Shown one piece after another: positions 1 to 64,000 of a stretch of 64,000 nucleotides of DNA. Made by a program: the position numbers and the translations under genes. The DNA lies in the NCBI RefSeq assembly GCF_016859125.1, contig NZ_CP069338.1, positions 2,692,501-2,756,500 of the forward strand. Reading direction: 5' to 3'. A model generated the notes under the pieces. That model was not told the origin of the DNA and ran no database searches. It saw only the letters and a program-made list of their open reading frames with translations. Each line of letters begins with the position of its first letter. Position 1 is the stretch's first letter. Origin of the DNA: Archangium violaceum. Its GTDB lineage: Bacteria > Myxococcota > Myxococcia > Myxococcales > Myxococcaceae.

Positions 1-680
1 TGCCGCCCCGTTCACCGCTTCGCCTCGTGAGGAGTCAACACCGCGCCGGGGCGCCTTGTTTCTTCCTGTCGAGGGGGCGCGGAATCTACTTCACTTCCGC
101 GTCTCGTGTCAACTCGCTTCGTCGACTCTTTCTTCCGCCCCGTCCCGGCTTTGTCGCCTGCGCGACTTCCGCCGTTTCGTGGGGAGGCGGCTTCTACCAC
201 CGCCGCGTTGAGAGTCAACTTCGCTCGCTGACTTTCTATTTCCTCTTTCACTTCGCTCGTCCGGCGCTCCCGGCCGCCGTTGCGGCCTCGCTTCCCGTCC
301 GAGGGGGCGCGGCTTCTATCATCGCCGCACCTGGAGTCAACCGCCTTCGCTGACTCTCTTGCTCCCTCCCGCCAAGCTCCGTCACCGAGGTGACTTCCGC
401 TTTGTCGAGGGGGCGCGGCTTCTACCACCGCCGCGTTGAGAGTCAACTCCGTACCACCGACTCCGTATTCCTTCTTCAGCCCGTTCGGGTTCTCCGCCGC
501 CAGTGCGGCTTCGCCTTCCCGTCCGAGGGGGCGCGGCTTCTACCACCACCGCGTTTGGAGTCAACTTCGTGTTGCTGACTCCGTATTCCGTCTTTCTGCC
601 CGCCCGGGTTCTCCGCCGCCGTTGCGACTTCGCCCAGTCGAGGGGGCGCGGCTTCTACCACCGCCGCGTTTGGAGTCAAC
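1..680. repeat. Degenerate tandem array of ~45-bp hairpin-bearing repeats
   Basis: Six copies of a 42-45 bp unit lie at 69-113, 178-219, 297-341, 404-447, 521-565 and 637-680, with a partial copy ending at 39. The core starts GTCGAGGGGGCGCGGCTTCT and ends GAGTCAAC. Period is about 107-119 bp. The 62-77 bp between cores are also related to one another, with a GACTC-type start and a CCGCC(G)TTGCG block, so the real unit is the whole period. Each unit can fold two stems: GCGGC/GCCGC inside the core, and GAGTCA at the core end with TGACTC about 10 nt further on. The period is not a multiple of three, and the apparent minus-strand ORFs change frame from copy to copy, so it is not a coding repeat. 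Function unknown. Confidence 0.85.
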
Positions 681-1256
681 CACCATCAGCACCTACCCTC
701 TTCCCGCGAGGGATACTCTCTCCCACTCCAGATTGGGGTTTAAACGTTCCGGCATCGCCGCTTCCGCATTACCCATGCCGAACAGCGCGATCCCCTAGAG
801 CTACGCGCTCAAGCGCGCACACAGAAACCCAGGTATCTAGAGATGACTCGCTGCAACCTCCCTGCTTGATCCCAGCCCAGAAAGGAGATTGGGCGCTCAG
901 TCCATCGCACGCAGAGCGACTGAGCAAGTGCGTGGAGGAAGTCCTCGCAGACGTGCAACAGAACCAACTTGAAATTCCGCCCCCCCGCCCCATCGAAGGA
1001 GTCAGGCGTCGGAAACCGACCTTGGCCGCATCGGAGAAGCCCAGGTCGTCCCCTTGGTATTCGCTGAACCCCGGTATCGATGAGTTTGATGGGTTTGCCG
1101 ACGAGCGCGGGGCATGAGGCGCTCACCGCAGTGCGACAACACGACAGTGAGCCCGCCCCCCATAACCGAAAGGCGCCACTCGTCGCTGGCCCAGGTGAAG
1201 TCCAATGGATCTTGAACTTGTGACCTCACCGTAGAAGTCGGCATCTCAACCCTACT
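681..1256. other. Gene-poor stretch between repeat array and cysK relic
   Basis: No confident gene is visible. One open plus-strand frame ends at the stop near 1117. Its last ~70 codons (about 900-1117), with segments such as LSKCVEEVLADVQQNQLE, have a protein-like composition. The frame has no start or RBS and runs into the repeat array upstream, so it may be the 3' remnant of a lost gene. A minus-strand frame across 1002-1244 is equally unsupported. The stretch separates the array from another gene remnant and is consistent with an eroding or recombined locus. Confidence 0.4.
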
Positions 1257-1666
1257 GATAACGTAACCGTGGTCAGCTCACTGTTCGTGGACAGCCACAA
1301 CTGGAACACCCGCGGCGAGCTCAAGGCCGAGGGCTCCTCCATCACCGAGGGCATCGGCCAGGGCCGCATCACCGCCAACCTCGAGGGCGCCCCCATCGAC
1401 GAGTTCCTCCAGATTTCCGACGAGGAGGCCCTCCCCGTCCTCTTAACTGCTCGAGCACGAGGGCCTGTGTCTCGGCGGCTCCAGCGCCGTCAATGTCGCC
1501 GGGGCCATCCGGCTCGCCAGGAAGATGGGGCCGGGGCATACCGTCGTCACCGTGCTGTGCGACTCCGGCAACCCCTACGCGAGCAAGCTCTTCAACCCCG
1601 CCTTCCCGCGCTCCAAGCGGCTGCCCGTCCCGCGCTGGTTGGAGCGCGGCTCCGACGCTCCCTCGA
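1257..1666 (+). pseudogene. cysK: cysK relic: C-terminal part of cysteine synthase, frameshifted
   Basis: Cysteine synthase (O-acetylserine sulfhydrylase) makes cysteine from O-acetylserine and sulfide using PLP. Only the C-terminal third remains. The first frame carries the family segments GELKAEGSSITEGIGQGRI and ISDEEALPVL. After about 1446 homology continues in another frame as LLEHEGLCLGGSSAVNVAG and LCDSGNPYASKLFNPAF, ending near RWLE at about 1655. At the break, 'ctcttaactg' replaces the expected Phe-Asp-Leu codons, as if 2 nt were lost, and an in-frame TAA is created. The N-terminal two thirds, with the PLP lysine, are absent. Homology stops almost exactly where the convergent kinase gene ends (stop at 1667), so the relic was probably joined to that gene by a rearrangement. 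Not functional. Confidence 0.85.
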
Positions 1667-3265
1667 CTACCCGCCCCGTGGCTCGGCCCCGGACGTCTCC
1701 ACGCTCGCCGCGGGAGGCATGCGGGGCAGCCGGACGGTGAAGGTGGTGCCCTCGGCGGCCGTGGACTCGACCTCCACGGTGCCTCCGTGCGCCAGCACGA
1801 GCTGACGGACGATGTACAGCCCCAGGCCGATGCTCCGGTCCGAGCGCTCCAGCCGCCCGCTGCCTCGCGTGAGCGGCTCGAAGAGGCGGGGCAACAGCTC
1901 CGGCGCGATGGGCTCGCCCGCGTTGCGCACGCGGAGCACCACATGCGCCCCGACGCCCAGGGATTCGACCCACACGGGTGAACCCTCGGGGCTGTACTTC
2001 AGCGCGTTGCCGAGGATGTTGGCGAGCACCTGCGCGATGCGATCCGAGTCCCAGTGCCCCTGGCCATCGCCGCCGCGAGACACCTGGATGTCGCGCTCGG
2101 GGTGGGCCGTCCGGGCCTCGTCCACCACGTGCTGCGTGAGCTCGTGGGCGTCGCAAGGCACGGGCCGCACGGGGATGCCTCCCCCCATGCGCGCCTGGGT
2201 GAAGTCGAGCAGGTCGCGAATCATCCGGTGGGCACGCTCCGCCGCGGACACGATGCGGGCCGCCGTCTTGGCCTGCCACGGCTGCGTGTCCTCCCGCCGC
2301 AGCATCAGCGCCGCCGCGGTGAGGATGGCGCTCAGCGGGTTGCGCAGGTCATGGCTGACGATGCCGATGAGCTGCTGCTCGAACTCGGCACGCTGGTGGG
2401 CTTCCTCGAGAAGACGCTGGCGCTCCTCCTCGGCGCGCTTGCGCTCGGAGATGTCCTGCATCGCCCCCACCATGCGCACGGGCTTTCCTCCCGCGTCCCG
2501 GACGATGTAGCCCCGGTCCACCACGTGCGCCCACGTCCCGTCCTTGAACAGGAAGCGGTACTCCCCCTGCCAGTGCTCCTCCCGCGACTCCCTGGCGCGC
2601 TCGAGGCTGGCCAGCACCCGCTCGCGATCCTCGGGGTGGATGAGCCGCGACCAGCCCTCCACATCCGGCCCCAGCTCCTCCGGGGAGTAACCGAATACCT
2701 GCCCGACGGCCCCTCCGTGCCAGAGCAGCGTGTCCGTCTCCATGTCCCAATCCCAGATGGCATCGGACGTGGCGCGCAGGGCGAGCTCGTAGCGCTCCTC
2801 CGACTTGCGCAGGGCCTCCTCGGTGCGCTTGCGCCGCAGCTCCCCCTCGGCCTCGCGCAGGGCGCGCTTCACGCACGGCACCAGGCGCTCCAGCCGGTCC
2901 TTGAGGACGTAGTCCGTCGCCCCGCGCTTGAGCAGCTCGATGGCGCGCTCCTCTCCCAGCGCGCCGGAGACGAAGAGGAAGGGCGTGTCCGGACAGGCGA
3001 GCCTCGCGGCCGCCAGGGCGCTCAGCCCATCGAAGCCGGGGATGTTGTAGTCCGAGAGGATGATGTCGAAGCGGCACCGCGCCAGCGCCCGCGTGAAGTC
3101 CGCCTGGCTGTCCACGCGCTCCGCCTGGATGGAGAGTCCTCCCTCCTCGAACTGGGCGATGATGAGCTCCGCGTCCAGAGGGCTGTCCTCCAGCAGGAGG
3201 AGGGACAGCGGTTCCCCGCTGGGGTGGGACGGAAGGACCTCCAGGGCTCCGCGGGTGGCGCTCAT
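1667..3265 (-). CDS. Response regulator-PAS-histidine kinase
   Basis: A soluble 532-residue signalling protein. An N-terminal receiver domain (about 20-135, phospho-acceptor D72 in LSDYNIP, K122) is followed by a PAS/PAC domain (about 150-280). A HisKA domain follows with H305 in GIVSHDLRNP, then a HATPase domain whose G2 box is GLGLYIVRQL. There is no transmembrane segment. It is last in a three-gene minus-strand operon, and its ATG overlaps the stop of the CheY-like gene as ATGA, so translation is probably coupled. The order receiver then kinase suggests it takes phosphate from the upstream kinase, or is modulated by it, before signalling on. No DNA-binding output is present. The last residues lie against the cysK relic, so the original C-terminus may have been altered. 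Confidence 0.9.
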   Translation of the reverse strand: MSATRGALEVLPSHPSGEPLSLLLLEDSPLDAELIIAQFEEGGLSIQAERVDSQADFTRALARCRFDIILSDYNIPGFDGLSALAAARLACPDTPFLFVSGALGEERAIELLKRGATDYVLKDRLERLVPCVKRALREAEGELRRKRTEEALRKSEERYELALRATSDAIWDWDMETDTLLWHGGAVGQVFGYSPEELGPDVEGWSRLIHPEDRERVLASLERARESREEHWQGEYRFLFKDGTWAHVVDRGYIVRDAGGKPVRMVGAMQDISERKRAEEERQRLLEEAHQRAEFEQQLIGIVSHDLRNPLSAILTAAALMLRREDTQPWQAKTAARIVSAAERAHRMIRDLLDFTQARMGGGIPVRPVPCDAHELTQHVVDEARTAHPERDIQVSRGGDGQGHWDSDRIAQVLANILGNALKYSPEGSPVWVESLGVGAHVVLRVRNAGEPIAPELLPRLFEPLTRGSGRLERSDRSIGLGLYIVRQLVLAHGGTVEVESTAAEGTTFTVRLPRMPPAASVETSGAEPRGG

Positions 3266-3723
3266 CGCGCACCTCCGCGAGGCAGGGCCCCCGGGGGCGG
3301 CTGGTTCACCACGGCCCAGAAGAGCCCGAGGTCCTTGAGGGCCTCGACGAAGTCAGGGAAGGCCACCGGCTTCACCACGTAGGCGTTGACGCCCAGCCCG
3401 TAGCTGCGCGTCAGGTCCTGCTCCTCGCGCGAGGAGGTGAGCATCACGATGGGGATGGGCTTCAACTCGGGGTCGTTCTTCACCTGGGCGAGCACCTCGA
3501 GCCCATCCACCTTGGGTAGCTTCAAATCCAGCAACACCACGGCGGGGTGCCCATCCGGCCGGTCGGCGTAGGACCCGCGCCGCCGCAGGAAGTCGAGCGC
3601 CTGCTGCCCATCACGCACCACCACGACCTCGTTGGCCAGGTGTGCCTCCTCCAGGGCGGCCAGGGTGAGGGCCACGTCGTTGGCGTTGTCCTCGACCAGG
3701 AGGATTCTCTTGAGCTCGGTCAC
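3262..3723 (-). CDS. CheY-like single-domain response regulator (Rcp1-like)
   Basis: A 153-residue receiver domain with the Asp pair in LLVEDNANDV, phospho-acceptor D66 in LLDLKLPK, the MLTSS segment and the conserved Lys in YVVKPV. The long loop before the acceptor (QQALDFLRRRGSY) is typical of Rcp1-type regulators that partner phytochrome-like kinases. It starts with GTG at 3723, with AAGGA 11 nt upstream, 30 nt after the end of the large hybrid kinase gene. Its stop overlaps the start of the next kinase. It probably shuttles phosphoryl groups between the two kinases. No output domain. Confidence 0.92.
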   Translation of the reverse strand: MTELKRILLVEDNANDVALTLAALEEAHLANEVVVVRDGQQALDFLRRRGSYADRPDGHPAVVLLDLKLPKVDGLEVLAQVKNDPELKPIPIVMLTSSREEQDLTRSYGLGVNAYVVKPVAFPDFVEALKDLGLFWAVVNQPPPGALPRGGAR

Positions 3724-3753
3724 GGGGATGATCGTCCTTGCCGCTGCGGCATG

Positions 3754-6700
3754 TCAGGAGGGCGTGGCCCGGGGTAGCGTGAAATGGAAGGTGGCGCCCT
3801 GGTCCACGGCTCCCTCGGCCCAGGTCCGGCCTCCGTGCCGCGAGATGATGCGCCTCACGTTGGCCAGTCCGATGCCCGTCCCCTCGAATTGTTCCACGGT
3901 ATGCAGGCGCTGGAAGACGCCGAAGAGCTTGTCCACGTACTGCATCTCGAAGCCCACGCCGTTGTCGCGCACCCAGATCTCCACCTCGCCCGCCTCCTCC
4001 CTCGCCCCCACCTCGATGAGCGCCTGGGGCCGGGGCCGGGTGTACTTCAATGCGTTGCCGAGCAGGTTGCGTAACACCTGCCGGAGGAGGGATGGGTCCG
4101 CCTCCACCCAAGGCAGCTCGCCCACCCGCCATTCGACCTCGCGCCCATTCGCCTCCGTGAGCAGCTCCCGGCGGATCTCCTGCACGAGCGCGCTGAGGTC
4201 CACCCGGGTCTGACGCAGCTCGGCCCGGCCCATCCGGGAGAAGGCGAGCAGGTCATCGACGAGCTGCCCCCCCTGCTGCGCGGCGGTGAGGATCGTCTTG
4301 AGGTGGCCGCGGGACACGTCGTCCAGGGAGGCACCCGCGCGCCGGTCCAGGAGCTGGGCGAAGCCGGTGATGTGGCGCAGCGGGGCGCGCAGATCGTGGG
4401 AGACCGAGTAGCTGAAGGACTCCAGCTCCTTGTTGGCCTCCTGGAGCTGGGTGGTGCGCTCGCGCACGCGCTGCTCCAGGCTGGCGTTGAGCTGGCGGAT
4501 CTCCTCCTCCGCGCGCCGGAGGTTCTCGACGGTGCGCCGCTCCTCGTCGATGTCCGTGTTGGTGCCGAACCACCGGACGATGCGGCCCTCGGTGTCCCGC
4601 ACGGGGATGGCGCGCGCGAGGAACCACCGGAACCCGCCGCCCTTGTGCCGCAACCGGAACTGCTCCTCCCAGGACACCCCCTCGGAGAGCGCCCTGCGCC
4701 AGGTGGACACCACCCGCTCGACATCGGCCGGGTCGTGCACGGCCTTCCATCCCCAGCCACGCATCTGCTCGGTGGTGATGCCGGTGAAGTCGGTCCAGCG
4801 CTCGTTGGTCCAGGTCACCACCCCCTCCGGGTCGGCGATCCACACGAGATGGGGGATGGAATCGGCCAGGAAGCGGAACTGCTGCTCGCTCTCGCGCAGC
4901 TCCGCGGCCAGCGCCTCGAGCTTGTTGCGGGCGAGCACCTGCTCGGTGACCTCGAAGGCGGCGGCGACGATGCCCTCCACCTTCCCCTCCGCGTCCCGCA
5001 GCGGCTGGTAGGCGATGTTGAAGAAGCCGTCTTCCAGGGGCGCGCCGGCGGTCCGGTGCCAGCGGGTGGGGACCTCCTGCTTCTGGATGGGCACGCCCGT
5101 GCGGTACACGTTGTCGAGCATCTCGAAGAAGCCCTGTCCCTTGAGCTCGGGCACGGCCTGGCGCACGGGAATCCCCAGCAGGGGGCGCCCGCCCGTGAGC
5201 TGCTGGTAGACGCGGTTGCCCATCTCGTGGACGAGCTCGGGACCGCGCAGGACGGCGAACGAGGCGGGCAGCTGCATCAGCGCCTCGAAGAGGTTCCTGC
5301 GCTGCGTCTGGGCCAGCTGGTACAGCCGCTGGTTCTCCACGGCCACGCTCGCCAGCTGCGCGAGCTGCACCACGATGAGCTCGTCCTCCTCCGTGAAGTC
5401 TCCCTCGAGCTTGTCGGAGAGCTGGATGAGGCCGAGGTTCCTGCCATCGCGGCCCACCAGCGGCACGGCGAGCCAGCCGCGCATGGGCGGGTGCGTGGCC
5501 GCGTGCCGGCCGAAGCCCTTCCACATCGGGTGGGCCTCGAGCTGCGCCTGGGTCATGCGCAGGGGCTGGTTCGTCCGGCAGACCAGGGCGTAGATGCCGC
5601 TGCCGTCCGTCTTCTCGCCGTAGTCGCGCCAGGCCGCGTATTTGTCCGAGAGCGAGACGGCGTTGATGGCCTGCGTCCAGTTGCCATCTTCCGTCAGGCT
5701 GATGACGGATTGGTGGGCACCGACGAGCGCCCGGACCCGCTCGGTGGTGAGGGCGAGCATGGCATCCAGGCTGTCCGCCGAGTTGAGGGCCACCGCCGTC
5801 TGCGCCAGCTCCTTGAGCAGCTCGGCCCGACGGCGCTCACGCGCGAGCAACTCGAGGCGCTCCGCCTCGGAGCGTTTGCGCTCGGTGATGTCCTGCACCG
5901 TGCCGATGAAGCGCACCGCGCGGCCCTGCTCGAAGTAGGTCCGGCCCGTGGCGCGCAGCCACCGCACGACGCCGTCGTACGGACCCACGGTGCGGTACTC
6001 GATGTCGTAGCCGCCACGGCCCCCCGGGTCGAAGCTGCGCTGCACGGCGTCGTCGGTGGGCTGGCGATCCTCCGGGTGCAGCAGGGAGAGGAAGCGCTCG
6101 TAGGTGACGTCCTCCTCGGGCGGCAGGCCGAAGAGCTCCTTGCAGCGCGCATCCCACCGGAGCGCCCCGGTGAGGAGGTCGAGGTCCCACGTGCCGAGCG
6201 CGGTGGAGGTGACGGCCAGCCGCAGCCGCTCCTCGCTGGTGCGCAGTGCCCCCGTCTGGAGGCGGAGCTCCTCGGCGAGGCGCTCGCTGCGGCGCCGCGC
6301 CAGGACATGCTCGGTCACGTCGACGGCGAAGGTGAGCAGGCCCGTGGGGCGCCCGTCCGCGTCGCGCACCGCCTGATAGATGAGGTTGAAGAAATACTCC
6401 TCCGGCTTCCCGTTGCCCTTCCGGTCCAGCGCGATGGGGAACTCGTTGGCCTGGAAGGACTCGCCCGTCTCCATCACGCCCTGGAGGGCCGCCATGACCT
6501 CCGGCTGGGAGAGGACCTCGGGGAGCACCTCGCGCAGGGGCTTGCCCAACTGCATGGGGCGGCCCAGCACCTCCGAATAGAGGGGATTGGCGAACTCGAA
6601 GACGAAGTCGGGCCCGCGGGTGATGGCGATGGCCGCTGGCGCCTGCATGAGCAGGTGGTGGAGCATCTCCCGGTGGGAGCCCTCCAGGGTCTCGCGCTCG

Positions 6701-7161
6701 CGGGCGCGCAGGGACTCCTCCTGGAGCCGCATCCGCTCGCGGGCGAGGTGGAGCTCCACGAACACGGCCACCTTGGCGCGCAGCACCGGGGCCACGAGCG
6801 GCTTGCGCAGGTAGTCCACCGCCCCGTGGGCGTAGGCCTCGAGCACCTCGCGCTCGTCGCCGTCCCCGGCCGTCATGAGCAGGACGGGGGTCCGCTGGTT
6901 GCGCACCCGCTGGCGCAACAGCGCCGTCACCTCGACGCCGCTCATGTCCCCCAACCGCACATCCATGAGGACGGCGGCGAAGTCCGTCTCGAGCACGCGC
7001 CGGAGCGCCTCCTGTCCGGAGCCCGCCTTCACCAGGCGCTGGCCCAGGGGGGCGAGGATGGCCTCCACGGCGGCGAGGTTGGCGGCGTCATCATCGACGA
7101 GCAGGACGCTCGCCTGCCCGGGGGTTACCAGGGCTTCTGGACGCGCGGCGACAACGGTCAT
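3754..7161 (-). CDS. REC-PAS-PAS-GAF-PAS-PAS hybrid sensor histidine kinase
   Basis: A soluble kinase of about 1135 residues. It has an N-terminal receiver (acceptor Asp in VLMDVRLGD), two PAS/PAC units (the first a 'blind' PAS with MQAPAAIAI, the second ending VQDITERK) and a GAF domain (around EDGNWTQAINAV to AVENQRL). Two further PAS units follow, then HisKA (SVSHDLRAPLRHITG) and HATPase (GTGIGLANVRRII). It resembles bacteriophytochrome-style kinases of the family that partner Rcp1-like regulators, but has no bilin-binding Cys or PHY domain that I can see. It heads the three-gene operon. The ATG at 7161 (GGAG 11 nt upstream) was preferred to an in-frame ATG at 7197, which has no Shine-Dalgarno sequence. 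Likely a cytosolic multi-input integrator. Confidence 0.9.
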   Translation of the reverse strand: MTVVAARPEALVTPGQASVLLVDDDAANLAAVEAILAPLGQRLVKAGSGQEALRRVLETDFAAVLMDVRLGDMSGVEVTALLRQRVRNQRTPVLLMTAGDGDEREVLEAYAHGAVDYLRKPLVAPVLRAKVAVFVELHLARERMRLQEESLRARERETLEGSHREMLHHLLMQAPAAIAITRGPDFVFEFANPLYSEVLGRPMQLGKPLREVLPEVLSQPEVMAALQGVMETGESFQANEFPIALDRKGNGKPEEYFFNLIYQAVRDADGRPTGLLTFAVDVTEHVLARRRSERLAEELRLQTGALRTSEERLRLAVTSTALGTWDLDLLTGALRWDARCKELFGLPPEEDVTYERFLSLLHPEDRQPTDDAVQRSFDPGGRGGYDIEYRTVGPYDGVVRWLRATGRTYFEQGRAVRFIGTVQDITERKRSEAERLELLARERRRAELLKELAQTAVALNSADSLDAMLALTTERVRALVGAHQSVISLTEDGNWTQAINAVSLSDKYAAWRDYGEKTDGSGIYALVCRTNQPLRMTQAQLEAHPMWKGFGRHAATHPPMRGWLAVPLVGRDGRNLGLIQLSDKLEGDFTEEDELIVVQLAQLASVAVENQRLYQLAQTQRRNLFEALMQLPASFAVLRGPELVHEMGNRVYQQLTGGRPLLGIPVRQAVPELKGQGFFEMLDNVYRTGVPIQKQEVPTRWHRTAGAPLEDGFFNIAYQPLRDAEGKVEGIVAAAFEVTEQVLARNKLEALAAELRESEQQFRFLADSIPHLVWIADPEGVVTWTNERWTDFTGITTEQMRGWGWKAVHDPADVERVVSTWRRALSEGVSWEEQFRLRHKGGGFRWFLARAIPVRDTEGRIVRWFGTNTDIDEERRTVENLRRAEEEIRQLNASLEQRVRERTTQLQEANKELESFSYSVSHDLRAPLRHITGFAQLLDRRAGASLDDVSRGHLKTILTAAQQGGQLVDDLLAFSRMGRAELRQTRVDLSALVQEIRRELLTEANGREVEWRVGELPWVEADPSLLRQVLRNLLGNALKYTRPRPQALIEVGAREEAGEVEIWVRDNGVGFEMQYVDKLFGVFQRLHTVEQFEGTGIGLANVRRIISRHGGRTWAEGAVDQGATFHFTLPRATPS

Positions 7162-7408
7162 GGTGTACGTGACTCCGTGGCACTCCGGTTCCGCCATTCG
7201 GACGCAGGGGGGACGCGTGTGGCCGGGCGCCGGCTCTTCCTATAATGGCTCGCGCCTCCCCCGAGAAAGTCGGTCCATGGCGGACCGGCAGGTTGATGGG
7301 AAGAGAACAACTCGGGTCTTCCCAGGCCGTCCGACTTCACTGGAAGTGAAAGCAACCGGGCATTCCATCCCTGGTCCCACCGCCCGGCTCATGGCAGGCG
7401 AAAGTCCC

Positions 7409-10400
7409 TCAGGCCGCCACCGCGTGCCTGGACGTGGCCAGCGGCAGCCGCACCCGGAAGCAGGCGCCCCGCGCCACGGACGTGTCCAGCACGAGCGTCC
7501 CCCCGTGGTTCTCCGTGACGATCTGCTGGCAGATGGCCAGCCCCAGCCCCGAGCCCTTCCCCACGTCCTTCGTGGAGAAGAAGGGCTCGAAGATGCGCTC
7601 CCTCACCTCCGGAGGAATACCCGGACCGTCATCGGCCACCACGAGCTCGACCATGCCGTCGCGCACGTCCGTGCTCACCCGCACCTGGCCCTCGTTGCCC
7701 ATGGCGTCGAAGGCATTGCGCATCAGGTTCAGCAGCACCTGTCCCAGCTGGCCCTTGTGGAAGGGGAAGCGGGGCACCTCGCCACACCGGACGTCGATCC
7801 TCGCGCCGCGGGGCAACGAGCGGCGGACCAGCTCGGCCGTCTCGTGGACCAACGTGTTGAGATCATCCAGCTCGAGGCGTGGGCGATCCCCGCGCAGGAA
7901 CGCGCGCAGGTCCTCCTGGATGGAGCGGATGCGCTCCGTGGCGTGCCGCATCGCCTCCAGCGCCTCGGGCGTGTCCTGGAGCACGAAGTCGATGTCCAAC
8001 TCCTTCCACAGCCGCTCGACGACCCCGGCGTCCTCGGGGTGGGCGGCGAGCCGCTCGCGACACAGCCGCAGCACCTCTTCCAGCTGCTCGAAGTACTCGC
8101 GCACCGGAGGCAGGTTGTTGTGGATGGCGGTGAGCGGGTTGTTGATTTCGTGCGAGAGCCGCGCCAGGAGCTGACCCATGGCGGAGAGCTTCTCCGCCTG
8201 GATGACCTTCTCGCGGGCCCGCTCGAGCTCGGCGGTGCGGGCCCGCACCTGGCGCTCCAGCTCCACGTTCTCGCGCTTCAGGGCGAGCCCGCGCCAGCGC
8301 ACCACGCCGGCCACGCACGCCCCCAGCAGCAGCACCCCCAGGCCCCGCGCCCACCAGGCCGCCCACCACGGCGGATGCACCACCAGGGAGAACCCCACCA
8401 CGGGCCCCCACGGGCCCCGTCCGTTGCGCGCGCGTACCTCCAGGCGGTAGCTCCCCGGGGAGAGGGCGCTGTAGCGCACCGAGCGGCCCGCGGTGGGGTG
8501 CCAGTCGTCCAGCCCCACCAGGCGAACCTCGTGCTCCACGCGCCGCTCGTCGAACGCGCCCAGGTCCGCGAGCCGGACGTCCAGCGTCGACTCGCCAAGG
8601 GTGGACTCGAGGCCCTCCGGCGGTGGCCGGGGGAAGGAGCGGGAGCCGAGCACGGTGTCCAGCAACACCACGCGCGGAGGCTCGGCCGGGCCGAAGTAGC
8701 CCGCCCCCTCGAAGCGGCCGAGGCCACTCGAGGTGCCCACCCACACCAGCCCATCGGGGTCCGCATGGAAGGAGTTGCCACTGCAGTCGTCGCCCGGGGC
8801 GCCCCCGCTCGCGCCGAACTGCTCGAACACGCCGTCCGCGCTCACGACGTGCACCCCGGCCCCCGTCCCCACCCACAACCGGCCCACCGAGTCCTCCCCC
8901 ACGAAGTAGACCATGCCGTTGTGGAGCCCCGTGTTCCGGTCCAGGTGGACGCCGTCGACGAGGCGCCCGTCCCGGTACGTGAAGCAGCTCAGGCCCAGGG
9001 GGTCGTCATAGGACACGCACACACGGCCATCCCGCCGGATCGCCAGGTAGCGCACCCGGTCGTTGCGCAGCCCCTCGGCGGTGCCCAGGCGCCGGAACAC
9101 CCCCTTCTCGCGCACGTGGAGCCCGTCGCCCGCGGCCCACAGCCGTCCCGCCGCGTCCCGCTCCACGCCGAAGAAGGACATCCCCTTGCTGGCCAGCACC
9201 ATCTGGAAGGACCACACCTCGCCGATGCGGACCCCGCGGATCAGCCCGCTGGTGGTGGCCGCCCACAGCGTGCCATCCGGCTCCCAGTGCAGGTCGAAGG
9301 TGTAGCGCGCCGGGTAGCCGTCCGCCTCGGCGAACGTCCGCGCTCGTCCGCTCCAGGGCTCGTAGCGATGAAGTCCCACCGGGTTGCCCGCGGCCCACAC
9401 GGCGCCGTCCGGGGCCACCACCACGGCCTTGAGTGAATAGCCGCTCAGCCCGACGGGCACCCACCCCTCGGGCGTGCCGCGTGACAGCCCCACATCGCTG
9501 CCCACCCACAGCGTCCCATCGGGACCACGGTCCAGGCCCCAGATCATGCTCGACGGCAGCCCCGTGGCCGAGTCGTGCACGGTCCACAGGCCACGCCCCA
9601 CGGAGCGGTGCACGCCCAGGCTGGCGACCCAGAGCGTCCCCTGCTCGTCCTCCAGGACGTCCCACATCCGCGCCGAGCGCTCCGTGAGGCCCAGCCGGAG
9701 GAACCCCGAGCGCTCCCCCTCCACCACGATGAGGCCCCGGTTGTTCGGTACGAGGAGCTGCCCGCGCCGCCCCACGCGCAACCGGTGCCCCGCGCCCAGC
9801 CCCCCCGCGAGCAGATGGGAGCGCTCCTCGAGCACCCCTCCCTCGCGGGACTGCACGAGGAGCCACCCATCACCGCTCAGCCACAGGCGACCCTGTCCGT
9901 CCCGCGCGATGGAGAGGATGTTGCGCAGCTCGGGCCCCGGCAGCCGGCGGCTCCTCCAGACCCCGTGGACATCCCGGGTCAGCAGGCGCGACTCCGAGCC
10001 CACCTGGAGCGCACCCGAGGCATCCACCCAGAGCACCTGGGCCGCGCCACCCGGCCACCCGGGCGACAGGACGAAGCGTCCCGGCTCCGACTCCACGAAC
10101 AGACCGTCCTCGCTGCCCACGAGCATCCGCTTCCGGGCGTCCAGACGGAGCCGCAGCACCCGCGAGGAGACACCGTTCATCGGCACGGAGACGAAGTGGC
10201 TGCCGTCCCAGCGGACCACGCCGCCCCGGGTCACCAGGAGCAACCGCCCCTCGGCGTCGAGCGTCGCGTCGTTCACGATCGGCGAGGGCAGGCCGGCCTC
10301 CAGCCCGAAGCGCTCGAAGCGCTCACCGTCGAAGCGGTACATCGCGTCCGCCGCGCAGACCCACACGAACCCTTCCCCATCCTGGAAGACCCAGGACATG

Positions 10401-10537
10401 TCCTGGTTCTCGATGCCGGCATCCGTGCCGTAGCTCCGGAAGCCGATGCGCCCCGGGGGCTCCCCCGCGCGCGCCACGTCGCCTCCCCAGCAAACGAGGA
10501 CCACCGCCAGGAACATGGCGAACCGATGCGACGACAT
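7409..10537 (-). CDS. Two-component propeller-type sensor histidine kinase
   Basis: About 1042 residues. A signal peptide or N-terminal anchor begins MSSHRFAMFLAVVLVCWG. A long periplasmic region of repeated WV/LW-x-G units (for example GLVWVGTSSGLGRF, RLWVGTGAGVHVV) forms Reg_prop beta-propeller blades. A Y_Y_Y-type domain follows (LSPGSYRLEVRARNGRG), then one membrane helix rich in Trp and Leu, HisKA (RLSHEINNPLTAIHNN) and HATPase (GSGLGLAICQQIV). This is the hybrid two-component architecture without its C-terminal REC/AraC module, so phosphate must go to a separate regulator. In Bacteroidetes such propellers sense oligosaccharides; the ligand here is unknown. The start at 10537 gives a proper signal peptide; the frame stays open to 10654. 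A promoter-like element lies 46-63 nt upstream. Confidence 0.9.
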   Translation of the reverse strand: MSSHRFAMFLAVVLVCWGGDVARAGEPPGRIGFRSYGTDAGIENQDMSWVFQDGEGFVWVCAADAMYRFDGERFERFGLEAGLPSPIVNDATLDAEGRLLLVTRGGVVRWDGSHFVSVPMNGVSSRVLRLRLDARKRMLVGSEDGLFVESEPGRFVLSPGWPGGAAQVLWVDASGALQVGSESRLLTRDVHGVWRSRRLPGPELRNILSIARDGQGRLWLSGDGWLLVQSREGGVLEERSHLLAGGLGAGHRLRVGRRGQLLVPNNRGLIVVEGERSGFLRLGLTERSARMWDVLEDEQGTLWVASLGVHRSVGRGLWTVHDSATGLPSSMIWGLDRGPDGTLWVGSDVGLSRGTPEGWVPVGLSGYSLKAVVVAPDGAVWAAGNPVGLHRYEPWSGRARTFAEADGYPARYTFDLHWEPDGTLWAATTSGLIRGVRIGEVWSFQMVLASKGMSFFGVERDAAGRLWAAGDGLHVREKGVFRRLGTAEGLRNDRVRYLAIRRDGRVCVSYDDPLGLSCFTYRDGRLVDGVHLDRNTGLHNGMVYFVGEDSVGRLWVGTGAGVHVVSADGVFEQFGASGGAPGDDCSGNSFHADPDGLVWVGTSSGLGRFEGAGYFGPAEPPRVVLLDTVLGSRSFPRPPPEGLESTLGESTLDVRLADLGAFDERRVEHEVRLVGLDDWHPTAGRSVRYSALSPGSYRLEVRARNGRGPWGPVVGFSLVVHPPWWAAWWARGLGVLLLGACVAGVVRWRGLALKRENVELERQVRARTAELERAREKVIQAEKLSAMGQLLARLSHEINNPLTAIHNNLPPVREYFEQLEEVLRLCRERLAAHPEDAGVVERLWKELDIDFVLQDTPEALEAMRHATERIRSIQEDLRAFLRGDRPRLELDDLNTLVHETAELVRRSLPRGARIDVRCGEVPRFPFHKGQLGQVLLNLMRNAFDAMGNEGQVRVSTDVRDGMVELVVADDGPGIPPEVRERIFEPFFSTKDVGKGSGLGLAICQQIVTENHGGTLVLDTSVARGACFRVRLPLATSRHAVAA

Positions 10538-10582
10538 GACTCCGGAAGCCTCTTCTGAAGCGGGGTGGCGCGGCTGTCGCTT

Positions 10583-10600
10583 CAGTATACGGGAAGACGG
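10583..10600 (-). promoter_or_regulatory. Promoter-like GTATACTG element upstream of propeller kinase
   Basis: On the minus strand this reads CCGTCTTCCCGTATACTG and contains TATACT, close to a sigma-70 -10 box. It lies 46 nt upstream of the kinase start, just after the stop of the preceding gene. It matches a second copy upstream of dnaN (12969-12986) at 17 of 18 positions. No good -35 box is visible. Confidence 0.4.
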
Positions 10601-10604
10601 AGGC

Positions 10605-11717
10605 TCAGCCCGAGACGGGGGGCTTGGAGGCGAGCGCCGACGCGGCGGACACATCGGGAGCCGAGGCCCTCCGGCGCCAACGGCCGTAGAGCTTCTTCGC
10701 TGGCAGTGCGAGCCCCAGCGACACCGCCAGTACAGAGAGCGCCAGGCCCAGCGCGGGCAGTACGTCCTGTGAGTGCCCCAACCAGCCCGCGAGGCTCGGG
10801 AAGGTGGACCAGCCGTACACGATGGGCAGGTGCACCACGTAGACCCAGAGCGACGCGCGGCCCACCGGGCCCAGCAGCCCGTCCAGCCGCGAGGGCAGCA
10901 GCATGGCCAGCCCCGCCACCACGGTCAGCAGGCCCACCCGCCACAGCACCAGCGTGGGAGCACCCCTCCCGGGGTCCCCGCCCCACAGCGTCATCAGCGC
11001 GAGCAGCACGGCGCCCGGGCCCATGAGGCACAACCAGTGCGGCACGCGCCTCACACCCGCGAGCCCCAACCCCGTGAAGCCGCCCAGGAAGAAGTACGCC
11101 GACCACGGGAAGAGCGGGAAGCTGGATGTCCTGCCCACCAGCGCCTGCTCCAGCGCCAGCGGCCACCCGCCCGCCTCCACCACCGCGCGCAACCCCGCGC
11201 TCACGCAGGGGAAGAGCACCGCCAGGAAGGCCAGCGCGGCCATCCGCGCCGCCCGCCCCTTCAGCAACGCCAGCACGCCCGCGCCCAGCAGCAGCGCCCC
11301 CGCCACGCCATGCAGCGCATCGAAGGCCAGGAAGTGCCGCCACACCGCCAGCTCCCCGGCGAACAGCGCTGGCAGCCCCCAACCGGGCCAACGTAACAGG
11401 TAGCCCCAGCCGAGCAGCAACCCCACGCGCGGCAGGTACCGGCGCAGCACGCGGGGGCCATGCGCGCCCGTGCGCCGCACCGTCGTCGCGAAGGCCCACC
11501 CGGCCACGAAGAGGAACAGCGGCGCCGTCACGGCCCGCATGGACCAGTACGCCCGCATGCCCGGGCCCCCGCGCGCCGCGTCCGACAGCACCGCGTCCAG
11601 CGTGTGGCCCATCACCATCGCGATGACGGCCACCGCCCGCGCACGGTCCAGCCCCGTGTCGCGGGGGCCTGGCACCGGGGCGGGCGGCGCGACGGCGGAA
11701 GGCTGGGAGCTGCTCAT
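10605..11717 (-). CDS. Polytopic membrane acyltransferase-like protein (HGSNAT/DUF1624-like)
   Basis: A 370-residue, strongly hydrophobic protein with roughly ten predicted membrane helices. The N-terminal segment GLDRARAVAVIAMVMGHTLD fits the 'D-RG-hydrophobic-H' signature of the heparan-glucosaminide N-acetyltransferase/acyltransferase-3-like membrane families. These move acyl groups across or onto cell-surface molecules. The region around LWVYVVHLPIVYGW near the C-terminus is also typical. The substrate cannot be deduced. It starts 17 nt after the end of dnaN on the same strand, so it may be read from the dnaN transcript. Family assignment moderate; membrane location confident. Confidence 0.7.
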   Translation of the reverse strand: MSSSQPSAVAPPAPVPGPRDTGLDRARAVAVIAMVMGHTLDAVLSDAARGGPGMRAYWSMRAVTAPLFLFVAGWAFATTVRRTGAHGPRVLRRYLPRVGLLLGWGYLLRWPGWGLPALFAGELAVWRHFLAFDALHGVAGALLLGAGVLALLKGRAARMAALAFLAVLFPCVSAGLRAVVEAGGWPLALEQALVGRTSSFPLFPWSAYFFLGGFTGLGLAGVRRVPHWLCLMGPGAVLLALMTLWGGDPGRGAPTLVLWRVGLLTVVAGLAMLLPSRLDGLLGPVGRASLWVYVVHLPIVYGWSTFPSLAGWLGHSQDVLPALGLALSVLAVSLGLALPAKKLYGRWRRRASAPDVSAASALASKPPVSG

Positions 11718-11734
11718 GGGTGCGACGACTTCGC

Positions 11735-12841
11735 TCAGACGCGCATCGGCATCACGACGGCCGTGAAGCTGCGGTCCCCCGGCGCGTGCAGCACGCCCGG
11801 GCTGTGCTCGTCACCCAGCTCGAAGGCCACCTCGTCCGTGTCCGTCACCGTCAGCACGTCGATGAGGTAGCGCGCGTTGAAGCCGATGGTGATGGGGGTG
11901 CCCCGGTAGGCGATGTCCAGCGCGTCCTTGGCCTCACCCAGGTCCGGGTTGTTCGCGGTGATGAGCAGCTGGTTCTCCGCCAGGCCCACGCGCACCGCGT
12001 AGCTCTTGTCCGCGCTCAGCAGCGCGATGCGCTTGAGGCCCTCGAGCAGCCGCGTCTTGGGCACCAGCACCGCCTTCTCCCCCTCCTTGGGGATGACGCG
12101 CTGGTACTCGGGGAACTGCCCGTCGATGAGCCGCATCACCATCGTCAGGCCCGTCTTCTTGAAGAGCGCCGAGTTCTCCGCGAACCCCAGGTGGCACTCC
12201 GCGTCCGGCGCCTCGTCCAGGAGCCTCTTGAGCTCCAAGAGGCCCTTGCGCGGGATGATGACACCACCCTTGAGCTTGAAGTCCCCCTGCAGCTCGCGCT
12301 CGATGAGCGAGAGGCGGTGACCGTCCGTGGCCACCATCCGCACCTTGCCGCCGGCCTGCGGCTCGAAGAAGACGCCGTTGAGGATGTAGCGCGTCTCGTC
12401 CGTGGAGATGGCGAACTGCGTCTTCTTGATCATCTCCAGCAGCGTGTTGCCCATCACCTGCACCAGCGGGGCGCTCTCCTCGCGCGGCAGCTTCGGGTAC
12501 TCCTCGGGCGCGGTGCCGACGATCTTGAAGTGCGCCGAGCCGCTCGAGATCTCCACGTAGTTGTTCGCCAGCTTCTTGAGCGTGACGTGGGCGTCCGGCA
12601 GGTTCTGGACGATGTCGAAGACGTACTTGGCGCTCAGCGTGACGGCGCCCGGCTTCACCACCTCGGCCGGGTGCTCGGAGACGATGCCGATCTCCAGGTC
12701 GAACGCCGTGACGGTCACCCCCGACTTGTGCGCCGTGACCAGCACGTTGGCCAGGATGGGCATCGTCGTCTTGCGCTCCACGATGCCCTGGGCGCGGTAG
12801 AGGGCCTTCTTCAGCTCGTCGGCGGCGATGCGGAATTCCAT
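11735..12841 (-). CDS. dnaN: DNA polymerase III beta subunit (sliding clamp)
   Basis: The ring-shaped processivity clamp that holds replicative polymerase on DNA. At 368 residues it matches the usual ~366. It starts MEFRIAADELKKAL, and the family segments TTMPILANVLV, FKIVGTAPEEYPKLP and DGHRLSLIE are clear. The C-terminus VMPMRV matches the conserved clamp C-terminal strand that helps form the binding cleft. The ATG at 12841 was chosen over an in-frame ATG 51 nt upstream because AAGGA sits about 9 nt before it and the N-terminus then aligns with the family. dnaA, recF and gyrB are not adjacent, unlike the classical origin cluster. A 17-nt gap leads to the membrane acyltransferase gene. Confidence 0.98.
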   Translation of the reverse strand: MEFRIAADELKKALYRAQGIVERKTTMPILANVLVTAHKSGVTVTAFDLEIGIVSEHPAEVVKPGAVTLSAKYVFDIVQNLPDAHVTLKKLANNYVEISSGSAHFKIVGTAPEEYPKLPREESAPLVQVMGNTLLEMIKKTQFAISTDETRYILNGVFFEPQAGGKVRMVATDGHRLSLIERELQGDFKLKGGVIIPRKGLLELKRLLDEAPDAECHLGFAENSALFKKTGLTMVMRLIDGQFPEYQRVIPKEGEKAVLVPKTRLLEGLKRIALLSADKSYAVRVGLAENQLLITANNPDLGEAKDALDIAYRGTPITIGFNARYLIDVLTVTDTDEVAFELGDEHSPGVLHAPGDRSFTAVVMPMRV

Positions 12842-12968
12842 CTCGGGGTCCTTGAAGAACCGGGGGGTTACGGGAAAGAACGGCGGCTCCATGGCCGCCC
12901 GAGGCGGATGTAGCCCGGGGGGGCCAAGCCGTCAACGAACCTGACGTCTGCGGTCATGCCGACTCGAC

Positions 12969-12986
12969 CAGTATACGGGGAGACGG
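12969..12986 (-). promoter_or_regulatory. Promoter-like GTATACTG element upstream of dnaN
   Basis: On the minus strand it reads CCGTCTCCCCGTATACTG, with TATACT as a -10 candidate 128 nt before the dnaN start. It is nearly identical to the element at 10583-10600. It overlaps one arm of the hairpin at 12976-13006. Confidence 0.4.
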
Positions 12987-13006
12987 GGACTTGAACTGCC
13001 TCCCCG
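12976..13006. other. Hairpin in the dnaN-msrB intergenic region
   Basis: A perfect 7-bp stem CGGGGAG/CTCCCCG encloses 17 nt. It lies between the divergent dnaN and msrB genes and overlaps the promoter-like element. The local TTGAAC superficially recalls a tRNA T-loop, but no cloverleaf forms. There is no T-tract, so a terminator is unlikely. Role unknown. Confidence 0.4.
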
Positions 13007-13112
13007 CGCACGGGCATACAGGTAGCACTTCATCCTACCGACCAGCCGACCGGTCGCTGCTTCCAGCCAGCCCCGCCCCCATAACTTAGGGCGGGCAGGA
13101 CGCGGAGGCGCC

Positions 13113-13562
13113 ATGCACGACAGGTTCTACAAGACCGACGACGAGTGGCGGGAGCAGCTCACCCCGGAGCAGTACCGGATCATGCGGCAGAAGGGCACGG
13201 AGCCCCCATTCACCGGCGCCTTCTGGAATCACCACGGCCGGGGCATCTACAGCTGCGCCGGCTGCGGCTGCACCCTCTTCTCCTCGAAGACGAAGTTCGA
13301 CTCGGGCACAGGCTGGCCCAGCTTCTGGGCGCCCATCAAGTCCAGCCACATCGCCCACCACGATGACCGCACCTTCCTGCACACCCGGACCGAGGCGTCG
13401 TGCAGCCGCTGCGGCGCCCACCTCGGCCACGTCTTCGATGACGGGCCGCCGCCCACCGGGCTGCGCTATTGCGTCAACTCGGCCGCCCTCGTCTTCGAGC
13501 CCGAGGAGCAGCTGCGCGCGGAGGAGCTCGGCGAGGAGCTCGGCGCCTTCGCCTCCGAATAA
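13113..13562 (+). CDS. msrB: Peptide-methionine (R)-S-oxide reductase
   Basis: Reduces the R epimer of methionine sulfoxide in proteins, repairing oxidative damage with thioredoxin as the usual reductant. The 149-residue protein has the complete MsrB fold signatures: TPEQYRIMRQKGTEPPFTG at the N-terminus, two zinc-binding pairs (CAGC and CSRC), GTGWPSFW, HLGHVFDDGP and the catalytic Cys in RYCVNSAAL. A short acidic tail follows the usual end. GGAGG is 4 nt before the ATG. No signal peptide, so cytosolic. It is divergent from dnaN. Confidence 0.97.
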   Translation: MHDRFYKTDDEWREQLTPEQYRIMRQKGTEPPFTGAFWNHHGRGIYSCAGCGCTLFSSKTKFDSGTGWPSFWAPIKSSHIAHHDDRTFLHTRTEASCSRCGAHLGHVFDDGPPPTGLRYCVNSAALVFEPEEQLRAEELGEELGAFASE

Positions 13563-13647
13563 CCCGGGCATGCGCCCCGCCAGGAACAGGAAGTGGTATC
13601 ACCCCGGGAGGCGGCGAGACCGCCGCGTCCCTTCCGGAGCCCGAACC

Positions 13648-14196
13648 ATGACCTCGAGTCATCCCCTCCTCTCCGCCGCCCTCGCGCTCGGCCTGCTCGC
13701 CGGCTGCAGCAACCGCACCACCCCCGAGCCCCGGCCCACCGAGTCCACCTCCGCACCCACCACCCAGCCCGCGCCCCTGATGGAAACGCCTCCCACCTCC
13801 AAGCCCGCCCCGTCCTCCTCCGCCTCGGCCGACGCCGCCGGGAAGCGGGGGCAGGCCCTCCCGACCGACGGCGCCGACACCGGCGCCCGGGACACCGCCG
13901 CCGCGAAGCCCGTGGTGTACCTGGTGAAGGACAGCGGGGTGCGCTGCATCACCGCGCCCTGCCCGTCCTATATCGCCACCCCGGTGGACCAGCCCGGCGC
14001 GGAGGGCATTCAGATCACCGATGTGGACCTCTCCGCGCTCGGCCTGCCCGAGGATCGGCGCGCCACCCTCCTCGAGTCCGTCCAGGGCCGCGGCGCCGGA
14101 CTCAAGGTGGAAGCCACGGTGGACACGGTGCCCAAGGCGGGCCCTGGTGGCGCCGCCACCGTGCTACGTGTCAAGAAGGTCGTCGAGGGCCGGTAG
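13648..14196 (+). CDS. Small putative lipoprotein
   Basis: A 182-residue protein of unknown function. The N-terminus MTSSHPLLSAALALGLLAGC has a lipobox LLAGC (Cys20), indicating lipid anchoring. A low-complexity Pro/Ser/Thr/Ala linker (about 22-80) follows. The compact C-terminal domain (about 90-182) contains two cysteines in VRCITAPCPSY and then ITDVDLSALGLPEDR. The open frame extends to 13363, but the upstream part overlaps msrB in another frame, so the start at 13648 is used. It may be the first gene of a plus-strand group with the two Ig-like surface proteins and a sensor kinase; the gap to the next start is 73 nt. Confidence 0.8.
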   Translation: MTSSHPLLSAALALGLLAGCSNRTTPEPRPTESTSAPTTQPAPLMETPPTSKPAPSSSASADAAGKRGQALPTDGADTGARDTAAAKPVVYLVKDSGVRCITAPCPSYIATPVDQPGAEGIQITDVDLSALGLPEDRRATLLESVQGRGAGLKVEATVDTVPKAGPGGAATVLRVKKVVEGR

Positions 14197-14269
14197 TCCC
14201 CCCGTCCCACATCCTCCCGGAAGGAGCCTCCTGCCTCCCTCCGGGTTCACCGGCAGGGGGGCTTCCGTC

Positions 14270-16519
14270 ATGATGGGGCGAGTGGTCATCACACCCCATG
14301 TCATGCGCGCGGCCCGGGGGCTCCTCGGACTGCTGGCCCTGCCGTACCTCCTGCTCGCCGGCTCCGCCCACGCGGTGCCGTCTCCCCGGCTGGAGGCCTC
14401 ACCACGCCAGCTCCTCTCCGGACGCGACACCCGCTCCACCCTCACCCTTTCCGGGCTGCCCGCCGACGCGCGCCTCGCGTGCAGCACGGGCCGGCTCCTC
14501 TCCACGCGGCGCTCCGCCTCCGACACGCTCGAGGCCACCTTCGCCCCGCCGCGCGCCGAGACCCTCGCGCCCATCCTCTGCGCCGCGGTGTCCCCCTCCT
14601 CGGGCGCCCTGGCCACCGTGGTGCTCGAGGTGCAGCGCCGCCAGGTGTTGCCACTCACCGGGCTCCCGCCCCTGGGCCGCGTGGAGGTCCGCATCGGAGA
14701 CACCCTCTACGGCCCCGTGCGCGCCAACGCCCAGGGACAGGCCGAGGTGTCCGTGCTCCTCGGCCCCACCCACACCCAGGCCACCGTGACGACCACGGAG
14801 CCCGGCCAGCCGGCACGGCACAAGGCCCTGCCGCTCCCCGTGTCGTCCCGGCCCGTGGTGCTGCTGATCAGCGCGGAGTCCTCCCTCGAGGCAGACGGCG
14901 TGCACGGCGTGCGCGTCTGGACTTTCGGCATCGACGGTCAGGGTGCGCCGCTGGACACCCCGCCGTCCTTCTCGCGGAGCGGAGGCACCTTCGAGCCCCA
15001 GCGCGTGGCACCCGGTGTCCACGTGGGCACCTTCGTTCCCCTCCCCCGGGCCTCCCCGGGCGAGGCGGTGCTCACCGCCCAGTCGGGGGGTGGGGAGTCC
15101 TCCTCCGTCCGCGTGGAACTGAGGCCCGGCGTGAAGCCCGTGCTCACCCTGGAGGCCGTCACGCGCGAGTTGCTCGCGGATGGGCGCTCGGGCACGGACG
15201 TCACCGTGAGCGTCCATGACGAGCGGGGACGCGCGCTGCCCGGTCAACCCGTCCGGCTCCAGGCCACGCGCGGCGAGGTGGCCCCCCTGCAGGATCGCGG
15301 AGATGGCACCTATCTGGCGCGCTACCGAGCTCCCGTCGGCGGAGGAGAGGCGCGGCTCGACGCCCTCCTCGATGGCGCGCCCCCGGCCTCGCTCGCCCTG
15401 ACGCTGCGCCCTCCTCCACGGCTCACCCTGGAGCCGAGCACGCACGAGCTGCCCGCGGATGGCGCGACGCGGCTCGAGCTCCACCTCACCGCCCGCGACG
15501 CGAAAGGCGCCCTCGTTCCGGAAGGGACGGAGGTGTCCCTCTCCACCACGCTCGGCACGGTGCCCGCCTCCGTGAGAATGCGCGAGGGCCAGGCCACCGT
15601 CGAGCTGGTGGCGGGCCGCAAGGCCGGCGAGGCGCGCGTCGAGGCCCGCTGGGGGGAGGAGCTCGCCCGCGCCACCGTGCGGCTCGTCCCCGGCCCCCCC
15701 GCCCGCCTGCGCGTGCGCCCCGAGGAGCGCGCGGTGCTCTGCGACGGCCAGGACAGCGCACAGGTGCACCTCCTCGTCGAGGACGCCAACGGCAACCCTC
15801 TGGACGGCGTGCCCATCACCCTGAGCGCGGCGGGCACCCAGGCCGAGCACGGACACTTCGAGCGCGTGGCGTCGCTCGGCGGGGGCGAGTTCGTCACCCG
15901 CTTCCATGCGCCCTCCCGATGCGAGGGCGGCGTGGCCACCCTGCTCGCCGCGGCCGGCGAGGCCCGGGGGGATGCCCGGCTCACCCTCGGCTCGCGCACG
16001 CCCCGGGGCTTCACCGTGCGGCTCGGCGCGCAGAGCAACCTCGGCCGGCTGGTGCAGCCCGCCCTGGAGCTGGAGGGAGACGTACGGCCCTACGCGTTCG
16101 GCGAGCGGCTCGCCGCCAGCGCCTCGCTCCAGGTGGCCCATGGAGGCTTCTCCCTGAGCGGCGAGAGCACGGCGCACGAGTCCTTCGAGCTGTCCGGCAC
16201 CGCCCTCACCACCACCCTGTCCGCCGGTGCGCGTTGGCTCGTGCCCCTCGGGGGCCCGCTCTCCGCCTATGCCGGCGCCGGGCTCGACGCGCACCTCGTC
16301 AGCATCACCTGGCGCCTCAGCCTGGATCAGGGCGGCGCCCAGCGCCTGCTCACCCCCGTGCTCGGTGGGCACGCGCGGCTCGGACTCACCTGGGCGTACG
16401 GACCGGGTGAGCTCGTGCTGCAGGGGCGCTATGGCCTCGCCCGGCTCCCCGCGGGCAATACCTTCCAGGGCCCCATCGGCGGGCTCTCCACTTCACTCGG
16501 CTACCGGTTCCCGCTCTGA
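14270..16519 (+). CDS. Secreted Ig-like (invasin/Big_1-type) protein with C-terminal barrel-like domain
   Basis: About 749 residues. The N-terminal hydrophobic stretch ends in AGSAHA, a good signal-peptidase site. The middle holds several Ig-like repeats with the invasin-type pattern, for example VTRELLADGRSGTDVTVSV and LVEDANGNPLDGVPITLSA. The last ~170 residues are Gly/aromatic-rich with alternating strands and end GYRFPL, which suggests an outer-membrane or barrel-like domain. Start 14270 was chosen for the upstream AGGGGG; 14273 and 14303 are in-frame alternatives. The next gene follows after 15 nt. The whole suggests a surface-exposed structural or adhesion protein. Ligand unknown. Confidence 0.8.
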   Translation: MMGRVVITPHVMRAARGLLGLLALPYLLLAGSAHAVPSPRLEASPRQLLSGRDTRSTLTLSGLPADARLACSTGRLLSTRRSASDTLEATFAPPRAETLAPILCAAVSPSSGALATVVLEVQRRQVLPLTGLPPLGRVEVRIGDTLYGPVRANAQGQAEVSVLLGPTHTQATVTTTEPGQPARHKALPLPVSSRPVVLLISAESSLEADGVHGVRVWTFGIDGQGAPLDTPPSFSRSGGTFEPQRVAPGVHVGTFVPLPRASPGEAVLTAQSGGGESSSVRVELRPGVKPVLTLEAVTRELLADGRSGTDVTVSVHDERGRALPGQPVRLQATRGEVAPLQDRGDGTYLARYRAPVGGGEARLDALLDGAPPASLALTLRPPPRLTLEPSTHELPADGATRLELHLTARDAKGALVPEGTEVSLSTTLGTVPASVRMREGQATVELVAGRKAGEARVEARWGEELARATVRLVPGPPARLRVRPEERAVLCDGQDSAQVHLLVEDANGNPLDGVPITLSAAGTQAEHGHFERVASLGGGEFVTRFHAPSRCEGGVATLLAAAGEARGDARLTLGSRTPRGFTVRLGAQSNLGRLVQPALELEGDVRPYAFGERLAASASLQVAHGGFSLSGESTAHESFELSGTALTTTLSAGARWLVPLGGPLSAYAGAGLDAHLVSITWRLSLDQGGAQRLLTPVLGGHARLGLTWAYGPGELVLQGRYGLARLPAGNTFQGPIGGLSTSLGYRFPL

Positions 16520-16534
16520 CGAAAGGAGACACGG

Positions 16535-18880
16535 ATGCGCTCCCGTACCGTGGAAGGCTCTTGGCTCCGGCGCTCGCCCGGCCCGCTCCCGCTCGCATGG
16601 CTCCTGGTCTGCGTGCTCTCCTGCGGCACCCGCTCCGACACGCCGCGCCTGGAGAAGGTGTCTCCCGAGAGCGGGCCCTTCGGCGCCCCCGAGCGCCTGA
16701 CGCTCAGCGGTGCCTTCGCGCCGGATCTGTCGGTGGACCTGGGCTCGACGAAGGAGCCCCCCTCGCTGGAGAACCGCTTCGAGGTGCGCATCGGCCCCGA
16801 GCGCGCCTATGGCGTGCAATTCGTCTCCCGCGACTCGCTCGAGGCCACCGCTCCGGCCACCCTTCCCCCGGGCCAACACGACATCACCGTCACCGATGCC
16901 CAGGGCCGCTCCGCCACCCTGCCCGGCGCCTTCACGGTCATCGACCGGGACGTGCAGCGCCTCGTCTTCGTCACCTCGATACGCTGGGCCCACCCCGAGC
17001 AGTGGACGGAGGCCATCCGCCTCGAGCTGAGGGACGACGATGGCCTGCCCACCCCCACCTCCACCCCGCGCACCCTGAGCATCGCCAGCGACTCGAAGAC
17101 CGGCCTCGTCGCCCTGTTGGGCCAGGAGCAGACGGCCGAGGCCGAGCTGGTGGTGACGCTCGCGCCCGGAGAGTCGGGGGTGGACCTCATGTACAAGGAC
17201 ACCACGCCGGGCTACCACACGCTCAAGTCCAACAGCGGCCAGCTCGATTCCATTACCCAGACGGTGGCGGTGGGACGGTTCGGCCCCCCCACCGCGGTGC
17301 GCTTCACCCGGGTGCCCCTCTCGCCCCTGGTGGCCGGACAGCCCGTGCCGCTCGGCGTGGAGGTGCTGGACTCCAGCGGAGGCCCGGCCTCGCTCCCGGC
17401 CAAGGGCCTCCAGCTCGACCTGCGTACCACCTCTCCCGGCGGCGGCCTGGCCGTCGACACGTCCGACGCGTACCACCCGACCCTCTCCCTCACCATGCAG
17501 GAAGCGGGGACCCTGTCCCTGCTCTACAAGGACACGCGCAGCGCGGCGGAGGTGCTCCTGTCGGTGAGGGCGATCAACCAGGACACCCTCACCGAGCTGG
17601 AGCCCCATGCGGTGGGCATCGAGGTGAAGCCCGGACCCGTCCGCCGCCTGGAGGTTCAGCGCTCCGGCTCCGGCCCCCTGCAGGTGGGCATCGCCGAGCA
17701 CTTCGTCATCCAGGCGCTCGATGAGTGGGGCAACCGCACGCACGACACCGAGGAGGTGCTGCTGAAATCCGACCCCTTCGATCCGGGCTTCTCGCTGAGC
17801 AGCGTGGTGCTCGAGGAGGGCAAGGCCGCCTTCGACGCCGAGTTCACCCGGGTGCAGACGGTGAAGGTGGTGGCCACCTACCGAAGCGTGGCCGGCGTGA
17901 CCGGCGCCTCGCAGGAGTTCTCCATTCTCGGAGGCCGGCCCACGCGCCTGGAGGTGTCGCCCGTGCAGGGGCCCCAGCGCGCGGGCGAGCCCTTCGAACT
18001 CACCATCAAGGCACTGGACCGCTTCGGCAACCCCTCGGAGACGTCCATGTCCGTGACGCTCTCCGCCGCCGGCGTCCCCGAGGGCGCGCTGAGCCCCACC
18101 ACCACCGGCATCTTCACGGGCTCCATCCAACTCCCGGTGACACTGACCACCGCCGTGGAGGAGACCCACCTGGAGCTCGTCGAGGGCACGCCCGAGGAGC
18201 CCGGAGAGCTGCGCACCTCCACCGGAGGCTTCGCCGTGCGCCCTGGCGCCACGCGGCGCTTCGTGGTGGAGGACACGCCGGGCGCGCAGAAGGCGGGCGT
18301 GCCCTTCCGGGTGCGCATCCGCGCGGTGGACGCCCATGGCAACACCACCCGGGACGTGTACACCCTGAAGCTCGGCGCCGAGAACATCGACGGCAGCCGC
18401 GTCACGCCCTCCACCTTCAGCGGCTTCCAGGGCCAGGCCGACGTGGACCTCACCGTGACGCAGTCCCACCCCGGCACGCGGGTGACCGTCGTCTCCGGAG
18501 ACCTCCAGGGGCAGCAGGCCGGCACCTTCGACATCCACCCCGGCGCCCTCGTCCGCTTCGACGTCCAGGCGCCGGACTGCATCGTGGAGAGGGACCGGTG
18601 GAAGCTCACCCTGCGGGCGCTCGACACGTGGGGCAACGTCGTCACCTCGTACACGGGGACGGCCCGGCTCACGGTGACGCCGTTCGGCAACATCTCCCCC
18701 ATCACCACGCAGGCCTTCAGCGCGGGCACCACCACCGAGCCGAACGTCATCATCAGCGAGCTGGCGGGCAAGACGCCCCACGACTGTCTGCTGGTCACCG
18801 CCACCGATGTCACGGACAACAGCAAGTCGGGCTCGGCCTGCATCAGCCTGCAGGCGAGCTGCCCGGCGCCGGTGAAGTGA
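16535..18880 (+). CDS. Lipoprotein with IPT/TIG and Ig-like repeats
   Basis: A 781-residue extracytoplasmic protein. Its N-terminus has a basic region, a hydrophobic stretch and a lipobox-like VLSCG. An IPT/TIG-like domain follows (LEKVSPESGPFGAPERLTL to DITVTDAQGRSATLPGAF). At least four Ig-like units then recur with 'A-x-D-x-W/F-G-N' turns (ALDEWGNRTHD, ALDRFGNPSET, AVDAHGNTTRD, ALDTWGNVVTS), the hallmark of Big_1-type repeats. The ATG is preceded by GAAAGGAG. It lies 15 nt after the previous surface protein and 10 nt before a sensor kinase, so the three are almost certainly co-transcribed. Probable cell-surface scaffold; no enzymatic motif seen. Confidence 0.82.
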   Translation: MRSRTVEGSWLRRSPGPLPLAWLLVCVLSCGTRSDTPRLEKVSPESGPFGAPERLTLSGAFAPDLSVDLGSTKEPPSLENRFEVRIGPERAYGVQFVSRDSLEATAPATLPPGQHDITVTDAQGRSATLPGAFTVIDRDVQRLVFVTSIRWAHPEQWTEAIRLELRDDDGLPTPTSTPRTLSIASDSKTGLVALLGQEQTAEAELVVTLAPGESGVDLMYKDTTPGYHTLKSNSGQLDSITQTVAVGRFGPPTAVRFTRVPLSPLVAGQPVPLGVEVLDSSGGPASLPAKGLQLDLRTTSPGGGLAVDTSDAYHPTLSLTMQEAGTLSLLYKDTRSAAEVLLSVRAINQDTLTELEPHAVGIEVKPGPVRRLEVQRSGSGPLQVGIAEHFVIQALDEWGNRTHDTEEVLLKSDPFDPGFSLSSVVLEEGKAAFDAEFTRVQTVKVVATYRSVAGVTGASQEFSILGGRPTRLEVSPVQGPQRAGEPFELTIKALDRFGNPSETSMSVTLSAAGVPEGALSPTTTGIFTGSIQLPVTLTTAVEETHLELVEGTPEEPGELRTSTGGFAVRPGATRRFVVEDTPGAQKAGVPFRVRIRAVDAHGNTTRDVYTLKLGAENIDGSRVTPSTFSGFQGQADVDLTVTQSHPGTRVTVVSGDLQGQQAGTFDIHPGALVRFDVQAPDCIVERDRWKLTLRALDTWGNVVTSYTGTARLTVTPFGNISPITTQAFSAGTTTEPNVIISELAGKTPHDCLLVTATDVTDNSKSGSACISLQASCPAPVK

Positions 18881-18890
18881 GCCCGAGTCC

Positions 18891-20768
18891 ATGAGAATCC
18901 GCTCCCGGCTGCTGCTGCTGCTCATCGCCTTCGCCGCGGTGCCCACCGTGGCCACGGGACTGCTGGCATGGCGGGGCGCGGAGCGGGCCCTCGCGGCGTC
19001 GGTGGACGAGCAGCACCGGCGCACCGCGCTCGCCGAGGCGGAGCATGCCGCCACCCATGTCCTCTCGCTGGCCACGGAGCTCGAGGCGGCGCTGCTCCAC
19101 CAGGACCCCACCACGCTCGGCCCCGCCGCGGCCCAGGAGTTCCTCACCCGCGTCTTCCTGCGGCGAGACCGCATCACGCAGGTGGGACTCTTCGATGCCC
19201 AGGCGCACCTGCTGGCCAGCGTCTTCGTGGACGACCCGGAGCCCTTCGCGCGGCAGGAGCCGCAGTTCCGCCGCCACGACACCGTCACCGCCGCGGAGGT
19301 GGAGGACTTCCAGCGGCGGGCGGCGGAGCTGCTCTCCCGGGTGCCCGCGGGCCGCGCGTACACCATCTCCGCGCCCTACCTCACCGCCGTGCGCCACCGG
19401 CCCGCGGTGGTGGTGGCGGCGCGCGAGTCCGGCTCCCACGGCGGAGGGCTCGCCGCCGAGCTGGGCCTGGAGGAGCTCTCCCAGCGGCTGACCACCGGCG
19501 GCGAGAGCCACGAGCGCGTCTTCCTGCTGGATGACCGGGGCCGGCTGCTGCTGGATGGAAGGGCGGAGCACACGCCCCTCCAGGAGGACTTCTCCGCGAG
19601 GCTGCCGGAGGCACGGGGCGCGAGGCAGCCGGGACAGGGCCACTACGAGGAGGACGGACAAACGTGGCTGGCGGCCTTCAGCCCGGTGCCGGAGCTGGGC
19701 TGGGTGGCGGTGGTGGCCCGCCCGCGCGAGGCCGCGCTCGCTCCGCTGCAGGCCCTGGCCCGGAGTACCTTCGAGGTGCTGGGACTCACCCTGCTGGGCG
19801 TGCTGGTGCTGTCGCCTCTGCTGGCCCGCGCCCTGGCACGCCCCATCGCCCGGCTGGCCGAGGGCGCGCGCGAGCTGGCCCGGGGCAACCTCGGCCACCG
19901 CATCTCCCTCAAGCGCCGGGACGAGCTGGGAGACCTGGCGCACGCCTTCAACGACATGGGCCAGGCGCTGGAGACGGCCCACCGCGAGCTGCTGGGCTTC
20001 AACGAGCAGCTCGCGGCCCAGGTGGAGGAGCGCACCCGCGAGCTGAAGCAGACGCAGGCCCAGCTCTCGCGCAGCCAACGCCTGGCGGCCATGGGAGACC
20101 TGGCGGCCGGCATGGCCCACGAGATGAACAACCCGCTCGCCGCCATCCTGGGCAACGTGCAGCTCATGTTGATGGACCTACCGGAGGAGGACCCGTCCCG
20201 GCGGATGCTCAACACCGTCCACAACCAGGCCCAGCGCATCGCCACCATCGTCCGCGAGCTGCAGTTGCTCTCCGAGCGCCAGCAATCGGGGCGCAGCCCG
20301 GTGGACCTGCACCGGGTGCTCAACCGCGTCCTGGAGGCGCGAGGCCCGGAGCTGACCCAGGCGGGGGTGCGCGTGGACCGCCACTTCCTCTCCGGAGAGG
20401 TGAAGGTGCTCGCCGATACGCAGGCGCTGGGCGACGTCTTCAGCCGGCTGCTGGTCAACGCGCTCAACGCCCTGAGGGACAGGCCGGAGCGTACCCTCAC
20501 GCTGGCCACCCACGTGGTGGACGCGCAGCTGGTGAAGGTGGAGATGCGGGACACGGGCCGGGGCATCCCCCGCGAGCACCTGGAGCGCATCTTCAACCCC
20601 TTCTTCACCACCAAGCAGCAGTGGACCGGGAAGGGCCTGTCCCTGGCCATCTGCCACCGCGTCATCGAGGACCACGGCGGCTCCATCTCCCTCCAGAGCG
20701 ACGAGGGCGTGGGCACCACCGTCACGCTCGTCCTGCCCACGGCCCCCACGCAGGGCTCCCTGGTCTGA
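18891..20768 (+). CDS. Membrane sensor histidine kinase (extracytoplasmic sensor-HAMP-HisKA)
   Basis: A 625-residue kinase. An N-terminal membrane helix (about 5-27) and a second (about 295-315) bracket an extracytoplasmic Cache-like sensor domain. HAMP (about 315-370), a coiled coil, HisKA with H410 in GMAHEMNNPLAAI and HATPase follow. The HATPase carries DTGRGIP and GKGLSLAICHRVI; the second box is slightly atypical (GKGLSL for G-x-GLGL). NtrB/DctB-like kinases of this type usually serve a sigma-54 activator, but no partner regulator lies nearby. It is the last gene of the Ig-like protein group, so it may sense the state of that surface layer. It ends 2 nt before a convergent gene. Confidence 0.9.
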   Translation: MRIRSRLLLLLIAFAAVPTVATGLLAWRGAERALAASVDEQHRRTALAEAEHAATHVLSLATELEAALLHQDPTTLGPAAAQEFLTRVFLRRDRITQVGLFDAQAHLLASVFVDDPEPFARQEPQFRRHDTVTAAEVEDFQRRAAELLSRVPAGRAYTISAPYLTAVRHRPAVVVAARESGSHGGGLAAELGLEELSQRLTTGGESHERVFLLDDRGRLLLDGRAEHTPLQEDFSARLPEARGARQPGQGHYEEDGQTWLAAFSPVPELGWVAVVARPREAALAPLQALARSTFEVLGLTLLGVLVLSPLLARALARPIARLAEGARELARGNLGHRISLKRRDELGDLAHAFNDMGQALETAHRELLGFNEQLAAQVEERTRELKQTQAQLSRSQRLAAMGDLAAGMAHEMNNPLAAILGNVQLMLMDLPEEDPSRRMLNTVHNQAQRIATIVRELQLLSERQQSGRSPVDLHRVLNRVLEARGPELTQAGVRVDRHFLSGEVKVLADTQALGDVFSRLLVNALNALRDRPERTLTLATHVVDAQLVKVEMRDTGRGIPREHLERIFNPFFTTKQQWTGKGLSLAICHRVIEDHGGSISLQSDEGVGTTVTLVLPTAPTQGSLV

Positions 20769-20770
20769 CG

Positions 20771-21166
20771 CTACTCCCCGCGCTGCTGCCGCTCGTGGAG
20801 CACCTCCACGTAGTCCCGCAGCACGCGGAAGGAATCGCTGTCGTAGAGCAGGGAGCTCCTGGCCGACACGTGCTCCTCCAGGGCGTACAGGGAGGTGGTG
20901 AGCGCGCGCCAGCCCTCGAGCATCTCCGCGTAGCGGTGCTGCTCGAGCAGGGCGCGGAACTCCTTCACCGCGGGGTGGTCCGGATGGCGGTTCGAGGAGC
21001 CCCAGCTCAACGCGCGGGAGAGGATCTCCCCGGTCCCGAGCAGACGCAGCTGCTCCTTGTGACGTCGGCTGGCCTCTTTCTCCCTGCGCCAGAAGAAGAT
21101 GGCCAGCGCCACCCATCCGACGAGGAACAGGCCTCCCAGCAACCCCACCACCGTGCACATGCTCAT
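20771..21166 (-). CDS. Small single-span membrane protein, function unknown
   Basis: 131 residues with one N-terminal membrane helix (VVGLLGGLFLVGWVALAIFF) followed by a basic stretch and a soluble, mostly helical cytoplasmic domain. No family recognised. Convergent with the upstream sensor kinase, with 2 nt between the stop codons. The coding composition matches its neighbours. Confidence 0.65.
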   Translation of the reverse strand: MSMCTVVGLLGGLFLVGWVALAIFFWRREKEASRRHKEQLRLLGTGEILSRALSWGSSNRHPDHPAVKEFRALLEQHRYAEMLEGWRALTTSLYALEEHVSARSSLLYDSDSFRVLRDYVEVLHERQQRGE

Positions 21167-21233
21167 GGCGGAGAGTTACCCGACTCCTCCCGCGCCCAAC
21201 AACACGCGCGTTCCGTTCTTCCGAGGCCCATTT

Positions 21234-21290
21234 CCCCTCGCCCTCCGGGAGAGGGACGGGGTGAGGGTACCGGGTGAACCCGGGTTGAAC
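21234..21290. repeat. Dispersed palindromic repeat, copy 1
   Basis: Imperfect CCCTCGCCC/GGGAGAGGG stem, then ACGGGGTGAGGGTA and a tail with GGGTTGAAC. It shares stem and tail with the copy at 31778-31833 and the stem with copies at 29590, 36896 and 47840. It sits in a 240-bp intergenic gap that otherwise shows nothing. Confidence 0.8.
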
Positions 21291-21406
21291 CCTCTGTCCA
21301 CACGGTGGGCCACGGGTTGGAGAACGGGCTCGGATGCACGCTGGCGTCACCGGGAGAAATGACATGAGGACGAGCCGTTGGCGCTTCGCGTGTGGCCCCG
21401 ACCTGC

Positions 21407-23752
21407 TCAGAGCCGGATGCCAATCTGCACGCCGGGCCAGAACTGCACCGAGGAGGAGGTGTCGATCCGATCCTCCTGCACCGGCAACGAGGTGAGCTTG
21501 TACCGGTCCGCCTCGCTGAAGGCGAAGTAGACGTTGTAGGTGGGCCCACCGAAGAGGGCGAAGCGCTCGAAGAGCTGCACCCCGAGCATCAGGCGCGCCT
21601 GGGCCAGCAGGTTGTCGCTGCCCCCGAAGGGGTCCCTCACTCGACGCATCGTGCTGCCCGCCACGTCCCCATCCAGCCACATGCGATCGCCCCACAGCGG
21701 CAGGTGGACGCCCAGCCCGAGGCCCAGGCTGAAGCGCTCCATCCGATCGTCCGGCCCGATGCCGCCCAGCAGCGTCGTGTACACGTACTTGCCGCCGAAC
21801 TTCACGCCGATGTTGGTGAGGTGGATGTCGCTCCCGTAGAACTCCACGTGGAACTGCCCCTTCTTCTCGAAGGAGAGCAGTCCGAAGGGCACGCCCTTCA
21901 CCTCCTCGGAGACGTTCACCAGGCCGAACTGCACGCCCCGCACCACCCGGGCCACGTTGACGAGCCCCAGCTGCAGGCCCGACACGTCCCCGCCCACGTT
22001 CAGCAGCGACAGCTGCATGCCCGACACGTTGCCCGCGCGATTGAACGCCGCCGACCATTGCGCGCCCCGCACCGCGCCGCCCGCCACGTTGAAGACCCCG
22101 GCGCCCTGGAAGCCCTCGAATTCACCCCGCGCCACGTTGAAGCCTCCCGAGCCCTGAAAGCCTCCGAAGCTCCCGCCCGTCACGTTCCCGACGCCCGACA
22201 GCTGCACGCCCCACACCGAGCCCGTCGCCACGTTCGCTCCCCCCGCCAGCTGCCCCAGCCCCACGTCCCCGCGCGCCACGTTCATGACCCCCGCCAGCTG
22301 CCCCCACTCCACGTCCCCGCGCGCCACGTTCACGCCCGCCGTCGCCTGCATTCCATCCACCGGGCCGAGCGCGATGTTCGCCACCGAGGAGGCCTGCACT
22401 CCGCTCGAGCGGCCCTTCACCATGTTCATGCCCGTGGACAGCAGCGCACCGTGGGCCTCCTCGTCGTACCAGTTGGCCAGCAGCGACAGCGCCGCGCCCC
22501 GCACCGCCGCGCCCCCGTTCACCATGCCGAGCGCGAACTGGTTCTCCACCGCCTGGCCCGGTGCACGAAGCGTATTGGTGCTCAGCGACGGAATCACGCT
22601 CAGCGCCGTCGCCAGCCGCGTGCGCGGCCGCCCGGCCGGACTCCCCGCCTCCACCGGAGCCAGGGCCGCCTCGACACCCATCGCCCCACCGACGTTCCCG
22701 CGTGACACGGTGGCCTCCAGCGGCACGCTCGTGAAGCTCGCGGGAGACAGCGGGGTGCGCTGGCCCTCCACGAGCGAGAAGGTGGCCTCGGAGGCCCTGT
22801 TGTCCAGCTCGCGCCGCACGTGGTAGCGCCCGGGCGCCAGTCCCAGCTCCGTGGGCCGGCCCGGCAGCTTCTGCAGCTCCACCACCAGGTTGCCCGCCTC
22901 GTCGCGCACGAAGAGCCGGCCCTCCAGCGCCTCCGCCAGGTACAGCCCCGCCGACGTGGCCCGCAGGTCCGTCATCACCAGGTCCCCCGAGCCGGCCAGC
23001 TCGATGTCATAGGCCGGGTGCTGGGCGCCGCCGCGCGTCTTCTCGGTGCGGGCCAGCGTCTCGTGGAAGGCGAACTGGTAGGCCTCGTTGAGGGTGACGC
23101 GCCCGTCGCGGGTGGAGTCGGCCGCGCCGCGCAGGCCGGAGATCAGGTGGTGGGTGAAGTACGAGCCGCCCAGCCTGTCGGACTCCTGCGAGGCCTCGTC
23201 CTCGCTGGAGGAGGTGAGGATGGCGTGGCCCCGCACCTTGTTGCCCGAGTCCACGAGGAAGGCGGGCCGGCGGGTGCCCCCCTTGGTGCGGGCGAAGGCA
23301 CCCGAGGCGCAGCTGTCCAGCACGGCGATGCGCACGTCCGCGGGCAGGGCATTCAGGGCGCGGCGCAGCTCGCCATAGTCCAGGCGCTCGCCCTTGAGCA
23401 GCAGCCCCTCCTCGTCCGAGTGGCCCGAGTAATAGACGAGCACCTCCACGCGCGAGGCCCCGGACGCCCGGGCGGCCTCGGCGCGCGAGCGCAGCTCCCC
23501 GAGCGCCGTCAGCAACTCCGAGCGCCCCGACTCCACCAGCAGGCGCCGGTCCCCGGCGGCGACTCCGCCCAGCTCGCCCAGCACCTTGTCGAAGGACTTC
23601 GCGTCCGACACGGCGTAGCGCAGGCGCACGCGCTCGGGGCCGCCGTCGTTGACGCCCACGAGGAGCGCGAGCCGCCGCACCGTGCCCGTCTCGGCGAGGG
23701 CCGGAGCGGCGAGCAGCAGGCCGAGGAGGACGAAGGCTCTGGAAACGCTCAT
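21407..23752 (-). CDS. Caspase-family (C14) protease fused to LA_2272-like surface repeats
   Basis: A 781-residue secreted or outer-membrane protein. The signal peptide ends ALAETG. A caspase/metacaspase-like domain (about 25-250) has the catalytic His in VYYSGHSDEEG and Cys in VLDSCASGAF. A PEGA-like beta domain (about 275-345) follows. About a dozen repeats of roughly 16 residues then occupy about 400-610, with the theme G-x-Q-L-G-(x)-V-N-V-A (for example SGLQLGLVNVARVV). This is the pattern called LA_2272 surface repeats. A C-terminal barrel-like region ends in GVQIGIRL. The start at 23752 overlaps the stop of the upstream ActD-like gene (ATGA). The open frame continues to 24514 but only as the shadow of that gene. 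A protease with predicted Arg/Lys or Asp preference displayed with a repeat barrel is unusual. Confidence 0.85.
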   Translation of the reverse strand: MSVSRAFVLLGLLLAAPALAETGTVRRLALLVGVNDGGPERVRLRYAVSDAKSFDKVLGELGGVAAGDRRLLVESGRSELLTALGELRSRAEAARASGASRVEVLVYYSGHSDEEGLLLKGERLDYGELRRALNALPADVRIAVLDSCASGAFARTKGGTRRPAFLVDSGNKVRGHAILTSSSEDEASQESDRLGGSYFTHHLISGLRGAADSTRDGRVTLNEAYQFAFHETLARTEKTRGGAQHPAYDIELAGSGDLVMTDLRATSAGLYLAEALEGRLFVRDEAGNLVVELQKLPGRPTELGLAPGRYHVRRELDNRASEATFSLVEGQRTPLSPASFTSVPLEATVSRGNVGGAMGVEAALAPVEAGSPAGRPRTRLATALSVIPSLSTNTLRAPGQAVENQFALGMVNGGAAVRGAALSLLANWYDEEAHGALLSTGMNMVKGRSSGVQASSVANIALGPVDGMQATAGVNVARGDVEWGQLAGVMNVARGDVGLGQLAGGANVATGSVWGVQLSGVGNVTGGSFGGFQGSGGFNVARGEFEGFQGAGVFNVAGGAVRGAQWSAAFNRAGNVSGMQLSLLNVGGDVSGLQLGLVNVARVVRGVQFGLVNVSEEVKGVPFGLLSFEKKGQFHVEFYGSDIHLTNIGVKFGGKYVYTTLLGGIGPDDRMERFSLGLGLGVHLPLWGDRMWLDGDVAGSTMRRVRDPFGGSDNLLAQARLMLGVQLFERFALFGGPTYNVYFAFSEADRYKLTSLPVQEDRIDTSSSVQFWPGVQIGIRL

Positions 23753-24540
23753 GGCGAGGACTTCTCCAACAGGAAGGATGTCTGCATGTACCGCGAAGGC
23801 AGGGGCAAGCGCGAGGTTCGCGCCTCCGGATGGGTGGCGAGCGAGCGGGCGGCGGCGAGCACCTCGTCCAGGGCGAAGGGGGCCTCGGCGGTGACGAGGA
23901 AGAAGCGCTCGAAGCCGGGCGCGTCGTCCAGGGCGTAGGCGCCGGGCAGCACGTGGGTGCCGGAGGGCGCGAGCGGCACCGAGGCGGTACCGGACTCGGG
24001 GGCATGCAGGGTGATGGTGCCCCGTCCGTCCACGGAGAGGATGACGCCATGCGCCTGGCCCGCGGCCACGTAGGCCAGCTGCACCACGTCCCCGGGAGCC
24101 GCGAGCGCCCCATCCGCGAGCTCCTCGGCGGCGTCGGCGTGCTGGCGGTGGACGGTGAGCCGGGCCCCCAGGCCCTTCAACCGCGTCTCCTCCAGCTCCA
24201 CCGCGGGGCCCACCGGGGCGGAGACCTGGGGCCGCGCGAGGACGGCGAGGCCCGCGACCGCGAGCGCCGGCACGAGGGCGAAGGCGGGAAGAAAGGAGCG
24301 GGAGGGACGCTCCCCGCGAGCCCGCTGGACGCGGACCCGGGACTCCACCCGTCGGGCTACTTCCGAGGGTGGGAGCCGGGCGAGGATGGCGGCGGTGTCG
24401 GCCTCGAGCGCGGCGAGCCGGGCGGCGCCGTCCGGCTCCTCGAGGAGACGGACCCTGGCGGCGGCGAGCATCTCGGGGGGGAGCTCTCCGAGGGCGATCC
24501 GTTCGAGCAACCAATCGGGGGTGCGATAGGGGGGACGCAT
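23749..24540 (-). CDS. ActD-like single-span membrane protein (anti-sigma-like)
   Basis: 263 residues. The helical N-terminal cytoplasmic part (TPDWLLERIALGELPPEML, then an E/A-rich helix) resembles anti-sigma or ActD-like proteins of myxobacteria, but no zinc-binding HxxxCxxC is present. One membrane helix (about 83-103, FALVPALAVAGLAVLA) is followed by a beta-rich extracytoplasmic domain containing GVILSVDGRGTITLH. It overlaps the caspase gene by 4 nt, so the two are translationally coupled and probably act together at the envelope. The cognate sigma factor, if any, is not in this window. Function inferred from context only. Confidence 0.7.
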   Translation of the reverse strand: MRPPYRTPDWLLERIALGELPPEMLAAARVRLLEEPDGAARLAALEADTAAILARLPPSEVARRVESRVRVQRARGERPSRSFLPAFALVPALAVAGLAVLARPQVSAPVGPAVELEETRLKGLGARLTVHRQHADAAEELADGALAAPGDVVQLAYVAAGQAHGVILSVDGRGTITLHAPESGTASVPLAPSGTHVLPGAYALDDAPGFERFFLVTAEAPFALDEVLAAARSLATHPEARTSRLPLPSRYMQTSFLLEKSSP

Positions 24541-24790
24541 GGTGTCTCCTGCGTCATGGGAACACCGGCCCCCGGACGAAGTGTCACCGCCCTCTTCCGA
24601 CCCTCACCTTTTTACCGCTCCTGCGCTCCCTCCCCCGCTCTCCGAGGGGTTGAGTGAGCGGCCAATGCACGTGGGCCTACGCCTGCCCGTGGACGTGTTG
24701 ACTTCCCGTGGCGTCCAGAGACTTCCGCCTCTAAGGAGTGCACCCACCCGGATACTGTTTCCCCACACCCCAGCACGCGCTCATCCCTCC

Positions 24791-25447
24791 GTGACGACGA
24801 CCGACACCCTTGAAGCGCTCAAGGACTCCTACTTGTCCGCCCAACTCGCGGGAAACCGCCGAGAGGCCCTGCGCCTCCTCGTGGACGAGGGCGTCCTCCG
24901 GGGAGTTCCCCTGCCCACCCTGCACCTGGAGGTCATCCAGAAGGCCCAGTGGGAGATCGGCCGGTTGTGGCAGGAGAACCACATCTCGGTGGCGCAGGAG
25001 CACATGGCCACCGCCATCTCCCAGCTGGCCCTGTCGCACCTCTACCGTCACCTGCCCAGGGATCCACCCAATGGCCGCCTGGTGATGGTCTCGTGCGTGG
25101 AGGGCGAGCTGCACGAGCTGGGGGCGCGCATGGCCAGTGACTTCCTGGAGATGGCGGGCTTCGACGTGCGCTTCCTCGGAGCCAGCGTCCCCACGGAGCA
25201 CCTGGTGCGGGAGGTGCTCGGCTCCAAACCGGATCTCCTGGCGCTGTCTGTTACCATGACGTACCACCTCCCCGCGTTGCGTCAGGCGATGGCCGCGGTG
25301 CGCGAGGTCGCACCGATGTTGCCCGTGGCCGTGGGGGGGTTGGCCTTCACCTGGGCTCCCGGAGTGGAGGCGGCTCTCGGAGTGCCCTTCTTCGGCAAGG
25401 ACGCGCGCGAGCTGGTCGCGGCGGCCTGCAGGATGTTCAAGGTGTAG
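24791..25447 (+). CDS. Stand-alone cobalamin-binding protein with CarH-type photoreceptor signature
   Basis: 218 residues. The N-terminal helical bundle carries W60 and E70-H71, exactly the W-x9-EH motif that marks adenosylcobalamin-dependent CarH photoreceptors. The C-terminal Rossmann domain carries E106-x-H108-x2-G111, then 41 residues to S153-V-T, then 26 to G182-G183. This is the full B12-binding signature, with His108 the expected lower axial ligand. The MerR DNA-binding domain of CarH is absent, so output must be through protein contacts. It is first in an operon with a helical protein and two hybrid kinases (gaps 2 nt or overlaps). GTG at 24791 was chosen as start by domain length; an in-frame ATG at 24665 is an alternative. 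A methyltransferase corrinoid protein is the main other possibility. Confidence 0.88.
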   Translation: MTTTDTLEALKDSYLSAQLAGNRREALRLLVDEGVLRGVPLPTLHLEVIQKAQWEIGRLWQENHISVAQEHMATAISQLALSHLYRHLPRDPPNGRLVMVSCVEGELHELGARMASDFLEMAGFDVRFLGASVPTEHLVREVLGSKPDLLALSVTMTYHLPALRQAMAAVREVAPMLPVAVGGLAFTWAPGVEAALGVPFFGKDARELVAAACRMFKV

Positions 25448-25449
25448 CC

Positions 25450-26013
25450 ATGCAATCTCTCGCGAGGCTGGTGGAGGGCCGCACCCAGCGGCTCGCCGAG
25501 ACGTCCGTCTCGGGGCTCTACGAGGACCCCTTCTGGTTCGCCCGCTACGGCGAGGACCGGGCCCGGCGCTTTGGCGGCGAGGATGCCGTCTTCCACGTGC
25601 GCTACCTGGTACAGGCGCTGGAGTACGTGCGCGCGGCCGAGTCCGCCCTGGAGTGGCCCGAGGGCCCCGCGCGCGCCGTCCACGAGGCCCGCTCGGCGCT
25701 GGTGCGCCAGACCCTCCACATGCTGTCGGCCCGGGAGGGCCCTCCAACACCCGAGCAGGCGCGTCGTCTGGAGGAAGAGTTGCTACTGCAACTGTCATAC
25801 CTGATGGACGCGCTCGGCACGAAAAGGCCGGGGCTGTTCGTGGAGCATGTGCGGTGGTACGCGGGTTTCTGGCCGAACAGGGAACTGCGGTACACCTACC
25901 GAGGGCTGCTGGAGGCGCTGGAGTCGGCGCTCGCCCAGGAGGCCTCCGTCTCGGAGTTGCCCCGTGCGACGGTGGCGACAGGGCGCACCGCCCTGGAAAA
26001 GGAGCACTCATGA
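25450..26013 (+). CDS. Helical protein of unknown function in the B12/kinase operon
   Basis: 187 residues, predicted all-helical, no signal peptide or membrane segment. It opens with a distinctive aromatic block LYEDPFWFARYGEDRARRF and later has FVEHVRWYAGFWP. No catalytic or cofactor motif was recognised. It begins 2 nt after the B12-domain gene, and its stop overlaps the start of the hybrid kinase (ATGA), so its stoichiometry is probably tied to both. It may link the B12 domain to the kinase, for example as an adaptor, but this is inference from gene order alone. Confidence 0.78.
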   Translation: MQSLARLVEGRTQRLAETSVSGLYEDPFWFARYGEDRARRFGGEDAVFHVRYLVQALEYVRAAESALEWPEGPARAVHEARSALVRQTLHMLSAREGPPTPEQARRLEEELLLQLSYLMDALGTKRPGLFVEHVRWYAGFWPNRELRYTYRGLLEALESALAQEASVSELPRATVATGRTALEKEHS

Positions 26014-28046
26014 CGACGCCCGTACCCGCGTCCCTGTGGCAGTTCCTGAGCCGCGAGGTGGCGCTGGTGTGCGATGCGTCTGGCACCCTCGCCTGGGTGG
26101 ATGATCGCGCGGTGCGGCTGCTGGAAGCCGTGCCGGGCCAGCCGCTGCGTGCGCTGGCGGCCCAGGGCACCGAGGACAAGGTGGACAAGCTCATCACCCT
26201 GGCTCGTGACGAGCGGGTGGAGGGCTGGGAGATCATCCTCTGCGTGGCGGGCATGCCGCGCACCTTCGCCTTCCGGGGCGCCCCGCACGAGGGAGGCGTG
26301 GCGCTGGTGGGCAGCCTGGTGGCGGAGGACTACGCCGCCTCGCTCTCGCAGGTGAGCGAGACGATGAGCGAGCTGGCGGCGATGCACCGCGAGGCGGAGC
26401 GCAACCAACGCGAGCTCAAGCGGCGCGCGGACGAGCTGTTTCGCCTCAACCGGGAGCTGGAGGAGTCCAACCGCGGCGTGCGCACCCTGCACGCCGAGCT
26501 GGACGAGAAGACGGAGAGCCTGGTGCGCGCCGCGGAAGTGAAGAGCCGCGTGGTGGCCAACGTGAGCCACGAGTTCCGCACCCCGCTGCACTCCATCCTC
26601 GGACTGGCGCGGCTGCTGCTCAACCCCGTCAACGGCCCGCTCGCCCCCGAGCAGCAGAAGCAGGTGCAGTTCATCCGCACCTCGGCCGAGGCGCTCTTCG
26701 AGCTGGTGAATGACCTGCTGGACCTCTCCAAGATGGAGTCCGGCAAGGCGACGCTGCGGCCCACGCGCTTCAGCTCGGGGGACTTCCTGGGGGCGCTGCG
26801 CGGGATGATGCGGCCGCTGGTGCCGGCGGACTCGGCGGTGGAGCTGCGCTTCGAGGAGCCCGAGACGAACCTCACGCTGGAGACGGACGAGGCCAAGGTG
26901 AGCCAGGTGCTGCGCAACCTGGTGTCCAACGCGCTGAAGTTCACGGAGAAGGGCCACGTCACCGTCTCGGCCGAGCGGGGCCCGGACGACACGGTGTGCT
27001 TCCGGGTGCGCGACACGGGCATCGGCATCGCGCAGGCGCACCACACGCGCATCTTCGAGGAATTCACCCAGGTGGAGAGCCCGCTGCAGAAGAAGGTGAA
27101 GGGCACGGGCCTGGGGCTGGCGCTGTCGCGGCGGCTCGCGGAGTTCCTGGGCGGCAGCCTCACGGTGCAGAGCACGCCGGGCCAGGGCTCCACCTTCCTG
27201 CTCACCATCCCCCGGGTGCACCCGGAGGTGCAGGAGATGGCGGGCCTCGCCGAGCGCAGCCAGCAGTTGGATCCAGCCCGCGCGCCGGTGCTGGTGCTGG
27301 AGGACGACCGGCAGACGCTCTTCCTCTACGGGAAGTACCTGGCGCGCTCGGGCTTCCAGGTGCTGCCGGTGCGCACGGTGGACGAGGCGCGGCGAACCAT
27401 CCAGCGGGTGCGTCCGGCGGCGGTGGTGCTGGACGTCATGCTGGAGGGCGAGACGAGCTGGGGCTTCCTCTCCGAGCTCAAGGGCAACGCGGCCACTCGC
27501 GACATCCCCATCCTGGTGGTGACGCTGATGGACCGCGAGAACAAGGCGCGCGCGCTGGGCGCGGACGAGTTCTGGCTCAAGCCCGTGGTCGAGGAGCAGC
27601 TCCTGAGCAAGCTGGCCTCCATGGCGCGCACCGGCCCCATGCGCAAGCTGCTCATCATCGACGACGACGACGTGCACCGCTACCTGCTGCGGCAGCTCCT
27701 CAAGGACACGCCCTACATGCTGGCGGAGGCGTCCAACGGGCCCGCGGGCATCCAGCTGGCGCGCGAGCAGGTCCCCGACCTCATCTTCCTGGACTTCGTG
27801 CTCACGGACATGACGGCCTTCGACGTGCTGGACGACTTGAAGGCCGACCCACGCACGCGCGACATCCCCGTCATCCTCCACACGTCGCGACAGTTGCGGG
27901 AAGACGAACGCCAGCGGCTGGCGAAGGAGACCGCGACCATCCTGGCCAAGCACACGCTGAGTCGTGAGGTGGCCATCGCCCGCATCCGGGACGCACTGCA
28001 CAAGACGGGCCTGGGCACCGACAACGGAGAGAGCCGACGTGGCTGA
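26010..28046 (+). CDS. Hybrid histidine kinase with two C-terminal receiver domains
   Basis: 678 residues, cytosolic. A short PAS-like N-terminal domain (about 10-110) is followed by a coiled coil (about 115-178). HisKA has H187 in ANVSHEFRTPLHSILG. HATPase includes DTGIGIA and GTGLGLALSRRLAEF. Two receivers follow: the first (about 428-540) with acceptor Asp in VVLDVMLEG, the second (about 545-660) with IIDDDDVHRYL and LIFLDFVLTD. In the last receiver the segment TILAKHTLS replaces the usual Lys-Pro. Third gene of the B12 operon; start overlaps the preceding stop and its own stop overlaps the next start. No membrane segment, so its input must be soluble, plausibly the B12 protein. Confidence 0.92.
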   Translation: MTTPVPASLWQFLSREVALVCDASGTLAWVDDRAVRLLEAVPGQPLRALAAQGTEDKVDKLITLARDERVEGWEIILCVAGMPRTFAFRGAPHEGGVALVGSLVAEDYAASLSQVSETMSELAAMHREAERNQRELKRRADELFRLNRELEESNRGVRTLHAELDEKTESLVRAAEVKSRVVANVSHEFRTPLHSILGLARLLLNPVNGPLAPEQQKQVQFIRTSAEALFELVNDLLDLSKMESGKATLRPTRFSSGDFLGALRGMMRPLVPADSAVELRFEEPETNLTLETDEAKVSQVLRNLVSNALKFTEKGHVTVSAERGPDDTVCFRVRDTGIGIAQAHHTRIFEEFTQVESPLQKKVKGTGLGLALSRRLAEFLGGSLTVQSTPGQGSTFLLTIPRVHPEVQEMAGLAERSQQLDPARAPVLVLEDDRQTLFLYGKYLARSGFQVLPVRTVDEARRTIQRVRPAAVVLDVMLEGETSWGFLSELKGNAATRDIPILVVTLMDRENKARALGADEFWLKPVVEEQLLSKLASMARTGPMRKLLIIDDDDVHRYLLRQLLKDTPYMLAEASNGPAGIQLAREQVPDLIFLDFVLTDMTAFDVLDDLKADPRTRDIPVILHTSRQLREDERQRLAKETATILAKHTLSREVAIARIRDALHKTGLGTDNGESRRG

Positions 28047-29577
28047 CATCACCCTTTGCGCGACCATCCTCAACGTCAACGACGACGAGGCGACCCGCTA
28101 TCTGTCGACGCGCACGCTGACGATGGCGGGCTACCGGGTGCTGGAAGCGGCCACGGGTGAAGAGGCGCTGCGGCTGGCCGAGCAGGAGCGGCCGGACGTG
28201 GTGGTGCTGGACGTGAAGCTGCCGGACATCAGCGGCTACGAGGTGTGCCAGCGGCTGCGCGCCCGGCCGGAGACGGCCTCCATCGCGGTGATGCACACCT
28301 CGGCCACCTACGTCACCCCGGACAAGAAGGTGCGCGGGCTGGAGGGCGGCGCGGACGCCTACCTCACCGAGCCCTTCGAGGGCGAGGAGCTCATCGCCAC
28401 GGTGCGCTCGCTGTTGCGCATGCGGCGCGCGGAGCAGGAGCTGCGCCGGCGCGCGGAGCAACTGGCGGAGACGGACCGGCGCAAGGACCTGTTCCTGGCC
28501 ATGCTGGCGCACGAGCTGCGCAACCCCCTGGCCGCCATCACCACCGCGGTGGGCATCCTCGAGCGCCGGGCCTCGGTGGACCCCAAGGACGGCCGGATGA
28601 TCTCCATCATCCAGCGCCAGACGAACCACCTGGCGCGGCTGGTGGACGACCTGCTGGACGTGAGCCGCATCACCCGCGGCAAGGTGGAGCTGCGCCGGCT
28701 GCGGGTGGACCTGCGGGGCGTGCTGGAGCAGGTGTTGACGGCGCTCCACCCGTTGGCGGAGAGCCGCCACCTGAAGCTGGAGTCGCACCTGCCGTCGGTG
28801 CCGCTGTGGGTGGAGGGAGACACGACGCGGCTGGAGCAGGTCTTCACCAACCTGCTGGACAACGCGACGAAGTACACGGACGCGGGCGGCTCCATCCAGG
28901 TACGGGCGGAGCTGTCGGCGGCGGAGGACGGGAGCCCGGGCGCGGTGGTGCGGGTGAAGGACACGGGCATCGGCATCCGGGCGGACCTGCTGCCCGCGGT
29001 CTTCGAGCTGTTCTCCCAGGCGGACGAATCGCTGGAGCGCACGCGCGGAGGGCTGGGCATCGGGCTGACGCTGGTGAAGAACCTGGTGGAGATGCACGGG
29101 GGCCGGGTGGAGGCGCACAGCGACGGCCCGGGACGGGGCAGCGAGTTCGTGGTGTGGCTGCCGCTGCTGCCGGCGGCGACGGTGTCGGAGCAGGAGGTGG
29201 TGCTGCCCGCGCTGGTGAAGCGGCGCCGGCACATCCTGCTGGTGGAGGACAACGTGGACGCGCGGCAGGCGCTCCAGGACTTGCTGGAGACGTGGGGCCA
29301 CCGGGTGGAGGTGGCGGCGGACGGACTGCGCGGGTTGGAGCTGGCGGTGCAGCGCACGCCGGAGCTGGCGCTGGTGGACATCGGGCTGCCGGGGCTGGAC
29401 GGCTACCGGGTGGCGGAGGAGCTGCGGGCGAAGATGGGCCGGGGCATCCGGCTGGTGGCGCTCACGGGCTACGGCGGAACGGACGACCAGAGCCGGGCGC
29501 GCCAGGCGGGCTTCGATCTGCACCTGGTGAAGCCGGTGAAGCCGGACGAGCTGAGCCGCCTGTTGTCGGAGCTGTAG
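28039..29577 (+). CDS. REC-HisKA-HATPase-REC hybrid kinase
   Basis: 512 residues. The N-terminal receiver has acceptor D58 in VVLDVKLPD, but the usual conserved Lys is replaced by E111 (LTEPF). HisKA has H158 in LAHELRNPLAAI, and HATPase has DTGIGIR and GLGIGLTLVKNLV. A second receiver with a normal Lys (LVKPVKPDEL) ends the protein. It starts at GTG 28039, inside the 3' end of the previous kinase gene. It is the final gene of the B12 operon. The Lys-to-Glu change suggests the first receiver has altered phosphorylation chemistry or is a docking module. No DNA-binding output, so another regulator must complete the pathway. Confidence 0.92.
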   Translation: MADITLCATILNVNDDEATRYLSTRTLTMAGYRVLEAATGEEALRLAEQERPDVVVLDVKLPDISGYEVCQRLRARPETASIAVMHTSATYVTPDKKVRGLEGGADAYLTEPFEGEELIATVRSLLRMRRAEQELRRRAEQLAETDRRKDLFLAMLAHELRNPLAAITTAVGILERRASVDPKDGRMISIIQRQTNHLARLVDDLLDVSRITRGKVELRRLRVDLRGVLEQVLTALHPLAESRHLKLESHLPSVPLWVEGDTTRLEQVFTNLLDNATKYTDAGGSIQVRAELSAAEDGSPGAVVRVKDTGIGIRADLLPAVFELFSQADESLERTRGGLGIGLTLVKNLVEMHGGRVEAHSDGPGRGSEFVVWLPLLPAATVSEQEVVLPALVKRRRHILLVEDNVDARQALQDLLETWGHRVEVAADGLRGLELAVQRTPELALVDIGLPGLDGYRVAEELRAKMGRGIRLVALTGYGGTDDQSRARQAGFDLHLVKPVKPDELSRLLSEL

Positions 29578-29589
29578 CCCCCCTCTCCT

Positions 29590-29626
29590 CCCTCTCCCTC
29601 CGGGAGAGGGCCGGGGTGAGGGTATG
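29590..29626. repeat. Dispersed palindromic repeat, copy 2
   Basis: Perfect 9-bp stem CCCTCTCCC/GGGAGAGGG, then CCGGGGTGAGGGTA. It lies 12 nt after the stop of the B12 operon and could act as its terminator. Confidence 0.8.
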
Positions 29627-29785
29627 GGCGGACAGGTGAGTGCCATCGTCCGGACACCCGCACCGCCCATTGGGTGACGAGGTCACGAATTCCCCACTGA
29701 ACCCACTATCCACCGCGTCGCGCAGTGGGCAGATAAAGACACACGGCGAGCTCATGTGACGTGCGCGAGCACGGGGGGTGGGGTC

Positions 29786-30085
29786 ATGAACGCGACGAGG
29801 ATCTGCCTGCTGGTCGTGGCGGGAATGCTCACCGGAGCTCCGGTGGGAGTGGTGGGAGCACTGACCCCCGAGCAGCTCCGGCCCGGGGTGACGAGGTGCG
29901 AGCCGGGCACGAGAGACTGTGGAGCGCCGCGGCACGGGGACGAGACGACGCCGCGGGCCTCGAGCACGGAGAACCACCCCTGCGACTGGGTGGAGACGTG
30001 CCAGGTGCCCTGCGGCAGCGAGGGTGGCGATTGCTGTCACGCCGAGTGGAATTGCCCACCCGACGCGAACCTGCCCCGCTGTTGA
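29786..30085 (+). CDS. Small secreted cysteine-rich protein
   Basis: 99 residues. The signal peptide begins MNATRICLLVVAGMLTG. The mature part has nine cysteines, including CDWVETCQVPC and DCCHAEWNC. This suggests a disulfide-stabilised extracellular polypeptide. No family recognised. ATG at 29786 follows a GGGGGTGGGG tract; an in-frame ATG 30 nt upstream lacks a Shine-Dalgarno sequence and would spoil the signal peptide. Monocistronic as far as can be seen. Confidence 0.7.
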   Translation: MNATRICLLVVAGMLTGAPVGVVGALTPEQLRPGVTRCEPGTRDCGAPRHGDETTPRASSTENHPCDWVETCQVPCGSEGGDCCHAEWNCPPDANLPRC

Positions 30086-30137
30086 GCGGACTGTCGGGTA
30101 CTGATCAATCGCTCGGGTTTGCCCTAGGCTCAGCGGG

Positions 30138-31775
30138 ATGGCGCTCGGGATTGGACGACGGCGTAGCCTGCTGTTGAAGTTCTACGTGGCGATCCTGATC
30201 GCCGTGCTGCCGCTGTGGATGTTGCAGCAGCTGTACCTGTTACCGGCCATCCATCAGCGGCTGCGCGAGGCGAGGCTCCGCGCGGTGCGGCAGCTAGTGG
30301 AGGCGGGCCACGGAATCCTCCAGGCGTACGAGGCGCGGGTGCGCTCGGGCGAGCTGACTCCCGAGGAGGCGCGCCGGGGAGCGGCGGCGCTGCTGGAGGG
30401 CCTGCGCTACGCGAACGGCGAGTATTACTGGCTCAACGACCTGGACACGCGGTTGGTGATGCACCCCTTCCTGCCGGAGCGCATGGGCGAGGACATGAGG
30501 GGGTACCAGGACGTGGCGGGCAAGCCGGTGTTCGTGGACATCGTGGAGCTGGCCCGCGAGCGGGGAGAGGGCGCGGTGGAGTACCTGGCGACACACCCGC
30601 GCGAGCCCCATCCGATTCCCAAGCTGTCCTACGTGAAGCTGTTCGAGCCGTGGGGCTGGGTGCTGGGGACGGGCGTGTACATGGAGGACATCGAGCACGA
30701 GGTGGCGGCGGTCCAGCGGCGGATGTGGGTGGCGCTGCTGGCGGGTGTGGTGCTGGCGGGGCTGGCGGGGGTGTACTTCTCGCGGCGGGTGCTGACGCCG
30801 ATGCGCTCGCTGGTGGAGGCGGCGGGACAGGTGGCGCGGGGAGACCTGAGGGTGGCGGTGGTGGTGCCCTCACGAGACGAGGTGGGCGACCTGGGCCAGG
30901 CCTTCAACGCGATGGTGGCGAACGTGCATCGCATGCTGCGGGAGATGGGGGAGGTGTCGAAGGCGACGGAGACGGACGCGGAGCACATCCACGGCTCGGC
31001 GGACGGACTGAAACGGGCGGCGCAGGAGCAGTCGAGGGCGCTCAAGAACATGTCGGAAGCGGTGCTGGGGATGACCCGGGAGCTGGCCGTGGGAGCGCAC
31101 CAGGCGGGGCAGACGGCGCGGTCGGCGGAGACGAACGAGCGGGTGGCACGCGAGGGGGGCGCGGTGGTGAGGGGGACGGGGGAGAAGATGAAGGAGATCG
31201 CCCGGGTGGTGGAGCGCTGGGCGAAGACGGTGGACCGGCTGACGCGGTGGAGCGAGGAGGTGGAGCAGGCGGTGGAGCTCATCTCGGACGTGGCGGATCA
31301 AACGCGGGTGCTGGCGGTGAACACGTCCATCGAGGCGATGAGGGCGGGAGAGAACGGGAAGGGCTTCGCGGTGGTGGCGCAGGAGGTGCGCAAGCTGGCG
31401 GAGCAGGCGCGGGCGGCGGCGGAGCGGATTGGGGCGCTGATGAAGCAGAGCCAGGAGGAGACGCAGGCGGCGGCGGAGCAGATGCGCGAGGGCCGCATGC
31501 GGGTGCACGAGGGGCTGGCGCTCTCGGAGGAGACGGGGAAGGCGCTGGAGCGGATCGTCGCGGGGGCGGAGGAGATTCAGAGGCAGGTGAAGGACACGGC
31601 GCGAGCCCATGCGGCCCAGGCGGAGGCGGGCGAGGAGCTCACGCTGCGAATCCACGCGCTATCGAGCCAGGCGGACGACTCGGCGCAGGAGGTGGTGCAG
31701 ATCACGAAGGCGGTGGAGGACCTGGAAGCGCGAGCGCGCCAGCTCCGAGAGCAGGTGACCCACTTTTCCAGGTAG
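30138..31775 (+). CDS. Methyl-accepting chemotaxis protein with Cache sensor
   Basis: 545 residues. A membrane helix (about 15-35) leads to an extracytoplasmic Cache_2-type sensor (about 40-195, with [19 protein letters not shown] and [14 protein letters not shown]). A second helix (about 197-217), HAMP (about 215-270) and the long cytoplasmic signalling coiled coil follow. The hairpin tip reads [19 protein letters not shown] and then [17 protein letters not shown]. It diverges from the usual NLLALNAAIEA at several positions. Such receptors bind small organic ligands and control a CheA kinase. No che genes are adjacent, so it feeds a pathway elsewhere. Confidence 0.93.
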
Positions 31776-31777
31776 GT

Positions 31778-31833
31778 CCCCTCTCCCTCCGGGAGAGGGA
31801 CGGGGTGTGGGTATCGAGAACCCCGGGTTGAAC
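31778..31833. repeat. Dispersed palindromic repeat, copy 3
   Basis: Perfect CCCTCTCCC/GGGAGAGGG stem immediately after the chemoreceptor stop, then ACGGGGTGTGGGTATC and a CCCCGGGTTGAAC tail shared with the copy at 21234. Confidence 0.8.
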
Positions 31834-31877
31834 ACGCTCAAGACACGTCCGAAACACCCTTGTAAGACGCCGTCACC

Positions 31878-32267
31878 ATGATCGACCACCTGAGCTTCTA
31901 TGCAACGGACTACCCCACCTCGAAGGCGTTCTACGCGGCGGTGCTCGAGCCCCTGGGCCACGGCCTCGTGATGGAGATGACCACGACGTGGGACCCGGAG
32001 TTCCCCACCCGGCGGATGTGCGCCTTCGGCCCTCCCGGCAAGAGCATCCTCTGGATCATCGAGGTGAAGACACCCGCCACCCCCCGCCACGTGGCCTTCA
32101 CGGCCAGGGACCGGGGGGCGGTGGATGCGTTCCACCGGACGGCGCTGAAGGCCGGCGCGAAGGACAACGGCGTGCCGGGAGAGCGCCCGCACTACCACCC
32201 CCACTACTACGGCGCGTTCGTGTTGGACCCGGACGGCAACAACATCGAGGCGGTGCACCACGGGTGA
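31878..32267 (+). CDS. VOC (glyoxalase/bleomycin-resistance fold) family protein
   Basis: 129 residues, one complete vicinal-oxygen-chelate domain. It starts MIDHLSFYATDYPTSKAFY and ends FVLDPDGNNIEAVHH, the classical family boundaries. His4 and the C-terminal Glu are plausible metal ligands. The His/Tyr-rich segment HYHPHYYGAF precedes the last strand. Enzymatic or resistance role cannot be assigned. No evident Shine-Dalgarno sequence. Convergent with the oxidoreductase gene. Confidence 0.85.
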   Translation: MIDHLSFYATDYPTSKAFYAAVLEPLGHGLVMEMTTTWDPEFPTRRMCAFGPPGKSILWIIEVKTPATPRHVAFTARDRGAVDAFHRTALKAGAKDNGVPGERPHYHPHYYGAFVLDPDGNNIEAVHHG

Positions 32268-32314
32268 GCGGGGCTTCGCCATCCCGAGGTCCGCGCTCCA
32301 CGTAGCACCACCCA

Positions 32315-33346
32315 TCACGGCACCAGCACGAGCTTGCCCACGGTGGAGCCGGACTCCAGCGCGCGGTGCGCCTCGGCGACGCGGTCCAGCGGGAAGCGCG
32401 TGACGGAGAGTGGAGTGATGCGGCCCTCGTCCACCCACGCGAGCAACCGGCCCATGGCCTCCGCGAGCACGTCCCGCCGCTCGAAGAGATAGGACAGGTT
32501 GAAGGCGAGCACGCTCGCGTTGTGGTGGGTGAGCTCGAGCGGGTTGAAGCGCGGGGTGCGCAGGAAGTCCGAGGCGAGCTTCACCCAGTTGGGCCTCCCG
32601 CCCTCGCGTGGCAGCATGGAGTGGAAGCCGTAGATGACGAGCTTGCCGGGCCGTGCGAGGTGCCGGTAGCTCTCACGGAGCGTGGAGACCCCATTGGCGT
32701 CGAGCACCACATCGTAGCCGCGGGGAGAGGCCCGCTCGGCGGCGCGCCAGAGGTCCTCGCGGCTCTTGTCGATGACGACGTCCGCGCCGAGGGCCCGCGC
32801 GGCCTCCACCTTGTGGCTGGAGCCCACGACGCCCACGGTGCGGCAGCCGGCGATGCGCCCCAGTTGCAGCAGCGCGCCACCCACACCGCCCGCGGCCGAG
32901 TGCACGAGCAACGTGTTCCCCGGGCGAGGGTGGGCCAGCTCGAAGAGGGCGAAGTACGCGGTGAGGAAGACAGTGGGGAAGCCCGCGGCCTGGGCCAGGT
33001 CGAAGCGCGCGGGCACGGGAAACACCTGGTGCCGGGGCACGGCGACATGGGTGGAATAACCCCCGAAGCGCGTGACGCCGAATACCCTGGCCCCTGGAGC
33101 GAGGTCCGAGACGGCGGAGCCCACCGCGGAGACGGTGCCGGCGAACTCGAAGCCAGGGGTGATGGGCCAACCCACGTACTCCTTGGCCGAGGCATACAGT
33201 CCCATGCGGATGACGCAGTCGGCGTAGTTGACGCCGATGGCCTCCGTGGTGACGACGACCTCCCCGGGAGCGGGAGTGGGCTCGGGCTGCGTCTCGAACG
33301 TGAGCCGGTCGTAACCGCCGGCGCGGGGGATGACCACCTTGCGCAT
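32315..33346 (-). CDS. Zinc-free MDR oxidoreductase (quinone reductase/VAT-1-like)
   Basis: 343 residues of the medium-chain dehydrogenase/reductase superfamily. The N-terminal GroES-like domain contains VNYADCVIRMGLY and GFEFAGTVSAVGS. The NAD(P)-binding Rossmann domain contains the LLVHSAAGGVGGALLQLG signature. The structural and catalytic zinc cysteines are absent, as in quinone oxidoreductases. The insertion around FHSMLPREGGRPNW is typical of the VAT-1 branch. Likely NADPH-dependent reduction of quinones or enones. It begins 9 nt after the upstream acidic-protein gene and is probably co-transcribed with it. Confidence 0.88.
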   Translation of the reverse strand: MRKVVIPRAGGYDRLTFETQPEPTPAPGEVVVTTEAIGVNYADCVIRMGLYASAKEYVGWPITPGFEFAGTVSAVGSAVSDLAPGARVFGVTRFGGYSTHVAVPRHQVFPVPARFDLAQAAGFPTVFLTAYFALFELAHPRPGNTLLVHSAAGGVGGALLQLGRIAGCRTVGVVGSSHKVEAARALGADVVIDKSREDLWRAAERASPRGYDVVLDANGVSTLRESYRHLARPGKLVIYGFHSMLPREGGRPNWVKLASDFLRTPRFNPLELTHHNASVLAFNLSYLFERRDVLAEAMGRLLAWVDEGRITPLSVTRFPLDRVAEAHRALESGSTVGKLVLVP

Positions 33347-33355
33347 GGCCAGGGC

Positions 33356-34267
33356 TCACCCGGCCTTCGGCTCGTCGTCGAACGGGAGCCCCACGGACGT
33401 GGCCCGCGGCTCCGAGGAGGAGACAGCGACGGCCTCTCCGGGGACGGGAGCGGACACCTCGTCCGCGATGATGACGGAGGGCTCGCTGGACCCGGACGGC
33501 GTGGCACCCGCGGCAAGGGCCTCGGGAGCCGGCTCGGGCGCCGGCTCGGGCGCCGGCTCGGGCACGAGGAGGGCGATGTCATCGAGGCTCGCGACGAACG
33601 AGTCCGCACCCGGGTCGCCGACGTCCGCCCCACCCTCCTCGAGGTTCGCGATGTCTTCGAGGCTCGCGACGAACGAGTCCGCGCCCGGATCGCTGTACGC
33701 CACCTCGTCATCCTCGAGCGCGTCCAGCTCGTCGAGGTCCGACTGGAGCACGGAGAGCTCCGCCTCCATCCAATTCTCCTCCACCGCGGGCCCCCCCTCC
33801 ACGGAAGCCGCCCCGGCCTGGGCCAGCGCGGCCCGCTCCGCTTCGGCCTGCTCCGCCGCGGCCCGCTCCGCCCTGGACACCGACTCGTACACATTGGCCC
33901 GAGCCAGGTGCGCGAGCGAGACGCCCGGCCTGCCCGCCCCGGCCCGATCGTCCGGGAGCACCTCCTTCCCGGTCGCGCCGCCCTTCAGGTCCACGAGCTC
34001 ACGGGGGGCGGGCTCGTAACCATCGGCGAGCATCAACCTGGCGCGCAGCTCCTCGACCTCACGCGCCTGCTGCGCGCGCTCGGCCTCGAGTGCATCCAGC
34101 TCGGCCTGCTGCCGGGCATTGAGTGCCTCCAGGGCCTGCTCCTCGCTCAGCACCTCGGTGTCCTCGGTCCCGGCGTGCTTCTCGACGGACTGGACGCGCC
34201 GCTGCGCCTCGATGAGGTTCGCGGTCTGAACGGAGGGATTGAAACCGCCAATCCTTCGGATGCTCAT
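33356..34267 (-). CDS. Acidic coiled-coil protein with internal duplication, function unknown
   Basis: 303 residues, strongly acidic and low in hydrophobics, no signal peptide. The N-terminal third is a predicted coiled coil (EALNARQQAELDALEAERAQ). The middle has a duplicated unit DPGADSFVASL(E/D)DIA. The C-terminal part has a three-fold Pro-Glu-Pro-Ala repeat and ends LPFDDEPKAG. The duplication is also clear in the DNA (33578-33613 and 33658-33693), so it is recent or under selection. No known domain recognised. GAGG lies 8 nt before the ATG. First gene before the MDR oxidoreductase. Confidence 0.75.
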   Translation of the reverse strand: MSIRRIGGFNPSVQTANLIEAQRRVQSVEKHAGTEDTEVLSEEQALEALNARQQAELDALEAERAQQAREVEELRARLMLADGYEPAPRELVDLKGGATGKEVLPDDRAGAGRPGVSLAHLARANVYESVSRAERAAAEQAEAERAALAQAGAASVEGGPAVEENWMEAELSVLQSDLDELDALEDDEVAYSDPGADSFVASLEDIANLEEGGADVGDPGADSFVASLDDIALLVPEPAPEPAPEPAPEALAAGATPSGSSEPSVIIADEVSAPVPGEAVAVSSSEPRATSVGLPFDDEPKAG

Positions 34268-34563
34268 GGAAGGTCCTCGCTAAGCGCACCGGGGGTGCTT
34301 CGTCCTGGGATTGTCGCAACAACACGGCCCGGGTTGCGACCGATGCCGATGCCCTCGACCAGGGCACCTGTCCTCATTCAGGACAGGCACTGTCTTGATT
34401 TCGGACACTCCATCTCCTCCTCTCAACCTCGCAGGACTCAAGGATTAAATCCCAAGATTGCCAACATCCTTGACGTTTCCAGCGTCACTGGATGGAGCCT
34501 GGCTGCACCATCGAGGACCTCGCGAGTGGGTACAACCCCTTGGAATCACGGAGGAGTTCGAGC
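34268..34563. other. Intergenic region upstream of metalloprotease, 5' part
   Basis: Part of a 386-bp gap between the divergent acidic-protein and metalloprotease genes. A short inverted repeat CCTGTCCT...AGGACAGG is visible near 34370-34387 (caccTGTCCTcattcAGGACAggc), with an AT-richer tract around 34430-34470. No ORF is credible here; the only further signal is the sigma-54 site below. Confidence 0.4.
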
Positions 34564-34579
34564 TGGCACGAGGGCTGCT
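34564..34579 (+). promoter_or_regulatory. Sigma-54 (RpoN) promoter for metalloprotease
   Basis: The sequence TGGCACGAGGGCTGCT fits the -24/-12 consensus TGGCACG-N4-TTGCW, with GG and GC exactly 10 nt apart and one mismatch (C for T in the -12 element). Transcription would start near 34590, giving a leader of about 64 nt before the start at 34654. An enhancer-binding activator would be needed; none is encoded nearby. Confidence 0.75.
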
Positions 34580-34653
34580 CAGAGGCGAGCCACGCCGGAC
34601 GGGGGAGGACACCCTCCGCGGGCCGGTACATCGCTCAATCGAAAGGAACTCCG

Positions 34654-35466
34654 ATGCTCAAGTTTCGCTCTGTCGCTTTTCTGGCCGGCGTGACCCTTCT
34701 CGGGACGGCCTGTGGTGGCCCCGAGGCGGCTCCCGAGGAGCAGCAGAAGATGTCGTGGGAGGAGTTCCGCGCGAACGTCTACCAGGAGCCGGAGACGGGC
34801 GTGTTCATCTACGCCGGGGATCAGATGGCGGAGGACGAGGCGGAGCTGCGCGCGGTGTACGAGCAGATGGCGGGCGGCGACGTGGGCCAGACGGCGAGCG
34901 AGCTGTGCGTCTACAACACGGGCGGCAAGGACATCAAATGGACGGCCAGCCAGGCGCTGAACCTCACCTACTGCGTGAGCACGAAGTTCGGAGGTAACTA
35001 CAGCAAGGTGGTGAGCGCGATGAACACCGCGGCGAGTGCCTGGGAGGGCGCGGCCAAGGTGAACTTCATCCACGTGACGGCCGAGGACGGAAACTGCACC
35101 AGCCGCAACGGCAACGTGGTGTTCGACGTGAGCCCGGTGAACGCGGGAGGCCAGTACCTGGCGCGCGCGTTCTTCCCGAACTCCAGCCGCCGGAGCCGCA
35201 ACGTGCTCATCGACAACTCGTCCTTCCAGTCGGGCGCGCCGGGCCTGGACGGCATCCTCCGCCACGAGCTGGGACACACCCTCGGCTTCCGCCACGAGCA
35301 CACCCGTCCCGAGGCGGGCGCCTGCTACGAGGACAACCAGTGGCGAGCGCTGACGTCGTACGACTCCGGCTCGGTGATGCACTACCCGCAGTGCAACGGC
35401 ACCAACACCTGGAACCTGACGCTCACCACCCAGGACAAGCAGGGCGCGGCCAGCCTCTACCCGTAA
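34654..35466 (+). CDS. Astacin/matrixin-like zinc metalloprotease lipoprotein
   Basis: 270 residues. The N-terminus MLKFRSVAFLAGVTLLGTAC has a lipobox (LGTAC). A pro-region (about 25-90) precedes the catalytic domain. The zinc site is HELGHTLGFRHEH, the HExxHxxGxxHE pattern of metzincins, and the Met-turn is SVMHYP. Likely an extracellular or surface peptidase used in prey or protein degradation. The ATG at 34654 has GAAAGGA 7-8 nt upstream; the open frame continues to 34492 but that part contains the sigma-54 promoter. It probably responds to nutritional or developmental cues through RpoN. Convergent with the amidohydrolase gene. Confidence 0.92.
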   Translation: MLKFRSVAFLAGVTLLGTACGGPEAAPEEQQKMSWEEFRANVYQEPETGVFIYAGDQMAEDEAELRAVYEQMAGGDVGQTASELCVYNTGGKDIKWTASQALNLTYCVSTKFGGNYSKVVSAMNTAASAWEGAAKVNFIHVTAEDGNCTSRNGNVVFDVSPVNAGGQYLARAFFPNSSRRSRNVLIDNSSFQSGAPGLDGILRHELGHTLGFRHEHTRPEAGACYEDNQWRALTSYDSGSVMHYPQCNGTNTWNLTLTTQDKQGAASLYP

Positions 35467-35499
35467 TCGGGTAGCACGTCGCCAGAATCGAAGTGAGCC

Positions 35500-35531
35500 A
35501 CGGGCGGCCCCTGGAGAAGGGAGCCGCCCGT
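35500..35531. terminator. Hairpin between convergent metalloprotease and amidohydrolase genes
   Basis: Perfect 9-bp stem ACGGGCGGC/GCCGCCCGT, extended inside by CCT/AGG, about 35 nt after the metalloprotease stop and 5 nt before the amidohydrolase stop. No T-tract on either side, so it may stabilise 3' ends rather than terminate alone. Confidence 0.55.
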
Positions 35532-35535
35532 CGTA

Positions 35536-36825
35536 CTACCGTCGGTAGATGGTGCCGCCCTTCATGACGAAGCGCACACGGCGCAGAGAGGCGATGTCCT
35601 TGCTCGGGTCTCCCTCCACGGCGACGAGGTCGGCGAAGAGCCCTTCCTTCACCTGGCCGATGCGGTCCTCCATGTGGAGCATGCGCGCGTTCACGGAGGT
35701 GGCGGCCTTCAGCGCCTGCACGGGCGTCATGCCGTAGCCAACCATCAACTCCAGCTCGCGGGCGTTGTCCCCGTGAGGAAAAACTCCCACATCACTGCCG
35801 CTGCAGATGGGAACGCCCGCGGCGAGCGCGGCGCGGAAGCTCGCGCGCTTCTGCTGAATCGCTGCGGGCTCGGGGTCGGTGCCCTTCTTCCAGCCGCCGT
35901 ACTGGCGGATGGCGTCACCGGCGGCCAGCGTGGGGCACAGGAAGACACCGCGCTCGGCCATGAGCTCGAGGACCTCGGGGGTGGCGTTGTCACCGTGCTC
36001 GATGGTTTCCGCACCGGCGAGCACGGCGCGGCGCATGCCCTCGGGGCTGCTGGAGTGGACCACCACGGGGCGGCCGCCGTCGCGAGCGGTCTGGACGATG
36101 AGCTTCAGCTCCTCGAGCGAGAAGGTGGGGAGCGCCTCGCCATTGGGCCCCCAGCGGTAATCACCGTAGACCTTGATCCAATCGGCGCCCTGCCCCATCT
36201 GCCCGCGGACGGCGCGGATGAGCCCATCGACCCCATCGGCCTCCTCGGCGCCCTGGGGGACGTGCCACTCGGCCGCGAAGCCCTTGGGACCATAGGAACC
36301 CGTGGCGACGAGGGCGCGAGTGGTGGCGAGCACGCGGGGCCCGGGGATGATGCCCTGCTGGATGGCCTGCTTGAGCCCCACGTCGGCATCGGCGGCGCCC
36401 TCGGTGCCGAGCTCCCTCACGGTGGTGAAGCCGGCGAGCAACGTATCGCGAGCATGGTTGGTGGCGCGGGCGACGCGGAGCGCGAGCGACTCGCGGAGCA
36501 CCTGATCATTCCAGGAGGTCTCGTTGTAGGGGTGGAGGAGCAGGTGCGAGTGCCCCTCGATGAGACCGGGAAGGAGGGTGGTGCCGGGGAGCTCGACGAC
36601 CTCGGCGCCGGCGGGGGCGGACACCCGGGCGGCGGGCCCGACGGCGGCGATGCGGTCCCCGCGAACGAGCACGACCCAACCCTCCTGGGGCTTCGCGGAG
36701 ACACCATCGAAGACGCGAGCGGGGCGCAGGAGGAACGAGGCCGCGGGAGCGGGAGTCTGAGCGGAGGCCATGAAAGGCACGGCACAGAGGAGCGCGACGA
36801 GAAGAGCGGCGAGCAGGAAGCGCAT
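35536..36825 (-). CDS. Secreted amidohydrolase (imidazolonepropionase/prolidase-like)
   Basis: 429 residues. The signal peptide begins [19 protein letters not shown] and ends ASAQ. The metal-dependent hydrolase fold is shown by [11 protein letters not shown] (HxH metal site), KVYGDYRW (the Lys that is often carboxylated), [19 protein letters not shown] and [12 protein letters not shown] (final Asp). Flanking beta-sandwich strands include [19 protein letters not shown] and [13 protein letters not shown]. Such exported enzymes often cleave dipeptides or cyclic amides; substrate unassigned. Start at 36825 chosen for the signal peptide; the open frame runs upstream through a dispersed repeat. Confidence 0.9.
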
Positions 36826-36895
36826 GGTGGGCAAGGAAGCAGGAGTGAGGAGCCAGCGACCTATCACAGGTCCGCACACGCCCCTCGCCCGCCCG

Positions 36896-36935
36896 CCCTC
36901 CCTCTCCCTCCGGGAGAGGGTCGGGGTGAGGGTAT
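36896..36935. repeat. Dispersed palindromic repeat, copy 4
   Basis: Perfect CCCTCTCCC/GGGAGAGGG stem then TCGGGGTGAGGGTATC, located between the amidohydrolase start and the stop of the upstream small gene. Confidence 0.8.
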
Positions 36936-36979
36936 CCGCCCCCGTCTTCCCTGCCCGTGCCCCTGGCGGACGAGGAGCC

Positions 36980-37177
36980 TTACTCATCCTCCTCGACCGC
37001 CGAGGCGTCCTTGCCCAGGGGAGGCGAGAACACGCCGGACACCTGCCGTTCCTTGAGCTCCTTGTCGCGCTCGAGGTCGGCATAGGTCATGCCGGGGGAC
37101 TCGGGTGAGGCGGACTGCCGCGTGTCCTCGTCGGAGTGACCACGGAACCGCGAGGAGAGCTTCTGCCAGAGACTCAT
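36980..37177 (-). CDS. Small acidic cytosolic protein
   Basis: 65 residues, starting [20 protein letters not shown] and ending in an acidic SAVEEDE tail. There is no signal peptide or recognised domain. A strong Shine-Dalgarno sequence (AGGAGGT, 7 nt before the ATG) supports translation and decides the start, although the frame is open to 37471. Followed by a dispersed repeat and the amidohydrolase gene on the same strand. Confidence 0.68.
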
Positions 37178-37404
37178 GGGTGTGACCTCCTGCCGGAGAG
37201 GATGCGCACGACGGCGGGGAAGGCAGGGAGGAACCACCGTCCACCATTCGAAGCATCGGACGCCGCGCCGCCTGGCCGCTCGGAAGGCACGTGCAAAGCG
37301 GCAGGCTTTGGCGCAGAACGCGAAGTGAAGAGGCCCGTGCACGAGCGCGAAGGCCCTCTTCATCACAGCCGCGCCGGGTGGCGCGAAGGATGGGCAGGCG
37401 GAAG

Positions 37405-38610
37405 ATGCACGAGGTGACTGCGGGAGCAGCCGGCCGGGTGGCCTCATGGCTGGAGCTGTCGGCGGGAGCACTCGCCGCGAACGTGACCACGCTGCGCAAG
37501 CTGTCCGCGGACACGGGAGGACCGAGGGCCCTGGGCGCGGTGCTGAAAGGCAACGCGTACGGCCACGGCCTGACGCAGATGCTGCCGCTGGTGCACCCGC
37601 TGGTGGACGTCATGTACTTCATCACGCCGGGGGACGCGTTGACGATGCGGGCCCTGGAGCAGACGCGGGGCCTGCCGCGCAAGCAGGCGCTGGTCATCGG
37701 AGCCATGGACGCGGAGGAGGCGGTGGCGATGGCCCGGGCGGGGGTGGAGGTGGTGGTGGGGGATGGCTCGTGGAAGGACACGGTGGCGGAGCTGCGCCGC
37801 GCGAAGCTGGAGCATCCGCTGCGGGCGCACGTGCACGTGGACACGGGGCTGGGGCGCGAGGGCTTCACGCCGGGGCAGATCGCCGGGGGTGAGCTGGACT
37901 TCCTGCGCGACGCGGCGGACGTGCTCCAGGTGGTGGGGGTGCTGAGCCACTTCGCCAACACCGAGGACGTGACGGAGCAGACGTACGCCGAATCCCAGCT
38001 CGACGTCTTCGAGGGCGGGCTGATGGCGTTGCGCGCGAGCGTGCCGGTGCAGGAGCCGTTGCAGCGGCACATGGCGGCGAGCGCGGCGACGCTGGTGCTG
38101 CCGAGGGCGCGCTACGACGCGCAGCGGGTAGGCATCTCGCTGTATGGCCTGTGGCCGTCGACGGAGACGCGGCTGTCGGCGCGGCTGGTGCTCGGGCGGG
38201 TGCCGGAGCTGAGGCCGGTGCTGTCGTGGCGCTGCCCAAGCCAGGTGGTGAAGTGGCTGCCGTCGGGGAGCTACGTGGGCTACGGGTGCACGTACCGGTG
38301 CCCCGAGGCGACGCGGGTGGCGGTGCTCCCGGTGGGCTACTTCGACGGCTACGCGCGCCTGATGTCAGGGAAGGCGCACGTGCTGGTGAACGGGCGGCGC
38401 TGCCCGGTGCTGGGGCGCGTGATGATGAACCACATCATCGTGGACGTGACACGCGCCACGCATGACGAGCGGCCGCTGACGGCGACGCTGCTCGGCAAGG
38501 ATGGAGACGAGCACCTGCACGCGGAGAACCTGGCGGACTGGGCGCAGACCATCCACTACGAGCTCACGACCCGCCTGGGAGCCCACCTGAGCCGCGTCGT
38601 GGTCCCCTGA
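37405..38610 (+). CDS. alr: Alanine racemase
   Basis: PLP enzyme interconverting L- and D-alanine for peptidoglycan. About 401 residues. The PLP-binding lysine is in VLKGNAYGHG. The catalytic Tyr of the second subunit is in VGYGCTYRCPEATRVAVLP, and VDTGLGREGF plus GRVMMNHIIVDVT are the usual later signatures. The ATG at 37405 was preferred, with AGGCGGAAG upstream; 37390 is an in-frame alternative and upstream codons are Arg-rich and unlikely. No signal peptide. A broad-specificity or serine racemase role cannot be excluded. Convergent with the Cys-rich secreted protein gene. Confidence 0.93.
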   Translation: MHEVTAGAAGRVASWLELSAGALAANVTTLRKLSADTGGPRALGAVLKGNAYGHGLTQMLPLVHPLVDVMYFITPGDALTMRALEQTRGLPRKQALVIGAMDAEEAVAMARAGVEVVVGDGSWKDTVAELRRAKLEHPLRAHVHVDTGLGREGFTPGQIAGGELDFLRDAADVLQVVGVLSHFANTEDVTEQTYAESQLDVFEGGLMALRASVPVQEPLQRHMAASAATLVLPRARYDAQRVGISLYGLWPSTETRLSARLVLGRVPELRPVLSWRCPSQVVKWLPSGSYVGYGCTYRCPEATRVAVLPVGYFDGYARLMSGKAHVLVNGRRCPVLGRVMMNHIIVDVTRATHDERPLTATLLGKDGDEHLHAENLADWAQTIHYELTTRLGAHLSRVVVP

Positions 38611-38613
38611 ACC

Positions 38614-39756
38614 CTATGGCTCCAGCTCCGGGCTGCACCCGAAGACGGACATGTCCTCGGTGACGGTGGAGCAAGACCACCCGGGACCGCAGGCCTTGTC
38701 GTCCAGGGGCTCGCACTGGCGGAAGCAGGTGCTCACGGTGGGGCTGCCCATGCCGCAGACATTCCCGGCGGGACACGTTCTGGGGAGCACGGGGTTGCAG
38801 ACACGGGCGCACCAGAAGACGGCGCGGCCCCGGGACATGCGCATGTTGCAGCGCTCGCCCTCGGGGCACGGGGTGTCGCGACAATCACCCTCGGAATCCA
38901 CGAGACATTGATACTGGTTGTCCCGGATGCGCTCGCAGTGTTGCCCGTTGGGACACCCGAGCTTCTGACAGTCCGGGAAACACCCCGGGCCGTCGAGGCT
39001 GTCGGTGCACACGTAGCCCGAGGGACACGCGGCGCTCCCATCGAGTGCACACGGTGCGGAGCACACCTGCTGGACACACCGCAGCCCTTCACGGCAGGCG
39101 CCCGTGGATGAGACGGGCAGGGAGTCACACGACTCGCCCTCGCGGCGCACGCCCTCGGGGACACAGCGGCGGACGACCGTGCCCGTGGCGCCGGTGGTGA
39201 CGGCGCGGCACACGGAGCCGGGAAAACAGTGCACGTCCTCTTCACACTCGGAGGCCATGCACTCGAAGCGGCGCGTCTCGCGATTGGCCACGCACCCCTG
39301 GCCCGCGGGACAGTCTCCATCCGTGCGGCAGCTTCCACAGTCGAAGCCCTCGCCCGAGCGGGTGCATCGCATCCCCGAGGCCGGGAGCCCATCCGGAGCA
39401 ATCTCCTCCGAGGAGAGCGGCAGGACGGTGCCAGCCAGGGGCGCGGAAGAAGAAGCAGCAGGTATCTCGGGAGCGGGCTCGGGCACGGCCAGGGAAGGGC
39501 GGTGCTGCATCCACGCGGGGACGGCCGCCACCAGGCGCGAAGCGGAGGAGGCCGCGAAGCTGGCATCGAGCACGGAGGCGCCTTGAGGGAGCGCTCGAGG
39601 CCGGGGTCGTTCATGGAAGACTCCGGGAGTCTCGGGAGGAGCTTCCCTCGGGCCCGGGGCGGGTGAGGCGGTGGCGAGTTGCCAGAGAAACATCGCCACG
39701 CCTCCCGCCGCGAACGCGAGCGCTGCCCGCTTCGGACGTGTCCTGTCACGCCGCAT
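38614..39756 (-). CDS. Secreted cysteine-rich repeat protein
   Basis: 380 residues. An N-terminal hydrophobic anchor or signal (AALAFAAGGVAMFLWQLATA) is followed by a Pro/Ala/Ser linker to about residue 130. The remainder has about 30 cysteines in repeated C-x-DGDCPAGQGC-like units (for example CRTDGDCPAGQGCV, CPEGERCN, CPSGYVC). Such modules are common in myxobacterial surface proteins and form disulfide-knotted domains. No enzymatic motif. Probably the last gene of the group that includes the small Cys-rich peptide and the DUF2381 protein, 146 nt downstream of the former. Confidence 0.8.
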   Translation of the reverse strand: MRRDRTRPKRAALAFAAGGVAMFLWQLATASPAPGPREAPPETPGVFHERPRPRALPQGASVLDASFAASSASRLVAAVPAWMQHRPSLAVPEPAPEIPAASSSAPLAGTVLPLSSEEIAPDGLPASGMRCTRSGEGFDCGSCRTDGDCPAGQGCVANRETRRFECMASECEEDVHCFPGSVCRAVTTGATGTVVRRCVPEGVRREGESCDSLPVSSTGACREGLRCVQQVCSAPCALDGSAACPSGYVCTDSLDGPGCFPDCQKLGCPNGQHCERIRDNQYQCLVDSEGDCRDTPCPEGERCNMRMSRGRAVFWCARVCNPVLPRTCPAGNVCGMGSPTVSTCFRQCEPLDDKACGPGWSCSTVTEDMSVFGCSPELEP

Positions 39757-39902
39757 GTGCTGCGCCTCTCATGTCTTCCCCTCCGTGAACGGTGGGCATA
39801 CCCATGCACGGTGCGAAGAGCCCAGGGGGGGCCCGCCTCCCTCTTCTTCCGAGGGAGGAGTGACGCGGTTCCGCACCAACCTTCAATCCGTACCACGACC
39901 CC

Positions 39903-40076
39903 TCAGCAAACGGAGATGTCACAACACAGGATGTACCCCCCATCCGAGCCGCAGCCGCACGGCTGGCACTTCCAGCACCCCTTCATGGCATAGGCGGCCC
40001 CCCCTCCAGCAAGGGCAGCGGCCGAGCCGATGATCAACATCCAACGACGCCAGTGATTCTTCGTGTTCGTTTTCAT
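39903..40076 (-). CDS. Tiny secreted cysteine-rich peptide
   Basis: 57 residues. A basic N-terminus (NHWRRW) and hydrophobic stretch (MLIIGSAAALAGGGAAYA) form a signal peptide with a good AYA cleavage site. The predicted mature peptide of about 27 residues has seven cysteines (GCWKCQPCGCGSDGG, then ILCCDISVC). A strong GGAGGAGG precedes the ATG at 40076. It lies 39 nt after the DUF2381 gene. It could be a structural surface peptide, a toxin-like or a modified peptide; no modification enzyme gene was found nearby. Confidence 0.72.
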   Translation of the reverse strand: MKTNTKNHWRRWMLIIGSAAALAGGGAAYAMKGCWKCQPCGCGSDGGYILCCDISVC

Positions 40077-40115
40077 GACGTCCTCCTCCGGGTACACGAC
40101 TGCAGACAAGGCCAG

Positions 40116-41030
40116 TCACAACGCGACGCCCTTCCGTCCACGCAGCAGCAACTCGAAACGGGCCCTCCCGTCCTCGGGCAGGGCCCGGGTGACGATGACG
40201 AGCCAGCCCCGCCCCCCAGGAGGAAGCGACCTGGGCCCCATGCGGAGCGCCAGCACTTCCACCTCCGCTCCTCCCTCCACATGACGCACCCGCACCGCGC
40301 CGGGCACCCAGGGCCGCAGCGGATCCGGATTCCTCACCCGCACCACGAAGCCGGACAGTCCTTCCGAGTGGAAGGGACGCCGCTCCACCACCTCGGGCCC
40401 GGTGCCCTCGTGCCAGAGCGATGACACCACCTCCCCGGGCGGTGACTCCGAGCGCGCGGCGAGCACCAGCATGGACTCCGCGAGCCGGCCCGCGTGACCC
40501 TCGCTCCGGCGGGAGCGGCGGCGCTCGGGCCACTCCACGCCACCGGCCCGCAGCTCCCGCACGCGCTCGCGCCACACCGCGGACACGACCGACGGCACCT
40601 CCCCCGCCGAGGGAACCCGCACCGGGCCGGGCCGAGAGACGCGCACCTGGACGTCCACCTCGGTGGGGCTCGCCGCGAGCACGAAGGGCACCCGCGTGCC
40701 ATCCGACAACACCACTCGCAGCGTCACCTGCTCGGACGTGGAGAGCTCCTCGCGCGGGGTGACGACGAGGAACCCCTGACTCACCAGCAAGGGCTCGAAG
40801 CGCCCGCGCCCATCCTCCAGGCGGGTGCGCACCGCGTCCACGGCGGTGTCGAAACGGATCCGCGTCGCCGTCCGAGCGGCCACGCGTACCTCCTCGACCC
40901 CACCCGACACCGTGACCGCGCGCAGCCTGGGCTTACGAACCGCCGGCCGCGCCTCCTCCCCCGCCGCGGAGACACGCATGGCCAGGAACAGCATGACGCA
41001 GAGAGTCATCCCTGCGATTCCTGACCTCAT
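40116..41030 (-). CDS. DUF2381 family protein (Myxococcus paralogous family)
   Basis: 304 residues. The signal peptide covers the first ~22 residues (MTLCVMLFLAMRVSA). The body matches the DUF2381 pattern: an N-terminal beta domain (VSGGVEEVRVAARTATRIRF, then TLRVVLSDGTRVPFVLA), a basic linker (ERRRSRRSEG) and a C-terminal beta domain (VRNPDPLRPWVPGAVRVR). The family is myxobacterial, extracytoplasmic and of unknown function, often beside serine/threonine kinases, though none is here. First gene of the minus-strand secreted-protein group. Confidence 0.85.
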   Translation of the reverse strand: MRSGIAGMTLCVMLFLAMRVSAAGEEARPAVRKPRLRAVTVSGGVEEVRVAARTATRIRFDTAVDAVRTRLEDGRGRFEPLLVSQGFLVVTPREELSTSEQVTLRVVLSDGTRVPFVLAASPTEVDVQVRVSRPGPVRVPSAGEVPSVVSAVWRERVRELRAGGVEWPERRRSRRSEGHAGRLAESMLVLAARSESPPGEVVSSLWHEGTGPEVVERRPFHSEGLSGFVVRVRNPDPLRPWVPGAVRVRHVEGGAEVEVLALRMGPRSLPPGGRGWLVIVTRALPEDGRARFELLLRGRKGVAL

Positions 41031-41084
41031 GCGTCACCCAACCTATGCAGCAGGGCCGCATTTGGGGAGGGGAGAAGTCGGGCA

Positions 41085-41100
41085 TTCGTATACCTACGAA
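41085..41100. promoter_or_regulatory. Perfect inverted repeat, operator-like
   Basis: TTCGTA-TACC-TACGAA, two 6-bp arms around 4 nt, 55-70 bp upstream of the DUF2381 start. The symmetry suggests a dimeric repressor or activator site. Confidence 0.45.
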
Positions 41101-41199
41101 CTACGACTCAGGGAGGGGGTTGCTGTAAACCGTCACAATCACGCATCGCGTCAAGAATCAGCGAGCGGGGACGGAGCGGTGAAACCTGAAAGGGATTGT

Positions 41200-41229
41200 T
41201 TGACCGGCGCGAGAGGTCCGGGTTATCAA
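41200..41229 (+). promoter_or_regulatory. Sigma-70-like promoter for hydrolase/lipase genes
   Basis: TTGACC (41200-41205), then 17 nt to TTATCA or 18 nt to TATCAA. Five of six bases match the -35 consensus. It would give a leader of about 120 nt before the hydrolase start at 41359. Confidence 0.5.
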
Positions 41230-41358
41230 ATATTGAGACATGAATCAGGCATCATCTTCGCCGGGGGGACCGGTGCCGCGGGCGTGACGCACGCGAGAGG
41301 AGCTCCCGCGAGAGGCCCTGGTTCTCAGCGCAGCAACAACCTCGAAGGAGCGGCGTAG

Positions 41359-42414
41359 ATGACCGACAAGGCCCGAGTCGTGGAGCCCCGCAGCATTCAG
41401 ACGAAGCGGCTCACCATGCACACGCGCATGGCCGGAGAGGACGGCTTTCCGGTGGTGTTCGTGCACGGCAACTGTTCGTCCTCCGCCTTCTTCGAGACCC
41501 TGCTCTCGCGCCTTCCCGAGGGTCTACGCGGTATCGCGCCGGACCTGCGGGGCTACGGGGACACCGAGCCCAAGCCCATCGACGCCACGCGCGGCATGAG
41601 GGACCACAGCGACGACGTGGCCTCGCTGATGGACACGTTGGGCATCCAGCGCGCGCTCTTCGTGGCCCACTCGGCGGGCGCGGGCGTGGTGATGCAGTTG
41701 GCCATCGACCATCCGGAGCGCGTGGCCGGCCTGGTGCTGGAGGCGCCCGTGTCCCCGTATGGTTTTGGCGGCACGCGTGACGCGGACGGAACGCCGTGCT
41801 GGCCGGACTTCGCGGGCTCGGGTGGAGGCACCGCCAACCCGGACTTCGCGCAGCGCCTGGCCCGGAAGGATCGCTCGGCGGAGAGCCAGACGTCGCCGCG
41901 CAACGTGATGAACGGCTGCTACGTGAAGCCCCCCTTCAAGGCGCCCAACGAGGAGGCGCTGCTGGAGTCGGTGCTCTCCACCCGCGTGGGGGACGCGCAC
42001 TACCCCGGCACCTTCGAGAAGAGCCCGAACTGGCCGGGCGTGGCGCCGGGCACCACGGGGATGAACAACTCCTTCTCACCCAAGTACTTCAACCTGAGCC
42101 CGTTCGCCTCCATCCCCCAGAAGCCGGACGTGCTGTGGATCCGCGGCGCGGACGACGTCATCGTCTCCGACACCTCGCTCTTCGACTTCGGCTACCTCGG
42201 CAAGCTGGGCGCCATCCCCGGCTGGCCCGGCGAGGAGACGTACCCGCCGCAGCCGATGATTCTCCAGACGCGCAGGCTCTTCGAGCGCTACGCGGCCAAC
42301 GGCGGGCGCTTCCACGAGGAGGTGCTCCCGGAGACGGGCCACAGCCCGCACGTGGAGAAGCCCCAGGAGTTCGAGCGGCTCGCCTTCCCGTTCCTCCTGG
42401 AGCACGCCCGCTAG
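41359..42414 (+). CDS. Alpha/beta hydrolase
   Basis: 351 residues, cytosolic by absence of a signal peptide. HG oxyanion motif in VVFVHGNCSSS; nucleophile elbow AHSAGAG (Ala replaces the first Gly of GxSxG); acid in WIRGADDVIV; catalytic His in ETGHSPHVEKP. A long lid region (about 135-235) carries many Pro and aromatic residues. Likely esterase or epoxide-hydrolase-like enzyme of unknown substrate. AAGGAG lies 9 nt before the ATG. The lipase-like gene follows after 56 nt, and both probably use the upstream promoter. Confidence 0.9.
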   Translation: MTDKARVVEPRSIQTKRLTMHTRMAGEDGFPVVFVHGNCSSSAFFETLLSRLPEGLRGIAPDLRGYGDTEPKPIDATRGMRDHSDDVASLMDTLGIQRALFVAHSAGAGVVMQLAIDHPERVAGLVLEAPVSPYGFGGTRDADGTPCWPDFAGSGGGTANPDFAQRLARKDRSAESQTSPRNVMNGCYVKPPFKAPNEEALLESVLSTRVGDAHYPGTFEKSPNWPGVAPGTTGMNNSFSPKYFNLSPFASIPQKPDVLWIRGADDVIVSDTSLFDFGYLGKLGAIPGWPGEETYPPQPMILQTRRLFERYAANGGRFHEEVLPETGHSPHVEKPQEFERLAFPFLLEHAR

Positions 42415-42470
42415 GCCTTCCCAGCATTCCCCCCCGACGCACGAACACAACCCGACATGATGGAGGTCGT

Positions 42471-44390
42471 ATGAAGACGTCGTTGAAGCTGTCGCTCTCG
42501 GCGGCGGCGCTCCTGGCCGCACCCCTGGCCGGAGCCGCCCTGCCCACGGATCTGGCGCCCTACTTCGACGCGAATTCGGCGCCGAGCAACGGCTATAATG
42601 TCGTGGGGGCGTACACGCCGCCGAGCTGGTCCTGGGGGCAGATCGAACTGCTCGAGGGCAAGCAGCTCTTCCGCAGCGAGTACTACAACCGCCGCACGGA
42701 GAAACTGCGCGACCAGGACACCTACCAGTCCTCGGAGTATCCGGTCCGCACGTACTACGGCTCGCTCAACCAGCAGCTCGTGAACGGCTTCAACCTCTAT
42801 TACAAGAACAGCTGCGCGACGACGGCGGGGAGCACCTGCCCCGTGCCGGGTCCCACGCGTCCCGAGGCGCGCTTCGTGCTGCTGCACAAGGGCCGGAAGA
42901 CGGCAGCGCGCACCTGCAACGTGAACCTGACGCCCACGCTGCTGGTGCACGGCGCCATGCAGGACGGCAACGTATGGCTCTTCCCCAACGGCAACGACGG
43001 GACGGGCAGCGCGTACGGCGGCGCCTCGCAGGTGACGGGCTTCGTGCAGGACCTGGAGGCCAAGGGCCGCTGCGTCTACGCCGTCACCTTCGGCAACTTC
43101 CACGGCGACAACTTCAGCCAGGCCACCCACGTGGCCAACGCGGTGAGCCGCATCAAGGCGCTGCACCCGGGCGTGCCGCGCGTGGACGTGGTGGCGTGGA
43201 GCAAGGGCGTGCTCGCGGCGGACGCGTGGCTCACCAACGCGCCCAGCTGGACGGGCTTCAGCACCACGCGCTTCTTCGAGCGCATGGCGGCGGAGCAGGC
43301 CAGGGCGGTGCCGGCCTACAATGACACGGTGCGCGTCTACGTGGCGCTGAGCGGTCCGCACCGGGGCATCGACCTGAACTTCCGCCACCCCATCCACACG
43401 CTCACCATCGCCAGCACGTCGAGCAACGCGCCGGTGGGCCGCGGCCCCATGCCGTGGACGTACTTCTCCGCCTTCCAGTGCGTGAACTGGGGCCCGGACG
43501 TGCCCTGGTACAACAACCCCTACGCGGAGAGCGTGTGCGAGGGCTCCGGCGGAACCTGGCCGGACTACTTCCGCCGCATCTACGTCTCCAACATCACCAG
43601 CCTGGACTCCACGGGCAAGCCCGTCACGGGCGGCACGTTGAAGACGATGAATGTGAACCAGGGCGTCTCGTCGAGCTCGTTCAACTTCGACGAGTACAAC
43701 ATGAGCATGTTCGGCAGCGTGAACGACAGCGGCAGGTACGTGAACGCGTACGTGGGCCAGCTCCAGGCGGCGGATGACCTGCGCGGCACCTACGCCATCC
43801 CGGACCGCGACACCTACGAGTGGTCGGACGTGGACCAGGACGAGGCGCGCTACTTCCCATGGGTGGACCAGAAGCTCGTGTACCTCGCGGGGGGCTACCT
43901 GGACAGCGACCACACCCAGTGCAAAGCCACGGCGTTCGACCCGGTGGGCAGCCCCTGCTTCGCCTACCACGTGCAATACGCGCCAGGCTACGAGACATAC
44001 GCCTTTGGCTATTACAAGTACCGCATCATCCAGGGCCTGGGCATCGCGGCGGCGAAGGAGATGGGCGGCAAGTTCATCACCCGGCTGTCCCAGCGCAGCC
44101 TGGATTCGCGGCTGCCCTCGCTCTACGTCCTCTACGGCACCACGTACGGGGCGAGCACGGACGCGCGCTACGAGACGGACGGCATGGCGTGCAGCACCTG
44201 CTCGGTGAACGGTGACGGCGTGCTGTTCAACGCGAGCATCGCCGCGATGGACCAGCTCACCCAGCACTGGACGTCCACCAAGAAGACCGCGTCCGCCAAA
44301 CAGGAGGGCATGCCCTACGGCCACCTGGAGATGGGTGTCACCCCGGCCGTGTGGAGCAAGATGTCGGACCACTTCGCCTCGCGCGACTAG
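42471..44390 (+). CDS. Secreted lipase/esterase-like alpha/beta hydrolase
   Basis: 639 residues. The signal peptide begins MKTSLKLSLSAAALLAAPLA and ends AGAA. The core resembles secreted class 2-type lipases: TLLVHGAMQDGNVWLF (oxyanion region), VDVVAWSKGVLAADAW (nucleophile Ser in AWSKG, a GxSxG variant) and YGHLEMGV near the C-terminus with the likely catalytic His. Several cysteine pairs fit an exported protein. The insertions of about 250 residues after the nucleophile are larger than usual. GGAGG lies 3-4 nt before the ATG. A strong bidirectional terminator follows the stop. Extracellular lipid or polyester hydrolysis is inferred. Confidence 0.8.
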   Translation: MKTSLKLSLSAAALLAAPLAGAALPTDLAPYFDANSAPSNGYNVVGAYTPPSWSWGQIELLEGKQLFRSEYYNRRTEKLRDQDTYQSSEYPVRTYYGSLNQQLVNGFNLYYKNSCATTAGSTCPVPGPTRPEARFVLLHKGRKTAARTCNVNLTPTLLVHGAMQDGNVWLFPNGNDGTGSAYGGASQVTGFVQDLEAKGRCVYAVTFGNFHGDNFSQATHVANAVSRIKALHPGVPRVDVVAWSKGVLAADAWLTNAPSWTGFSTTRFFERMAAEQARAVPAYNDTVRVYVALSGPHRGIDLNFRHPIHTLTIASTSSNAPVGRGPMPWTYFSAFQCVNWGPDVPWYNNPYAESVCEGSGGTWPDYFRRIYVSNITSLDSTGKPVTGGTLKTMNVNQGVSSSSFNFDEYNMSMFGSVNDSGRYVNAYVGQLQAADDLRGTYAIPDRDTYEWSDVDQDEARYFPWVDQKLVYLAGGYLDSDHTQCKATAFDPVGSPCFAYHVQYAPGYETYAFGYYKYRIIQGLGIAAAKEMGGKFITRLSQRSLDSRLPSLYVLYGTTYGASTDARYETDGMACSTCSVNGDGVLFNASIAAMDQLTQHWTSTKKTASAKQEGMPYGHLEMGVTPAVWSKMSDHFASRD

Positions 44391-44412
44391 CGCCCGGGCG
44401 GTGTGAGGTACG

Positions 44413-44450
44413 AGGCGGATGCCGGCACGCTCCGGCATCCGCCTTCTTCA
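44413..44450. terminator. Strong bidirectional hairpin terminator
   Basis: Perfect 13-bp stem AGGCGGATGCCGG/CCGGCATCCGCCT with a 6-nt loop, followed on the plus strand by TTCTTCATT. It sits 23 nt after the lipase stop and ends at the stop of the convergent hydrolase gene. Confidence 0.88.
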
Positions 44451-45461
44451 TTCCAGGCCCTTCAGGAACGCGAGCACCCGCGCGTTGTACTCCTGGGGGC
44501 AGTCCATCTGGATGGTGTGGCCGCAGCGCTCCAGGCCCACCAGCGTCGAGCCTCGGATGTGCTCGTGGCCGTACGCCATGACGCCGCGCGCCTCGCCTCC
44601 GTGGAGGAAGGGGTTGGGGATGAGGCGGTCATCCTCGCCGTAGATGATGAGCGTGGGCACGGTGACGCGCTCCAGGCTGTCGCGCACGAAGTCGTCATGG
44701 GCGAGCCCATCCACGGTGCGCACGTTGGCGTAGGCGTAGGCGTCGAACTCGGGGCTCTTCGCCACGCGCACGCGCTCCTCGATGAGCCACTCGAGCTCCG
44801 GCCGCCAGCGCTCGAAGTTGGACTGACGCACGCTGCCCCAGATGCCGTACTCGGAGGCGTTCTGGATGAGCGAGGTGCTGAAGGAGCGCTTGAACCAGGC
44901 CTTCTCCCTGGGGCTGAACTTCTCGAAGCCCGCGGGCGAGGTGAGCACGAGCGCCTTCAAATCTTCCGGGTAACGGATGGCATACGAGAGCGCCGTCTGC
45001 CCACCCATGGAGTGCCCGACGAGGATGGGCTTGTCCGCGCCCAGCTTCCGGGCGAGCTCGTGCACCGCATCACCCATGGCCTCCATGGTGTACGGGAAGG
45101 AGGCGGGCTTGTCTGACTTGCCGTAGCCGGGCAGGTCCACGGCGATGACGCGGTAGCCCTGCTCGGCGAAGGCGTCGAGCTGGTAGCGCCAGAACTTCAG
45201 GTACGAGCCCAGGCCATGGATGAAGAGGATGGTCTGCCTGCCCTCGGGGTTGAGTTCGACGTAGGCGACCTCGGGCACGCGTGCGGTGCCATGGGTGGCC
45301 GCGGTATCGGGCAGGGAGAGCCGCTTCACCGGCCAGGGTTTGCCCTCGAGCGAGGAGTAGTCGAGTTCCTGGAAGGACAGGGGCGGGCGCGACTTGTACG
45401 AGGTGACGCACCCGGTGGAGAGGCCCGCCAGCACGAGCAGGCCCAGAGCACGAGTCTTCAT
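44448..45461 (-). CDS. Alpha/beta hydrolase lipoprotein
   Basis: 337 residues. Lipobox STGC after MKTRALGLLVLAGL gives a lipid-anchored protein. Hydrolase motifs are complete: LFIHGLGSYLKFW, VDLPGYGKSDKP, nucleophile VGHSMGGQTA, acid YGEDDRLIPN and His in ERCGHTIQMD. The start at 45461 is 2 nt past the stop of the outer-membrane protein gene, so the two are surely one transcript. It probably hydrolyses ester substrates in the periplasm after the barrel protein admits them. Confidence 0.92.
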   Translation of the reverse strand: MKTRALGLLVLAGLSTGCVTSYKSRPPLSFQELDYSSLEGKPWPVKRLSLPDTAATHGTARVPEVAYVELNPEGRQTILFIHGLGSYLKFWRYQLDAFAEQGYRVIAVDLPGYGKSDKPASFPYTMEAMGDAVHELARKLGADKPILVGHSMGGQTALSYAIRYPEDLKALVLTSPAGFEKFSPREKAWFKRSFSTSLIQNASEYGIWGSVRQSNFERWRPELEWLIEERVRVAKSPEFDAYAYANVRTVDGLAHDDFVRDSLERVTVPTLIIYGEDDRLIPNPFLHGGEARGVMAYGHEHIRGSTLVGLERCGHTIQMDCPQEYNARVLAFLKGLE

Positions 45462-45463
45462 GA

Positions 45464-47089
45464 TCAGAACGCGTACCAGGTGAAGGTGGTGAAGGCAGCC
45501 CACGGGTTGGCGGTGATGCGTGGGTTGCCGTTGTAGAAGCCGCCGCGGAACATGTAGCCGCCGTGCAGGCCCACGGTCATGAGGTAGCGGAGGGTGTAGC
45601 GCAGCTCGGCGTTGAGCTCGGTGCCGATCAAGCGGCCGCGCGCGACACCCACCGTCTCCTCGGGAGGGGTGACACCGCTGGTGGCGACGCCCGCGCCCAG
45701 CTTGAGGTTCAGCTTGTGGGGGATGAGGTCATACGCACCGGTGGCGATGACGGTCTGCAAGCCGAAACCCTGATTGGAGATGTCCGTCACCGCGCCCGTG
45801 TAGTTGTTGACGGTGCTGGTGAACGGGAAGAGCAGCAGCATCTTGTGGTTGAACCACACCGCGCCCGGCAGGCCGTACTGGTTGAGGGTGAAGGCGCCGG
45901 TGTAGCGGTCGTCCGCCAGGTTCGAGTCACCCGTGGAGAACATGCCCTCGAGCGTCACCATGTCATTGGACGTGCGCCCGTAGTTGTAGAGCAGCTCCAG
46001 GTTGGCGGACAGGCCACTGATATCCACCTGCCGGTTGAGCGCCGAGTCCGCCTTGTTGTTGCGATAGCGGCCCCGGTTGTACATGACGAAGCCGGAGGCG
46101 CCGAAGGGGCCGGTGCGGAAGTCGATGTTGTGGTGGAAGTTGGCACCCGCCCACGCCACCCAGCCCGTGGGCCGATCGATGGAGAACCGTGGCACGCCGG
46201 TGAAGTTGCTCAGGTTGTTCGACCCGGGCCCGCTCGGCACCAGGCCCTCGAAGGCATAGGCGACGCCCTTCGTTTCGTCGCGCAGGTACCACAGGGACAG
46301 GCCCACGTTCGTCCCCGGCGCCACCGGGTACGAATGGTCCGCCATACCCAACCAGACGAACTTGAGCCGCGGGTCGTTCCGCTCCGCCTTGTCCGCCTGC
46401 GCGCTGCCCAGCGGCAGCAAACTCAGACGAGACTGGCCCCCGAGGGCGTTGCTGAAGACGGACAGGCCCGTGGCATCGCTGCCCAGGAAGGCCAGCTTGT
46501 AGCCGGTGCGGATGAGCTCATTGAGCGGGGTGCGCGTTGGATCGTAGACCGTGTCGTAGACGGGCTGCGTGCCCATGAGCAGGGTGAGCTGCTCGGGGTT
46601 TTTCGTCGGGTAGAGGGAGACGTTGACGTTCTTCGTCTGGATGTTGACCTGATCCGCGTTGAAACCACCGCCCTCGTTCTGTTGCAGGGCATTGGCGGAG
46701 CGGCCCCAGAGGTAGTCCACCTCCAACTGGGCCCGGAACGAGGCCAGTCCGTCCACGAAGAACGGGCTGTACTCGAGAACGGGAATCCAGCGCTGCTCGA
46801 CGAAGAAGGCGCTCCTGTTCTCCACCCGCACCGCGCTGCCCGCCACCTGTCCGATGGGGCCCAGCGCCACGCCCTTGAGCCCCGTCGGGTCACCGAGCTG
46901 GTTCGTCGCCGAGACGCGGGTGAAGAAGTAGTTGATGAGGATGAGCTCGCGAGGCGGTGCATCCTCCTCGCGATCCTTCGCGTCCAACCAATCGGCATAC
47001 GCGCCCGGGAGGGGAGGACTCCCCTGCCCCGCCGCGGGCGACGCCAGCCCCAGCGCGCCGAGCGCCACCGCCAGCGCGCACCCGCGCAT
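45464..47089 (-). CDS. Outer-membrane beta-barrel protein
   Basis: 541 residues. Signal peptide begins MRGCALAVALGALGLASPAA. The body consists of alternating amphipathic strands with Tyr/Trp/Asn-rich turns (for example RFSIDRPTGWVAWAGANFHH, TGAFTLNQYGLPGAVWFNHK). It ends TFTWYAF, with the C-terminal Phe that outer-membrane assembly recognises. It may be a distant DUF1302-like or porin-like protein; the exact family is uncertain. GCAGGAG precedes the ATG at 47089. Flanked by a lipoprotein gene (84 nt upstream) and the lipoprotein hydrolase, suggesting uptake or binding of hydrophobic esters. Confidence 0.82.
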   Translation of the reverse strand: MRGCALAVALGALGLASPAAGQGSPPLPGAYADWLDAKDREEDAPPRELILINYFFTRVSATNQLGDPTGLKGVALGPIGQVAGSAVRVENRSAFFVEQRWIPVLEYSPFFVDGLASFRAQLEVDYLWGRSANALQQNEGGGFNADQVNIQTKNVNVSLYPTKNPEQLTLLMGTQPVYDTVYDPTRTPLNELIRTGYKLAFLGSDATGLSVFSNALGGQSRLSLLPLGSAQADKAERNDPRLKFVWLGMADHSYPVAPGTNVGLSLWYLRDETKGVAYAFEGLVPSGPGSNNLSNFTGVPRFSIDRPTGWVAWAGANFHHNIDFRTGPFGASGFVMYNRGRYRNNKADSALNRQVDISGLSANLELLYNYGRTSNDMVTLEGMFSTGDSNLADDRYTGAFTLNQYGLPGAVWFNHKMLLLFPFTSTVNNYTGAVTDISNQGFGLQTVIATGAYDLIPHKLNLKLGAGVATSGVTPPEETVGVARGRLIGTELNAELRYTLRYLMTVGLHGGYMFRGGFYNGNPRITANPWAAFTTFTWYAF

Positions 47090-47173
47090 CGCACTCCTGC
47101 CCTTCACGTCAGGAAGCCACCACCGCGTCATACGTGTCTCGTCTCCGGAGAGGGTGCGCGCCCGGGCGCGCGG

Positions 47174-47782
47174 TTACTGGGCGATGTACGTCTGCACCGC
47201 GTTGCCAGTGAACGGCTCGCCCAGGAACGTCACCGTCCGCGAGCCCACCTCGCCATCCGCGCAGCGGTGGCCGATGGCCTGCTGCGAGACGAAGAGCTCC
47301 AGCTTCAACGTCCTGCCATCCGCGCTCAGGCTGCCACGTCCCTCTTGCGTGAAGCCGGCCGGGTAGTTGAACGTCACATCGAAGCAGCTCAGGTCCTCCC
47401 GGGCGTTCTCGATGCGGTAGCTCGTCGTGATGAGCGGCGCCAGCTCCACTCCCGCGGCCGCGTTGTCACACGTGCCGACGTCGCCCCTGCCAGGCGCATC
47501 GCGCAGGGTGCCCAGGGTGCTGGTGACGGTGAAGTTGCCGCTCGCCACCGTCATGACGACCTTGTTGTAGCACTGGGTGAAACCCTCGAGGTTCACGTTC
47601 TCGCTGTAGCCGTTGGTATGGCTGGGGATGTTCTCCCCCTGCATCACCAGCGTCTTGCCCTCGAGCTGGTTGGTCACCTTCTGGTTGGGATCCACGGGCG
47701 TCGGAGCGGGCGGCGCCTCGTCGCCGCAACCCGCGAGGCCCAGCGTGCACAGCATCACCGCCGACAGCAGTTGCTTCTTCAT
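47174..47782 (-). CDS. Putative lipoprotein
   Basis: 202 residues. MKKQLLSAVMLCTLGLAGCG has a lipobox LAGC (Cys19). The mature part is beta-rich with three or four further cysteines (QCYNKVV, VGTCDN, LSCFDVTF, HRCADGEV) that could form disulfides. No domain recognised. GGGGGAGAG precedes the ATG at 47782. It lies between the acyl-CoA synthetase gene (88 nt, containing a palindromic repeat) and the barrel gene, probably in one operon. Confidence 0.78.
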   Translation of the reverse strand: MKKQLLSAVMLCTLGLAGCGDEAPPAPTPVDPNQKVTNQLEGKTLVMQGENIPSHTNGYSENVNLEGFTQCYNKVVMTVASGNFTVTSTLGTLRDAPGRGDVGTCDNAAAGVELAPLITTSYRIENAREDLSCFDVTFNYPAGFTQEGRGSLSADGRTLKLELFVSQQAIGHRCADGEVGSRTVTFLGEPFTGNAVQTYIAQ

Positions 47783-47839
47783 GAGACGGTTCTCTCCCCC
47801 CGGCATGTGCCGGCTCGACTGTTTCGCTCTGTCCGGATG

Positions 47840-47862
47840 ACCCTCTCCCAGAGGGAGAGGGG
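47840..47862. repeat. Dispersed palindromic repeat, copy 5 (stem only)
   Basis: CCCTCTCCC/GGGAGAGGG stem with an AGA loop, between the acyl-CoA synthetase stop and the lipoprotein start. It may act as an intra-operon attenuator. Confidence 0.7.
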
Positions 47863-47869
47863 ATGGCGC

Positions 47870-49417
47870 TCAGCTCCTGTCGGCCGCGATGGCCCGCTCG
47901 CGAAGCTCGCGCTTGAGGATCTTCCCCGCCGCGGACACGGGCAGGGACGTCACCAGCTCCACCTTCTTCGGGACCTTGTAGCGGGCCACCCGGCCACGCA
48001 GGTGCTCCAGCAGTGCCTCGGCCGTGGCCTGCGCACCCGGCTTGAGCACCACGAAGGCACGCCCCACCTCGCCCCATTTGGGGTCGGGCACGCCCACCAC
48101 CGCGCACGCCTGCACGGCGGGGTGCTCGTAGAGCGCCGTCTCCAGCTCGAGCGGATACACGTTCTCTCCGCCGGAGATGAACATGTCCTTCTTGCGCCCG
48201 TTGATGAAGAAGAAGCCGTCCGCGTCGCGGTGCGCCAGGTCCCCCGTGTGGAACCAGCCGTTCGCGTCGATGGCCTCGGCCGTGGCCTCCGCGTTCTCGA
48301 AGTAGCCCGAGCACATGGAAGGGGCCTTGAGGATGAGCTCGCCCGTGGCGCCCTCGGGCACGTCGCGGCCGTCGTCATCCACCAGCCGCGCGTCGACGAA
48401 GTAGTTGGGCCGGCCGATGGAGCCAGCCTTGGACATGGCGAACTCGGGGCCCATGCTGAAGATGCCGGGGCCGAACTCCGTCATGCCGAAGCCCTGCTTG
48501 AAGGGCACCTTGTGGACGGCCTGCCACGCCTGCAGCAGAGGCACCGGCAGCGGCGCGCCACCGCTCGTGACGAAGCGCACGCTGGACAGGTCCGCCGAGC
48601 GGAAGCGCGGCGAGTCATACATCTGCTGGTACTGCGTGGGCACGGCGAAGAAGAGCGTCACCTTCTCCTGCTCCACCAGCCGCAGCATCTCATCCGCGTC
48701 CCAACGGCGCATGAGCACCACCGTGCCGCCGCAGGTGAGGATCGGCACCGTGTAGACGAGCAACCCGCCCGTGTGGAACATGGGCGTGTGCGTCACCGTG
48801 ATGTCCCCGGGCCGCACCTCGTGGATGAGCGTGTTGAGCGTGTTCCACGCCACCATGCGGTAGCTGATGCGCGCGCCCTTCGACCTGCCCGTGGTGCCGC
48901 CGGTGAAGAGCAGACAGATGATGTCCTCCTCGCTCACCTGCTCGTTCGTCACCTTCGAGCCGGACACGTGCGCGAGCGCCTCGGCGTACGGGCGGCTCCC
49001 GGGCAGCCCCTGCCCTTCCAGGTGGACGAGCTTCAGCGCGTCCCCCACCTGCGCGTGCACCGCCGCGAGGCCCTCGCGGAAGTCATCGCTGAAGAAGAGC
49101 ACGCGAGGACCGGTGTCGCGCACCAGGTCCGTCAGCTCCTGCGCGTGCAGGCGCCAGTTGAAGGGGACGAAGATGGCCCCCAGCTTGCCGCAGGCGAAGA
49201 AGACATCCAGGTACTCCACGCCGTTGTGGGCCACCAGGCCCACCCGCTCACCCCGGGACACGCCGGCCACGTCACGCAGCCAGCCCGCGAGCGCCTCGGC
49301 CCGCGCGTTCATGTCCCGGTAGGAGAAGCGGCCGGACTCCCCCCTGGCCACATCCACCACTGCCGTGTGCTCGGGCCAGTAGGTGGCCCCCCGGCCCATC
49401 CAGTCGCCGATGAACAT
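47870..49417 (-). CDS. AMP-forming acyl-CoA synthetase
   Basis: Activates a carboxylic acid, probably a fatty acid, to its CoA thioester with ATP. 515 residues. The P-loop-like LLFTGGTTGRSKGARISY, the HTPMFHTGG segment, GELILKAPSMCSGYF, the GWFHTGDLAHRDADGFFFI hinge and INGRKKDMFISGGENVYP are all present. The catalytic Lys lies near the C-terminus in SAAGKILKREL. No signal peptide. GGGAGGGG lies upstream of the ATG. It follows the KAS III-like gene by 25 nt, linking acid activation to the condensing-enzyme homologue and FabG-like reductase nearby. Confidence 0.95.
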   Translation of the reverse strand: MFIGDWMGRGATYWPEHTAVVDVARGESGRFSYRDMNARAEALAGWLRDVAGVSRGERVGLVAHNGVEYLDVFFACGKLGAIFVPFNWRLHAQELTDLVRDTGPRVLFFSDDFREGLAAVHAQVGDALKLVHLEGQGLPGSRPYAEALAHVSGSKVTNEQVSEEDIICLLFTGGTTGRSKGARISYRMVAWNTLNTLIHEVRPGDITVTHTPMFHTGGLLVYTVPILTCGGTVVLMRRWDADEMLRLVEQEKVTLFFAVPTQYQQMYDSPRFRSADLSSVRFVTSGGAPLPVPLLQAWQAVHKVPFKQGFGMTEFGPGIFSMGPEFAMSKAGSIGRPNYFVDARLVDDDGRDVPEGATGELILKAPSMCSGYFENAEATAEAIDANGWFHTGDLAHRDADGFFFINGRKKDMFISGGENVYPLELETALYEHPAVQACAVVGVPDPKWGEVGRAFVVLKPGAQATAEALLEHLRGRVARYKVPKKVELVTSLPVSAAGKILKRELRERAIAADRS

Positions 49418-49442
49418 GCGTGTCCCCTCCCGTCGTGACCGC

Positions 49443-50438
49443 TCAGGCCGTCCAGCGGTAGAGCGCGGAGGCCATCGCCAGGCCGCCGCCGCTGGCGCAC
49501 AGGGCCACCAGGTCGCCCTTCTTCACCCGGCCCTCCACCACCGCGTCATCCAGCGTCATGGGGATGCAGGCCGAGCCGGTGTAGCCCCACTTGTCCATGG
49601 TCCAGTTCGTCTTGGACATGGGCTGCTCCAGCACCTTCATCGTGGCCTCGATGGTGCGCAGGTTGAGCTGCGTGAAGACGAAGTGGTCCACGTCGTTCAT
49701 CGTCAGCTTCGCCCGCTCCAGCAGCTGCTTGAGCAGCATGGGCCAGCGCTCGGTGTTGAAGGTGGCGGGGAACTTGCGCACGAACTGCACCGCGGGCTTG
49801 CCGTTGGTGAGCGCCACCGTCTCCGCCGTGGAGGGCCGGTACGTGCCGCCCGTGTAGACACCCAGCGCGTCGTGGTACTCGCCCGCCGCCAGCAGCTTCG
49901 CGCCCATGAAGCCGGGCTTGTCACCCGCGCCCAGCACCACCGCGCCCGCGCCGTCCGCGAAGAGCGTGCAGGTCTTCTTGTCCTTCCAGTTGATGTACCG
50001 GGACATCCCGTACGCGCCCACCACCAGCACGCGGTTGTAGCTGTCGTCCGCGGCGATCGTCTTGCTCGCCACGTCCAGCGCCGTCACCCAGCCCGCGCAC
50101 GCGCAGTTGAGGTCGTACGTGCCCGCGTTGCTGGCCCCCAGCTTCGCCTGCACCACCGAGGCCGTGGCCGGGCTCAGGTAGTCCGGCGTGTCCGTCGCGA
50201 TGATGATGAGATCCAGCTCGCCCGGCTTCACGCCCGCGCGCTCCATCGCCTGCTTCGCGGCGCCCACGCACAGGTCGGACGTCACCTGGTCATCCGCCAT
50301 CAGGTGGCGCTGCTTGATGCCCACGTTCTGCTGGAGCCACTCGTCCACCTTCTCGCCGAGGATGCGCTCCACGTCGGCGTTGGTGAGGACCTTCTCGGGG
50401 ACGTAGCGGCCGGTGGCCAGGATGTTGGCGTATCTCAT
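49443..50438 (-). CDS. KAS III-like thiolase-fold enzyme with altered catalytic dyad
   Basis: 331 residues, 3-oxoacyl-ACP synthase III family. The active-site Cys114 is in LNCACAGW and the thiolase fold is intact (TDTPDYLSPATASVVQAKLG, DGAGAVVLG, C-terminal ASGGGLAMASALYRW). But aligned to E. coli FabH, the catalytic His (PHQAN) is T256 in FTQLN, and the catalytic Asn (HGNTSA) is Y286 in WGYTGSA. Standard decarboxylative condensation is therefore doubtful; acyl transfer, or condensation by another mechanism, is possible. Its ATG overlaps the tetR stop. It is grouped with an acyl-CoA synthetase and a divergent SDR. Confidence 0.9.
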   Translation of the reverse strand: MRYANILATGRYVPEKVLTNADVERILGEKVDEWLQQNVGIKQRHLMADDQVTSDLCVGAAKQAMERAGVKPGELDLIIIATDTPDYLSPATASVVQAKLGASNAGTYDLNCACAGWVTALDVASKTIAADDSYNRVLVVGAYGMSRYINWKDKKTCTLFADGAGAVVLGAGDKPGFMGAKLLAAGEYHDALGVYTGGTYRPSTAETVALTNGKPAVQFVRKFPATFNTERWPMLLKQLLERAKLTMNDVDHFVFTQLNLRTIEATMKVLEQPMSKTNWTMDKWGYTGSACIPMTLDDAVVEGRVKKGDLVALCASGGGLAMASALYRWTA

Positions 50439-51118
50439 CGCGTCTTGCTCCGCGAGGCGCGCGGCTTGCGCGGCCCCTTCTTGTTGCCATTGCCTGCCCC
50501 GGCCGGACATGCATCCATGCCGTGGCGGATGAAATCCATCGCGGTGTCCAGCACGTGCTCCAGGCCGCCCTCGCCCTCCCACAGCACCCAGCGCATGCCC
50601 AGGAAGTCACTCAGGCCCATCAGGCAGTAGGCCAGCGCCTCTGGATCCATGCGCCGCACCTCGCCCGCGTCCATGGCGCGCTCGAGCCCCGACACGTAGC
50701 CCCGCGCGAAGCGGTCGTAGTAGCGCCGGTAGCACGCCTCGTCGACGAACTCGGCCTGCCGGACGATGCGGTACAGGTTGCGGTTCTCCCCCACGAACTG
50801 GAAGAAGGTACGCAGGCCCTCGCGCTCCACCTCGAGCCGGCCCTCACACCCCGCCACCGCCTCGGAGATGAGCCGGCGCAGCCGCGCCCCCAGCTCGTCC
50901 ACCACCTCCACGAAGACGGACAGCTTGTCCGGGAAGTAGACGTAGAAAGTCCCCAACGCCACTTCCGCCTCCCGGGTAATATCCGCGATGGAGGCGCGCT
51001 CGTAGCCCTTCTCTCCGAAGACACGCTCCGCCGCCTGCAAGACCCGCAGGCGCGTGCGCTGCCCTCGCGGGGTCGCTGGAACGAGGCGTTCGGCTGGCGA
51101 AGTTGAAGACCGATTCAT
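50435..51118 (-). CDS. TetR-family transcriptional regulator
   Basis: 227 residues. N-terminal HTH of the TetR type: RLRVLQAAERVFGEKGYERA, SIADITREAEVALGTFYVYF. A C-terminal ligand-binding helical domain and a basic tail (NKKGPRKPRASRSKTR) follow. As first gene of the minus-strand series and divergent from the SDR gene, it likely controls both from the 109-bp region between them, responding to an acyl-CoA or lipid ligand as many FadR/PsrA-like TetR proteins do. Only a short leader (about 6 nt) would follow the best promoter, so translation may be near-leaderless. Confidence 0.93.
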   Translation of the reverse strand: MNRSSTSPAERLVPATPRGQRTRLRVLQAAERVFGEKGYERASIADITREAEVALGTFYVYFPDKLSVFVEVVDELGARLRRLISEAVAGCEGRLEVEREGLRTFFQFVGENRNLYRIVRQAEFVDEACYRRYYDRFARGYVSGLERAMDAGEVRRMDPEALAYCLMGLSDFLGMRWVLWEGEGGLEHVLDTAMDFIRHGMDACPAGAGNGNKKGPRKPRASRSKTR

Positions 51119-51130
51119 CTTTCAACCTTG

Positions 51131-51159
51131 CGTAACACTCCCCTCGCGGTATTGTCAAA
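51131..51159 (-). promoter_or_regulatory. Promoter for the tetR operon
   Basis: On the minus strand: perfect -35 TTGACA (51159-51154), 17 nt, then TTACGC (51136-51131) as a weak -10. It would start transcription about 6 nt before the tetR ATG at 51118. Confidence 0.5.
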
Positions 51160-51196
51160 AACAGTCATTCATCCGCTGGCGCACGGACGGCATGCA

Positions 51197-51207
51197 ACGC
51201 ATTGCGT
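51197..51207. promoter_or_regulatory. Short palindrome, possible TetR operator
   Basis: ACGCA-T-TGCGT, two perfect 5-bp arms, 21 nt upstream of the SDR start. Short for a TetR site, so tentative. Confidence 0.3.
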
Positions 51208-51227
51208 CAGCCACCCAAGGGGAACAC

Positions 51228-51974
51228 ATGCAACTCAAGGACATGAAGGTCATCGTCACGGGCGGCGCGCGGGGCATGGGCGCCCACTTCGCCACGCGCC
51301 TGCACGAGGCCGGCGCGCAGGTCGCCGTGGGAGATGTGAACGAGGAGCAGTTCGCCTCGCTGCCCGCCGCCATCCACCGCCGCCGCCTGGACGTGTCCAA
51401 GGAGGAGGAGTGTGTCTCCTTCGTGCAGTGGGCCCACGAGGCCATGGGCGGCCTCAATGGCCTCATCAACAACGCCGGCATCCTCCGCGACTCGCTGCTG
51501 GTGAAGAAGGACAAGGCCACCGGTGAGGTGAAGAAGCTGTCCACCGCGGACTGGAACGCCGTCATCGGCGTCAACCTCACCGGCGCCACCTTCATGGTGC
51601 GTGAGGTGGTGGCGAAGATGGTGCAGACGGATCAGCGCCCCGGCGTCATCGTCAACATGAGCTCCATCGCCCGGCACGGCAACCGCGGGCAGAGCAACTA
51701 CGTGTCCGCCAAGGCCGCGCTCGCCGCCAACACCGTCACCTGGTCGCGCGAGTTCGCCCCCTTCGGCATCCGCGTGGGCGCCGTGGCCCCCGGCATGGTG
51801 GAGACGCCGATGACGCAGGGCATGAACCAGAAGGCCCGCGACGCGCTGGTGGCCAACATCCCCGTGGGCCGCATCGGCCTGCCCGAGGACCTGTGGCTCG
51901 CGGTGAAGTTCGTCCTCGAGTGTGACTACTTCAACGGTCGCACCATCGACGTGGACGGCGGCCTCAACATGTAG
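51228..51974 (+). CDS. SDR oxidoreductase (FabG-like 3-oxoacyl reductase)
   Basis: 248 residues, classical short-chain dehydrogenase. Cofactor site VTGGARGMGAHFA; DVSKEEE; INNAG; catalytic Ser in VNMSSIARHG and the Y-x3-K in NYVSAKAAL; C-terminal GRTIDVDGGLN. The acidic Asp after strand 2 (VGDVNEEQ) suggests NAD(H) preference. AAGGGGA precedes ATG 51228. Divergent from the TetR gene and probably co-regulated with the acyl-CoA synthetase and KAS III-like enzyme for reduction or oxidation of a 3-oxo/3-hydroxyacyl group. Confidence 0.93.
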   Translation: MQLKDMKVIVTGGARGMGAHFATRLHEAGAQVAVGDVNEEQFASLPAAIHRRRLDVSKEEECVSFVQWAHEAMGGLNGLINNAGILRDSLLVKKDKATGEVKKLSTADWNAVIGVNLTGATFMVREVVAKMVQTDQRPGVIVNMSSIARHGNRGQSNYVSAKAALAANTVTWSREFAPFGIRVGAVAPGMVETPMTQGMNQKARDALVANIPVGRIGLPEDLWLAVKFVLECDYFNGRTIDVDGGLNM

Positions 51975-52027
51975 CCTGGGCGACGTGGGCCCTCACGGGC
52001 ACCGCACGCCAGCCAACGGGCCGTGCG

Positions 52028-52047
52028 AAAGGGCGTCAGACCCTTTT
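52028..52047 (+). terminator. Rho-independent terminator after SDR gene
   Basis: Stem AAAGGG/CCCTTT with a 7-nt loop and a TTTT end, 53 nt after the SDR stop. Confidence 0.6.
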
Positions 52048-52366
52048 GCGCGGCTCGTTCGTTTGAAGGGAATGGCGGCGAAAACGCACAGCCAGGTCGC
52101 ACGGGGGACAATCGAGCAGCGCATTGCCCCGCGGTCCCATGGGCCCAACAAAAAGGGTCCAAGGTGGGACTTCTTCCCGCATCCGCAAGGGCAACGGACG
52201 TTCAGGGGGTTGCCGACCGGAAGTCAGGTGAGTAAATCATTTCCAGTCGGGAATAGACGGGATGCTCGGAAGGTCGAGCAGGGCAGGCGAAGGGTCCCCC
52301 ACCCAGGAGGCGGATCCGGAGCCGAGCACAGGAGTCACGGGACTCCCGACGACGAGGGAAACCTGG

Positions 52367-52397
52367 AGCCCCGCTCTGGTGTCCAACCAGAGGGGCT
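52367..52397 (-). terminator. Hairpin after the small protease-partner gene
   Basis: AGCCCC and TCTGGT pair with GGGGCT and ACCAGA across a 5-nt loop, with a 2-nt bulge, giving a 12-bp stem just after the stop at 52401. There is no clear T-tract. Confidence 0.5.
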
Positions 52398-52400
52398 GGC

Positions 52401-52799
52401 TCAGGTGAACATCTCGAGGCCAGCAGTGCGGCCGGCGTCGAAATGCGGCGAGCGCTGGAGCTGCTCCAACACCCGGGGCGTGCAGTAGAGCGTCACCATG
52501 GGCGTGGAGCCGGGATCGCTCATCCACCTGACGGCGCCCATGAGGTGATGGGCCTGCAGGAAGCTCAGCACGGAGTCGCGGAACTGCTTGCTCTGTTCGC
52601 ACGCGGCTTTGTGGACGAGCGAGCGGTCGCGCTGGACGGACGGCTGCCAGGCGGCTCCGGGCTCCTCCCGGGGCATGACCAGGGCCTCGATCCATCCTTC
52701 CGCACTCTCCACCCGGGAGCCCGGGAGGGGAGTGACGGCGGACATCTTTGGAAAACGGCCGGAGGTCCGGCGCGGCGATGTGGCTGCCTTCCTGCTCAT
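52401..52799 (-). CDS. Small protein partner of the subtilisin-like protease (propeptide/inhibitor-like)
   Basis: 132 residues, no signal peptide. The C-terminal ~75 residues (FRDSVLSFLQAHHLMGAVRW, then TPMVTLYCTPRVLEQLQR and SPHFDA) follow the beta-alpha-beta / beta-alpha-beta rhythm of subtilisin propeptides and I9 inhibitors, where the last helix reads 'V-x-x-L-x-x-x-P'. It starts 55 nt after the protease stop with a strong GGAGGAG 6 nt upstream. An immunity or chaperone role for the protease is inferred, not shown. Confidence 0.7.
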   Translation of the reverse strand: MSRKAATSPRRTSGRFPKMSAVTPLPGSRVESAEGWIEALVMPREEPGAAWQPSVQRDRSLVHKAACEQSKQFRDSVLSFLQAHHLMGAVRWMSDPGSTPMVTLYCTPRVLEQLQRSPHFDAGRTAGLEMFT

Positions 52800-52854
52800 A
52801 ACAACTCCTCCCACAGGCCCGGCGCTCATCCGCCGCCGGCCCTGGTAGCCGCCA

Positions 52855-54279
52855 TCACTTGTAAACCGCCAGACCCCTGCCGGCGCGTCCCGCGGGGGTC
52901 TTGGGCAGTCTCAGCACATTGTCCAGAATCAAATCCCTGACCTCGAGTGCCGTCAAGTCCGGGGAACGGCAGCGATATAGCGCGGCCAGACCCGCGACGT
53001 AAGGGGCGGCCATGCTCGTTCCGCTCATTCGTTCATAGAACGCCTGGTTGTTACACCTTCGTTCTGTGCTCGAGTAGACGTTCACGCCGTAACCCATCAC
53101 GTCGGGGACAGGGCGCTGATTCACCACGCCACTTGCCGAAAAGCTGGCCACGCGCTTCGCGAAGTCGACCGCCCCCACGGCCAGGGCCTCTGGGAAGCCC
53201 GCGGGGTAGCCTGCCGTGCCAGCGCCTCCATTGCCGGCCGCCACCACGGGCAGCACGTTGGAGTCCACCAGCCGGCGCACCAGCGTCTGCAGCGCGCGGA
53301 TGTTCAGGCGGTACTCCATGTCGCTGACTCCTGGAGGCGGCTGCATGGGGAAGCCCAGGGACATGTTCACCACCGCCGGGCGCATGGAGTTCTCGGGCCG
53401 AGAGAACTGGTGTAGCAGCCATTCCATGCCGGCGGCTACACGGCCCAGGCTCGTGCGTATGGTTTCGGACTCGATGACGGAGGCGACGTAGAGGTCCACC
53501 TCCGGAGCGACGCCGTGGAACAGGCCCGCGGCGATGCCGGCCACGTGGGTGCCGTGGCCGTCCGGGTCGAAGCCGCGCACGTCGCGCGCCGGGTTCTGCG
53601 GCGAGTTGGGAAAGAGCGACACGTAGCGGAACTGGATGACGCGGTCCTGGTGCTCGGGGTGGTCCGCGTCCACGCCGGTGTCGAGGATGCCGAGCATCAC
53701 GCCGGCGCCCTTGATGCCCTGGGCGTGGGCGGCGTTGACGCCGCACTCCTCGGGCCACTCCCGGTTGACGAGCGAGGACAGGCCCCGGTTGCGAGGACCG
53801 AGCTGGCCCGCGGACACCGGGCCCGGGAAGGTGAGCTGCACCGTGTCCGGGATGAACTCGAAGTCCCGCCCGAGCTCCTCCTTGGCGATGCGCTCGGCCT
53901 TCTCCGAGGTGAAGTGGGCCATGGTGGCGCCGATGAGCGGCATGTGACGGTAGGTGCCCACGTCCGAGGCGGTCGCCGAGGCCGGCTCCATCACCGGACC
54001 CTCGGTGGCCACCAGCTGGACCTCGCCCTTGCGGCTCCGGCTTCGCGTCGACTTCTTCTTCTTCGGCGGGGTGGGAGGGGTGCTCACCTCGGGCAGGCGA
54101 CCGGGAAGGGTGGCCGAGCGCAACCCGAGACTCCGCAGCATGTCCGGTGCCCGCCCGCTGATCATGAACTGAAGGGCGGTGGTGCGCTGCAGCACACGCT
54201 CTCCCTGCTCCGTGCCCCGCACGCCCGGACGGGCGCGGGTCTCGATCGACTCCTTCGGAACCAGGAGATAGGACTTCAT
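52855..54279 (-). CDS. Subtilisin-like serine protease (S8)
   Basis: 474 residues. The catalytic triad is complete: Asp in ILDTGVDADHPEH, His in DGHGTHVAGIAAG, Ser in MSGTSMAAPYVAGLAAL; the oxyanion Asn is in VVAAGNGGAGTAG. The N-terminal ~150 residues lack a signal peptide. They contain a basic Lys/Arg linker (PPKKKKSTRSRSRKGE) and a propeptide-like segment (PLIGATMAHFTSEKAERIAK). The protein may stay cytosolic or be exported by a leaderless route. AAAGGAG precedes the ATG. Followed directly by the small propeptide-like gene. A possible intracellular or effector-type protease. Confidence 0.92.
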   Translation of the reverse strand: MKSYLLVPKESIETRARPGVRGTEQGERVLQRTTALQFMISGRAPDMLRSLGLRSATLPGRLPEVSTPPTPPKKKKSTRSRSRKGEVQLVATEGPVMEPASATASDVGTYRHMPLIGATMAHFTSEKAERIAKEELGRDFEFIPDTVQLTFPGPVSAGQLGPRNRGLSSLVNREWPEECGVNAAHAQGIKGAGVMLGILDTGVDADHPEHQDRVIQFRYVSLFPNSPQNPARDVRGFDPDGHGTHVAGIAAGLFHGVAPEVDLYVASVIESETIRTSLGRVAAGMEWLLHQFSRPENSMRPAVVNMSLGFPMQPPPGVSDMEYRLNIRALQTLVRRLVDSNVLPVVAAGNGGAGTAGYPAGFPEALAVGAVDFAKRVASFSASGVVNQRPVPDVMGYGVNVYSSTERRCNNQAFYERMSGTSMAAPYVAGLAALYRCRSPDLTALEVRDLILDNVLRLPKTPAGRAGRGLAVYK

Positions 54280-54751
54280 GATGGGTTCGCTCCTTTACAG
54301 AATACCGACTTCACTGACAGCGCGGGCCGGACCTCGGATGGGCGCCGGCCGCGCCCAGGCGAAGGGGGGGGGGACACCGTCGTCGTTCACACCATCGGCT
54401 CACAGTGTGACTAGAACGGCCCCCCCTGACATGACCCGCGCCAATCCCCGCTCTGGACGTCATGGGCGCCCCTGGGCGTTCCAGTGGATGACGGTCACAA
54501 CGTACGAAACCGGAAAGGATTCACAGGTTGGGAGCGTAATACGGACCGTGACAGGTCAGAAAATAGCGGCCAGGCGTCGTGCGGGCCCGAAATTCCGGCC
54601 CTGGCGGCAAGCCCCCTGTCGGACCCCGGCGCATGTCCGCCCGCCCGCCCCCAGATGACCCTGGGGAAGTCGCCTTCCCCATGATTTGTTCGCCACCGTG
54701 GTGCCAAGGCGGACTATGGCGGAGTGCCATCCGCCCCCGCCGGAGAGATTC
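54280..54751. other. Intergenic region upstream of protease and Lgt-family genes
   Basis: 472 bp between divergent genes, coding for nothing credible. It contains a C/G homopolymer tract near 54364-54373 and the palindrome TCACA-G-TGTGA at 54400-54410. Just before the Lgt-family start there are two mutually exclusive hairpins: ATGGC/GCCAT and GGCGGA/TCCGCC around 54717-54736. Regulatory use is possible but unproven. Confidence 0.5.
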
Positions 54752-55558
54752 GTGATTCCCTACCTGCACGTCCCCCCCATCAAGCTCGGACCCCTCACCA
54801 TCGAGCCCTTCGGCATCTTCGTGGCGCTCGGCATCCTGCTCGCCGCCCGGCTCCTATCCCGTCAGGCCGAGCGTGAAGGGCTCGATTCGACGCCCCTCCA
54901 GGACTACGCGCCCTGGGGCGTGGGCGTGGGTGTGGTCGTCGGACACCTGGTCCACCTCTTCGGCTACCACCCCGAGGAGCTCTCCAAGAGCCCGTTCCAG
55001 ATCTTCAAGGTGTGGGATGGACTGTCCTCCTTCGGAGGGCTGCTCGGCGGCATCCTCGCCGCCGTGGTCTTCTTCCGGGTGCGCAAGCTGCGCTTCCGCG
55101 ACTACGCCGACGCCTTCGCCCTGTCCGTGGCCCCCGGTTGGGCCGTCGCCCGGCTCGGCTGCTTCGCCGTCCACGACCACCCCGGCGTCCGTACCGACTT
55201 CTTCCTCGCGGTCAACTTCCCCGGCGGGCCTCGTCACGACCTGGGCATGTATGACGCCATCTTCCTCTTCGCCATCTCCGGCCTCCTGTGGGGCTTGCGC
55301 AACGCGGGCAAGCTGAGGGGGAAGTTGCTGCCCCTGCTCTCCATCCTCTACGCCTTCGGCCGCTTCTTCTTCGACTCCCTGCGCGCCACGGACCTCTCCT
55401 ATGTCGACGCGAGGTACTTCGGCCTGACGCCCGCGCAGTACGGATGCTTCGCGCTCATCGCCTTCGGCATCTACGGTCTGGTGAAGTGGCAGGCCCCCGC
55501 CAGGAAGCCCTCCGCCCAGGTCGGACCGGGGAACGGCGTTCAGGCGCAGGCACGTTGA
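54752..55558 (+). CDS. Divergent prolipoprotein diacylglyceryl transferase (Lgt) family protein
   Basis: 268 residues, about seven membrane helices, Lgt fold. Conserved marks are VWDGLSSFGGLLGG, VARLGCF, HDLGMYD and FGRFFFDSLR. Compared with E. coli Lgt, the essential His103 of the SFHGG motif is Phe, Tyr26 is Phe, Asn146 is Cys and the NGE segment is lost; the two Arg (143 and 239 equivalents) remain. Lipid transfer to prolipoproteins by the standard mechanism is thus doubtful. GTG at 54752 with CGGAGAG upstream was chosen because it aligns with family N-termini (IPYLHVPP). A true lgt probably lies elsewhere. Next gene after 24 nt. Confidence 0.85.
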   Translation: MIPYLHVPPIKLGPLTIEPFGIFVALGILLAARLLSRQAEREGLDSTPLQDYAPWGVGVGVVVGHLVHLFGYHPEELSKSPFQIFKVWDGLSSFGGLLGGILAAVVFFRVRKLRFRDYADAFALSVAPGWAVARLGCFAVHDHPGVRTDFFLAVNFPGGPRHDLGMYDAIFLFAISGLLWGLRNAGKLRGKLLPLLSILYAFGRFFFDSLRATDLSYVDARYFGLTPAQYGCFALIAFGIYGLVKWQAPARKPSAQVGPGNGVQAQAR

Positions 55559-55582
55559 GGACTCCCGGGCAGGGAGTCACGG

Positions 55583-56170
55583 ATGGGGGGACGCATGAGC
55601 AACGCCAGGGCCCTGCTGTATGACGCCGTCATGGTCCCCGTCGGCTGGCTCGGACTCGATCGTGCCCGGCACCGGCTCGTCGAGGGGCTCTCCGGACGCG
55701 TCCTGGAGGTCGGCACCGGCACCGGGCTGCTCTCCTACCCGCCCTCCGTCTCATCCGTCGTCGCCATCGACATCGACCCCGAGCTGCTCGCCCGCGCGAG
55801 CCACCGCCGCCCGGGCGTCACCCTCATGCGGGCCGATGTCCAGCAGCTCCCCTTCCCCGATGGCTCCTTCGACACCGTCGTCGCCTGCCTCGTCTTCTGC
55901 ACCGTCGAGGACCCCGCCCGCGGGCTCGCGGAGATCCGCCGCGTCCTCCGCCCCGGCGGCCAGTTGAGGCTGCTCGAGCACGTCCGCTCCCCCCACCCCA
56001 CCGTCGCCCGCCTCCAGGACCGGCTCACCCCCGTCTGGAGCCGCCTCGCCATGGGGTGTCAGCTCAACCGCGACACCGTTCCCCTCGTCGAGGCCTCCGG
56101 CTTCCGCATCACCCACCGCGCCCAGCGCCTGCGCGAGCTCGTCGAGGAGCTCGTCGCGGTTCCCGTGTAG
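55583..56170 (+). CDS. Class I SAM-dependent methyltransferase
   Basis: 195 residues, Methyltransf_11/PmtA-like. SAM site VLEVGTGTGLLSY; acidic post-strand 2 residue in VVAIDIDPELL; motif DVQQLPFPDGSFDTVVACL; and LRPGGQLRLLEHV. PmtA-type enzymes methylate phosphatidylethanolamine, others act on quinones; substrate unknown. It starts 24 nt after the Lgt-family gene, so both could act on membrane lipids. ATG 55583 has AGGGAG 6 nt upstream; 55595 is an alternative. Confidence 0.9.
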   Translation: MGGRMSNARALLYDAVMVPVGWLGLDRARHRLVEGLSGRVLEVGTGTGLLSYPPSVSSVVAIDIDPELLARASHRRPGVTLMRADVQQLPFPDGSFDTVVACLVFCTVEDPARGLAEIRRVLRPGGQLRLLEHVRSPHPTVARLQDRLTPVWSRLAMGCQLNRDTVPLVEASGFRITHRAQRLRELVEELVAVPV

Positions 56171-56171
56171 C

Positions 56172-56894
56172 TCAGCCCGTTGGACGCGGGCCCGCGAGCT
56201 TGCGGCTCGTCTGCACCAGGTGCGATTCGGTGATGCGGCCTTCCGCGTCGACGTCCACCCGGATGACGGCTCGATTGGCCCTCCCCGGTTTGTTCTCGTG
56301 CCACCCGACCACGAGCGCCGGCAGGCCGTTGAGCATCCGCCACTCCACCGTGTCCGGCGTGCCCCGGAGCTCGAACACCCGCCGGCAGAAGAGCGCCACC
56401 CGCTTCAACCCCACCACTGGCACCCGTGCCGAGTACGTCTCGCCGCCCCCGTCCGTCAGCGCTCTCACCGGCTCCGCCAGCAACGCCTCCGCCGCCTCGG
56501 TGTCCCCCGACACCAGCGCCTCCAGGAATCCCGTCAGCGACGCCCCCGCCTCGTATTCCGTCCCGTCCGCCAGCCGCAGCCCCCGTACGCCCGGGCGCGG
56601 CCCTCCCTCGTCCCGCTCCACCGACTCCACTCGCGCCGAGGTCACCACCTCCACCTCCGATGCACCCGCCACCGCGGCGAGCCCGTTCACCAGCTCGCTC
56701 CAGCCTCCGTCGAGGTACATGACGCCCCGTCTCGCCACCTGGAACTGCGCCACCGCCGCGTCCGCCCCCAACCCCTCCGGGTCCGCGCAGTACGTCGACA
56801 ACCGGAAGACGGCCTCCACCACCTCGACCCCGCGCCCTCCGCCTCCGTCCAGGAAGAGGCACTCGCCTCCGAGTCCGCCGCCTCCCTCCACCAC
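56172..56894 (-). pseudogene. Chimeric relic: FAD oxidoreductase fragment joined to SnoaL/ECF-sigma C-terminal fragment
   Basis: A single open frame of 240 codons made of two unrelated pieces. Residues about 30-118 (FRLSTYCADPEGLGADAAV, GVMYLDGGWSELVNGLAA, GVRGLRLADGTEYEAG) match the middle of FAD-dependent NAD(P)/amine-oxidase-type enzymes. The Rossmann FAD-binding N-terminus and the C-terminus are missing. From about residue 120 (TGFLEALVSGDTEAAEALLA, DGGGETYSARVPVVG, NGLPALVV) the sequence matches the SnoaL-like C-terminal domain of ECF41/SigJ-type sigma factors, without sigma-2 and sigma-4. The in-frame join suggests a deletion fused two genes. Start codon uncertain (GTG at 56894). Unlikely to be functional, though a new fusion cannot be excluded. 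Confidence 0.7.
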
Positions 56895-56989
56895 GGCACC
56901 GTTCAGCTCTCCACCGGCATCCAGCGATGTGAAGGTGTTCCTGCGCGGCCTGCACCGGGGCGAGTGACGGCGCTCGGAGGGTTCGGGCT

Positions 56990-58288
56990 ATGCTCCCACC
57001 CTCCATGACCTTCAAGACCAGCTACAAGGTCGGCCTCGCCCTGCTCCTGTGCTACCTCGTCGCCTGGCTGGACCGGATGGCCATCAACATGACCATCCCG
57101 TTCATCCGCGAGGAGCTCCAGGTGGGTCCGGAGCGCATCGGGTGGATCCTCAGCGCCTTCTTCCTCGGCTACTCGCTCTTCCAGATTCCGGGCGGAATGC
57201 TGGCCGACCGCATCGGCCCTCGCAAGGTGCTGCTCGTCGCCCTCGCCTGGTGGTCCGTCTTCACCGCGCTCACCGGCGTGGTGGGCGGACTCGCCAGCAT
57301 GTTGGTGGTGCGCTTCCTCTTCGGTGTCGGTGAGGGCATCTTCCCCGCCGCCGTCTGGAAGGTCATCGGCAACTGGTACTCGAAGAAGAACCGCGGCACC
57401 GCCAACGCGGCCATCCTCTCGTCCGTCGCCCTCGGGCCCGCCATCTCCTCGCTGCTGCTCGCGTGGCTGCTGCCCATCCTCGGCTGGCGGACGAGCTTCT
57501 ACGTCCTCGGCGGCGCCGGCGTGCTCTGCGTGGTGGCCGCCTGGCTGTACATCACCAACTCCATCCACGAGCACCCGGGCGTCTCGCGCGAGGAGCTCGA
57601 GGAGTTCGAGCGCGACAGCCTCTCCCAGGCCGCCAACGCCGAGCAGACCCTCGAGAAGGCCAGCTTCGCGGACCTGCTGCGCTCCCCCGCCATCTGGGTG
57701 CTCTTCTTCGTCGCCCTCATCTACAACCTGACCATGTATGGCTGGTTGAACTGGCTGCCCACGTACCTGCTCGAGGTGAAGAAGCTCTCCCTCCAGAGGA
57801 CCGGCTTCGTCGGCGCGCTCCCGTTCCTCACGGGTGGCATCGGCTGCATGCTCGCCGGCTACGTGTCGGATCGCTGGTTCCGCGGCCGGCGCAAGTACCT
57901 GGTGTTCGGCTGCCAGGCCCTCGGCGGCGTCTGCCTCTACCTGTTCACGCGCATCGACGCGCCCGTGCCGTACATGATCGCCCAGTGCATCGCCGGCTTC
58001 CTGCTCTTCATGGCCGCTGGCGCCATCTGGGCCCTGCCCATGATTCTCGTGCCCACCCGCCTCATGGGCTCGGGCGCCGGCTTCATCAACACCGGCGGGC
58101 AGATCGGCGGGTTCCTCACCAACATCCTCATCGGCTACGCCATCAAGTGGAACGACAACGACGCCGCCGTCGGCTTCCACGTGATGCTCGGAGCGCTCGT
58201 CGTGGCCGCGCTCCTCGTCCTGATCGGCATCCGCGAGCAGCCCGCTCCCGCGCCCGCCAGTCCGTCCACGAAGCCCGCCCTGTCCTGA
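56990..58288 (+). CDS. MFS transporter (anion:cation symporter-like)
   Basis: 432 residues, twelve predicted membrane helices. The start region (CYLVAWLDRMAINMTIPFI) and the loop GMLADRIGPRKVLL between helices 2 and 3 are characteristic of the ACS branch that imports sugar acids or organic anions. The second half repeats the pattern (GYVSDRWFRGRRKYLV). A central loop of about 30 acidic residues separates the halves. GGAGG lies 9 nt before the ATG at 56990. Substrate unknown. Alone on its strand between a relic and a rhodanese gene. Confidence 0.92.
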   Translation: MLPPSMTFKTSYKVGLALLLCYLVAWLDRMAINMTIPFIREELQVGPERIGWILSAFFLGYSLFQIPGGMLADRIGPRKVLLVALAWWSVFTALTGVVGGLASMLVVRFLFGVGEGIFPAAVWKVIGNWYSKKNRGTANAAILSSVALGPAISSLLLAWLLPILGWRTSFYVLGGAGVLCVVAAWLYITNSIHEHPGVSREELEEFERDSLSQAANAEQTLEKASFADLLRSPAIWVLFFVALIYNLTMYGWLNWLPTYLLEVKKLSLQRTGFVGALPFLTGGIGCMLAGYVSDRWFRGRRKYLVFGCQALGGVCLYLFTRIDAPVPYMIAQCIAGFLLFMAAGAIWALPMILVPTRLMGSGAGFINTGGQIGGFLTNILIGYAIKWNDNDAAVGFHVMLGALVVAALLVLIGIREQPAPAPASPSTKPALS

Positions 58289-58316
58289 GGGCGGCGCCGT
58301 TCGCCGAGCCCCGGCC

Positions 58317-58598
58317 CTACCAGTTGTTCACGGACTTCAAATCGAAGATGTCCGTGAAGCCGTGGGCCCGGAGGATCTGCGCCGCCATCGCGCTGCGGCC
58401 TCCCGCCAGGCAGTACACCACCACCTTCGTCCCCGGCGGGCCCACCTCCTGCACGCGCTGCGGCAGCTCCTGCACCGGGATGTTGCGCGCCGGCTCCGGG
58501 TGTCCCTGACGGAACTCCTCCGGCGTGCGCACGTCCAACAGCACCCACCCCTGACCCACCAGCTCGCGAGCCTTCTCGGACAGTTCTTTCGGCGTCAT
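58317..58598 (-). CDS. Rhodanese-like sulfurtransferase
   Basis: 93 residues, single rhodanese domain. LLDVRTPEEFRQGHPEPARN and the active-site loop YCLAGGRSAM (Cys with GRS) are canonical. Transfers sulfane sulfur or carries persulfide. Cytosolic. ATG 58598 chosen; a GTG 6 nt upstream is in frame. Convergent with the MFS gene and divergent from the Gre-like gene. Confidence 0.93.
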   Translation of the reverse strand: MTPKELSEKARELVGQGWVLLDVRTPEEFRQGHPEPARNIPVQELPQRVQEVGPPGTKVVVYCLAGGRSAMAAQILRAHGFTDIFDLKSVNNW

Positions 58599-58662
58599 GG
58601 GCACCGGACTGTAGCCGGAAACTGGAGCCCTCGCGCCGGGACGCTACAGTCCTGTCGCACGC

Positions 58663-59181
58663 ATGCCACTGCTGGACAAGAACACGTTGCTCGACCAACT
58701 CGCCGATCGGCTCCGCCAGAGTGATCGGCTCGCCCACCGCGCCGAGCTCGAGGCCCGGGAGGCCGCCCGCTCCCTGGCCACCGAGTCCGAGAAGAAGGAG
58801 GACGGACGCGCCGTCATCGAGTACGGCAGCCTCGCCACCGGCCAGGCCCAGCGCGCCCGCCGCGTCCAGGAGGAGCTCAAGGCCCTCACCGACTTCCAGG
58901 AGGCCGGCCTCCCCCGCTTCTCCCGCAAGGGCCCCGTCGCCCTGGGCGCCATCATCGACGTGTCCACCGAGGACGAGGACGGCTTCTCCGAGCGCACCTT
59001 CTTCCTCCTCCCCGTGGGCGCCGGCACCGAGCTCACCGGCCCCGGCGGCGATGGTTTCCTCTCCGTCATCACCCCCGCCTCCCCCGTCGGCCGCGCCCTG
59101 CTCGGACGTCGTGCGGGTGACACCATCGAAATCACCCTGGCCGGCGAGGTACGCGAGTGGACGGTCCTCGAGGTCGCCTGA
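58663..59181 (+). CDS. GreA/GreB-like transcription factor
   Basis: 172 residues. An N-terminal helical hairpin-like region (DRLAHRAELEAREAARSL to AQRARRVQEELKAL) is followed by a FKBP-like C-terminal domain (GAIIDVSTEDEDGFSERTFFL, SVITPASPVGRALLGRRAGD, TIEITLAGEVREW). The last matches the Gre/TRCF-like signature 'SPxxxALLGKxxGD'. The domain order fits secondary-channel RNA polymerase binders. The pair of acidic residues at the coiled-coil tip that drives transcript cleavage is not obvious, so it may be a Gre paralogue with modified activity. No evident Shine-Dalgarno sequence. Confidence 0.85.
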   Translation: MPLLDKNTLLDQLADRLRQSDRLAHRAELEAREAARSLATESEKKEDGRAVIEYGSLATGQAQRARRVQEELKALTDFQEAGLPRFSRKGPVALGAIIDVSTEDEDGFSERTFFLLPVGAGTELTGPGGDGFLSVITPASPVGRALLGRRAGDTIEITLAGEVREWTVLEVA

Positions 59182-59271
59182 CCCCGTCGGCTTGATTCGG
59201 CGTCTCGCCTCCTTTCACAATTCCAGTGAAGAGCAGGCCACTGGGGGGCCCTGCGCCAGAGGAGGTATGTC

Positions 59272-60954
59272 GTGCCCACGCTCCGTGCCGCCACGAAGAG
59301 CGTCCGTCCGGAGACTCCGGAGGAGGTCACCGCCGAGCCCATCGCCGAGCCCATCTATGAGAAGTGGGGCTTCGCCACGGCTCATCCCGATGGCTACATG
59401 GCCGTGCGCGCCGTCCGCGACGACTCCGGCACGCTGGTGGACTTCCACTGGGAGTACGCCAACCCCGCCGCCGAGGCCATGATGGGCATGAGCCTGGACT
59501 TCGTGGTGGGCCGGGGCATCGTGGAGCTGCTGCCCGAGGCGCGCAACCGCGGCATCCACGCCCACTTCGTGCGCGCGGTGCAGACGGGCGAGCCCTACGT
59601 GGACGAGGTGTACTTCCCCCTCGCCCACAACGAGCGGTGGTTCCGTCTCGTCGCCCTCAAGCGAGGGGACGGCCTCTCCATCTGGTTCAACGACATCACC
59701 CGCCGCAAGCGCGAGGAGCTGGAGACGAGCTTCCTCGCCGAGGCCAGCCACCTGCTCACCGCGTCGCTCGACGTGGAGGCCGCCCTGCACGAGCTGGCCC
59801 GCCGCTGCGTCCCCACGCTCGGCGACGGCTGCGTCCTGCAGGTGATGGACAGCCGCGGACAGCCGCTCCTGCTCGAGACCGTGGCCAACGAGCCTTCCCA
59901 GGAGGCGCTGCTCACCGAGGTGCTGCGGTACACCGCCGCCCAGGCCTCGAACGAGCCCGGCCTGGTGGGGCTGAGGCTGCCCCAGGACACCTCCCAGCTC
60001 CTCCCGGAGGTGACGACGCCCCTGCTCCAGTCCCTCACCCGGGACGCCGGGCACCTGCGCCTCATGCGGATGCTGGGGACGCGCTCGCTGCTCACCGTGC
60101 CCCTGCGCGCGCGCGGACGCACCCTGGGCGCGCTCGTCCTCTTCACCTTCCGCGAGCGCGTGTACGGGCAGGATGACCTGCGCTTCGCCGAGGACCTGGC
60201 GGACCGGGTCGCCCTCTCCGTGGACAACGTCCTGCTCTTCCGCGAGGCCCGCCAGGCCGTGGCCCAGCGCGACGAGTTCTTCACCGTGGCCGCGCACGAG
60301 CTGCGCACCCCCACCACCTCCCTCAAGCTCAACGTGCAGTCGCTGCTGCGCGGCGCCCGCCGAGGCGAGGCCGCTCCGTCCGCTCCCGCCCTCATGGCCA
60401 AGCTGGAGAACATCGACCGCAACGCCAGCCGCCTCAACGCGCTCGTCAACGAGCTGCTCGACGTCACCCGCATCCACGCCGGACGGCTGCGCCTGGAGTT
60501 GGAGGAGGTGGACCTCACCGCGCTCGCCCAGGAGGTCGCCGCCCGCTTCGAGCTGCCCGCCTCCCAGGCCCAGAGCCCCATCCTCCTGGAGACCTCCGGC
60601 TCCGCCGTGGGCACCTGGGACAGGCTCCGGCTGGAGCAGGTGGTGACCAACCTGCTCTCCAACGCGCTCAAGTACGGCGCTGGCAAGCCCGTGCACCTGC
60701 GCGTGGAGACGAGCGCCGGGCTCGCCCGCCTGGTGGTGCGCGACGAGGGCATCGGCATCGCCCCGGAGAACCTGCCGCGCCTCTTCGGCCGCTTCGAGCG
60801 CGCCGTGTCCGATCGCCACTACGGTGGACTCGGGCTCGGCCTCTACATCACCCGGCAGATCGTCGAGGCCCTGGGCGGGACGGTGGGCGTGCGCAGCGCT
60901 CCCGGCGCCGGCGCCACCTTCACCGTGGAGCTACCCCGGCAGGCCACGGCCTGA
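59272..60954 (+). CDS. PAS-GAF sensor histidine kinase
   Basis: 560 residues, cytosolic. PAS (about 35-145, ending IWFNDITRRKREE), GAF (about 160-325), HisKA with H342 in TVAAHELRTPTTS, HATPase with DEGIGIA and GLGLGLYITRQIV. Uses GTG at 59272 with a full AGGAGG 6 nt upstream; the ATG 5 nt earlier is out of frame. First of a run of kinase genes (the next begins 81 nt downstream). Input probably a cytosolic small molecule or redox signal; no partner regulator here. Confidence 0.93.
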   Translation: MPTLRAATKSVRPETPEEVTAEPIAEPIYEKWGFATAHPDGYMAVRAVRDDSGTLVDFHWEYANPAAEAMMGMSLDFVVGRGIVELLPEARNRGIHAHFVRAVQTGEPYVDEVYFPLAHNERWFRLVALKRGDGLSIWFNDITRRKREELETSFLAEASHLLTASLDVEAALHELARRCVPTLGDGCVLQVMDSRGQPLLLETVANEPSQEALLTEVLRYTAAQASNEPGLVGLRLPQDTSQLLPEVTTPLLQSLTRDAGHLRLMRMLGTRSLLTVPLRARGRTLGALVLFTFRERVYGQDDLRFAEDLADRVALSVDNVLLFREARQAVAQRDEFFTVAAHELRTPTTSLKLNVQSLLRGARRGEAAPSAPALMAKLENIDRNASRLNALVNELLDVTRIHAGRLRLELEEVDLTALAQEVAARFELPASQAQSPILLETSGSAVGTWDRLRLEQVVTNLLSNALKYGAGKPVHLRVETSAGLARLVVRDEGIGIAPENLPRLFGRFERAVSDRHYGGLGLGLYITRQIVEALGGTVGVRSAPGAGATFTVELPRQATA

Positions 60955-61035
60955 CGCATGCGCCTGTCCAACGCTGGACGATCCACTTCCGGGCGGTGGA
61001 TTTGATCCGGCCAAGCTGATTTGGAAGGGAGTTTC

Positions 61036-63543
61036 ATGGGAGCCGAGCCCGCTCGCACACCTTCGCTGCCCCTCACCTGGCCCGCCGCGATGTTCGGCCT
61101 CATCTTCGGCGTGGCGATGACGTACGCGCCGTACGAATTCCACGCGGCCTCCTTCCGCCCCCTCTACCCGTACGTGCGCTCCATGGGCGTGGCGTACCTG
61201 GCCAGCAGCATCGTGCTGATGGCCACCATGCTCTACCCCCACGCTCCGCGCTGGTTGGATCTGCTGGGGCGCGTGGGCTTCGGTGCCGTCACGGGCCTCT
61301 ACTGGTGGGTGCTCAACGTGCGCACCGGCGGCCTCACCGGCGCCATCCTGTATCCGGTGCTGCTCGCGGGCGTGGCGCTGGAAGCCTCCCCCTCCTGGCG
61401 CAAGCGCGAGGTGTTCCGCGGCGCGGTGGGGCTGATCGCCCTCTGCTTCGGGCTGATCATGCTGGTGGCGCACCAGCACCTCCCGCCCGTCTTCTACGCC
61501 TCGCTGGCGCCCCTGCTGGTGCCCATGGGGCTCGTCTTCCTGGGCTGCGGAGCGGGGCTGCTGGCCCCCGTCGACACGCGCTGGCCCCGGCTGCCGCGCG
61601 TCCTCTTCGGCCTGCTGGCGGTGGACTTCTCCCTGCTGGCCTGGGGACTGGGCCTCATGGGCTCGGGGCCGGCCGCCACCGTCTACATCATCCTCACCTT
61701 CGCGTGCGTCACCGCCGCCCTGGGCCTGCGCCCCCGCGCACCGCGCACCGTGGGCTTCAAGCTGCTGCGCGGACTGGCCTTCGCCGGAGTGGTGCCCCTG
61801 CTGGCGTTGGGGGGACTCGCGACGTGGCAGGCCCAGAGCGCCATCGAGCGCCAGGTACGCGACGACACCGTGCGCGCCGCCGCGGGCGAGGCGGACTTCC
61901 TCGTGCGCTACCTCGACGACGCGCGCGAGTCCCTGCAGCTCATGCTGGAGTCCCCCGGCTTCCGCTCCGCCCTCGCCTCGAGGGATCGCAAGCTGCTGGA
62001 GCTCTACCTGCGCAACCTCCCCGCCCAGGCGCGCGCCTTCGACGCCGCCATCGCCGTGGACAAGGAGGGCTTGGGGCTCGCCGCCTCCTACGGCAAGGAG
62101 GACCTGGGCAGCTTCTCCCACCGCGACTACTACGCCGGCGTGTTGAGCACCGGCGCCCCCTACGTCTCGCGCCCCTACGTCAGCCAGCTCGGCCTGCCCC
62201 ACGTGGCCGTGGCCCTGCCCTTCAAACAGGATGGGAAGCTGGAGGGCATGCTCGTGGGCCTGTTGTCCCTCGAGCGCCTGTCGGCGGCGGTGACGCCCGC
62301 GGCCCAGCGCTTCCGCGTCCAGGTGCTGGACAGACGCGGCCTGCTGCTCCTGCGCGACACCCAGCCCGGCGCCCCCCTGCTGAGCCAGGCCCTCCTGCCC
62401 GGCGCCCTGCGCCTGCACCTGTCCAGCAACGACGAGGGCGTGGTGGAGACGTTCGGCCCGGACGACCAGCGGATCCTCCTGGCCGCGGACGCCCCCGTGC
62501 CCGGCACCGAGTGGAGCGTCGTCGTCACCCAGGACATGGGCGTGGCCTATCGCGCCATCACCCGCACCAGCGTGGCCTTCATCGCCCTGCTCGCGCTCGG
62601 CGTGCTGCTGCTCCTGGCCCTCTCCCAGTTCGTCGCGCGCGACATCATCCGCCGCCTGGAGACGCTGGTGGAGGCCACCGCCGCCATCGGCCGGGGCGAG
62701 CTGTCCCGGCGCGTGCCCGAGGAGGAGGACGACGAGCTGGGCGAGCTGTGCCGGGGCTTCAACGAGATGGCCGCGCGCACCGAGGCCGCCCAGGCCGAGC
62801 TGCGCGAGGCGGTGCGTCTGCGCGAGGAGTTCCTCTCCGTCGCCAGCCACGAGCTGCGCACCCCCCTCACCCCCCTCAAGGGCTTCGCCGCCCTCACCCT
62901 CAACCGCATGGAGAAGGGCGGCGACTTCCCCGAGCGCGAGCGCACCCTCAAGGCCCTGCGCTCCATGGCCCGGCAGACGGACCGCCTCACCCGCCTGGTG
63001 GATGATCTGCTGGACACCTCGAGGATTCAGGCCGGCCGCTTCGAGCTGGAGCGCGCCCCGGTGGACCTGGTGCCCCTGGTGCGCGAGGTCATCGAGCGCT
63101 TCGAGCTGCGCGGCGACGAGGGGCTGCGCTTCTTCCTCGAGGCGCCCGAGGCGCCCGTGGAGGGCACCTGGGACGGGCCCCGCCTGGAGCAGGTGGTGAC
63201 CAACCTCCTGTCCAATGCCGTCCGCTACTCCCCGCAGGGTGGCACCGTGCGCGTCAGCTTCCACCTCACCGGGGACGCGGTGGAGCTGCGCGTGAGGGAC
63301 CAGGGCATCGGCATCCCCCCCGAGAGCGTCGCCCTCCTCTTCCAGCCCTTCGCTCGCGCCTCCAACGCCACCGCGCGCCACTTCGGCGGGCTCGGCCTGG
63401 GGCTCTTCATCTGCCGTGAAATCGTTCAGCGTCACGGTGGCACCATCTGGGCGGAGAGCCCCGGCGCCCAGCAGGGCAGCTGCTTCTACGTCCGCCTGCC
63501 CCGCGGGCAACCAGCCATCTCCCTGGCGGTCGCCGCGAGCTGA
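61036..63543 (+). CDS. Multi-span membrane sensor histidine kinase with Cache-like domain and HAMP
   Basis: 835 residues. Seven or eight membrane helices occupy about 1-235. A further helix (about 245-265), an extracytoplasmic dCache-like domain (about 270-495, with IAVDKEGLGLAASYGKEDL and FSHRDYYAGVLSTGAPYVS), another helix (about 510-530) and HAMP follow. HisKA has H605 in SVASHELRTPLTPLKG, and HATPase has DQGIGIP and GLGLGLFICREIV. The N-terminal multi-helix region is unusual for Cache kinases and could be a MASE-like sensor or transport-related domain. ATG 61036 has AAGGGAG 6 nt upstream. The next kinase-type gene begins 130 nt downstream. Confidence 0.9.
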   Translation: MGAEPARTPSLPLTWPAAMFGLIFGVAMTYAPYEFHAASFRPLYPYVRSMGVAYLASSIVLMATMLYPHAPRWLDLLGRVGFGAVTGLYWWVLNVRTGGLTGAILYPVLLAGVALEASPSWRKREVFRGAVGLIALCFGLIMLVAHQHLPPVFYASLAPLLVPMGLVFLGCGAGLLAPVDTRWPRLPRVLFGLLAVDFSLLAWGLGLMGSGPAATVYIILTFACVTAALGLRPRAPRTVGFKLLRGLAFAGVVPLLALGGLATWQAQSAIERQVRDDTVRAAAGEADFLVRYLDDARESLQLMLESPGFRSALASRDRKLLELYLRNLPAQARAFDAAIAVDKEGLGLAASYGKEDLGSFSHRDYYAGVLSTGAPYVSRPYVSQLGLPHVAVALPFKQDGKLEGMLVGLLSLERLSAAVTPAAQRFRVQVLDRRGLLLLRDTQPGAPLLSQALLPGALRLHLSSNDEGVVETFGPDDQRILLAADAPVPGTEWSVVVTQDMGVAYRAITRTSVAFIALLALGVLLLLALSQFVARDIIRRLETLVEATAAIGRGELSRRVPEEEDDELGELCRGFNEMAARTEAAQAELREAVRLREEFLSVASHELRTPLTPLKGFAALTLNRMEKGGDFPERERTLKALRSMARQTDRLTRLVDDLLDTSRIQAGRFELERAPVDLVPLVREVIERFELRGDEGLRFFLEAPEAPVEGTWDGPRLEQVVTNLLSNAVRYSPQGGTVRVSFHLTGDAVELRVRDQGIGIPPESVALLFQPFARASNATARHFGGLGLGLFICREIVQRHGGTIWAESPGAQQGSCFYVRLPRGQPAISLAVAAS

Positions 63544-63673
63544 CCTTCTTTCACGGGGAATACGCGTTTTCTTGGTGGAAGGTGCAGAAAAGGTGTAGGG
63601 CAGGCTATCGTAATTCTCCAGCAAGGCAGTTCCCCGGGTCTCCCCCAGCCCGAGGAACCGAAGCCGCCCACCC

Positions 63674-64000
63674 ATGCACCCGAAGCCCAAGCCGACCCAC
63701 CCTCACGCCCCCGCGCACGAGCAGCGCCACCGACTGGTCGTCGAGAACCTGCGGGACGTGGTGTTCCAGCTCGACGCGGACGGGCAGTGGACGTACCTGA
63801 ACCCGGCATGGACGGAGCTGACGGGCTTCACGGTCGAGGAGTGCCTGGGCCAGCACCACATGGACTTCGTCCACCCGGCCGATCAGCAGCTGAGCCAGGA
63901 GGCGCACCGCGCACTGGCGGTGGGGCAGCGGGAGAGCTGCGAACACGAGCTGCGCTACCGCACCCGGGAGGAAGGGTTCCGGTGGGTAGAGGTCTGCGTG
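63674..64000 (+). CDS. PAS-domain protein, cut by window end
   Basis: Only the first 109 codons are in the window; the frame is open at the edge. After a His/Pro-rich start (MHPKPKPTHPHAPAHEQRH) a PAS domain begins at about residue 22 (VVENLRDVVFQLDADGQWTY, LNPAWTELTGFTVEECLGQ, HHMDFVHPAD). The remainder is probably a PAS sensor kinase like its neighbours. ATG 63674; the nearest GAGG is about 17 nt upstream, so the exact start is uncertain. Confidence 0.8.
   Translation, partial: MHPKPKPTHPHAPAHEQRHRLVVENLRDVVFQLDADGQWTYLNPAWTELTGFTVEECLGQHHMDFVHPADQQLSQEAHRALAVGQRESCEHELRYRTREEGFRWVEVCV

Follow-up and report, generated by a model that had tools for sequence, protein, structure and literature searches.

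A putative light-sensing phosphorelay operon in Archangium violaceum with a photocobilin-like receptor split into two proteins

Background

What does an operon sense that begins with a gene for a stand-alone cobalamin-binding protein and ends with two soluble hybrid kinases? Such an operon is present in Archangium violaceum, within the stretch of contig NZ_CP069338.1 that was analysed (64,000 nucleotides, positions 2,692,501 to 2,756,500; hereafter the window). The light responses of myxobacteria are mostly ascribed to phytochromes and to the CarH/CarA carotenoid circuit. The original prediction for this locus was a CarH-type light receptor without its DNA-binding domain, which would act on the kinases by protein contact. 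The present analysis suggests that the operon probably encodes a phosphorelay that senses light (AdoCbl/bilin), with a photocobilin split into two proteins as its putative receptor; this reading rests on sequence comparisons and predicted structures.

Operon organisation

The operon consists of four genes on the + strand, within positions 24791-29577 of the window (Table 1). Their coordinates confirm the tight packing originally described, with one 2-nt gap followed by overlaps of 4 and 8 nt.

Table 1. Features of the operon, in positions of the window
Feature	Position	Strand	Description	Evidence
Gene 1	24791..25447	+	GTG start, 218 aa; stand-alone photocobilin-type cobalamin-binding protein (predicted)	Pfam, PDB matches, motif, tree
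Gene 2	25450..26013	+	Photoglobin-family protein (predicted), 187 aa; 2-nt gap after gene 1	Alignments, AF2 models, fold and profile matches
Deletion scar in gene 2	25613..25623	+	One copy left of AGGCGCTGGAG	DNA alignment with four congeners
Gene 3	26010..28046	+	Soluble hybrid kinase; 4-nt overlap with gene 2	Pfam
Gene 4	28039..29577	+	Soluble hybrid kinase; 8-nt overlap with gene 3	Pfam

Upstream of the operon, a divergent gene pair on the - strand (21407-24540) is kept in several relatives; its members encode a small anti-sigma-factor-like protein and a caspase-like protein with repeats. Downstream, a gene encoding a methyl-accepting chemotaxis-type receptor was found (30138-31775), likewise in about 10 of the 16 relatives (48-84% identity). 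A link of this receptor to light-directed behaviour is possible.

The cobalamin module of gene 1

Gene 1 possesses the Pfam domains B12-binding (4.7e-20) and B12-binding_2 (1.2e-9), which make up a complete two-part cobalamin module with no other part. No DNA-binding domain, including an N-terminal MerR domain, was detected with Pfam, in agreement with the original description of a cobalamin module without the MerR HTH. The motif residues, W60-x9-E70-H71 and E106-x-H108-x2-G111-x41-S153-V-T155-x26-G182G183, were all found at the positions first given for them, and conform to the motifs Wx9EH and D/ExHx2G/Px41SxT/Vx22-27GG published for CarH (PMC9304148). The motif is not a product of chance, because W60, E70, H71, E/D106 and H108 are almost invariant among about 75 homologues. 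By homology, H108 would be the lower cobalt ligand.

The CarH-type reading stood as far as the AdoCbl light-sensing motif is concerned, but not as a CarH that has lost its head. In a search of all PDB sequences, the best matches of gene 1 were the photocobilins 8j2x, 8j2w and 8j2y (E 6.6e-29 to 4.8e-27), whereas CarH reached an E of 2.1e-9 in the same search, and the NCBIfam CarH model gave 60 bits against a cut-off of 400. Genes similar to carA and carH are present elsewhere in the same genome, and their products were included in a tree of 56 B12 domains. There, gene 1 is nested among B12 proteins that adjoin a separate globin, and a branch with support of 100/98 parts it from the genome's own CarA/CarH. 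The photocobilin SasPcob stands on a long branch of this tree, and its placement is therefore imprecise. Since photocobilins match far better and the tree sets gene 1 apart, a headless CarH was rejected as the main account; in its sequence, gene 1 is closer to photocobilins than to CarH.

The two-domain architecture of gene 1 is also that of the MtaC/MtbC carriers, to which NCBIfam matches were obtained, and gene 1 could on this ground be a corrinoid carrier for a methyltransferase. We regard this as extremely unlikely, given that gene 1 scores far below the NCBIfam carrier cut-offs and possesses W-x9-EH, and that no methyltransferase was noticed near the examined loci of its homologues.

Residue H137, which corresponds to a bilin propionate contact of SasPcob, is retained in few groups beyond Myxococcaceae/Archangiaceae and MAG-72, which counts against a photocobilin-type receptor. 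As it is absent from many B12 proteins linked to a globin, H137 failed as a hallmark of a globin partner. Another kind of stand-alone B12 protein (52% identical), which has no globin, was found at loci L081 (6623-7228) and L082 (6796-7410), where the B12 genes adjoin a divergently transcribed GAF-type histidine kinase.

Gene 2 belongs to a family of tandem photoglobins

Gene 2 had been described as a helical protein, which is correct and understated. It has no Pfam match, and a plain helical scaffold was considered and rejected, since profile and fold searches identify a photoglobin. Orthologues of gene 2 comprise 225-241 aa (about 237 aa at full length), against 187 aa in the window. In a blind PDB search with a profile of 15 orthologues, the globin of SasPcob ranked first (5e-4). 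A broader profile, built from 10 split globins of several families, matched the three photocobilin sequences at 1.1e-7 to 7.7e-7, and the next, unrelated PDB match was at 0.27.

AF2 models reached a pLDDT of 95.7 for a full-length relative and 90.6 for the protein of the window. The best structure for globin domain 1 of the relative (residues 1-120) was 8j2w (Z 16.5, 1.9 Å, 115 residues), followed by a long list of phycobiliproteins. Domain 2 in the model of the window's protein (residues 67-187) also had 8j2w as its best match (Z 15.1, 2.7 Å, 23% identity). Because each half matches the bilin domain of photocobilins, the gene 2 family appears to be a tandem photoglobin pair, and its full-length members are predicted to consist of two photoglobins. 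The phycobiliprotein-fold bilin-globin domain is thus complete twice in the relatives, and once (domain 2) in the window.

In SasPcob, the contact to the bilin pyrroles is made by D270, and that to ring D and the corrin by W296 (PMC10979010). Their equivalents in domain 1, D45 and W71, show the same spacing of 26 residues, and are invariant in the split globins of those Myxococcota, Gemmatimonadota and Thermomicrobiota that keep the system. Domain 2 has E at the place of D270 and keeps W at the place of W296.

Orphan genes for tandem photoglobins were found at loci L175 (8504-9211) and L176 (8428-9135), from genomes G049 and G123, and probably, judged by score, in G133 and G145. In G049 and G123, which belong to the Myxococcus group, the B12 and kinase genes are gone, and the globin frame is kept with W71 and F48 replaced.

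Hybrid kinases

According to Pfam, gene 3 encodes HisKA (H187), HATPase and two REC domains (D475 and D595), and gene 4 encodes REC (D58), HisKA (H158), HATPase and REC (D447). Both hold the catalytic His and the receiver Asp of hybrid histidine kinases. No Pfam sensory domain was found in either protein, and no DNA-binding output domain in gene 4. The two hybrid kinases of the original prediction were thus recovered, but the small PAS domain proposed in gene 3 was dropped, as it has no Pfam match. The first 110 or so residues of gene 3 are nevertheless conserved, and are followed by a coiled coil. In the sampled genomes of the family, this N-terminus occurs only where an orthologue of the B12 gene is present (23 out of 57), and it was also found in other Myxococcota and in Gemmatimonadota. 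In Myxococcus sp. CA023 (locus L097, 6796-7896) gene 3 appears without its kinase core, in frame; most of the gene is missing, and the remnant joins the N-terminal domain to a receiver domain.

Deletion in gene 2

Compared with four congeners, gene 2 of the window lacks 156 bp in frame (52 codons), as evidenced by DNA alignment. In the relatives, the missing stretch is flanked by near-copies of the element of Table 1, which differ slightly from each other. The shortened gene retains residues 1-58 of globin domain 1 and the whole of domain 2 (about 67-187). D45 is still present, while the lost stretch carries W71, the equivalent of photocobilin W296, together with L76, G80, M81, H85 and L86; with W71 included, these are six of the 18 columns that are invariant across phyla. 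As most of the first bilin-globin domain is gone, red-light sensing may be lost in this strain, and a model with two chromophores fits the relatives, not necessarily the strain itself. The remaining system is most likely an AdoCbl (UV-green) sensor, unless domain 2 binds bilin.

The loss of 156 bp with conserved residues could also mark the first step in the decay of the whole operon, as in the Myxococcus relatives that keep only a diverged orphan globin (G049 and G123), and relative L097 has lost most of gene 3. Yet the deletion preserves the reading frame, genes 1, 3 and 4 are intact, and a relative-rate test, for which the codon estimates are crude, revealed no clear acceleration of amino-acid change in any of genes 1 to 4 on the branch of the window (ratios about 0.5-1.6, with gene 2 at about 1.0). 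Relaxed selection after the deletion was rejected on the basis of this test, and we consider decay an improbable explanation. The retained parts of gene 2 show no excess of amino-acid change, which means that the deletion happened recently, or else that the shortened protein is still functional.

Neighbourhood in other genomes

The order B12-globin-kinase-kinase was found in 16 out of 16 fetched loci with a globin beside the B12 gene, and also in named genomes of Archangium, Myxococcus, Pyxidicoccus, Hyalangium, and Corallococcus. The same pair of kinases lies beside the B12 and globin genes in Nannocystis, Kofleriaceae, Polyangiaceae, and Labilithrix, so that the association with the two kinases extends to other families of Myxococcota. 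Neither of two tests proposed at the outset refuted the prediction, as the order is kept, and the homologues of gene 1 do not lie mainly in methyltransferase operons in the neighbourhoods examined.

Genes for making bilins accompany several of these loci. In Nannocystis and Kofleriaceae, a heme oxygenase gene is located directly upstream of the B12 gene, in the order heme oxygenase-B12-globin, and the kinase pair is divergently transcribed. The globin and kinase genes of Polyangiaceae and MAG-72 are separated by a ferredoxin-dependent bilin reductase (PF05996), and contigs of Gemmatimonadaceae and Thermomicrobiaceae show the order B12-globin-bilin reductase (PF05996). Loci with bilin reductase are L079, L114, L115, L120 and L152; no bilin reductase was found between the operon genes of the window. 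Heme oxygenase is present in all 24 globin-bearing genomes of the family against 7 of the 33 without globin, a comparison confounded by shared ancestry. The genome of the window possesses two PF01126 genes. In L079 (MAG-72), a 112-aa heme-oxygenase-like fragment (985-1323) overlaps the start of the B12 gene, with a PF01126 match below the cut-off (E 0.14).

The profile search of sampled Myxococcota genomes found the globin almost only in one family. The tallies from the sampled genomes are lower bounds, because a B12-first scan of named genomes found the globin more widely. Proteins in which globin and B12 domain are fused, mostly followed by a histidine kinase gene, were found at L135, L137-L141, L144-L146, L148-L151 and L153, in Paenibacillus, Ignavibacteria, Spirochaetes, Bacteroidetes, and a Lokiarchaeota MAG.

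These neighbourhoods bear on what the receptor senses. The operon could respond to the supply of AdoCbl and not to light: binding of AdoCbl would order the B12 protein and switch the kinases, and its destruction by light would be incidental. Some loci with a B12 gene and two kinases but without detected globin (L118, L130 and L131) are compatible with such a sensor, as is the intact B12 module next to the damaged bilin globin of this strain. The retained adenosyl-contact motif W-x9-EH speaks against it, and so do the bilin globins and the genes for bilin synthesis in the clusters, for which a plain B12 sensor would have no use; a pure supply sensor is unlikely in our judgement. Still less probable, and indeed very unlikely, is a sensor of bilin, heme or redox state, in which the globin would sense bilin or heme breakdown, the B12 protein would be accessory and the kinases would report bilin status. 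The globin is conserved, clusters contain heme oxygenase and bilin reductase, and isolated BBAG-2 globins bind biliverdin and are photoinert (PMC10151467), all of which would suit this explanation. However, the B12 gene is highly conserved with its full photoreceptor motif, and in photocobilins the bilin works through B12 photochemistry (PMC10979010).

Proposed mechanism

For the preferred reading, a split photocobilin that drives a phosphorelay, we propose the following steps. Gene 1 would bind AdoCbl, with H108 below the cobalt and W60, E70 and H71 around the adenosyl group, and gene 2 would provide the bilin-globin half, a part of the same chain as the B12 domain in the photocobilins known so far. 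Ancestrally, biliverdin from heme oxygenase, perhaps reduced further by bilin reductase in some lineages, would be held in globin domain 1 beside the corrin, and both green light (through AdoCbl) and red light (through the bilin) would be able to break the Co-C bond. The neighbouring positions of AdoCbl and biliverdin, the light-driven break of this bond and a resulting change of oligomer are inferred by analogy with photocobilins (PMC10979010). The altered assembly of the B12 protein would then act, through protein contact, on the conserved N-terminal part of kinase 1, and phosphate would be handed along the two hybrid kinases to a regulator whose gene lies elsewhere. Computation supplied the gene structure, the motifs, the predicted fold, the conserved order, the clustering with bilin genes and the deletion. 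We infer the ligands, the response to light, the formation of the complex and the direction of kinase control, as well as the contact with kinase 1, the relay to an unlinked regulator and the change of colour in this strain.

A more far-reaching version is offered tentatively, as a possibility only: a two-chain photoreceptor, in which an AdoCbl protein is joined by a tandem bilin globin, would drive a dedicated two-kinase phosphorelay throughout Myxococcota and some Gemmatimonadota, it would be the first function for a BBAG-2-type globin, and a deletion in the bilin pocket would have shifted the tuning of this strain from two colours to a single one.

The operon predicts another, kinase-based channel for light in myxobacteria, and its presence in named Myxococcus, Corallococcus, and Archangium strains opens it to knockout there. 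The deletion in this strain would serve as a natural test of what the bilin contributes. For optogenetics, a B12-bilin receptor in two parts, with the kinase as a separate protein, would also be a handy design.

Comparison with known systems

Fused photocobilins (2024), photoglobin predictions (2022) and the pairing of bilin globins with B12 proteins in Myxococcales (2023) are already known. The photoglobin study of Schneider et al. from 2022 reportedly predicted that photoglobin and B12 domain form a light-sensing unit in signalling settings. Globin-B12 fusion genes beside kinases, as in Paenibacillus and others, are of that kind, whereas the globin of the present operon is of a split, tandem form.

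Similar to the photocobilins SasPcob and AbDPcob (Zhang et al. 2024, PMC10979010; PDB 8J2W, 8J2X, 8J2Y), the system combines the W-EH and E/DxH motifs in the B12 module with a bilin-globin fold, the globins of the relatives hold the equivalents of D270 and W296, and output would be through a linked enzyme. Photocobilins are, in contrast, one fused chain with a diguanylate cyclase as output; here the genes are separate (25447/25450), the globin is duplicated in tandem, the output is a pair of hybrid kinases, and the first globin domain is truncated in this strain. Because B12 module and globin are encoded by separate genes, the system would work like a canonical photocobilin and is not called one.

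Rockwell et al. (2023, PMC10151467) described BBAG-2 bilin globins as pairing with a B12-binding protein in heme-oxygenase-bearing genomes of Myxococcales. As in their case, the globin of the present system has its own gene, adjacent to that of a B12-binding protein, heme oxygenase is encoded in the genome, including that of the window, and a pre-2 bilin reductase is present in some clusters other than the operon of the window. It differs in the kinase pair, which is a conserved part of the cluster here and does not appear in the main text of PMC10151467. No published description of the conserved kinase pair of the split form was found by literature search or in the main texts examined. The functions of BBAG globins were called unknown in 2023 (PMC10151467), and the operon offers one for those of the BBAG-2 type.

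With CarH/CarA of Myxococcus and Thermus, gene 1 has the AdoCbl module and its motif in common; it differs from them in having no MerR DNA-binding domain, in belonging to another clade and in its predicted output through kinases.
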